From positions 1 to 32,643 of the forward strand of contig JAAYKE010000089.1 in the NCBI GenBank assembly GCA_012522575.1: 32,643 bases of DNA, given 5' to 3'. The notes under the pieces are model-generated. The model ran no database searches, was not told where the DNA came from, and was given only the letters and a program-made list of their open reading frames with translations. The translations under genes and the position numbers were made by a program. Shown one piece after another: positions 1 to 32,643 of the stretch; within the stretch, counting starts at the first letter, position 1, and every line of letters begins with the position of its first letter. Source of the DNA: Armatimonadota bacterium (GTDB taxonomy: Bacteria; Armatimonadota; UBA5829).

Positions 1-3000
1 TAGAGAGTGGTAGTCTCAGTCAGTTCCGTAGCATACGGATTATCCGTGCTGACGAGGTCGCCGCCGGTCTCTGCGTCATACCACTTAACCGAGCAGCCGT
101 CATCAGGAGTTACCTCGAAGGTGACCTCACCTGAACCGCAGCGGACGTTGGCAGAAGCGTTGGTCGGAGCTGCAGGAATTGCAAAGACAGTTCCTGTAAC
201 CGCAGTTCGAGTCGCGCTTTCGCAGTCGTCGCCGACGCTTGCAGCGTAGTAAGTAGTCGTGCCGGACAGCGATGCCGTATACGGGTTAGCAGTGCTGACC
301 ACGTTGCCGCCGGTAGCAGCGTCATACCACTTAACCGTGCAGTCATCATCAGGCGTAACCACAAAGGCTACATTGCCCTCGCCGCATCGAGTATTGCTCG
401 AAGCGTTGGTCGGAGCCGCAGGCAGGTCATTGATAGTACCCGTTACAGCCAACCTCGTCGCGCTCTCGCAACTCTCAGCGCTCACGCTAGCCGCATAGTA
501 GGTCTTGGTAGCGGACAGATTCTCGGTATACGGATTAGCAGTGCTAATCACAGTTCCGCCTGTCGCCGCATCATACCACTTAACGCTGCAGCCAGAATCC
601 GCAGTAGCAGAGAATGCCACATCACCAGCGCCACAGCGGGAGTTCTCAGAAGCGTTGGTCGGAACTGCAGGTGTCGGATTGACAGTCACGGTAACCGGTG
701 TCGATGTAAACGCGGCTGCTCCGTAAGAAGGAGTGACCAGCACGTTATATGTTGTCGTCGTTGTCAGACCCGCAGGCGGATCGTAAGAAGCTCCTGTGGC
801 GCCAGCGATAAGAGTATCGCTGACTGTCGGGCCGGATGTGCCCTCAACAGAATACCACTGATAGGCAAGGTCTCCGCCGCCTGAGCCGCCAACATAGGTC
901 ATCTCCGCTGGGTCGATGCTGCCGCAAGCGACGCCACCGCCACCAGTGATGGTGCCAATGTTGAAGTAGGCTACTGCGTCGACTGAGTAGGACTGCGTGC
1001 CGTTGGCTACGTCATCTGCGTTGAAGCCCTTAACGTGCAGATACCAGGCGCCGCCAGCAGTAGGAACCAGGGACAGGGCGCCACTGGACCACTGGGTTTC
1101 AGTGTCAGCCCAAGTGTGAGTGGCGTTCTGCGTCCACACATAGCGGAAATACTCGACTCCGCCTGCGCCCCAACCGAGATTGTTTGTCCATATCACGTTG
1201 TCGCCAGCGCCAGGATTGAGATTGCTGGGAGTAACGCTACCGGCAACAGGAGCCGGTGACAAGGTGTAGACAGAAGTAGAGCCTGCATAGCTTGTCGTGT
1301 TAGCCCAAGCGCCTCTGGATTGTCCCGTGTTATCGCGAGCAGCTATATCATAAGTGTATAGAGTGTTCGGAGTAAGGCCGGTGTTGTTAAACGACGTTCC
1401 CGTACCCCAACCATAGACAGATGTGCCGCCACGGCGAACATTCACCCCGACATCGCCTCGGCGATAGTGGCAGCTTCCGCCATTGGTGCTGTCCGAATCC
1501 TCGGCAGCCCCATCAGCGACTCCGACGCCCTTGTCCAGCGGAATAGCCCAGGCAAGGTTAATCTGAGTCGGGCTGACTGCGTTCACGCTGGAGAAGCTCG
1601 GATTGTTCGGAGCAACGTTGTCAACAAATACCGCGCCCCATGCGCAGTTGCCGGTCTTATTGTAAGTCCATCCGCCGCTGGAACCGCTGGCCTGGCCAGA
1701 AGTTCGACCGGATTTGCTGATTCCGAAGAAATGGAATCTTCTGTATCCGGTAACGTCGGTTGCAGTGTGAGACCAGCTAGCGGTGCTGTTTGTGGTGAAC
1801 TTATAATACGTATCTGCGCCTGAAAGTCCTCGACCCCACTGATAGAATCCTGTCTTCCAGAAAGGAATAAACTGCGCAGTGACCGTACCGCTGGCGGTGA
1901 CGGTGGTGTTGTTGGTGTATATTGTCAGACCATGCTCAGGATTTGCGACGCCGTTGAAGTTGGCCAGCGTCATCTTAGGGAACCAGCCGTCCTGCTCGTT
2001 GAAGATACTATAGCCGTCGTAGCGATGTGTCTGGAAGCTGACACTGGGCTCTTCCTGCATTGTATCGCCACCGTTGCGCAGGCTGATTGTGCCCTGCCAT
2101 GCACTGGCGGTAGGTCCGTTCTGCACCTTAAACAGTACACGGTTCCAACCGGCGGGCATACTCTTTGACCCGGTCACATCCTGGTCGCGTGTAAGCCCTC
2201 GGTTGGTGTCATTAGTGTGTATATTGGTTCCGTTTAACCAGACTTTGCAGCCATCATCGGAGCCAATGGCAAATCTCGGCGCGGCCCCAGTCGGAGCATA
2301 GACCCACGCCATTGCATAACCGGCCTGGTTGGCCGCATTAGTCCATTTAGTCGCAAAGTTCAAAGAGTTGGCGTTGTTGCAGTCGCCGGCGTCGTGAGAT
2401 ACCGGCTTCTTGCCGCCAAACAGCCCGTCGACGATGATCGTCCCTTTGTTGTTCTCTACATACGGATAAAGATAGAGGTTCGCTTCGTCGAGGCCGTTTG
2501 CATTGGCAAGGGAAGTCGAACTAAACGGGCCGAGGAGAACCCATTTATTAAGATAAGACCACCCATCACCATAACCCATAACATGACCGACCATTGTGAT
2601 GGAGCTTCCAGCCGGCTGGCAAGAGTCTATGTTCTCTGTGGTGTCGATATAAACTCCGTTGCGGGCAGCGACGTCATTGACCGCGCCTGTCCATAGAGTA
2701 ATCCACTCGCAACCCTGCTCGCAGCCGCTGTAGGTTCGCTTCGATGCATCGCTGGTTCCGTTGCTGGTATTCAGGCTCCTGGCCAGAGAATAGGCAGCGC
2801 TGCCGCTGAACCATCCCGGCCGCCAGAAATCCTCCTGGAACCAACCGCGTCCAGCCCACGTCCAGCCGTGATTCCATCTCACAGTCTGGCCGTATTTGAC
2901 GTTGGCATTATTGATTGCCCAACAGTACCAATAGTCCTTGCTACAGCTTGTGCCACTTCCCCAGGAACCGGTGCCGTTGGTGAATCCCGTGGGATTCTTC

Positions 3001-3107
3001 TCACCTGAGTTTGCCCAGTAAGCATGGGCAGGCACTGCGACAACAGCAGCCAGCAAACAAGCGCACATCATTAACAATATGATGCGCGTGCAGTGTTTCA
3101 AACTCAT
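1..3107 (-). CDS. large secreted multidomain surface protein with Ig-like repeats (partial, C-terminus outside window)
   Basis: Reading the minus strand from an ATG at 3107 gives about 1035 codons with no stop up to the left edge, so the gene is cut by the window. A GGAGAG ribosome site lies 9 nt before the ATG. Residues 1-29 form a signal peptide ending Ala-His-Ala. Residues 30-190 are aromatic and Cys-rich and I do not recognise them. Residues about 195-345 look like a PA14/carbohydrate-binding-type beta domain (GSDDGCKVWLNG motif). A fibronectin-III-like segment starts near residue 500 (ending LTPNTLYTYDIAARD). Near residue 813 begin at least three Ig-like repeats of 82-83 residues, each with RCG...VKWYDA.TGG...YYAASV...CESATR; the third is cut. 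The repeats are visible in DNA as 246 and 249 bp periods. Likely an exported adhesin or polysaccharide-binding protein. The domain names are inference; the continuous frame and repeats are seen directly. Confidence 0.88.
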   Translation of the reverse strand, partial: MSLKHCTRIILLMMCACLLAAVVAVPAHAYWANSGEKNPTGFTNGTGSWGSGTSCSKDYWYCWAINNANVKYGQTVRWNHGWTWAGRGWFQEDFWRPGWFSGSAAYSLARSLNTSNGTSDASKRTYSGCEQGCEWITLWTGAVNDVAARNGVYIDTTENIDSCQPAGSSITMVGHVMGYGDGWSYLNKWVLLGPFSSTSLANANGLDEANLYLYPYVENNKGTIIVDGLFGGKKPVSHDAGDCNNANSLNFATKWTNAANQAGYAMAWVYAPTGAAPRFAIGSDDGCKVWLNGTNIHTNDTNRGLTRDQDVTGSKSMPAGWNRVLFKVQNGPTASAWQGTISLRNGGDTMQEEPSVSFQTHRYDGYSIFNEQDGWFPKMTLANFNGVANPEHGLTIYTNNTTVTASGTVTAQFIPFWKTGFYQWGRGLSGADTYYKFTTNSTASWSHTATDVTGYRRFHFFGISKSGRTSGQASGSSGGWTYNKTGNCAWGAVFVDNVAPNNPSFSSVNAVSPTQINLAWAIPLDKGVGVADGAAEDSDSTNGGSCHYRRGDVGVNVRRGGTSVYGWGTGTSFNNTGLTPNTLYTYDIAARDNTGQSRGAWANTTSYAGSTSVYTLSPAPVAGSVTPSNLNPGAGDNVIWTNNLGWGAGGVEYFRYVWTQNATHTWADTETQWSSGALSLVPTAGGAWYLHVKGFNADDVANGTQSYSVDAVAYFNIGTITGGGGVACGSIDPAEMTYVGGSGGGDLAYQWYSVEGTSGPTVSDTLIAGATGASYDPPAGLTTTTTYNVLVTPSYGAAAFTSTPVTVTVNPTPAVPTNASENSRCGAGDVAFSATADSGCSVKWYDAATGGTVISTANPYTENLSATKTYYAASVSAESCESATRLAVTGTINDLPAAPTNASSNTRCGEGNVAFVVTPDDDCTVKWYDAATGGNVVSTANPYTASLSGTTTYYAASVGDDCESATRTAVTGTVFAIPAAPTNASANVRCGSGEVTFEVTPDDGCSVKWYDAETGGDLVSTDNPYATELTETTTL

Positions 3108-3260
3108 CACATATACTCTCCGATTTCCGACTAACAAGTAGTCTGTAGATGCATGTAACTTAGGCGGACAGTTATTGTTTCCGGCTATATCGAGTATTTT
3201 ATCGAAGAGGCGCTGGCGCCCCCGTCAGATAAAGCAAGAAAAGAGGGCACGCGTTTATGT

Positions 3261-3308
3261 GGGCAAACCGCTCCCGCCACCTGGTTAGCCCTGGATGTCT
3301 TTGCATCC
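3261..3308 (-). promoter_or_regulatory. two adjacent hairpins in the long leader of the surface-protein gene
   Basis: Read on the minus strand, hairpin one is GGATG/CATCC (3304-3308 with 3293-3297) around a CAAAGA loop. One base later comes GGGCTAACC (3283-3291) pairing with GGTTTGCCC (3261-3269), nine positions with one mismatch, closing a 13-nt GC-rich loop. They lie mid-leader, about 150 nt before the start codon. The strings GCAAAG and GGGCTAA recall c-di-GMP-I (GEMM) aptamers, but the GNRA-capped helix of that class is missing, so I leave the class open. The rest of 3108-3461 shows no gene. Confidence 0.4.
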
Positions 3309-3379
3309 TTTGATTTACGCACTCATAGTTGCCAAACGACAAAATGCAGCCGCAGGCGACACTATACTCGTCTATAAAC

Positions 3380-3408
3380 AGTATGCACAGTTTTGAACAT
3401 TAGGTCAA
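3380..3408 (-). promoter_or_regulatory. candidate promoter of the surface-protein gene
   Basis: On the minus strand TTGACC (3403-3408) is followed after 17 bp by CATACT (3380-3385). Transcription from here would start near 3373 and leave a leader of about 265 nt before the ATG at 3107. The -35 is good and the -10 is one step from TATACT. Confidence 0.45.
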
Positions 3409-3461
3409 CCAGCAAGATTACCGGGATTAGCTATCTGGAGTTAAAAACTTGAATTTTTTCG

Positions 3462-4484
3462 CTAAACCGCCCTGTCTACGGCCTCTGCAATTGCCCTGAG
3501 TCTGACCACCAGATTCTGAAATCTTTCCGGAGTCAGCGACTGCGGGCCGTCACTCCATGCTCGCGCAGGGTCGTTGTGCACTTCAATCATAACACCATCT
3601 GAACCTGCCGCCACCGCTGCTCCGGCGATGGCTGCCACATACTGCCAATTGCCGGTAGCATGGCTGGGGTCGAGCATAACCGGCAGATGTGTCCAGTTTT
3701 TGAGCACGGGAATGGCATTTATGTCTGTGGTATTGCGGGTGGAGTCCTCGAATGTCGTGATGCCGCGCTCGCAGAGTATTACTTTAGTGTTGCCTTCGGA
3801 GATAATATATTCCGCCGACATCAGAAGATCGCGTATTTTGGAGCCTAGGCCTCTTTTCAGCAGAACGGGATGGCCTGTTGTGCCGACTTTTTTGAGTAGG
3901 GCATAGTTTTGCATATTTCTCGTGCCAATCTGCAGCACGTCGGCATATTTGCAAACCAGGTCGACCTCGTGGGTATCCATAACCTCCGTGACCACCGGCA
4001 GCCCCGTCTCCTCGCGCGCTTTGGCGAGAATACGCAGACCTTCTTCGCCAAGTCCCTGGAAACTATATGGAGAGGTGCGAGGCTTAAAAGCTCCTCCCCG
4101 CAGCATCTTTCCGCCTGCAGCTTTGATCTGATGGGCAAGTTGAATCATTTGCGCCTCGGACTCCACGCTGCATGGCCCGGCGACTATGACGACCTCATCG
4201 GAGCCAATCGAAACATCCCCTACCCTGACCACGCTGCCGGCAGGGTAATAGGACCTCGATGCCAACTTCCATAAATCAGAGATAAGCTCGACCCTGGCAA
4301 CGCCGGCCATAGCCTGAAACTGTTCGGCAAGATCGGCCTTGCGCACATCAAGCTCGCCAAGCACGGCTATGACTTTGCGCTCGACGCCGGGGTTCATAAA
4401 AGGACGAAATCCGGTCGCCTCGATCTCGTGCTGAACCAAATGTATCTCTTCCTCGGTAGCTGAGGGGCTCATTATAATGATCAC
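3462..4484 (-). CDS. aroF: 3-deoxy-7-phosphoheptulonate (DAHP) synthase, type I-beta with N-terminal regulatory domain
   Basis: Catalyses condensation of phosphoenolpyruvate and erythrose-4-phosphate to DAHP, the first step of the shikimate pathway, in the cytoplasm. The 340-residue protein has an N-terminal ferredoxin-like domain (about 1-75), as in the Thermotoga-type enzyme, where it mediates feedback control. The TIM-barrel follows with GPCSVES (103-109), [28 protein letters not shown] and EVHNDP, which supply the PEP, phosphate and metal ligands. The start is GTG at 4484 with GGGAGG about 10 nt upstream. It is transcribed alone from the promoter at 4513-4543. It belongs to the same superfamily as KdsA at 8716-9552, but [11 protein letters not shown] marks it as the DAHP enzyme. 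The feedback ligand cannot be read from sequence. Confidence 0.96.
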
Positions 4485-4512
4485 GGTTGATACCTCCCGA
4501 TATCCTTAATAT

Positions 4513-4543
4513 ATTATAGCAGAGTCGGGGTTATATGGTTCAA
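4513..4543 (-). promoter_or_regulatory. candidate aroF promoter
   Basis: TTGAAC (4538-4543) and TATAAT (4513-4518) on the minus strand, spaced by 19 bp, upstream of the GTG start at 4484. The -10 is perfect and the spacer slightly long. The leader would be about 22 nt and carries the Shine-Dalgarno sequence. Confidence 0.5.
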
Positions 4544-4624
4544 TCATATAATGAGCAAAACATAATTTATTAAGATAATTGGGAGCGCCGAGGTGTAAAG
4601 CTGTCGAGTAAGGCCCCGCAGAGA

Positions 4625-5629
4625 TCAGCCATTGCGCGATATAACGAATTCGGCCAGTGATTTGAGCGCGTCGGTATAGATCGACTGCGGGAATATGGAG
4701 AGTTGTTTTATGGCAGCTTCGACGCAATCCGCAGCGGCGGAGTTCGCGGTTTCCAAAGCTCCGCTTTCGATGATTATGGCGGTGATTTTTTCGGCCTCGC
4801 AAGCTGAGATGTGGCCTTTAGAGAGAGTCTTTCGCAGCGAGCCATCCCCATCGGCATCGCGCAGAGCCATCAGCACCGGAAGCGTAAATTTGCCGTTTAT
4901 GAGATCAGCGCCTGTTTCTTTGCCGGTCAGTTCGCTGTTGCCCGCGATATCGAGGACATCATCGGTGATTTGAAACGCAAGGCCAAGCTGTAGTCCGTAT
5001 TCGCGCATAGCCTGACATTGGTTGACGTCGGCGTCGGCAAGCATAGCTCCGCATTCGCAACACGAGGCCATAAAATCGGCGGTTTTCCCGCGAATGATTC
5101 TCCAATATTCCGATTCCCAAAGGGATAAATCCCCTTCCCCTGACGCCTGTAGAATCTCGCTTTCGACCATAACAACCGCCGTTGCGGAGAGGCTTTTGAG
5201 GATATCAGGGTTTCCGTGAACGCACAAAAGATGAAACGCCTTGGAAAGCAGATAATCTCCGCCGAGCACACTGATTTTGTTTCCAAATTGTGCGCCTGCA
5301 GTCGCGGATCCGCGCCGCTCGCGGGTTTCGTCTATGACATCGTCGTGAACCAACGAGGCCATATGCACAAGCTCGGTGGCCGCTGCAAGATATGTCATAC
5401 GCTCCCGGTCGCACTCACCGCAGGCCAGCGCGCTGAGGGTGAGCAGGCTGGGACGAATTCTCTTTCCTCCCGAAGCAAGCAGGCGTCCGGAAAGATCGGA
5501 TGCAACCTCAACACTGGAATTGATCACCGACCGGATCGTTAGCTCAATTGACTCCAATTCGTCGGCAATAGCCGAAGTCCAGTTACTTCCCAGCATACCC
5601 TGGTCACTATGTAAAAAAGTAATGCTCAT
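4625..5629 (-). CDS. long-chain polyprenyl diphosphate synthase (heptaprenyl/octaprenyl type)
   Basis: Trans-prenyltransferase that adds isopentenyl diphosphate units to an allylic primer, here most likely making the menaquinone side chain. The 334-residue protein shows the first aspartate-rich motif DDVID (96-100) within LVHDDVIDETRERRG and the second, DDVLD (223-227), plus GGKRIRP (54-60) for substrate binding. The residue five before the first motif is small (Ala), which in this family permits long products. Its ATG overlaps the menG stop codon by four bases (ATGA), so the two are translationally coupled, and that pairing supports quinone synthesis. Exact chain length cannot be decided, so I leave the symbol empty (ispB or hepT would be the candidates). 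Confidence 0.93.
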   Translation of the reverse strand: MSITFLHSDQGMLGSNWTSAIADELESIELTIRSVINSSVEVASDLSGRLLASGGKRIRPSLLTLSALACGECDRERMTYLAAATELVHMASLVHDDVIDETRERRGSATAGAQFGNKISVLGGDYLLSKAFHLLCVHGNPDILKSLSATAVVMVESEILQASGEGDLSLWESEYWRIIRGKTADFMASCCECGAMLADADVNQCQAMREYGLQLGLAFQITDDVLDIAGNSELTGKETGADLINGKFTLPVLMALRDADGDGSLRKTLSKGHISACEAEKITAIIIESGALETANSAAADCVEAAIKQLSIFPQSIYTDALKSLAEFVISRNG

Positions 5630-6357
5630 CGATCAACCTTTGTCCCAACATGCACGCAAACTGCGCCAAACATCAAATCCGTGATGTCTATCTCGCTCAA
5701 TCCGCAGTTTTCGAATTTGCCGGCCAGTTCTTCTCTGGAAAGAAACGACATTGCCGAGCGCGGAAGATATTCGTAGGCCCACTTTTTGGCTCCCATAATC
5801 TTCGCCGCACAGGGCGTAAAGACATGGAAATATAACTTCCACGGCAGCCACAGCAGCTTTGAGCGCACCTGACCCGTCTCCAGACAGATCAGCCTGCCGC
5901 CGGGCTTGAGCACCCTGGCCATCTCGGCAAGACCCTCATCTACATCGGCAAGGTTTCTTACCCCAAAACCAACGGTAACGCAATCGAATATATTATCGGC
6001 AAACGGCAAAGCTCCCGCGTTTGCGGTAATAAACTCGGCCTGCCGCATTCCACGTTCGGCGGCTTTCTGCCTGGCCAGTTCGATCATCGGCTGCGAGAAA
6101 TCCGCGCCGACTATCCTGCCCTGATCGCCTACTGCCCGAGCCATCTCAAAAGCGAAATCCCCGGAGCCGCAACAACAGTCCAGCGCGCAATCTCCCGGCT
6201 TCAACCCGGCCTTTGACACCGCAAAGCGCCTCCATGCCCTGTGCCGGGAAAGGCTGATGATGCTGTTCATCAGGTCATATCTATCCGCAATAGCAGAAAA
6301 GAGGCCTTCGATGTAAGCCTCCTTTTCGCGATGCGTGTCAACCTTGTTCATAGCCAT
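5626..6357 (-). CDS. menG: demethylmenaquinone/ubiquinone C-methyltransferase
   Basis: SAM-dependent C-methyltransferase (UbiE/MenG family) acting on demethylmenaquinone at the membrane surface. The 243-residue length is typical. Residues 20-45 carry the family signature YDLMNSIISL...HRAWRR. The SAM-binding glycine loop LDCCCGSGDF follows, then NAGALPFADNIFD and VGFGVRN. No other quinone gene is in the window, so menaquinone rather than ubiquinone is inferred from the prenyl synthase partner and from phylum-level expectation. The annotated ATG at 6357 lies only 11 bp after the -10 box of its promoter and has no Shine-Dalgarno; an in-frame ATG at 6351 is an alternative. The 3' end overlaps the prenyl synthase start by 4 bp. 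Confidence 0.94.
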   Translation of the reverse strand: MAMNKVDTHREKEAYIEGLFSAIADRYDLMNSIISLSRHRAWRRFAVSKAGLKPGDCALDCCCGSGDFAFEMARAVGDQGRIVGADFSQPMIELARQKAAERGMRQAEFITANAGALPFADNIFDCVTVGFGVRNLADVDEGLAEMARVLKPGGRLICLETGQVRSKLLWLPWKLYFHVFTPCAAKIMGAKKWAYEYLPRSAMSFLSREELAGKFENCGLSEIDITDLMFGAVCVHVGTKVDR

Positions 6358-6368
6358 AAGCTCAAGGC

Positions 6369-6397
6369 ATTATAAACGGAATGCCACCGACAGTCAA
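6369..6397 (-). promoter_or_regulatory. strong menG promoter with near-leaderless geometry
   Basis: TTGACT (6392-6397), 17 bp, TATAAT (6369-6374) on the minus strand: an almost consensus sigma-70 promoter. The expected start of transcription is near 6362, five nucleotides before the menG ATG, leaving no room for a ribosome binding site. Confidence 0.8.
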
Positions 6398-6421
6398 CGA
6401 AACACCTGCGATATTATGTTC

Positions 6422-6447
6422 GGGCGGCAACACCGATATTGCCGCCC
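6422..6447 (-). terminator. stem-loop after the interrupted glycosidase gene
   Basis: A perfect 9-bp inverted repeat, GGGCGGCAA/TTGCCGCCC with an 8-nt loop, lies 39 bp past the stop codon at 6486 on the minus strand and before the menG promoter. There is no U-tract on the minus strand, so termination is plausible but not certain. Confidence 0.45.
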
Positions 6448-6485
6448 ATCGACTAGATCGAGTTTTTTGTCCCTTATATGCAGGT

Positions 6486-7451
6486 TTAATTGCCCTCCAG
6501 CAAGACTTTCTTGAGAAGGAACCTCGCGCCTGCCGTCTCGCAGGGGTCGATTCGCAGCCTGGTGATCGGAGTGCCGAATGTTGACCAGGCCATCATCTCT
6601 TTGGTCTGCCGACTGGTCTTTCCGCCCTTTACAGGGGGCATAATGATGGATGTAAACTGACAGAACTCCGGCAGAAGAGCCGTGGCGACGAACAGTTCGG
6701 TTGTGAGCAATGATTTGCCGGGTGGAGGCGTGAGCACCTCCATTTCGACGGTTATTCGCTTTATCTGGCTGTTGGGGGTCTCTATAATGGCAAAATCGAT
6801 TTGCGGATCCGGGCCGGTTGTTTTGAGAATCACCCCTTCTGAATCGCGCTTTTCAATCTCCATATTGCCCATATTAAAATCGACTCCCCCTTCGGCAAAA
6901 TCAATGGTGATAGGCATAGCCCTGTCCCACACCTCTCGATTGGCTCCCAGTTTGTAGTATTTTGGCGGCTTGACAGGCCAGGGTTTCGATTCGTTTTCTT
7001 TGGCTATGGCCAGTTCATCAGGGGTGAGAATGCTCCAGGAAGCTATTTCTTTTTTTGTGGGGACGCTCTGGTCGGGATTTTTGATGTTCAGGGCTTTGGC
7101 TATTTCAGTGAGATATCCGAACCCGTATTGTTTCGACGGCTCCATATTGGCGCCTTCGCCCCACTCGTTCCACGCCTCTATAATCACCACAGGAGCCTTG
7201 GAATCGACATAGCGCAGCGAATTTTTGAACATTTTGCCGAACTGCTCCGGAGTGTTGCCGAGCAGAACAATGGCATTTTCCAACCCTGCCCTTGGCCGGT
7301 CGTCCCACCCGGAAAAACTGGATGGCCAGTAGACTATGCCGTCGGCACGCCCGACCCGCGCAAGATAGGGATACACATTTGTGACAACGTTGTCGGTTAT
7401 GTCGGCGTAGTCGAAAGTTTTGGATTCCCAGGCGACTTTGGGGCCGCGCAT
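6486..7451 (-). CDS. C-terminal part of the interrupted GH99/WbsX-like glycosidase
   Basis: These 321 codons continue in exactly the frame of the 5' part; only the TGA at 7452-7454 separates them. The section holds VVIIEAWNEWGEGANMEP, the conserved WNEWGEG block that carries an acidic residue in WbsX/GH99-like proteins. After it come about 200 residues of predicted beta-rich sequence, perhaps an accessory domain. The first codon after the TGA is ATG, but no ribosome binding site precedes it, so independent translation is unlikely except by coupling. Either the whole gene is a recent pseudogene, the TGA is a sequencing error, or it is read through. No frameshift or deletion accompanies it. Confidence 0.72.
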   Translation of the reverse strand: MRGPKVAWESKTFDYADITDNVVTNVYPYLARVGRADGIVYWPSSFSGWDDRPRAGLENAIVLLGNTPEQFGKMFKNSLRYVDSKAPVVIIEAWNEWGEGANMEPSKQYGFGYLTEIAKALNIKNPDQSVPTKKEIASWSILTPDELAIAKENESKPWPVKPPKYYKLGANREVWDRAMPITIDFAEGGVDFNMGNMEIEKRDSEGVILKTTGPDPQIDFAIIETPNSQIKRITVEMEVLTPPPGKSLLTTELFVATALLPEFCQFTSIIMPPVKGGKTSRQTKEMMAWSTFGTPITRLRIDPCETAGARFLLKKVLLEGN

Positions 7452-8171
7452 TCATGCGTAGGTATAGGCGCAGAATGCGTCATAACCCGCATCCTTGCGC
7501 TGATTTATTAAAGATCGATCGACTCCTGAGTATACGCCGACTAGGTATAAGTCCGCCAATCCGCGCTCTTTTGCCCTTTTGCGCATAGCGGCGAGGTTGC
7601 TTTTTACATCTCCGAAACCGCTCAGGGTGCCGTGTTCATAGATCATAAATACGGGTTTGCCGTCTATGTGCAGATAATTGGGATGCTTGAAATACCGGTC
7701 GCATACCATATCGATCATCGCCAGCAATTTATCGGCAGACTGGTCGAGCGGCTTTTCCCACCAGGACCCGCCGTGGTTGCACCAATGCAGGCAAAACTTG
7801 AGGTTTGGGTCCGGATTGCTGCCCAGATATCCGCTGTCGAGGGACTGTTCGAGATAATCCTGACCATCGTTGTAGTACCAGTCGAACGCGATAAAATCGA
7901 TGCCATGCGTGCTCATCCAGCGATTGTAGTAGTCCCACAGCCTGGGATCGGAATCGTCATAGAACCCGCATAGCGCGCGAGGGATTGCGCCCTTCATGAC
8001 CGCCCCTCTCCATTCGCTCCAGTCTACGAACTTGCCGTCGACTTTTCCATAATCCGCAGAACCTTTTCGATACCATCCGGGGAAATAATACACGCCCACC
8101 ATCGGTTTTGCCTCCGCCACAGCACAGCTAAGAATCATTGCGGATAGAATCAATATGATAATACGAAACAT
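7452..8171 (-). CDS. N-terminal part of an exported GH99/WbsX-like glycosidase, ended by an in-frame TGA
   Basis: The 239-residue reading starts at ATG 8171 with GGGAGGAG close upstream. Residues 1-22 are a signal peptide (hydrophobic core, then Ala-Glu-Ala); a Cys at residue 16 preceded by Ile-Leu-Ser makes a lipoprotein possible. The start of the mature part (VGVYYFPGWY), then IDFIAFDWYYNDG, FCLHWCNHG and YLHIDGKPVFMIYE, match the WbsX/GH99-like family of (beta/alpha)8 proteins that act on or build polysaccharides. The barrel is incomplete: it continues in the same frame past the TGA into 6486-7451, giving 561 residues in all. Substrate is unknown. It stands alone between the tRNA region and menG. 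Confidence 0.75.
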   Translation of the reverse strand: MFRIIILILSAMILSCAVAEAKPMVGVYYFPGWYRKGSADYGKVDGKFVDWSEWRGAVMKGAIPRALCGFYDDSDPRLWDYYNRWMSTHGIDFIAFDWYYNDGQDYLEQSLDSGYLGSNPDPNLKFCLHWCNHGGSWWEKPLDQSADKLLAMIDMVCDRYFKHPNYLHIDGKPVFMIYEHGTLSGFGDVKSNLAAMRKRAKERGLADLYLVGVYSGVDRSLINQRKDAGYDAFCAYTYA

Positions 8172-8273
8172 GAATACTCCTCCCGGTCAAAAAATTGAGC
8201 CTGCGATTCGAGAACCGCTGCCCGACGTGTTTTAGAATGTATTTTAATCTTGGCGATTGCCGGCAGATTACCC

Positions 8274-8303
8274 TTGCCCGCAACGTCGGAAAAGTGGTAA
8301 AAT
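8274..8303 (+). promoter_or_regulatory. candidate tRNA promoter
   Basis: TTGCCC (8274-8279), 18 bp, TAAAAT (8298-8303) on the plus strand, 13 bp before the mature 5' end of the tRNA. Same architecture as the kdsB and efp promoters of this window. Confidence 0.6.
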
Positions 8304-8316
8304 ACACTCGTTGCGC

Positions 8317-8391
8317 GGGCCCATAGCTCAATGGCAGAGCAAGCGGCTCATAACCGCTGGGTTCTTGGTTCGAATCCGAGTGGGCCCACCA
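8317..8391 (+). tRNA. tRNA with CAU anticodon (elongator Met or lysidine-modified Ile2)
   Basis: The cloverleaf folds fully: acceptor GGGCCCA/TGGGCCC, D-arm GCTC/GAGC, anticodon stem AGCGG/CCGCT around loop CTCATAA (anticodon CAU), T-arm CTTGG/CCGAG with TTCGAAT, then A and an encoded CCA (8389-8391). The 1:72 pair is G-C and the anticodon stem lacks the three G-C pairs of initiators, so it is not tRNA-fMet. The sequence CGGCTCATAACCG equals the usual tRNA-Ile2 anticodon arm of Bacillus, which makes Ile2 (needing TilS) a real option; elongator Met cannot be excluded. Confidence 0.95.
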
Positions 8392-8417
8392 ACTCCTCCC
8401 GCCAACTGGTCACCGCT

Positions 8418-8714
8418 TTATTTTGTCGACGCTATTCGAAAGCTCATGAACTCTCCCGTGGCAGGCAGCCATATCGCTGTGATGTTATCTACGCTCGCCA
8501 TTCGCGGGCCGTGTGATATGGACGCCAGCATTGCTTCGAGCGGACCGCGCGCTCCTTCGGCTATCACCTCGACGTCACCGTTGGTTAAGTTGCGACATAT
8601 GCCGACCAATCTCAGTTCGCGGGCGCGCTCGCTAACAAAATATCTGAAGCCGACTCCCTGCACGCGACCCTGCACAACGGCGCGGAGCCTGCTATTTGAT
8701 TGAGCTTGATTCAC
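8418..8714 (-). CDS. acyP: acylphosphatase
   Basis: Small cytoplasmic enzyme that hydrolyses acyl phosphates such as 1,3-bisphosphoglycerate or carbamoyl phosphate. The 98-residue length fits the family. GRVQGVGFRYF (residues 16-26) contains the phosphate-binding loop and catalytic Arg24; Asn42, in ICRNLTNGDVEV, is the second catalytic residue. Start is GTG at 8714, one base after the kdsA stop codon, so it is the last gene of kdsB-kdsA-acyP and probably translationally coupled. A link to Kdo synthesis is not known; it may simply travel with the operon. Its 3' end faces the tRNA gene 26 bp away, with no visible terminator between. Confidence 0.92.
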   Translation of the reverse strand: MNQAQSNSRLRAVVQGRVQGVGFRYFVSERARELRLVGICRNLTNGDVEVIAEGARGPLEAMLASISHGPRMASVDNITAIWLPATGEFMSFRIASTK

Positions 8715-8715
8715 A

Positions 8716-9552
8716 CTACCAACCCAACGCTCCCCTTATTTGCACGACATCGGACAGCGCCTTTGGCAGGTCATCCAGACTAAGCATGCTTGCGGCATCG
8801 CAGAGCGCATCGGGCGGGTTTGGGTGGACTTCCAGAAACAGCGCATCGACGCCAACCGCCACCGCTGCCCGCATCAGATGAGGAACATATTCCCGCGCGC
8901 CGCCGCTCGCATTCCCCAACCCTCCAGGACGCTGCACGGAATGGGTTGCATCGAACACCACCGGGCAGCCAAGATCGCGCATCACCGGCAGCCCGCACAT
9001 ATCGACGACCAGCATATTATAACCAAATGAACTACCGCGCTCCGTGAGAGTTATATTCGCGTTGCCGACGCTTCTTGCCTTTTCGACGCTGTTTTTCATA
9101 TCCCACGCCGCCAGGAACTGAGCTTTTTTAATGTTTACGCACTTGCCCGTTTGCGCCGCAGCGACTATCAGATCGGTCTGCCTGCATAAAAACGCCGGAA
9201 TCTGAAGCACATCGACTACCTCGGCGGCCGGTTTCGCCTGCCAGGGTTCGTGGATATCGGTTACTATCGGCACGCCGAGTTTGGCGCGCACAGATGCGAG
9301 AATTTCCAGTCCCTTCTCTATGCCCGGACCTCGAAATGAGTTTACCGAAGTACGATTTGCCTTATCAAAAGACGCCTTGAAGATGTACGGCAGGCCAAGT
9401 TTTTGGGTAATTTGCTTCACTTTTGCGCCGACTTCGAGGCAGAGGTCCTCCGATTCGATCACACACGGCCCAGCGATAATCGCCAGCGGCTGCCCATCCC
9501 CTATCTGTATATCGCCGGCAACAGCCGACACCTTTTCGGGTTTTGCGTTCAT
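8716..9552 (-). CDS. kdsA: 3-deoxy-8-phosphooctulonate (Kdo-8-P) synthase
   Basis: Condenses arabinose-5-phosphate with phosphoenolpyruvate to Kdo-8-phosphate for the lipid A inner core. The 278-residue TIM barrel carries IAGPCVIES (Cys30), KASFDKANRTS, FRGPG, TDIHEP, QIPAFLCRQTDL, TERGSSFGYN, DATHSVQRPGG and EVHPNP. Cys at position 30, rather than the Asn found in Escherichia coli, points to the metal-dependent class, as in Aquifex. It overlaps kdsB by four bases (ATGA at 9549-9552) and is followed by acylphosphatase. No kdsC or kdsD is present nearby. Presence of this gene is the main evidence that the organism makes LPS. Confidence 0.97.
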   Translation of the reverse strand: MNAKPEKVSAVAGDIQIGDGQPLAIIAGPCVIESEDLCLEVGAKVKQITQKLGLPYIFKASFDKANRTSVNSFRGPGIEKGLEILASVRAKLGVPIVTDIHEPWQAKPAAEVVDVLQIPAFLCRQTDLIVAAAQTGKCVNIKKAQFLAAWDMKNSVEKARSVGNANITLTERGSSFGYNMLVVDMCGLPVMRDLGCPVVFDATHSVQRPGGLGNASGGAREYVPHLMRAAVAVGVDALFLEVHPNPPDALCDAASMLSLDDLPKALSDVVQIRGALGW

Positions 9553-10280
9553 AGATCACCATCTGTAATTGCCAGGCGGACCTTCTCCAAATCGGCAAGC
9601 GTATCGACGCCCAGCGGTCTGTCCTTTACTTCGAGCATTTTGATTCCATACCCGTGCTCCAACACCCGCAGTTGCTCCAGTGACTCCGTTTTTTCCAGCG
9701 GAGTCGGCTGTAGAGATGAGAATTTGAGCAGAAAGTCCCTTGTATAGGCGTATAGACCGACGTGGCCATAGATCGGCTTGTCGAGCAGGGCGTTTCGCTC
9801 GTATGGCAGCGGACTGCGGGAGAAATACAGCGCGAAATTGTGCACATCGACCACCACTTTGACCAGATTCGGGTCTTGTGCGGAGATAGAGTCTATCGGA
9901 GTCATAAGGCTGGTCATCGTGATATCCGCGCTTGACTCGAAGGGCTTGAGCGCAAGCTCTATTGAAGAAGGGTCAATAAGCGGCTCGTCGCCCTGCACAT
10001 TGACTATGACATCGGCGTCGAGGTTTGCGGCGACCTCTGCAAGTCTGTCCGTGCCGGAACGATGTGTATCTGAGGTCATCACGGCCTCGCCGCCAAAGGT
10101 TTTTACGGCATCGACAATTTCCCGGTCGCAGGTGGCTACAATTACCTTGGATATCCCTGCAGCCCGGCTCGCGCGCTCGCATACCCACCGGATCATCGGC
10201 TTGCCACAAAGGTCAACCAATGGTTTGCCGGGGAATCTGGTCGCGGCCATTCGCGCCGGTATTATTACCACGGATTTCAT
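9549..10280 (-). CDS. kdsB: CMP-Kdo synthetase (3-deoxy-manno-octulosonate cytidylyltransferase)
   Basis: Activates Kdo with CTP to CMP-Kdo before transfer to lipid A. The 243-residue protein has the nucleotidyltransferase start IIPARMAATRFPGKPL, then NVQGDEPLI, FSRSPLPYER, GHVGLYAYTRDFL, TESLEQLRVLEHG and GVDTLADLEKVR, all typical. First gene of a three-gene operon with kdsA (4-bp overlap) and acyP. The ATG at 10280 coincides with the expected transcription start, 6 bp after the -10 box, and no Shine-Dalgarno is present, so the message is probably leaderless. Confidence 0.97.
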   Translation of the reverse strand: MKSVVIIPARMAATRFPGKPLVDLCGKPMIRWVCERASRAAGISKVIVATCDREIVDAVKTFGGEAVMTSDTHRSGTDRLAEVAANLDADVIVNVQGDEPLIDPSSIELALKPFESSADITMTSLMTPIDSISAQDPNLVKVVVDVHNFALYFSRSPLPYERNALLDKPIYGHVGLYAYTRDFLLKFSSLQPTPLEKTESLEQLRVLEHGYGIKMLEVKDRPLGVDTLADLEKVRLAITDGDL

Positions 10281-10286
10281 AGTCGG

Positions 10287-10316
10287 ATTCTAGCACACGG
10301 GCCGCGTCGCGGGCAA
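10287..10316 (-). promoter_or_regulatory. kdsB promoter, leaderless geometry
   Basis: TTGCCC (10311-10316), 18 bp, TAGAAT (10287-10292) on the minus strand. Six bases separate the -10 box from the kdsB ATG, which places +1 on or next to the A of the start codon. Confidence 0.65.
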
Positions 10317-10363
10317 TAGCCAATAGCCTGTGACAGCGAACCCTGCAGCATGAAACCGCGCCC

Positions 10364-11299
10364 TTAACTCGTCTCTTCGTATGGAAACAACGCAGTGCTC
10401 AGGTAACGTTCTCCGGTATCGGGCAGGATGACTACGATCATCTTTCCCGCGTTGTTCGGTCTGTTGGCGACCTGAATGGCGGCGTGTGCGGCCGCTCCGC
10501 TGGATATTCCAACTAAAAGTCCCTCGTTTTTAGCCAGGTTTCTTGCCGCCTCAAAAGCATCGTCATTTGTGACCGCTATGACCTCGTCGATCAGCGACAT
10601 ATCCATAACATCCGGGACGAATCCCGCGCCTATGCCCTGAATCTTATGCGGCCCGGCTGCTCCTCCGGAGAGAACCGGTGAGTCTGTTGGCTCGACTGCC
10701 AAAACCTTTAGCTCCGGATTGCGAGGCTTCAAAGCTTGCGCCACTCCTGTCACCGTGCCTCCGGTCCCTACTCCTCCGACTACAATATCCACCTTGCCCT
10801 GCGTATCGTTCCAGATTTCCTCGGCTGTAGTCTCAAAGTGCGCCCTTGGGTTTGCGGCGTTCTTGAACTGCTGAGGGATAAATGAGTCTGGATGCTGCGC
10901 TGCAATCTCTTCGGCCTTAGCGATCGCGCCTTTCATACCAAGCGCGCCCGGGCTGAGGACAAGCTCCGCGCCGAGGGCCGATAGCAATTTTCTGCGCTCG
11001 ATGCTCATCGTATCGGGCATAATGAGAATCAACCTATAACCCTTGCTTGCGGCAACTCCCGCAAGAGCGATGCCCGTATTGCCGCTGGTCGGTTCAATGA
11101 TTACCGTATCTTTGTTTATCAAACCCTGTTTTTCTGCATCTTCGATCATATACAGGCTGATTCGATCCTTGACGCTGCCCCACGGGTTCTGCTTCTCCAA
11201 TTTGGCGATCAGATCGGCTGACGTAACCGTTTTGCGCAGTCTGAGCAGCGGAGTGCCGCCGATGAGTTGTAGTATAGAATCTGCTATTGCTGGCTGCAT
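10364..11299 (-). CDS. cysK: cysteine synthase (O-acetylserine sulfhydrylase)
   Basis: PLP enzyme that makes cysteine from O-acetylserine and sulfide. With the start at ATG 11299 (GAGGAG about 8 nt upstream) it has 311 residues, the usual size; a longer frame to 11380 runs back through the mnmA stop region and is not used. Lys44 in NPWGSVKDR binds PLP, TSGNTG (71-76) is the substrate loop, and [11 protein letters not shown] binds the cofactor phosphate. The C-terminal TGERYLST block is conserved. It lies 37 bp after mnmA and is the third gene of metY-mnmA-cysK. No cysE is seen in the window. CysK and cystathionine beta-synthase-like proteins are related, but length and motifs favour CysK. Confidence 0.95.
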
Positions 11300-11336
11300 A
11301 TATTTTCTCCTCAATTTTATTTGTCCGGTTCGTTTT

Positions 11337-12473
11337 TTAATGGTTGCAGTCACATCCGGAGCATATAACTCCTCCGGCAACTACTCTGCTATGTGAATCG
11401 TATAAGACCAGCCTCTGGCCAGCAGTCGGCGCGAACTGCTCTTCGACAAACCGCACGGTCATTGTCGATTCGCCGACTTCTGTCAACACGCAGGCAGCCG
11501 GTTCGCCTTGCGAGCGAATCTTGCCGAACAGCTCGGCCCCTGCGGTCATCTGCTCAGGAATTAATATGCTGGTATCCTGAGCGTCGACGTGACATTTGAG
11601 AGCCTGTTCCCTCGACCCCACGGTTATGGTATTTGCGACCGGATCGATTGAAATCACATAAATGGGCTTGCCCGCCGCCACCCCGACACCTTTACGCTGA
11701 CCTGTAGTATAATTTGCAATCCCGTTGTGCTCGCCGATAACCTTGCCGTCTATATCAAGAATTGAGCCTTTTTCGGCAGGCAAGCCAAGGGCGGCGCGGT
11801 AGTCTGATCCGGCTGCAAAACAAAGCTCCATGCTGTCCTCGCGATGGGCTGCGGGCAGGGCGGATTCATTCGCAACCCGCCTGACCTCGTCCTTCGTCAG
11901 ATCTTCAAGCGGAAGGTGTAAATATGCAAGGCGATGCCTGGGTATGCCATACAAAAAATAGCTCTGATCCCGCGAGCGATCGTCCCCTTGCACAAGAAAG
12001 TCGTTGTCGTCTTCCCTGATGACCCTGGCGTAGTGTCCCGTGGCCAGGTTGCTGACTCCAAGTTGAGTCTTAATGGCCTCCCAGACTGCTCCGAACTTGA
12101 ACAGCGTGTTGCAGTCCACGCATGGGCTGGGAGTGCGACCCTGTTCATAAGCTCTGCGGAATGGCTCAATAACCAGACGCTCAAACACATCGCGGACATC
12201 AAGGCAGTAGTGGGCAATATCGAGATTTCGAGCGACCTCCGCGGCCTCATTTCCGGCGCATAGACCATCGCGGTCAGCCTTAGCTGCAACCGGAAGCTGC
12301 AGAGTGATTCCCACCACATTCCACCCCGCTTCACACAACAGCGAAGCGGCCACCGAACTGTCCACTCCTCCGCTCATCAAAACAGCGATATCCCGATCTG
12401 GATCGGGGCCGCGTCTATATGGTCGAGTGGTGGCTTCGCCGGTCGTGATATCTATATCCGCAAGGTTTGCCAT
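11337..12473 (-). CDS. mnmA: tRNA-specific 2-thiouridylase
   Basis: ATP-dependent enzyme that thiolates U34 of tRNA-Lys, -Glu and -Gln. The 378-residue protein has an N-terminal extension of about 27 residues, the PP-loop SGGVDSS (34-40), TPSPCVDCN with Cys118 and Cys121, ATGHYAR, and [11 protein letters not shown] with Cys218. Cys121 and Cys218 match the catalytic pair of the Escherichia coli enzyme. [10 protein letters not shown] and the C-terminal beta-barrel follow. The extreme C-terminus ends CSGCDCNH, an extra cysteine cluster not usual in the family. It lies 20 bp after metY and 37 bp before cysK, so a sulfur-relay enzyme is flanked by two sulfhydrylases; whether CysK or MetY affects its sulfur supply is unknown. 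Confidence 0.94.
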
Positions 12474-12493
12474 ATATTTGCCGCAACGCCGCC

Positions 12494-13789
12494 TTATTCC
12501 TGACTCTTGTTGAGAGCTTGATCGAGATCGGCGATAATGTCGTCCACGCTTTCCAGGCCGACGGAGAGGCGAACGAAGTCATCGGTCACTCCGGAGCTTA
12601 GCCTCTCCTCCGGGCTAAGCTGCTGATGAGTGGTCGAGGCAGGATGGATTACCAGCGTTTTGGAGTCGAGTATATTGGCCAGATGAGAGATCATTTTGAC
12701 TGAATCGATCAGTTTGACGCCGGCTTGCACTCCTCCCTTGACGCCAAATCCGATGATCGCGCCCTGTCCCTGAGGCAGGAATTTCTGCGCTCGTTCGTAG
12801 TCCGCGTGGCTCTCCAGACCTGCGTAGTTCACCCACGACACCGCAGGATGCTTCTCCAGCCACTTCGCCACAGCTAACGCGTTGGACGAATGCGCCCTGG
12901 CGCGCAGAGGCAACGTCTCCAATCCCTGCAGGAATAGAAATGAATTCAACGGGGAAAGCGCCGGGCCCATATCGCGGAGCAGTTGCACCCTGGCCTTGAT
13001 GATATACGCGATGCCGGGCAAACCGAACGCATCCCAGTAACTTAAGCCATGATACGAAGGATCCGGCTCTGTGATCTCCGGGAACTTGCCGTTGTTCCAG
13101 TTGAATCTGCCGGAATCGACGATAGCTCCGCCAATGCTTGTGCCGTGGCCGCCAATCATTTTAGTCAATGAATATACAACCACATCCGCGCCATGGTCAA
13201 ACGGATTAAACAGCGGCGGCGGGGCGACGGTATTGTCTATAATAAGCGGGATGCCGTGCCTGTGAGCAATCTCGGAAATAGCAGGGAAATCGTCAACGTT
13301 GTTTTTGGGATTCCCCATAGACTCCGTGTAGACCAATCTTGTTTTGTCATCGATGGCCGCTTCAATATTGGCAGGGTTCGTGGAGTCGACAAAGCGCACT
13401 TCTATGCCGAATTTTCTCAGGGTATAATGAAACAGCGTATGCGTGCCGCCGTAAAGATAGCTCGTGGAGACAATATTCTGGCCGACCTGGGTTATATTCA
13501 AGACCGCAAGAGTGATCGCCGCCATACCTGAGGCCACCGCCAATGCTCCGCTGCCGCCGTGCAGTTCGGCCAGCCGTTTTTCCAGGACATCGGTGGTTGG
13601 GTTCATCAATCGCGTGTAGATATTGCCGAATTCTTTGAGTGCGAAAAGGTTCGCGGCGTGCTCCGATGAATTGAACACATAAGATGAGGTTTGATATATC
13701 GGCGCCGCCCTTGATCCTGTGACCGGATCCGGAGCCTGTCCTCCGTGCTGGGCAATCGTCTCGATTCCGGGTTTTTTAACGTCGCTCAT
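12494..13789 (-). CDS. metY: O-acetylhomoserine sulfhydrylase (Cys/Met metabolism PLP enzyme)
   Basis: Makes homocysteine from an O-acylhomoserine and sulfide in methionine synthesis. ATG 13789 is preferred because GGAAGGAAG precedes it and the family N-terminus ([30 protein letters not shown] in part) starts there; a frame extended to 13852 runs into the promoter. Length 431 residues, typical for MetY and longer than the ~390-residue MetB/MetC enzymes. [19 protein letters not shown] (88-93), YGGTHTLF and [10 protein letters not shown] with PLP-Lys210 are clear. Heads metY-mnmA-cysK and could feed homocysteine to the methyltransferase fusion at 24192-26009. The sequence does not settle acetyl versus succinyl/phospho substrate, but the long form favours O-acetylhomoserine. 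Confidence 0.94.
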
Positions 13790-13836
13790 TTTAGCTTCCT
13801 TCCTGCAAATATATTGTCTCACGCTCTTTGTGATAT

Positions 13837-13863
13837 TGCGCACTAAGCGCACGTTGCATTATA
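13837..13863 (-). promoter_or_regulatory. candidate metY -10 box and operator-like palindrome
   Basis: A perfect TATAAT on the minus strand (13858-13863) lacks a clear -35. Just downstream, across the expected transcription start, is the palindrome TGCGC-5 nt-GCGCA (13837-13851), which could bind a regulator or form a short hairpin. No SAM riboswitch signature was found before metY. Confidence 0.4.
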
Positions 13864-13902
13864 TACCCAAATATTGTATTTATTGTTCATTAAATTTGAT
13901 CA

Positions 13903-14056
13903 GGCGTCCGGAGATTTTCACTCCGGACGCCCGTCAACATCCGTGTCGCCTACCCGCATCCTGCAAAAGCGCATATTTACAATTCGTATTATCATCGACC
14001 GGAGCTTCCGTGCTCCGGTCTTGTAACCTCCATGTTACCATGCGCATCCTGCAAAA
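13903..14056 (-). repeat. duplicated repeat-plus-hairpin module between nrdJ and metY
   Basis: Two copies of a module are seen on the minus strand. Each is a 13-nt direct repeat TTTTGCAGGATGC (14044-14056 and 13956-13968), then 23-24 nt, then a hairpin with a CCGGAG/CTCCGG core: a 9-bp stem at 13997-14020 and an 11-bp stem at 13903-13931. The spacing is the same in both copies. No reading frame or known RNA family fits. The first copy begins in the U-tract of the nrdJ terminator, and the second ends about 40 bp before the metY -10 box. Confidence 0.55.
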
Positions 14057-14080
14057 ACATCCGACCTGTCAATGGTCGGA
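14053..14080 (-). terminator. rho-independent terminator of nrdR-nrdJ
   Basis: TCCGACC/GGTCGGA stem (14060-14080, 7 bp, 7-nt loop) on the minus strand is followed by TGTTTTT, starting about 11 bp past the nrdJ stop codon. Confidence 0.75.
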
Positions 14081-14091
14081 GATAAGGATGG

Positions 14092-16329
14092 CTAGCCACA
14101 CTTGCTGAATCCGCAGAACCTGCAGACCACGCATCCGGATTCGTGCTCAACTGCTCCGCCGCAATCCGGGCATGCTCCCACAAGCATATCCAATTTGCTG
14201 AATCGCTCGGTGATCTCGTCGGTAGTGACTCCCGTTTCGCGTTCGGTCAGATAGTGCCCAATAGCGATGCCTATCGCATCCGCGCAGCTTAATACTGAGC
14301 CGCCATTTCCCCACGCCGGATTGTGGCACCTTATGCCGCGCAGATGTTTCTGGATAGAAGCCGGGTCGACTCCCGCACGCAGTGACAATGAGATCAACCG
14401 ACCAATGGCCTCCAACTGGCTGGGAGCGCAACCGCCAGCCTTGCCCATAGAAGCGAACACCTCACACAGGCCGTTTTCGTCCTCATTAATAGTAACATAC
14501 ATATTGCCGCAGCCGGTGTTTATGCGCTCGGTTCGGCCATGAGTTGTCGATGGCCTGGGTCTAGGCTCACGAACCACCGTTGCCGCGGCTCCGCCCTGCT
14601 CTTTTTTATCTTTGCCGGATACGTTCAGCACCTGGGCGTCTCTGCTGCCATATCGATATATCGTGCAGCCTTTGCAGCCCTCTTTATATGCCAGTTCGTA
14701 GACCAGCCTCACGTCCTCTGCGCTGGCGTCCTCTGGAAAATTGACGGTCTTTGATACGGCGTTATCGGTGAAGCGCTGGAATGCGGCCTGCATTCGCACG
14801 TGCCATATCGGGGCTATATCCAAAGCGGTGCAAAATACCCTCCGCACATCCTCCGGCACCTCCGGCAAATCCCTCACGCTGCCCTGCTCGGCTATTTTGC
14901 GCATCAGCTCCTCGGAATAGAACTCCCGTTCTCTGGCAATTTTTTCGAACTGCGGATTGACCTCCATCAGCTCCGTGCCATCCATTACGCGCTTAATATA
15001 GCTGATCGCAAACAACGGTTCAATGCCACTCGAACATGCGGCAATGATGCTCAGTGTCCCCGTGGGAGCAATGGTGGTGACGGTGGCATTGCGAATCTTC
15101 ATGCCGTCGTCCCTGTCGAAAATGCTGCCTTCGAAGTTCGGAAAGACTCCCCGCTCCTCGGCAAGTTCCCTGGATGCCTTCTGCGCTTCCTTGGATACGA
15201 GGCTCATAACCTGCTCGGCTAGCGCGATGCCTTCCTCGGAATCATACGGCACTCCGAGTTGAATGAGCATATCGGCAAATCCCATCACTCCAAGCCCTAT
15301 TTTGCGATTGCCGCGAGTCGTTTCGGCGATGGCTTCCAACGGGTATCTGTTGACGTCAATCACGTTATCCAAAAATCGAACGCCCAAGCGGACCGCTCGC
15401 TGAAGCCGACCATAGTCGATTTCGGCGACGCCCTCGGTCTTGACTACCATATTCCCAAGGTTAATCGAACCCAGATTGCACGATTCGTACGGCAGCAGCG
15501 GCTGTTCTCCGCAGGGGTTGGTGCTCTCGATAGCTCCCAGATGGGGAGTGGGATTGTCTCGATTGATTCGGTCTAAAAAGATGATGCCCGGCTCGCCGTT
15601 GCGCCAGGCCATATTGACGATGAGATCGAATACCTTGCCTGCGTTAAGATGCTTTACGACCTCCCCGTTTCGCGGATTGAGCAGCGCGTAATCCTCACCT
15701 TTTACCGCCGCCTCCATAAACGTCTCGGTCACCAATACGCTGATATTAAAATTAGTAAGCTTGGTGGTGTCCTGTTTGCAGGTGATAAAGTCTATGATAT
15801 CTGGATGATCCACGCGCAGGCAGCCCATATTTGCTCCTCTGCGCGTTCCGCCCTGCTTGATGGCCTCGGTGGCTCCGTTGAAGACCTCCATAAATGAGAT
15901 CGGGCCGCTGGAGATGCCGTTGGTGGAGCGCACGCAATCGTTCGCCGGTCTGAGTCTGGAGAATGCGAATCCGGTCCCGCCGCCGCTTTTGTGAATCAGC
16001 GCGGTATTCTTTACGGTCTCAAAAATCGAGTCCACCGAATCGTCAATCGGCAGCACGAAACAGGCGCTCAACTGTCCCAAATCGCGCCCGGCATTCATCA
16101 AAGTCGGGCTATTGGGCAAAAAGTCGAGGTTGCTCATCAGTTCATAAAACTCGACCGCCAAACCCTTGACATACTTGGCCGATTTGCCGTGGTCCAGCTC
16201 CGCCTGCGCGATCGCGTCTGCGACTCTTCTCAGCAACCCTTCCGGGTCTTCGACGAGCTTGCCCTGCTCGTCCTTGCGCAAATATCTTTTTTCAAGCACT
16301 GTCCGTGCGTTATTCGTCAGTGTCAGCAT
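14092..16329 (-). CDS. nrdJ: adenosylcobalamin-dependent ribonucleotide reductase, class II
   Basis: Reduces ribonucleotides to deoxyribonucleotides with B12 as radical source. The 745-residue protein has the family order: short N-terminus, SACFVLPIDDS with Cys90 of the redox pair, GGGTGFAFSRLRP, NPCGEQPL (271-278; Asn271, thiyl Cys273, Glu275), then the PTGTLSIIAACSSGIEPLF block. A TSCPD-type domain follows near residue 605 and the C-terminus is a zinc-ribbon-like ACPDCGG...CRFCGFSKCG. ATG 16329 has AAGGAGAG 8 nt upstream. It lies 12 bp after nrdR in one operon. No class I or III reductase genes are in view. Confidence 0.97.
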   Translation of the reverse strand: MLTLTNNARTVLEKRYLRKDEQGKLVEDPEGLLRRVADAIAQAELDHGKSAKYVKGLAVEFYELMSNLDFLPNSPTLMNAGRDLGQLSACFVLPIDDSVDSIFETVKNTALIHKSGGGTGFAFSRLRPANDCVRSTNGISSGPISFMEVFNGATEAIKQGGTRRGANMGCLRVDHPDIIDFITCKQDTTKLTNFNISVLVTETFMEAAVKGEDYALLNPRNGEVVKHLNAGKVFDLIVNMAWRNGEPGIIFLDRINRDNPTPHLGAIESTNPCGEQPLLPYESCNLGSINLGNMVVKTEGVAEIDYGRLQRAVRLGVRFLDNVIDVNRYPLEAIAETTRGNRKIGLGVMGFADMLIQLGVPYDSEEGIALAEQVMSLVSKEAQKASRELAEERGVFPNFEGSIFDRDDGMKIRNATVTTIAPTGTLSIIAACSSGIEPLFAISYIKRVMDGTELMEVNPQFEKIAREREFYSEELMRKIAEQGSVRDLPEVPEDVRRVFCTALDIAPIWHVRMQAAFQRFTDNAVSKTVNFPEDASAEDVRLVYELAYKEGCKGCTIYRYGSRDAQVLNVSGKDKKEQGGAAATVVREPRPRPSTTHGRTERINTGCGNMYVTINEDENGLCEVFASMGKAGGCAPSQLEAIGRLISLSLRAGVDPASIQKHLRGIRCHNPAWGNGGSVLSCADAIGIAIGHYLTERETGVTTDEITERFSKLDMLVGACPDCGGAVEHESGCVVCRFCGFSKCG

Positions 16330-16341
16330 CCCTTGCTCTCC

Positions 16342-16821
16342 TTAGCGTTTGATTGGTTTTCGCTGGGCGCTCCTGTCGCCCAGCCCATCGATTATTGTCC
16401 TGAACTGCCCAATGTCTTCGAACTGCCGGTAGACCGAGGCAAATCTTACATAAGCGACCTTGTCCACTTTGCGCAATTCCTGCATGGCCATCTCTCCGAG
16501 GCTCATAGACTCTATCTCGGTTGTGTTGGAGTCGACTATGTGCCGCTCGATGCGATCCACAATATCCTCCAGGATATCGGTTGCAACAGGACGCTTTTCG
16601 CAGGCGACAGTCAGCCCGCGCAGCACCTTGCTCCTGTCAAAAGGTTCCCGTCTTCCGTCCCGCTTAACCACAACCAGGCGCATTTCTTCTATCTGTTCAT
16701 AGGTGGTAAAACGCCGCGCGCAGGCTAGACACTCGCGTCTCCGACGCACTGCTTCGCCCTCTTTTGCGGTGCGAGAATTTAGTACTTTATCATCCAGACA
16801 GCCACAGAATGGACATTTCAT
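16342..16821 (-). CDS. nrdR: transcriptional repressor NrdR
   Basis: Zinc-ribbon/ATP-cone repressor that senses dATP/ATP and controls ribonucleotide reductase genes. ATG 16821 (MKCPFCG) with GAGGAG upstream gives the usual 159 residues; the longer frame to 16854 adds 11 residues inside the operator and is rejected. CPFCG (3-7) and CLACARRFTTYEQIE form the zinc ribbon. The ATP-cone follows (VVVKRDGRREPFDRSKVLRGL in part), and then KVAYVRFASVYRQFED. It is the first gene of nrdR-nrdJ, and two NrdR-box-like palindromes overlap its promoter, indicating autoregulation. Confidence 0.97.
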   Translation of the reverse strand: MKCPFCGCLDDKVLNSRTAKEGEAVRRRRECLACARRFTTYEQIEEMRLVVVKRDGRREPFDRSKVLRGLTVACEKRPVATDILEDIVDRIERHIVDSNTTEIESMSLGEMAMQELRKVDKVAYVRFASVYRQFEDIGQFRTIIDGLGDRSAQRKPIKR

Positions 16822-16835
16822 GTGCGGCTCCTCAA

Positions 16836-16888
16836 GCACTACATATTGTAGCAAACAGAAGTGTATCGTACTACATATACCGTGTCAA
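16836..16888 (-). promoter_or_regulatory. nrdR-nrdJ promoter with two NrdR boxes
   Basis: Minus strand: TTGACA (16883-16888), 17 bp, TACACT (16860-16865). NrdR-box-like sites are ACACGGTATATGTAGT (16870-16885), between -35 and -10, and CTACAATATGTAGTGC (16836-16851), just past the transcription start. Their centres are about 33 bp apart, close to three helical turns as expected for paired NrdR boxes. Confidence 0.8.
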
Positions 16889-17006
16889 CGGCATTTGTTA
16901 AAATATTCTGGGGAATAATTCCTCCCTGCAAATCGGCATTTGCCAACAGGTGTTAAGGACGATACAAGTTAGAGGCGAGTTCTTATGCAAACGCGACAGG
17001 GAGAAA

Positions 17007-18041
17007 TTATTGGATCTGCGGATTCCACCACTGCCTTGTGAAAACAGCGGACAGTTGATCGGCGGTAGCGGATGCCGGAAGTGCGTCTGCGCTCTGGCGT
17101 GCGATGTCGGCGACGAATGCAATTTGCGTGCCCTGTGCCCCGCTGATTTCAATGAGACATCTTGCAGTGACGAATTTGACTTCGCGGTTGAGTTCAAATG
17201 TTCTTCTTGCAGTCGCAGCGGCGGCGGCGATAATCCGATCTTTGGTCAACACGGGAGAAAATGGCACGCTGAACGTGACGCTGACTACCCCTGCACGGGG
17301 ATCGGCGATGACATCATTTATTCCCGCGCCCGTATCGGCTATGGCTTGCGTCGCCGCAAGTTCGCTGCGGATATAAACCTCTCCGGGAGTGCGAACGCTC
17401 GCACCGGCAGAAGGCGAGGCCGGAGTCGAGGTGTTAGCAGGAGCAGACGGACGCTGCAGTTGAGGCTCTGATGATGAAGTCCGCGGGCTGGACCCGTATG
17501 GCAGACTCGCAGCAGGCAGCGGCGGCTGAGGCGGCGTCACATTGACATTCCGCACCTTGATGAGTGACACCACGGCCACTATTATTATGAGAATAAAGAC
17601 TCCGCCTATGGCCCAGGCCAATTTTGTGTTTCTATGCAGCGCGGATGGGGACGCGGTTTCGCTGCGCTTGTTATCAGCCAAAATCAAGTCCGACAAGCGC
17701 AGAAGTCGCTCTTTATCCGGAGTGCTGTCCGGGTTGATCTCCAGAGCCATTTGATACCACGCCATAGCCTCGTCGTGCATGCCGCGTTCTTCGTATATCC
17801 CGCCGAGCAGAGAGGGGACATCCGGGTTGCGAGGGTCAAGGCGCAGCGCGTTGGTCGCGTCTTCGATGGCGCTGTCCCATTCCGCACGAATTCTATGGAG
17901 ATTGGCCGAGGCCAGCAGCGAATGGACATCGGCATCGCGATTCGTAGCCGACGAATTTTCAGGCGCGACATCGCCGCCGCATTTAGGGCAATATCTCACC
18001 TCGTCTTCCAGTATTATCCTGCAATCATCGCATCGTCGCAT
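17007..18041 (-). CDS. zinc-ribbon, TPR and single-TM protein of unknown function
   Basis: I do not recognise a named family. The 344 residues divide clearly: a zinc ribbon with C4-x2-C7 and C18-x2-C21; one or two TPR-like helical repeats (about 38-105; SAIEDATNALRLDPRNPD, then EAMAWYQMALEINPDS); one membrane span (141-161); a Pro/Ser/Ala-rich linker (165-225); and a C-terminal globular domain of about 115 residues, probably outside the cytoplasm. That layout suggests an envelope scaffold with a cytoplasmic sensing or docking head. It starts three bases after the folD stop and is the last gene of the efp-to-folD run. The 118 bp to the nrdR promoter region shows no terminator. Confidence 0.8.
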   Translation of the reverse strand: MRRCDDCRIILEDEVRYCPKCGGDVAPENSSATNRDADVHSLLASANLHRIRAEWDSAIEDATNALRLDPRNPDVPSLLGGIYEERGMHDEAMAWYQMALEINPDSTPDKERLLRLSDLILADNKRSETASPSALHRNTKLAWAIGGVFILIIIVAVVSLIKVRNVNVTPPQPPLPAASLPYGSSPRTSSSEPQLQRPSAPANTSTPASPSAGASVRTPGEVYIRSELAATQAIADTGAGINDVIADPRAGVVSVTFSVPFSPVLTKDRIIAAAAATARRTFELNREVKFVTARCLIEISGAQGTQIAFVADIARQSADALPASATADQLSAVFTRQWWNPQIQ

Positions 18042-18044
18042 CGC

Positions 18045-18899
18045 CTAACCGTATTTTTCCGCCGCTTTCAGGGTGTGGCTGAGAAGCATGGCTATGGTCA
18101 TAGGGCCAACTCCGCCCGGCACCGGAGTTATCCAGCTTGCGCGCCCTGACGCGGCCTCAAACTCGACATCTCCTACATCCTTTTCGCGGCCTTCTACTTT
18201 ATTATATCCCGCATCGACAACCACCGCGCCCTCTTTGATCCAGTCACCTTTGATAAGCTCCGGCTTGCCTATCGCCGCAACAAGTATGTCCGCCCGTCGC
18301 ACGACATCGGCCAGGTTCTGGGTTCGGGAATGGCAGATTGTGACCGTAGCATGGCGTTCCAGCAGGGCAAGCGCGGCAGGTTTGCCGAGAATAATGCTTC
18401 GTCCCACCACGACCGCCTCCGCTCCCTTAATTGGAATGCCATAGGTCTCCAGCAGAGTCACAATCCCCTGCGGAGTGCACGAGGTGTAGTCGGCAGTGCC
18501 AAGCACCAGCTTGCCCAGGCTCAGCGCGCTTATTCCGTCAACATCTTTCTCAACCGCCACGGTGGAAAGTATATCAAGTTCATCGAGATGGGACGGAACC
18601 GGGTGCTGCACCATAATGCCGTGAACAGCAGGGTCGGCGTTAAGCTGCAAGATGGTGTCTTTCACCTGCTGCTGGGTGCAATCTGCCGGCATATATATGA
18701 GGTCGCTGATCATTCCGGCGGCCTCGCAGGCCTTTTTTTTCATTCTTGTATAGGTCACCGATGCCGGATCGTCACCTACCAGTATTACCGATAACCTCGG
18801 AGTGATCCCGCGCTCCGCTTTGATTTTGGCCACATCTTCTGCCAGTTTGGCTCTAATCTGCTTTGCAGTCGCCGACCCATCAAGAATCTTTGCTGTCAA
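18045..18899 (-). CDS. folD: methylenetetrahydrofolate dehydrogenase/cyclohydrolase
   Basis: Bifunctional enzyme that interconverts 5,10-methylene-, methenyl- and 10-formyl-tetrahydrofolate with NADP. The best start is TTG at 18899, with GGAGG six bases upstream (18906-18910), giving 284 residues, the family size; the ATG-initiated longer frame to 18956 lies deep inside nusB and adds an Arg-rich unrelated stretch. YTRMKKKACEAAG holds the catalytic Tyr and Lys. MVQHPVP, KDVDG, CTPQGI, VVGRSIILGKP (Rossmann) and PVPGGVGPMT follow. Overlaps the nusB 3' end by 20 bp. With the MTHFR fusion at 24192-26009 it supplies methyl-folate. Confidence 0.95.
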   Translation of the reverse strand: MTAKILDGSATAKQIRAKLAEDVAKIKAERGITPRLSVILVGDDPASVTYTRMKKKACEAAGMISDLIYMPADCTQQQVKDTILQLNADPAVHGIMVQHPVPSHLDELDILSTVAVEKDVDGISALSLGKLVLGTADYTSCTPQGIVTLLETYGIPIKGAEAVVVGRSIILGKPAALALLERHATVTICHSRTQNLADVVRRADILVAAIGKPELIKGDWIKEGAVVVDAGYNKVEGREKDVGDVEFEAASGRASWITPVPGGVGPMTIAMLLSHTLKAAEKYG

Positions 18900-19356
18900 G
18901 GTTTGCCTCCTGTGCTTCCGGCGTCTGCTCACGCAGATAGCCCGCCAGCACTCCATTTACAAATTTGCCGGACTCCGCCGTGGAATATTTTTTTGCCAAC
19001 TCCACCGCCTCGTCAACTGCTACGATCGCCGGCACCGAGTCTATATATATTATTTCAAAAATCGCCAGCCGCAGGATATTGCGGTCGACTGCTGGTTGTC
19101 GATCCAGCGGCCAGCCTTCTGAAAGACGCGCAATGAGAGTGTCCAGTTCGCTTCGATGCTCCCTGACCCCTCGCGTCAGCTCCGCGGCATATTCCCTGGC
19201 CTGAGTTATTTTTTCGACCCCGCCGACGGCCAGCGCGGAAATGTCCGCATACTCCTGCGCCGTGTCAAGGGCTTCATCAAACGGAACTCCCGATGCATCG
19301 ACCTGATATAAAACATTCAGGGCAAGTTCCCTGGCCGTTCTTCTGGTGGTCTTCAT
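18880..19356 (-). CDS. nusB: transcription antitermination factor NusB
   Basis: RNA-binding helical protein that, with NusE and NusA, prevents premature termination in rRNA operons. The 158 residues begin TTRRTARELALNVLYQVD (family N-terminus with the Arg-rich RNA-binding stretch) and contain LDRQPAVDRNILRLAIFEI and IVAVDEAVELAKKY...GKFVNGVLA, both diagnostic. ATG 19356 has no strong Shine-Dalgarno. It lies 93 bp after accC and overlaps folD by 20 bp, as in the accC-nusB-folD order of many Firmicutes. Confidence 0.96.
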   Translation of the reverse strand: MKTTRRTARELALNVLYQVDASGVPFDEALDTAQEYADISALAVGGVEKITQAREYAAELTRGVREHRSELDTLIARLSEGWPLDRQPAVDRNILRLAIFEIIYIDSVPAIVAVDEAVELAKKYSTAESGKFVNGVLAGYLREQTPEAQEANLDSKDS

Positions 19357-19449
19357 CTGGATGCACCGCTAAATGCTTCCACGCCGTTTTGACGATAACA
19401 CGCCAACCCATCTATCGACGAAAACAAAGCGCAATAACTGCCCTGCACC

Positions 19450-20799
19450 CTATCCGCCCCCGTTCATACATCTGGTGATGAAGGCCGTAGAAAGCTCTCC
19501 GCTGCGGAAATAGCTATTGGCCAGTATTTTCTTTTGATATTCTATATTGGTTTTGACGCCCTCGATTTCGTATTCGGACAGACACCGCGACATTCTCGTA
19601 ATAGCCTCGTTCCTATCCTTACCCCATACGATGAGTTTGGCAAGCATAGCGTCGTAGTATGGCGGGATATCGTAGCCGGAATATACGTGCGTATCAAGCC
19701 GAACCCCATATCCGCCGGGCGCGACATAGCGGCTGATAGCTCCGACCGAGGGAGCGAAGTTGCGGGCAGGGTCTTCCGCGATTATCCTGCATTCGATCGA
19801 ATGTCCGTTGATCTTGATGTCTTTTTGAGTTAAACCGAGTTTTTCGCCTGCCGCTATGCGAATCTGCTCCCTTACGATGTCTACTCCGGTGACGAACTCC
19901 GTGACGGGGTGCTCGACCTGAACGCGCGTATTCATCTCCATGAAGTAGAAGCGTCCGTGCTTATCGAGCAAAAATTCCACCGTCCCGGCGTTTGCATAGC
20001 CAACCGCCTTCGCCAGCTTGACAGCCGCTTCTCCCATTTTATCTCTGATTGACGGAGTCACCGCGACCGACGGAGCTTCCTCGAGCAGTTTTTGGTTTCG
20101 GCGTTGAATGGAGCATTCGCGCTCCCCAAGGTGAACGTATTTGCCGTGCTCATCTCCGAGCAGTTGGATTTCTACGTGTCTTGGCTCTTCGATCTCCTTT
20201 TCGAGATATAGTTCGCCGTTGCCGAACGCAGCCTGCGCCTCGGCGGTGGCTATTTTGAGCTGGCCGGCAAGTTCTTCCTCGCTCGCAACAACCCTTATGC
20301 CGCGCCCTCCGCCTCCAGCGGTCGCCTTCAATCGAACGGGATAGCCCATTTTGGCAGCGGTCTTGAACGCATCCTGCTCGCTGCGGATGATGCCCTTGCT
20401 GCCGGGGATGCAGGGCACTCCGGCTTTTGCCGCCGTCTCCTTGGCGCGAGCCTTGTCCCCCATCAACTCGATAGCTGATGCCTTCGGGCCGATAAATACG
20501 ATATTGCACGCTTCGCAGGCTTCAGCAAACTGCGGCTGCTCTGAAAAATATGCATAACCCGGATGAATCGCCTCCGCTCCGGTGATAATCGCCGAGGATA
20601 TGATATTGGGCATATTGAGATAGCTGTCCTTGCTTGCCGCAGAGCCAACGCAGACCGCTTCGTCGGCCATTCTGACGTGCAGCGAATCGGCATCGGCTTC
20701 GGAATATATCGCGACAGTTGCGATTTTCATCTCACGACAGGCGCGGATGATGCGAATTGCTATCTCACCTCTATTTGCTATGAGTATTTTCTTGAACAA
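19450..20799 (-). CDS. accC: acetyl-CoA carboxylase, biotin carboxylase subunit
   Basis: ATP-grasp enzyme that carboxylates the biotin of AccB, the first half-reaction of malonyl-CoA synthesis. TTG 20799, with GGAGAG six bases upstream, gives FKKILIANRGEIAIR directly after the start and 449 residues, the same as Escherichia coli AccC; the longer frame to 20892 overlaps the preceding gene and is not used. KATAGGGGRGIRVV (glycine-rich lid), GERECSIQRRNQK, EMNTRVQVEHPVTE and the C-terminal domain are complete. It lies 14 bp after the small pilin-like gene that separates it from accB. Confidence 0.97.
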   Translation of the reverse strand: MFKKILIANRGEIAIRIIRACREMKIATVAIYSEADADSLHVRMADEAVCVGSAASKDSYLNMPNIISSAIITGAEAIHPGYAYFSEQPQFAEACEACNIVFIGPKASAIELMGDKARAKETAAKAGVPCIPGSKGIIRSEQDAFKTAAKMGYPVRLKATAGGGGRGIRVVASEEELAGQLKIATAEAQAAFGNGELYLEKEIEEPRHVEIQLLGDEHGKYVHLGERECSIQRRNQKLLEEAPSVAVTPSIRDKMGEAAVKLAKAVGYANAGTVEFLLDKHGRFYFMEMNTRVQVEHPVTEFVTGVDIVREQIRIAAGEKLGLTQKDIKINGHSIECRIIAEDPARNFAPSVGAISRYVAPGGYGVRLDTHVYSGYDIPPYYDAMLAKLIVWGKDRNEAITRMSRCLSEYEIEGVKTNIEYQKKILANSYFRSGELSTAFITRCMNGGG

Positions 20800-20813
20800 A
20801 TTAAGCTCTCCGT

Positions 20814-21209
20814 TCAGAAATTGTCGTGCGTGGGACAGTGTATGGAGCCTGTGGCCGGATCGTAGACATAGGGTTGATTGGAGACCGGGCAATTTAAATA
20901 ATTCGGGCCGACTCCCATCCCAATATCCGCTAATGCGGGCGGGTTTTGCTCGCTGGAGGTCATTTTGTAACCGGCTATGCCTCTGCGTATCTGACTCAGC
21001 CGCTCCCGGCAGTCAGCCGCTTTTGCGGTGTCGATTGCCTGGCCGGCCACTGTTTTTTTTGTGCTCTGCTGATCGAGCAGTTCGCTATCCTTGCTTACTG
21101 TCCCGACTCCGCCCTTGCCGCCAAAATATATGGCAGCCGCTGCCACGATTATCAGAGCCACTACCAGCAGAGCTATCAGACCTATGCCGCCCTTTGAGCG
21201 CGTATTCAT
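20814..21209 (-). CDS. small membrane-anchored pilin-like protein between accB and accC
   Basis: Unrecognised 131-residue protein. Residues 8-28 are one hydrophobic helix (GIGLIALLVVALIIVAAAA), preceded by a short basic N-terminus without a prepilin GFTLIE motif. The rest is probably periplasmic: a helical stretch with RERLSQIRRGIAGYK, then a Cys-containing C-terminus, LNCPVSNQPYVYDPATGSIHCPTHD. That CP...Y.YD...G...CP.H pattern resembles the end of type II secretion/competence pseudopilins or small metal-binding tails. Its ATG overlaps the accB stop by four bases, so it is translated with accB. A role in fatty-acid synthesis is not implied by its sequence. Confidence 0.75.
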   Translation of the reverse strand: MNTRSKGGIGLIALLVVALIIVAAAAIYFGGKGGVGTVSKDSELLDQQSTKKTVAGQAIDTAKAADCRERLSQIRRGIAGYKMTSSEQNPPALADIGMGVGPNYLNCPVSNQPYVYDPATGSIHCPTHDNF

Positions 21210-21613
21210 AATGACCCCATTCTGAAGAGCGGTTGGCCGTATTCGACCGGCATCCCGTCCTCAACGAGCACCTCAGCGACGGTTCCGCTCACCTGCGATA
21301 TGATGTCATTTGCCAGTTTCATGGATTCTATCGAACCGATTACCTGACCCATTATCACCTCTGAGCCGACCTTGCCAAGTTCGCTGGTGAGTCGAAATAT
21401 CCCTACCATCGGAGCGGTGACGAACAGATCCGTCGGCTCGCTTGCGCTCTGAGATGGCGCAGGAGCATTCGGAGTGCGGACTGTCTTTGGCGTCGGAGCC
21501 GGACGAGCGCCCTTTTTGATGCGTATTTTATAGTCCCCTTTTTGCACGCAAAGCTCCTCGTTTGGGGACCCCTCGAGCACGCGGATCAATTGTTCGATTG
21601 TTTCGACATCCAT
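21206..21613 (-). CDS. accB: acetyl-CoA carboxylase biotin carboxyl carrier protein
   Basis: Carries biotin between AccC and the carboxyltransferase. 135 residues: an N-terminal helical region, a Pro/Ala-rich linker (about 37-58), and the biotinyl domain from residue 62 with APMVG, IESMKL (biotinylated Lys99) and a conserved end (VEYGQPLFRM). Shorter than Escherichia coli AccB (156) but within family range. It lies five bases after the Cys-rich membrane gene and overlaps the pilin-like gene by four, so these form one translational unit. accA/accD are not in the window. Confidence 0.96.
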   Translation of the reverse strand: MDVETIEQLIRVLEGSPNEELCVQKGDYKIRIKKGARPAPTPKTVRTPNAPAPSQSASEPTDLFVTAPMVGIFRLTSELGKVGSEVIMGQVIGSIESMKLANDIISQVSGTVAEVLVEDGMPVEYGQPLFRMGSL

Positions 21614-21618
21614 ACCTG

Positions 21619-22707
21619 CTAAATCTCCAGCTCAAAGATCATATACTCTATCGCCCTGAATGCAAAACTAAGCAGCACTACTCCGATGCATATCATGGCA
21701 AGCGTGGTTACTGTGTGTCCCTGCGCCGCAAAGGAGGCGTCGGTTCCTTCCTGACGATAGGTAAGGAAGCTCATAAACCTGTCCATATTGCCCAACAGCT
21801 TATATAGAACGTCATATAACTGGCGGTAGAAGTATGCGAAAGCAGCCCCGACTGCCACCAGCCCAATAGGAGTAACTATTCGGAACTTCTGCCTCTGGTG
21901 CTCAATCCAGATGGTGCAGCTTTTGCACCTTTCCCGTTTTTGTTTAGCGGACAGGACAACCTTGGGTCTGTTATCGGCAACTTTTGGCCCGGCATTCGGA
22001 TCTCCTCCCATTGCCCGGTCGCGCTCCATCAGCGCCTGCCTGATGACATCCTGGTCGCACAGGCAGCCGGATTTCAACTGCCAGCACGGTTTGCGTTTCT
22101 TCCAGGGTTGGCAAAATCTCCTTGAGCGCTCGTTGCAGACCGCCATATCCCAGCACATCTCGTATGGCTTGGGTTTATGCACCTTGCGCGTGATCTCGCT
22201 TTCGGACTCCGATTTGGGAGGTTCAATCGGCGCGGTGAATCTTTTTATTATGCGCATAATCACGTCGCGCACGAGCAACAGCACGCCGGGGACCAGACAG
22301 ATCAAGCCGACGGTGGCAATATCGTTGACTATTCCAAGATAATGCTCGCTTTGCTTGAGCGAACCAAGGGTCAGGCTGCTGAACCCGCTGGGGCTGAGGA
22401 AATACAGCCCTGCTCCGACCAAAGTCAGAACCAGACCGATTGTCTCTTCCTGGAAAAACCTGATGCACAGCCCTAATACGAACGCGATCGAGCCGTAGCG
22501 CAGCATAGTTCTCGCCCAGCCGATACTCTGCAACAGGGCGTATTTCTCTTCTGCATTGAGGTTTTTTATCCCCGCCAGCTTTGGGCCAAAAATTACATAC
22601 AGCAAATAGGCGAGAGCCAGCCCAGTCGCCACCGCCCCAAGTCTGAGGCCGATATTGGCGACCATATCGAGCAGGCCGGTTATTTGTCTGCGGCCGTCAT
22701 TACTCAC
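21619..22707 (-). CDS. polytopic membrane protein with an eight-cysteine soluble domain, unknown function
   Basis: No family recognised. In 362 residues I see hydrophobic spans at about 23-41, 72-87, 90-104 and 128-150, a soluble charged domain (about 155-275), then spans at about 277-297 and 335-352. The soluble domain holds eight cysteines: 185, 191, 199, 208, 215, 217, 261 and 264, the last pair as CKSC. This number and clustering suggest Zn or Fe-S binding. Start is GTG at 22707, seven bases after the efp stop; an upstream Shine-Dalgarno is weak. It occupies the place that spoIIIA genes take between efp and accB in Firmicutes, but no similarity to SpoIIIA is visible. A membrane redox or metal-sensing role is only inference. 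Confidence 0.82.
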   Translation of the reverse strand: MSNDGRRQITGLLDMVANIGLRLGAVATGLALAYLLYVIFGPKLAGIKNLNAEEKYALLQSIGWARTMLRYGSIAFVLGLCIRFFQEETIGLVLTLVGAGLYFLSPSGFSSLTLGSLKQSEHYLGIVNDIATVGLICLVPGVLLLVRDVIMRIIKRFTAPIEPPKSESESEITRKVHKPKPYEMCWDMAVCNERSRRFCQPWKKRKPCWQLKSGCLCDQDVIRQALMERDRAMGGDPNAGPKVADNRPKVVLSAKQKRERCKSCTIWIEHQRQKFRIVTPIGLVAVGAAFAYFYRQLYDVLYKLLGNMDRFMSFLTYRQEGTDASFAAQGHTVTTLAMICIGVVLLSFAFRAIEYMIFELEI

Positions 22708-22714
22708 GGTGAGG

Positions 22715-23275
22715 TCACTCTTTTACTCTCTCCAGGTACTGATCCGAGCGGGTATCCACCTTGACTTTATCGCCGATATTGATGAAGAACGGGACCTGAA
22801 TCACTGCCCCGGACTCCAGGGTGGCAGGCTTGCCGCTACCGGACGCGGTATTACCTCTCTCGCCAGGCTCGGTGTCTGCTATCACGGCTTCCACCGTGAT
22901 CGGCAATTCGACGTTGATAAGCTCTCCAGCGTGTGAAAGCGCGGTTACCTCGATGCCTTCTACGAGATACTTGACTCCATCGCCGATTTTCTCTCTTGGC
23001 ACAGGGTTGAGCTCATAGGATTCCGTATCCATAAAATAGTAATCGCCATCCTGCTCGTAACTATACTGCAACGGATATCGGTCGAGAATAGCCTGATCCA
23101 TCTTCTCTCCTGCGCGCCAGGTCTTTTCGATGGTCGCTCCGCTACGCACGTTTTTGAGCTTGCTGCGCACAAATGCGCCGCCCTTGCCGGGTTTGACGTG
23201 CTGGAATTCGACAATAGTGTAGATGTCATTGTCTACGATGATGGAAAGGCCGTTTTTGAAATCACTGGTATCCAT
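22715..23275 (-). CDS. efp: translation elongation factor P
   Basis: Binds between P and E sites of stalled ribosomes and promotes peptide bonds at polyproline. ATG 23275, with AGAGG about 10 nt upstream, gives 186 residues, the normal size; an extended frame to 23383 covers the promoter and is rejected. Three beta-barrel domains are recognisable; the first has the tip loop PGKGGAF with Lys31, the modified residue in Lys-type EF-P (Arg in the EarP type). GDYYFMD, ELPITVEAVIADTEPG and the C-terminal GDKVKVDTRSDQYLERVK follow. First gene of the long minus-strand operon containing accB, accC, nusB and folD. No modification enzyme (epmA/epmB) is in view. Confidence 0.97.
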   Translation of the reverse strand: MDTSDFKNGLSIIVDNDIYTIVEFQHVKPGKGGAFVRSKLKNVRSGATIEKTWRAGEKMDQAILDRYPLQYSYEQDGDYYFMDTESYELNPVPREKIGDGVKYLVEGIEVTALSHAGELINVELPITVEAVIADTEPGERGNTASGSGKPATLESGAVIQVPFFINIGDKVKVDTRSDQYLERVKE

Positions 23276-23353
23276 TAAGGTGTATCCTCTCTGTGGAAAT
23301 GCTGACATTTCCGGCTTACATACGGCCATCGAACCGTCTGCGTATTCGAACAA

Positions 23354-23383
23354 ATTATAACATAAGCCTCGTACAGGCGGCAA
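23354..23383 (-). promoter_or_regulatory. efp operon promoter
   Basis: TTGCCG (23378-23383), 18 bp, TATAAT (23354-23359) on the minus strand; the leader would be about 72 nt and has a Shine-Dalgarno before ATG 23275. It may drive the whole efp-to-TPR run, since no promoter or terminator is obvious inside. Confidence 0.6.
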
Positions 23384-23398
23384 ATAACCCGCCGATCT

Positions 23399-23708
23399 AG
23401 AAGTTGGAGGTTAGAAGTTAGAGCTTAGAAGAGTTATTGAGAGGATTTTGCGTTTTCCCGTAAAAACAGATTTCGTACGATGGGTGGCACAACCCCTCGC
23501 GATACCGGCTCGGACTTCGGACTTCGGACTTCGAACTTCGAAAAAAGCAGATTTCTCACCTCGTTCGAAATGACATAGTTTGTGTGGCTGGGACAGAGAG
23601 GCCAGCCGCTACAACCACTCACGAAGAGTGAGATGTTACGCCGAGCCTCAAAGCCTGTCATTTCAATCTGCCTTTCTAACCTCTAACTTCTAACCTCTAA
23701 CCTCTAAA
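23399..23708. repeat. non-coding element bounded by inverted arrays of 7-bp repeats
   Basis: The left end (23399-23432) consists of heptamers of the type GAGGTTA/GAAGTTA; the right end (23673-23708) is the inverse, (CTCTAAC/TTCTAAC) about five times. Between them a third 7-bp array, CGGACTT repeated about four to five times, lies at 23507-23541. The interior also has ATTTCTCACCTCGTTCGAAATGACA, a phrase I recall from dispersed repeats in other bacterial genomes. The open frames here are repeat-derived and not genes. The element sits between divergent efp and panD promoters. Confidence 0.6.
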
Positions 23709-23711
23709 ATG

Positions 23712-23741
23712 TTGAATGTGGGTTTGGCGGTCTGATATAAT
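23712..23741 (+). promoter_or_regulatory. panD promoter, leaderless geometry
   Basis: TTGAAT (23712-23717), 18 bp, TATAAT (23736-23741), then six bases to the GTG start of panD. Expected +1 coincides with the start codon. The -35 abuts the right end of the repeat element. Confidence 0.7.
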
Positions 23742-23747
23742 GATCCC

Positions 23748-24095
23748 GTGAAACTACTTAATATGTGCAAATCCAAAATACACCGGGCTACGGTTACCTG
23801 CTGTGACGTGGATTATGTCGGCAGCGTCACAATCGACAAGGCTCTTATGGATGCGGCCGGGATAGTTGACGGCGAGATGGTGCACGTCTGGAACGTCACC
23901 AATGGAAAGCGACTGGAAACATACGCAATTCCAGCCGAACCGGGCAGCGGGATAATTTGCCTGAACGGTGCGGCTGCCCATAGATGCGACGTTGGAGACA
24001 AGGTCATTTTGGCTACTTTCTGCCTGACTGACGAACCCATAGAGCGCAAAGTTGTGCTCGTAGATGACAATAACCGCATCACCAGCCTGATCTGA
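23748..24095 (+). CDS. panD: aspartate 1-decarboxylase precursor
   Basis: Pyruvoyl enzyme that makes beta-alanine for pantothenate/CoA synthesis. 115 residues; the proenzyme self-cleaves between Gly25 and Ser26 (DYVGSVTID) to generate the pyruvoyl group. [10 protein letters not shown], Tyr23, [14 protein letters not shown] and [14 protein letters not shown] are the conserved blocks. GTG 23748 is preferred over ATG 23763 because the N-terminal MxxxMxxxKxHR alignment with Escherichia coli PanD needs it. No Shine-Dalgarno is present and the start coincides with the predicted transcription start, so translation is probably leaderless. It is 96 bp from the next gene; panB and panC are not in the window. 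Confidence 0.96.
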
Positions 24096-24191
24096 AAACA
24101 ATACCGCGGGTTTGGGATAATCGGGAGATTCTCATTCCTGACTTTGCCACTGCCGCCGCTCCCAGCGTATTTTAGGTAACCGGAGATCTGA

Positions 24192-26009
24192 ATGTCACAA
24201 CCCATAAAACTGCCCGGAATATTTCAAGAAAAAGTTGTCGTCTTTGACGGCGCGATGGGATCGCTGCTGCATGAGCGCGGAGCGAATCCTCGGCGGCCGT
24301 TTGAAGAACTCAACATTATCTCACCTCACCTGGTCTGCCAGATTCACGCGGAATATATTCAGGCCGGAGCTAACGCGATCGAGACCAACACCTTTGCGGC
24401 CAACAGGTTCAGCCTGAGCAGGCATGGTCTGGAGGACAAAGTCTACGACTTCAACGTCGCCGGAGTAAAGCTGGCGCGCAGCGTGGCAGGGCCGAATATC
24501 GTGGTTGCCGGCTCTGTTGGGCCACTGGGGGTGCGACTGCAGCCCATCGGCTCAGTCTCCGTCAAAGAAGCAAAATCCGCCGCCAGCGAGCAGATTCGAG
24601 GGCTGATAGACGGCGGGGTCGATCTGATCCTGATAGAGACTCAAAGCGACCTGGACGCTGTATGCGCAATGCTCGATGGAGCGTTTGAGTTCTGCGAACT
24701 GCCGGTGATGTGTCAGTTTACGGTAGGCGCGGATATGGTGACGTCGAGCGGGGATACTCTTGACGACATCGTCCTGCGCCTTGCTGATTATCCGATAAGC
24801 GCAATTGGGGTAAACTGCGGCGTAGGGCCGGAAGGGACGCTGAGAGCAGTTCAGGAACTGAGCGAAATCACCCAGCTTCCCATATCTGCGCAGCCCAACT
24901 CAGGCTTTCCTGCCAACGTTGACGGTCGCACGCTATATCTGTCCGGCGCAAACTATTTTGGGGAGCGCGGCGCGGAGATCGTAAAGGCGGGAGCGAGCAT
25001 CATCGGAGGCTGCTGCGGGACCACTCCCGCGCATATCGAATCGCTCGCATCCAACGTCGCCGGGTTGCCATTGCCCGCCAGAAGACCTGCCAGATCACCG
25101 CGCAGAAGGGAAACGATCGCTCCTGAAACAAGCGGGCACAGCCCTCTGCTAAATCTGATGAACGGGGAATTTATCACCGTAGAGGTGACCCCGCCCAAAG
25201 ATACCAACTATGTTGCAATGGTGGAGAAACTGCGGCCGCTGGTCGACGCGGGCATTTCATGTATCAACGTGACCGACAACCCGATGGCCTCAATGCACAT
25301 GAGCGCGATCGCTTTTGCGCACCTGGTCAAGGAAAAGCTGGGTATCGCCACTATTTTGCACTTGACCTGTCGTGACCTCAATATACTGGGCATGCACTCC
25401 GCCCTGCTGGGAGCATCCGCGCTGGGAATCGACGGCATACTTGCGCTGACCGGCGATCCCGCAAGCGTGGGGGATTTTCCGGGAGCTACCAGCGTCTTCG
25501 ACGTTACGTCAGATGGGCTGGCTAAGATAATCAGTTCGCTGAACGCCGGTTTGGATTATGTGGGCAAGGAGATCGGGGATTCGACCAACTTTGCCATTGG
25601 AGCGGCGTTCAATCCGATAGCCGAGGAGATGGAAAAGGAACTCGGCAGGCTGGCCAAAAAGCGGGAGGCGGGTGCGGATTTTTTGATGACTCAGCCGATT
25701 TTTGACATTGATGCGCTGAAACGCTCGGTCAAACTGCTGCCGGATGATTGGAATCCGCCTTTGCTGGTTGGGGTGCTGCCGCTTCGAAGCTCGCGACACG
25801 CCGAGTTTTTGCACAATGAAATCCCCGGCATGAACGTGCCTGAGCGCATCCGCAAACAACTCTCGGAGGCGGATGGCGATGCTGCGAAAGAAATCGGGCT
25901 TGGGTATGCGCGTGAGACATATATCGCTGCGCGGGAGAGCTTCGGCGGCGTCTACTTTATGCCGCCTTTCAACAATTTTGACGTGATCCGAGAAGTTATG
26001 ACCGGTTGA
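24192..26009 (+). CDS. bifunctional homocysteine S-methyltransferase / 5,10-methylenetetrahydrofolate reductase
   Basis: Fusion of two methionine-cycle enzymes, as in Bacillus YitJ (similar length, 605 residues). Residues 1-290 are the homocysteine methyltransferase barrel: FDGAMGSLL, ANAIETNTFAANR, GVNCG (Cys209) and GGCCGTTP (Cys274, Cys275), the three Zn ligands that activate homocysteine. An Arg-rich linker (about 296-312) leads to the MTHFR domain (about 315-605) with EVTPPKDTN, HLTCRDLN, LALTGDP, IGAAFNP and FLMTQPIFD, which bind FAD and folate. ATG 24192 has GGAG 8 nt upstream. No cobalamin-binding domain is present, so it is not full MetH. It could use homocysteine from MetY and methylene-folate from FolD. 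Confidence 0.95.
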   Translation: MSQPIKLPGIFQEKVVVFDGAMGSLLHERGANPRRPFEELNIISPHLVCQIHAEYIQAGANAIETNTFAANRFSLSRHGLEDKVYDFNVAGVKLARSVAGPNIVVAGSVGPLGVRLQPIGSVSVKEAKSAASEQIRGLIDGGVDLILIETQSDLDAVCAMLDGAFEFCELPVMCQFTVGADMVTSSGDTLDDIVLRLADYPISAIGVNCGVGPEGTLRAVQELSEITQLPISAQPNSGFPANVDGRTLYLSGANYFGERGAEIVKAGASIIGGCCGTTPAHIESLASNVAGLPLPARRPARSPRRRETIAPETSGHSPLLNLMNGEFITVEVTPPKDTNYVAMVEKLRPLVDAGISCINVTDNPMASMHMSAIAFAHLVKEKLGIATILHLTCRDLNILGMHSALLGASALGIDGILALTGDPASVGDFPGATSVFDVTSDGLAKIISSLNAGLDYVGKEIGDSTNFAIGAAFNPIAEEMEKELGRLAKKREAGADFLMTQPIFDIDALKRSVKLLPDDWNPPLLVGVLPLRSSRHAEFLHNEIPGMNVPERIRKQLSEADGDAAKEIGLGYARETYIAARESFGGVYFMPPFNNFDVIREVMTG

Positions 26010-26028
26010 TTGCGGGCGGGAGGTTGCG

Positions 26029-28758
26029 ATGCGCACCGTTTCTTTTGGCGTTCTTTTCACTTTTTTATTAGCGACGGTGATCTTCGGAGCCGCGCCAGTC
26101 AGTGATAATCTAATGGGGACGACCCTGGATTCGGCCTGGCAGATACATCGCGCCGATAGCTCCCGTGTTGTTGCGACAGGCGGCGGGGTCGTCTTTCGCT
26201 GCCGTCTGCACGAATACTGCTATATAAGCCGCCCCCTGGACGATGACCTGATAACGGTGAGCGCCCGCATCACCCCTTCCGTGCCTGCAGGGGCAACCTG
26301 GGGCACATCCCTTTTTATTATTTGGAACGACGGCAACCGATGCCAGGCAGGTTTGGCGGACTCACACGGAACATTTGGCCGATTTTTCACCTCCCTGACA
26401 ACGGATGGAGCGTCTGACACGAGCAATATCGCCAGATGCGACCTGACTCGGCCATATTATATGCGCATTCAGATCGGCAAAGACTGCATTCGTTTCTTTT
26501 GCAGTGAAAGCGGAGTGCGATGGACTCTGATTAAGACCGCCGAGCGTCCGCGGCAGTTTGCAGGCGCTCCGGTCAGCCTTGCGATCGGCAGAGGGCACGG
26601 GACCGGGACGGCTCCATACGCCAATCCCGGTCTGGATAACAGCTATTTAACTCCCGGGGAGATGGTTACATCCACAGTATCACATCTTCGCGTAGAAAAG
26701 ACCGATTCGGCAAGCCTGAAGATGAGCAAGTCCGAACGAATGGCCCTGGTTGAGCACGGCCCGGATCCGATCGCTCGCATAGTTTTGGAGGGCAAATCGG
26801 ACCCGACTTATGAGCAGGTGTCGAAGTTCTATCCTGCAATGCGGTTTCCAAGAGAGTCCGTAGGAGTGCCGGAACTGCCTGTGGAGATTTCGATCGATCA
26901 CCTTGGCAGGCTCGAACGCAATTTTGACGAGCCTCCGATAGCGTGGCTGGAAGCCGGCAAAGACAGGCCGCCATTTGGTGATGATATTGCGATTCAGCGG
27001 CGTCTGCTGGACGGCTGGCTGCCCGTCGTCGTGCTCACGACGAATCGCAATAATATAAATTATGAGCAGACCGTCTTTGGGTGGTCGGAGGGATTCAGCC
27101 CGGATCAGCCTCTTTATGCCTATGTGCGGCTGCGGATTCGGCCACAAACCGGCCACGCATCTGAGTTGCCGTCAACGGTATCCCTTATGACTCCCGATTC
27201 GAATTTGCGGATGGATTTTCAGGCTGCGCAGGATAGATATGGCTCTCAGGTTTGCCTGCGTATGCCATGGCCTGACGCAGCTAAGGCTCACTCGATAAGC
27301 CCAAAGGAGTTCGATGCAAAACTGAGGGAGTCCGCGGATTTATGGCGCGCTGAGATCGGCAAAGCTGCCCGGTTCGATATTCCCGAAAAGCGCGTTAACG
27401 AGGCGTATCGTGCGTGGATTGGCTACAGCCGGCTGTTAGTCGATAAATTGAACGGAATCTATGAGCCGCACGACGGCGCAGGGTTCTATGAGCTGAACTA
27501 CGGATACAGCGTGCTTTTACATTGCATCGCTCTGGATCAGTATGGCCTGCACGATGCGGCTGAACGCTATCTCGATTCTACGCTGCATTATCAACAGCCA
27601 AACGGGCTTTACACGCAAAACTACGGACTCTCCGATCAGGGCATGCTCCTCATCGCGATTGCCGAGCATTATAACCTTACCGGGGATAAAGACTGGCTGA
27701 AGCGGGTTTCAAACAAACTGACGCTGGCCGGGGACTGGCTTATCGAGCAGCGGAAACTCGCGCCGAAATCCGGGGTGACAAAAGGGCTTATCCTGTTCCA
27801 GCCATACTGCGATTATACGGCGGAGGAATATAACTATACCGGCGACGCGACCTGCTGCGTTGGGTTAGAAAAGGCTGCCGCGGCTCTCAAATCAATTGGC
27901 ATGGATGCGGAAGCGGATCGAATGGCGACCGAGGCCGGGCTGTACCGGGGGGATATCATCGCTTCGATGAATGCCGCAGCCATTCGCAAAGATGGCCGAA
28001 CGATGCTGCCGATTGTTCCTGATACGCAAAGGATGCTCAAAGCGGTCAACTACACGGCGAGGGACTACTACAGCCTGATAGGAGGCTGCCTGTTGGACAG
28101 CGGCTTTCTGGATGCGTTCGACAGGAGAGCGTACTGGATCACGGATTTGCTGGAAAACAGCGATGGATTGCTGGCAGGGCTGTGCAGATGGGAGACCGAT
28201 GGCGTCGACCATGCATACGCGCTGGGATATCTGTTGACCGAACTGCAACGGGGAAATCCGAGGAAAACGCTGCTTGGGTTCTATTCATTCCTCGCCTATG
28301 GGATGACACGAGACACCTACTCCGGCGTGGAATGCACATCAATCGTTACCGGCTCCAACTATTGGACCCTGCCCCATTTGTATTCCTGCACGCAGCAGTT
28401 GAGGTTGCTCAGGAATATGATCTTGCGAGAAGACAACGGCTCGTTGCTTATAGGGGATGCCATCCCGCGAAGCTGGCTGGAGGACGGAAAGAAGCTGGCG
28501 GTCAGGGATGCTCCGACGGAGTTCGGCGACGTTTCCATGAGCATCTTATCGGCGGTAAAATCCGAGTCGATTCTGGTGAAGTTCTCCCCTCCTGCCCGAT
28601 ACGCTCCAAAGTCCGTAAAAATCAGGCTGCGCCACCCTTCTGATAAGGCCATCAGGTCTGTGAGAATCGATGGACGCGCGTGGGATAAATTCGATAGAGA
28701 TAGTATCGATGTCAGCGGAGTCGGCAAGTCGGTTGCTATTTATGTAAATTATCGCTGA
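26029..28758 (+). CDS. exported multidomain protein with six-hairpin (alpha/alpha) glycosidase-like domain
   Basis: 909 residues, ATG 26029 with GGGAGG upstream. Residues 1-22 are a signal peptide. Residues about 25-225 form a concanavalin/laminin-G-like beta domain (LITVSARITPS..., YYMRIQIGKDCIRFF...), similar to DUF1349-type modules. A linking beta region follows, and residues about 440-760 look like an (alpha/alpha)6 toroid: YRAWIGYSRLL, GAGFYELNYGYSVLLH, GLSDQGMLLIAIAEHY, YCDYTAEEYNYTGDA, VDHAYALGYLLTEL. This layout is seen in glycosidases of the GH63/GH78/GH95-like fold. A C-terminal beta domain closes the protein. I cannot fix the GH family, the catalytic acids or the substrate. Only 19 bp after the methyltransferase gene, so possibly cotranscribed, without an evident functional link. 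Confidence 0.83.
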   Translation: MRTVSFGVLFTFLLATVIFGAAPVSDNLMGTTLDSAWQIHRADSSRVVATGGGVVFRCRLHEYCYISRPLDDDLITVSARITPSVPAGATWGTSLFIIWNDGNRCQAGLADSHGTFGRFFTSLTTDGASDTSNIARCDLTRPYYMRIQIGKDCIRFFCSESGVRWTLIKTAERPRQFAGAPVSLAIGRGHGTGTAPYANPGLDNSYLTPGEMVTSTVSHLRVEKTDSASLKMSKSERMALVEHGPDPIARIVLEGKSDPTYEQVSKFYPAMRFPRESVGVPELPVEISIDHLGRLERNFDEPPIAWLEAGKDRPPFGDDIAIQRRLLDGWLPVVVLTTNRNNINYEQTVFGWSEGFSPDQPLYAYVRLRIRPQTGHASELPSTVSLMTPDSNLRMDFQAAQDRYGSQVCLRMPWPDAAKAHSISPKEFDAKLRESADLWRAEIGKAARFDIPEKRVNEAYRAWIGYSRLLVDKLNGIYEPHDGAGFYELNYGYSVLLHCIALDQYGLHDAAERYLDSTLHYQQPNGLYTQNYGLSDQGMLLIAIAEHYNLTGDKDWLKRVSNKLTLAGDWLIEQRKLAPKSGVTKGLILFQPYCDYTAEEYNYTGDATCCVGLEKAAAALKSIGMDAEADRMATEAGLYRGDIIASMNAAAIRKDGRTMLPIVPDTQRMLKAVNYTARDYYSLIGGCLLDSGFLDAFDRRAYWITDLLENSDGLLAGLCRWETDGVDHAYALGYLLTELQRGNPRKTLLGFYSFLAYGMTRDTYSGVECTSIVTGSNYWTLPHLYSCTQQLRLLRNMILREDNGSLLIGDAIPRSWLEDGKKLAVRDAPTEFGDVSMSILSAVKSESILVKFSPPARYAPKSVKIRLRHPSDKAIRSVRIDGRAWDKFDRDSIDVSGVGKSVAIYVNYR

Positions 28759-28779
28759 AATGGGTTGGATCGATAGTTG

Positions 28780-29568
28780 TCAGGGTTGGATTCCTTTGCC
28801 GGCTATAATTGCCGCTCCAAGCGCGCCCGCTATCTGAGGTTCATCGGGCAGCAGCAGGCTTGATTTGACCCGTTCTTCTATGGCCGCGACCACTCCTGAG
28901 TTTTTCGCCACGCCTCCCGTCATCACAAACGGCTCCTGAGCGCGCAGGCGGGCGACCATAGCATAGATTCTTTCCGCTACCGATCTGTGCAATGCGCGGA
29001 TGATATCCTCTTTCGGTATTCCACGGGCTACCAGGGCTACGACTTCGGACTCAGCGAAAACGGTGCAGGCGCTTGAGATACGCACATCCGCACTCGATAG
29101 AGCCGATAGCCGACCCATCGACTCAAGATCGGTGTCCAATGATCGCGCCATGACTTCCAGAAATCTGCCAGTGCCGGCGGCGCATTTGTCGTTCATCGCA
29201 AAATCGTCCACGCGACCATCTTCGGCAAGACGAATTACCTTGCTGTCCTGGCCTCCGATGTCGATAACTGTGCGCGCCTGCCCAAAGAGTCGACGTGCGC
29301 CTGTGGCGTGACAGGTGATCTCGGTGACGGTTTTGTGGGCAAAGTCGATGCTTCCCCGTCCATATCCCGTGGCGACTATCGCGGTGACATCGTCCTGACT
29401 AAGACCTGCCAACGCAATCGCCTGATCGAACGCCAATCGAGCGGCAGTCTGCGAACTGGACAGGGTCGGCACGATGGCCGCAGATAAGATGCGCTGCCCC
29501 TGAAGGATAACGACATCGGTAGAAAGCGAGCCAATATCAATGCCTGCGGATATTATCTGGTGGTTCAC
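28780..29568 (-). CDS. activator ATPase of the 2-hydroxyacyl-CoA dehydratase (BadF/BadG/HgdC) family
   Basis: In known systems this homodimeric [4Fe-4S] ATPase injects one electron into a 2-hydroxyacyl-CoA dehydratase or benzoyl-CoA reductase. 262 residues with the ASKHA fold: GIDIGSLSTDVVI (phosphate 1), ATGYGRG, VIDIGGQDSKVI, AMNDKCAAGTGRFLEVMA (Cys129), SSACTVFAESEV (Cys168) and FVMTGGVAKNSGVV. Cys129 and Cys168 are the cluster ligands at the dimer interface. No dehydratase or reductase subunit is in the window, so the partner is unknown. Start is GTG 29568, only eight bases after a TATAAT and without Shine-Dalgarno. A candidate c-di-GMP-I riboswitch lies 200-330 bp upstream on the same strand. 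Convergent with the glycosidase-like gene, 21 bp apart. Confidence 0.93.
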   Translation of the reverse strand: MNHQIISAGIDIGSLSTDVVILQGQRILSAAIVPTLSSSQTAARLAFDQAIALAGLSQDDVTAIVATGYGRGSIDFAHKTVTEITCHATGARRLFGQARTVIDIGGQDSKVIRLAEDGRVDDFAMNDKCAAGTGRFLEVMARSLDTDLESMGRLSALSSADVRISSACTVFAESEVVALVARGIPKEDIIRALHRSVAERIYAMVARLRAQEPFVMTGGVAKNSGVVAAIEERVKSSLLLPDEPQIAGALGAAIIAGKGIQP

Positions 29569-29576
29569 AGGAAAGT

Positions 29577-29582
29577 ATTATA
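29577..29582 (-). promoter_or_regulatory. -10 box immediately before the activator gene
   Basis: Perfect TATAAT on the minus strand, eight bases before GTG 29568; no convincing -35 lies 16-18 bp upstream. If used, transcripts would begin 0-2 nt before the start codon and would bypass the upstream riboswitch. Confidence 0.45.
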
Positions 29583-29640
29583 CAACGAAGTGTTTACATC
29601 CTGCTCAATCGAATAAGGGTGAAAATCGGAGGCTGTGATA

Positions 29641-29696
29641 CGCCGGGCGGACTTATGAAATACGCGCCGGGCGGCCCCATTGTGCGGAACCGCCCG
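29641..29696 (-). promoter_or_regulatory. possible expression platform: one CGGGCGG arm and two CCGCCCG partners
   Basis: On the minus strand CGGGCGGTTCC (29686-29696) pairs over 11 positions, two of them G-U, with GGGGCCGCCCG (29668-29678) around a 7-nt loop. A second CCGCCCGGCG copy (29641-29650) could compete for the same arm. No U-tract follows. Position between the aptamer and the activator gene suggests alternative folding, which is inference. Confidence 0.45.
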
Positions 29697-29762
29697 ACAT
29701 AATATCATCCCTGCCAAGTACCTCCCTTCCAGACACCGGCAGGCGGACATTTCTTGCCAATA

Positions 29763-29903
29763 GACCTTCGGCAGCCCGGCCGGCTCACATCGTCAGACCT
29801 CAAAGACCCTGATATAATGGATCATGAGTTGCTATCCCCGACATTCTGAGCCCCGTGGGCTTTGCGTCTCCCGGTCGCCCGGGATTTGCCCTTATCGGTG
29901 TCT
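29763..29903 (-). ncRNA. candidate cyclic di-GMP-I (GEMM) riboswitch aptamer
   Basis: Minus-strand reading shows the class signatures in order: GGGCAAA (29885-29891); a TCCCGG/CCGGGA helix capped by the GNRA tetraloop GCGA; GACGCAAAGCC (29858-29868); GGGGCTCA; a peripheral stem (CTCATGATCC with GGGTCTTTGAG); and GCCGGGCTGCCGAAGG (29765-29780) at the 3' end. GGGCAAA, the GNRA helix and GACGCAAAGCC match the Vibrio cholerae Vc2 aptamer closely. The peripheral stem is longer than usual. The gene downstream on this strand is the activator ATPase. Confidence 0.75.
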
Positions 29904-30115
29904 TTCATATTGCTTGCGATTCGGCTCGACTAACCAATGTTCAGGATTCAATTCTCCTGCATCGAAGAACTCAATACTGCACGCTACCTAGCCAGAAGGC
30001 TTCCTCGCTGCTAATCAGAAAAAAGAATATTCACTTGTTCGCTATGTATTTTGTCTTTCCAATGGGATTATGCCGCTACTGCGGGCAAGAGTTTGCTGAG
30101 TTTATTACCGGTATT

Positions 30116-30145
30116 TTGCGGTCATCGCAGCAATTTGGATAATAT
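30116..30145 (+). promoter_or_regulatory. candidate tolC promoter
   Basis: TTGCGG (30116-30121), 18 bp, TAATAT (30140-30145) on the plus strand, leaving a leader of about 113 nt. Between the riboswitch (29903) and this promoter I see no gene or structure. Confidence 0.45.
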
Positions 30146-30264
30146 CGAGCCGTTTTGAGAACCAAGGGCAACATGCGCTCGTCTATAGATAAAACGCAAT
30201 AAAGTGAAGGAGTTGAAGTAACTGCCGTCGAAGATCACCTGGGGATCAAGGTACGACAATAATT

Positions 30265-31659
30265 ATGGGCTATCCAAAACTAATCGCGGCTCTGGCTCTT
30301 ATGGCCGCGTGTATTATTTCTTGCAACGCCGAGAGCACGATACCGACAAAATTGAGCGTGTCGGAAGCAGTCGAGATTGCTATTGGTCTGAATCCGGGGC
30401 TTAAACAGGCGGAGGAGACCCAACGAGCGTCGCAGTCGAGATTGACAATAGCCGACCATACCACCTCTCTGAACCTCTCGTCCAGCAGCAGCATTTTGAA
30501 AACCAGCGGCAATACGGACCTGTCAAATGTGGTGTTGACCGAGTATAGTTATGAAGGCCCGACCGGCACACAGGCAAACCTGCAGGTGGCTCCTGTCGGC
30601 ACAGGTGACAGTCGAGCCTCGGTTGGCGCGTCTATCATATATCCGCTCAGAAAAGGCAGCGGTTCGCTCTCAAGAAAAGGGCTGGCGATTCAGAGCGCAC
30701 AATCCGACGTCGCCATACAAGCCAAACAGCTCTTCATCTCCCGTCAGGCTACGGTGCAGGGAGTGATCGAGGCGTATTATCAAGCGGTGCTGGCGCGCGA
30801 AGAAGTGAAGGTGCGGGAGCAGGCAGTGCAGTTCGCCCAGGAAGCGGCGGAGGGATGGCGCAAACGTGAAGTGGAAGGCAGCGCGGCAGGAATCGACGTC
30901 ACGCGCTCGGAAATACAGGTCTCCCAGACTCAAAACGCCCTCAACTCTCAACTGCGTCGCGCTCGCAATACGCTGGATCAGTTGATGATCGCGATCGGCA
31001 CTGGTATCGGGGAGACTCCGGAGCTTATAGACAGCGTGCCGGAGCAGGAAATATCGGTTCCGCCACTGTCCGCCACCATTGAAACGGCGCTGGCAAACAG
31101 GGCTGAGTTGGTGATATCCGACCAGCGACTGAGCGATCAGGTGCGGCAGGTGGCGCAAGCGAAGGATCAACTCCGACCACGACTCGACGCCGTCGCGGGC
31201 TTCAGCAGCCGAAGAAGTTCCACCGGGTTTCTCGGCGCTTCGTTATTCGGCGATGGCGCGCTGACTACAGGCATAGAATATAGCGTGCCATTGGACAAGC
31301 TCGTGTTGCGCGAAACCCACGATACGGCCTCCCGGCAACTAGAAGTCCTGCGCAATTTGCGCCTCTTTCAGATGGAGCAGATCACGGAGCAGGTCAGATC
31401 GTCATACAGGCGGGTGGAAAGCGCGCAATCGTCCCTAGAGATTCTGGGAAAGAACAAAACCGTCGCTGCGGAAAACCTGCGCATTGCCAACAGGATGATG
31501 GAAGAGGGAGAGGGCTCCAGCCGAGACGTGCTGGATGCTCAGCAGGCTTTGACCACGGCGGACAGCAGCCTGCTTTCTGCAAAAACCGATTTATATCTCG
31601 CGCTTATCGACTTGAAGCGGGTGATGGGTGAGGACATAACACGGATGGAGTTCAAATGA
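30265..31659 (+). CDS. TolC-family outer membrane efflux protein
   Basis: Outer-membrane channel component of a tripartite export or efflux system. 464 residues with an N-terminal hydrophobic signal; IISC at 17-20 fits a lipobox, so lipid anchoring as in OprM-type channels is possible. The two homologous halves are visible: LSVSEAVEIAIGLNPGLKQAEE (about 34-55), a long helical coiled region (RQATVQGVIEAYYQAVLAREEV...), a second ATIETALANRAELVISDQRL start (about 270), and the final helix (AQQALTTADSSLLSAKTDLYLALIDLKRVMG). ATG 30265 has only a weak Shine-Dalgarno. The stop overlaps the adaptor ATG by four bases, so both are made together. Substrate is unknown because the inner-membrane pump lies outside the window. 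Confidence 0.92.
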   Translation: MGYPKLIAALALMAACIISCNAESTIPTKLSVSEAVEIAIGLNPGLKQAEETQRASQSRLTIADHTTSLNLSSSSSILKTSGNTDLSNVVLTEYSYEGPTGTQANLQVAPVGTGDSRASVGASIIYPLRKGSGSLSRKGLAIQSAQSDVAIQAKQLFISRQATVQGVIEAYYQAVLAREEVKVREQAVQFAQEAAEGWRKREVEGSAAGIDVTRSEIQVSQTQNALNSQLRRARNTLDQLMIAIGTGIGETPELIDSVPEQEISVPPLSATIETALANRAELVISDQRLSDQVRQVAQAKDQLRPRLDAVAGFSSRRSSTGFLGASLFGDGALTTGIEYSVPLDKLVLRETHDTASRQLEVLRNLRLFQMEQITEQVRSSYRRVESAQSSLEILGKNKTVAAENLRIANRMMEEGEGSSRDVLDAQQALTTADSSLLSAKTDLYLALIDLKRVMGEDITRMEFK

Positions 31660-32643
31660 AGCATCAGATAAAGCTTTGGGGATCAAGAGTGGTTATGCTT
31701 GTGCTGCTCGGGCTGGCAGTGCAACGATGGGGAGTTCCGATGTATGTGAAATACTTCAGCCCAAAAAAAACCGTGGTTTATGTACCTCAGGGCAAAGTGG
31801 CATTCGGTGACTTTACGGTAAGTTTTCATGAGATAGGCACGCTGGCCGCTGAGAGATCGGTGCCGGTATTTGGAGAGGATAACGGCAAGATCATTACCCT
31901 GGTAGCTGAGGGAACTGTCGTCAGAGCCGGGGATATGATTGCGGAAATAGACAGAAGCGATATTGAGCGCGAGATTCGCAACCAGAAACTGACGGTCAAC
32001 AACGCCGAGGCCGAGGTAGCCAGGGTAGAAGAAGAATTCAGGATGCTGGTCGAGAGCAATAAAACACACTACGAAAAGCAAAAGGCCGACTATGACTTCA
32101 CCCTCAATGAGCTGGATATGGCCAGAAAGACACTTGAGAAAAGAAAACGCCTGGCTGATGAGAAACTCGTTCCGCGGGATCAGGTAGAACAGGCGGAGCT
32201 TACGGTTCGGTCTAAAGAGCTTGCGGAGATGAAGGGCAAAAAGGACCTTGAACTGCAGGAAGCCGACAACAAGTCCAAAGAGAATCAGAAACAGGCGGAT
32301 ATGCGAAAGGTCAGATTCGCGCTGCAGACTCAACAGCGCACACTCGAAGAACTGGAGGCCAGATTGAGCAGCGGGGTTATAAAAGCCCCCGCGCCCGGCA
32401 TGGTAGTCATATCAAAAACCTGGGCTGGTCCCGGAGAGTTCAGAAAGATTCAGGAAGGGGACACTATTCGAATGCGGCAGTCGATCTGCCTTCTGCCGGA
32501 CCTTTCCAAGATGCTGGTTCGAGTTAATGTCGGCGAATCGGATGCGCCGAGAGTCAAGCTGAATATGCCTGTGCTGATAAAAATGGAGGCGATCCCGGAT
32601 AAGACGTTCCACGGCACGGTTTCGAATATATCGAGCCTTGCAA
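31656..32643 (+). CDS. periplasmic adaptor (membrane fusion) protein, partial
   Basis: Open from ATG 31656 to the right edge (329 codons), so the C-terminus is missing. Residues about 9-27 are a single membrane anchor. GTLAAERSVPVFGEDNGKI to RAGDMIAEID (about 57-95) is the first half of the lipoyl/barrel-sandwich domain. A long charged coiled-coil hairpin (about 100-240; EAEVARVEEEF..., KRLADEKLVPRDQVEQAE) follows, and GVIKAPAPGMVV begins the second lipoyl half. The beta-barrel is reached (LVRVNVGESDAPRVKLNMPVLIKME). This is HlyD/MacA-type architecture. ATGA overlap with the TolC-like gene shows coupling. The next gene is probably an ABC or RND pump, which the window does not show. Confidence 0.93.
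   Translation, partial: MKHQIKLWGSRVVMLVLLGLAVQRWGVPMYVKYFSPKKTVVYVPQGKVAFGDFTVSFHEIGTLAAERSVPVFGEDNGKIITLVAEGTVVRAGDMIAEIDRSDIEREIRNQKLTVNNAEAEVARVEEEFRMLVESNKTHYEKQKADYDFTLNELDMARKTLEKRKRLADEKLVPRDQVEQAELTVRSKELAEMKGKKDLELQEADNKSKENQKQADMRKVRFALQTQQRTLEELEARLSSGVIKAPAPGMVVISKTWAGPGEFRKIQEGDTIRMRQSICLLPDLSKMLVRVNVGESDAPRVKLNMPVLIKMEAIPDKTFHGTVSNISSLA

Follow-up and report, generated by a model that had tools for sequence, protein, structure and literature searches.

A c-di-GMP-I aptamer beside a 2-hydroxyacyl-CoA dehydratase activator gene in Armatimonadota may belong to a stand-alone non-coding RNA of tandem origin

In the 32,643-nucleotide stretch of Armatimonadota DNA analyzed here (the window), an RNA element stands ahead of the gene for an HgdC/BadF-type activator of 2-hydroxyacyl-CoA dehydratases, which raises the question of whether this RNA controls that gene. 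A preliminary description of the locus had taken the element for a c-di-GMP-I aptamer and proposed that c-di-GMP governs the activator through it. The identity of the aptamer was borne out. A cmscan search of the whole window gave two matches, one tRNA and one c-di-GMP-I RNA (RF01051), the latter spanning the full model (positions 1–87) with 57.1 bits against the curated cut-off of 35 bits. The signatures named in the description (GGGCAAA, the GNRA loop GCGA, GACGCAAAGCC, and GCCGGGCTGCCGA) were all found on the minus strand, and the P3 loop is enlarged by 59 nt. With the model of the c-di-GMP-I-GGC variant (RF03167), the window scored 53.1 bits, under the cut-off of 59. No other known RNA family, such as group I introns, matched the element at the cut-off, and none was found in five loci at permissive thresholds. 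At G20 (Vc2 numbering) of these RNAs, G versus another base separates c-di-GMP binders from cGAMP binders. The window aptamer reads AAGGGCAAA, with G at the putative discriminating position, which we take to correspond to G20. The genome encodes four GGDEF domains, and c-di-GMP signaling is therefore plausible in this organism.

The identity of the neighboring gene was likewise confirmed. Its open reading frame (GTG start, 262 aa) scored 272.6 bits with TIGR00241 (acyl-CoA dehydratase activase; cut-off 125.4) and also matched PF01869, and the closest solved structure is that of the 2-hydroxyisocaproyl-CoA dehydratase activator (4eht, approximately 225 bits). It is also an orphan, as described, since the flanking genes are convergent (26029–28758, plus strand) and divergent (30265, plus strand). 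The genome holds one HGD-D protein, on another contig, and also encodes a 1465-aa fusion with two activase-like domains. The HGD-D gene (G000:C66:46461-47480, L063) follows queD and queE, and its product weakly resembles the double-cubane reductase family NF040772 (52.9 bits, cut-off 350). HGD-D is absent from the activator-bearing genome G015 and present in G016 and G017, both without a close activator orthologue; this imperfect match led us to reject the two as a co-inherited pair.

Near relatives, which were found via the activator, carry the label Armatimonadota. Alignment of the orthologous loci of one family showed the aptamer to be embedded in a larger conserved RNA, in which five parts can be distinguished (Table 1): a promoter motif, an upstream hairpin (element A), the aptamer with a structured insertion (insert B), the helix P0 of 8 bp, and, ahead of the activator, a terminator-like hairpin. 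The orthologous RNA was present in ten genomes from three genera of the family: g1, which is the window's genus (window genome G000 and also G004), g2, and g6.

Table 1. Positions of the RNA parts and of the neighboring activator gene in the window
Feature	Position	Strand	Basis
Promoter-like motif GTAATNNNNYCAG-N21-GGCAYAA	30068-30108	(-)	aligned upstream regions of riboswitch loci
Element A, hairpin with conserved internal loop (CARTATTGAG / YTGAATCYTG)	29933-29987	(-)	covariation
5' strand AGACACCG, pairing in P0 or (AGAC) in aptamer P1	29896-29903	(-)	sequence comparison, folding
c-di-GMP-I aptamer	29767-29900	(-)	RF01051, 57.1 bits, E 8e-9
Insert B, structured domain inside the P3 loop (CCGGRGATAGNAAC..GGTCCGG type)	29792-29842	(-)	conserved, covariation
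3' strand of aptamer P1 (GTCT)	29762-29765	(-)	sequence
Predicted hairpin alternative to P0 (CCTGCC..GGCAGG)	29710-29743	(-)	predicted fold
3' strand of P0 (CGGTGTCT)	29731-29738	(-)	7-8 nt complement of the 5' strand, conserved
Terminator-like hairpin, weak T tail (CGTATTTCAT)	29655-29699 (hairpin proper 29699-29665)	(-)	sequence and folding
TATAAT box, leaderless-type promoter	29577-29582	(-)	sequence; 8 nt before the activator start codon
HgdC/BadF-type 2-hydroxyacyl-CoA dehydratase activator gene (neighbor)	28780-29568	(-)	TIGR00241, PF01869

Most of the family's non-flagellar c-di-GMP-I RNAs are preceded by the promoter-like motif at a near-fixed spacing. The whole genome contains three matches to it, two of which are upstream of c-di-GMP-I aptamers, and none to the reversed control pattern. 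The RNA would start near 30055–30065. In the phylum, the motif CSGGTAATNNNNYCAG-N21-GGCAYAA precedes many c-di-GMP-I RNAs, again at a near-fixed spacing (for example at L002, L003, L036-L040, L051, L054-L062, L228-L231, and L253), and the same motif was seen ahead of a secreted-protein-like gene without an aptamer (G000:C96, L104). The common motif suggests a shared activator or sigma factor. FliA-type promoters (CTAAAG..CCGATAAT) were observed at other c-di-GMP-I riboswitches (L035, L043, L044, L047-L050, L052, and L235), several of which stand before a small FlgM-like gene.

Element A was seen in 11 genomes of two families. In its alignment, 96.4% of the cells are paired and seven of the 15 pairs show changes on both sides; these pairing values were reached by 0 to 1 of 500 shuffles and exceeded those of all slid registers. 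Insert B is kept in the ten genomes of g1, g2, and g6, with compensatory changes present. A scan of 291 genomes of the phylum for the unit with insert B gave strong scores only in these three genera. Among the weak matches, G016 and G017 keep a tandem plan and P0, and G016 also keeps element A; the remaining weak matches inspected resemble ordinary aptamers and were rejected as homologs of the unit.

The relatives also provided insight into the origin of the RNA. In genus g6 (G010-G014), RF01051 finds two aptamers approximately 15–20 nt apart. The second is the orthologue of the window aptamer, and element A sits within P3 of the first. The tandem plan recurs with element A and P0 in another family (G016), and with P0 and without element A in a third (G017). 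No residual first aptamer was detected in g1 and g2, permissive thresholds included, and element A and the second aptamer remain there. The window RNA accordingly has one recognizable aptamer, against the two of a tandem c-di-GMP-I RNA that are found in G010-G014, G016, and G017. In G012, the first aptamer (L071, just upstream of 4902; G012:C45:95738-95883) reads AATAGCAAA, with A in place of the G of the others. In GEMM-I RNAs, replacement of G by A at this position is associated with cGAMP, and the G012 tandem could respond to mixed ligands. In a distant family of the phylum, tandem c-di-GMP-I aptamers lie immediately before a secreted subtilase-like gene (L253, G236:C116). Tandem c-di-GMP-I arrangements are common, with 347 doublets and 12 triplets (PMC9481103); a triple tandem of Bacillus thuringiensis is also cited in that paper. 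The arrangement is also enriched among c-di-GMP riboswitches (PMC12452182).

The genes that follow the RNA differ among the relatives. In g1, the RNA is followed by the activator, with 154–199 nt between the aptamer and the start codon (G000 and G004). In g6, the activator lies approximately 470–680 nt from the RNA, past a second strong hairpin. In g2 (G002 and G003), a hairpin and a hydrolase gene in convergent orientation come after the RNA, and the activator is approximately 1.4 kb away; the same RNA and hydrolase gene were found on a short contig of G001. In the sister families (G016 and G017), the RNA stands beside unrelated genes, which include an outer-membrane-protein-like and a 1-phosphofructokinase-like gene. 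Conservation of a same-strand downstream gene, as is expected of a cis-regulatory riboswitch, was thus not found across g1, g2, g6, G016, and G017. Orthologues of the activator with 59–67% identity occur without such an RNA (G006, G015, G018, and L108).

The activator also has a putative promoter of its own, the TATAAT box, and its GTG shows no evident ribosome-binding site in the window. Leaderless mRNAs typically show a TATAAT box close before a start codon that lacks a ribosome-binding site. TATAAA stands at the equivalent position in G004, and the other orthologues are less clear. In the window, TATAAT lies 5–8 nt before the start, with no evident ribosome-binding site, at panD (23748), metY (13852), and the activator (29568), and the genome may have many leaderless mRNAs.

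The folding analysis bears on whether the ligand could act on termination. The first four bases of AGACACCG double as the P1 strand that pairs with GTCT, so that P0 competes with P1. The complementarity of AGACACCG and CGGTGTCT is kept in all 12 genomes examined, from three families; because its pairs hardly vary, P0 rests on this conserved complementarity and not on covariation. The free minimum-energy fold is predicted to contain P0 in ten of the 12 genomes, and the aptamer-like fold is predicted to be approximately 1–16 kcal/mol weaker than the free fold before ligand is considered. In the window sequence itself, P0 is not preferred in free folding. The hairpin alternative to P0 is conserved in the sequences of g1 and g6 and absent in g2. 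Between the aptamer and the activator lies the terminator-like hairpin (12 bp, G+C-rich, −21.7 kcal/mol), and the relatives have one too; its T tail is poor in the window and reads TTTTT in the corresponding hairpin of G004. When P0 or P1 was forced in five genomes, the probability of the terminator stem was 0.84–1.00 either way, as calculated with a thermodynamic model and not a transcription assay. Folding thus predicts no ligand-dependent change of the terminator.

Because the neighbors differ, activators occur without the RNA, the activator has its own TATAAT box, and the terminator is predicted to be unchanged, the results do not support the proposal that the aptamer controls the activator. 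What stands of the proposal is the two identities and the neighborhood, which is kept in three genera, but not the control by c-di-GMP; the activator is probably not the target of the RNA. The RNA does stay near the activator in g1, g2, and g6 although the upstream neighbors change, which hints at a functional link. This lasting neighborhood and the weak T tail make read-through possible in the window's genus.

Sequence comparison shows the parts of the RNA (aptamer, element A, insert B, P0 complementarity, and terminator-like hairpin) and the variability of the downstream genes, from which we infer where the transcript starts and stops, that it binds the ligand and switches, and that it acts in trans. 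The reading that we favor, with moderate confidence, places the aptamer in a stand-alone non-coding RNA of approximately 400 nt that responds to c-di-GMP, derives from a tandem ancestor, has its own promoter and terminator, and probably acts in trans. The RNA would start at the promoter common to the c-di-GMP-I RNAs of the family and would end at its own terminator ahead of the activator gene. Binding of c-di-GMP would allow the aptamer P1 (AGAC/GTCT) to form at the expense of P0, the longer of the two helices (AGACACCG/CGGTGTCT, with GGC/GCC as an extension). The loss of P0 would release the 3' segment into its local hairpin (Table 1) and leave termination unchanged. Since no effect on the terminator is predicted, the most likely output would be the altered shape of the RNA itself, which would change how it binds a protein or a second RNA in trans. 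The combination of termination, a ligand response, and two additional conserved domains in one RNA suggests that it acts on such a partner. More tentatively, an order-level class may exist in Armatimonadota, in which stand-alone trans-acting non-coding RNAs sense c-di-GMP through one or two c-di-GMP-I aptamers and rearrange two new accessory domains, element A and insert B, without control of a downstream gene.

In six genomes of the family, a second c-di-GMP-I RNA (G000:C168:4271-4356, L089, in the window's genome; orthologues L091, L095, L099, L100, and L037) follows a PHP-like gene, with approximately 160 nt from that gene to the 3' end of the aptamer. This RNA, too, has a closing helix that resembles P0 (GAGGAG/CTCCTC) and a strong terminator-like hairpin, and the genes downstream vary. 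The stand-alone plan is therefore not unique to the window locus.

It is also conceivable, though we consider it unlikely, that the RNA is, in the window's genus if not more widely, an ordinary cis riboswitch through which c-di-GMP governs termination ahead of the activator. The order of aptamer, hairpin, and gene in G000 and G004, with the short distance to the start codon, would suit such a switch, as would the synteny with the activator kept in g1, g2, and g6 and the resemblance of other c-di-GMP-I RNAs of the class to terminator-controlled switches. Under this unlikely scheme, the 5' arm of the terminator (CGGGCGG) can base-pair with CCGCCTG, which in the window adjoins the P0 strand on the 5' side, and the ligand could free CCGCCTG as an antiterminator, giving an ON switch. 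However, conservation of this match is lacking, with 5 bp in G004 and none in g2, and the equal terminator probability in both states, the TATAAT box of the activator, and the convergent gene that intervenes in g2 all argue against such control.

It is still less probable that the RNA is a decaying relic, which once controlled a gene since lost or moved, with a window copy that has lost the first aptamer. In g1 and g2, the first aptamer indeed goes unrecognized even when the thresholds are permissive, and the downstream genes vary; but conservation extends over the core of the aptamer, element A, insert B, and P0 and includes some compensatory changes, a pattern indicative of ongoing selection. 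A small protein encoded by the RNA (TTG..TGA, approximately 29723-29566, running into the activator start), with its translation coupled to that of the activator, is very improbable. A GGGAGG precedes the TTG, and the end of the frame overlaps GTGA in the window, but the frame stops within 3–6 codons in G004, G012, G013, and G014. This frame is not kept in the relatives, and we rejected it.

c-di-GMP-I RNAs are usually regarded as leaders of the next gene, and lists of their targets have been drawn from the neighbors for this reason. If the RNA acts alone, c-di-GMP could steer distant targets through it, and in this phylum predictions restricted to the next gene would be mistaken. The present results also remove the support for a link between c-di-GMP and a radical-enzyme activator. 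Our literature search found no paper joining Armatimonadetes with a riboswitch, none joining a c-di-GMP riboswitch with a hydroxyacyl-CoA dehydratase, and no report of the window RNA, each an absence that is weak evidence.

Among known systems, the neighboring gene belongs by sequence to the family of HgdC-type activators (4eht and 1hux) and the activase of 7yyl, but no dehydratase partner gene is nearby here. The RNA shares the core, the GNRA-capped P2, P3, and the conserved joining segments with the c-di-GMP-I (GEMM-I) riboswitches and exceeds the cut-off of that family (RF01051). It differs from them in the 59-nt structured P3 insert, the enclosing P0 helix, the upstream accessory hairpin, and the lack of a conserved downstream gene. 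The two aptamers approximately 15–20 nt apart in g6, G016, and G017 resemble the tandem c-di-GMP-I riboswitches (PMC9481103), of which the window retains a single recognizable aptamer. Those tandems are described as gene-control systems, whereas here the downstream genes vary and a terminator follows. Riboswitch-containing trans-acting RNAs are represented by Rli55 (B12) and SreA (SAM) of Listeria (PMC8079631). As in these, the aptamer in the window lies in a putatively terminated RNA that may act away from the adjacent gene, with a different ligand and aptamer and with a trans action that we propose from the sequence. In Rli55, the ligand sets the length of the RNA via termination, whereas the terminator of the window RNA is predicted to be unaffected.
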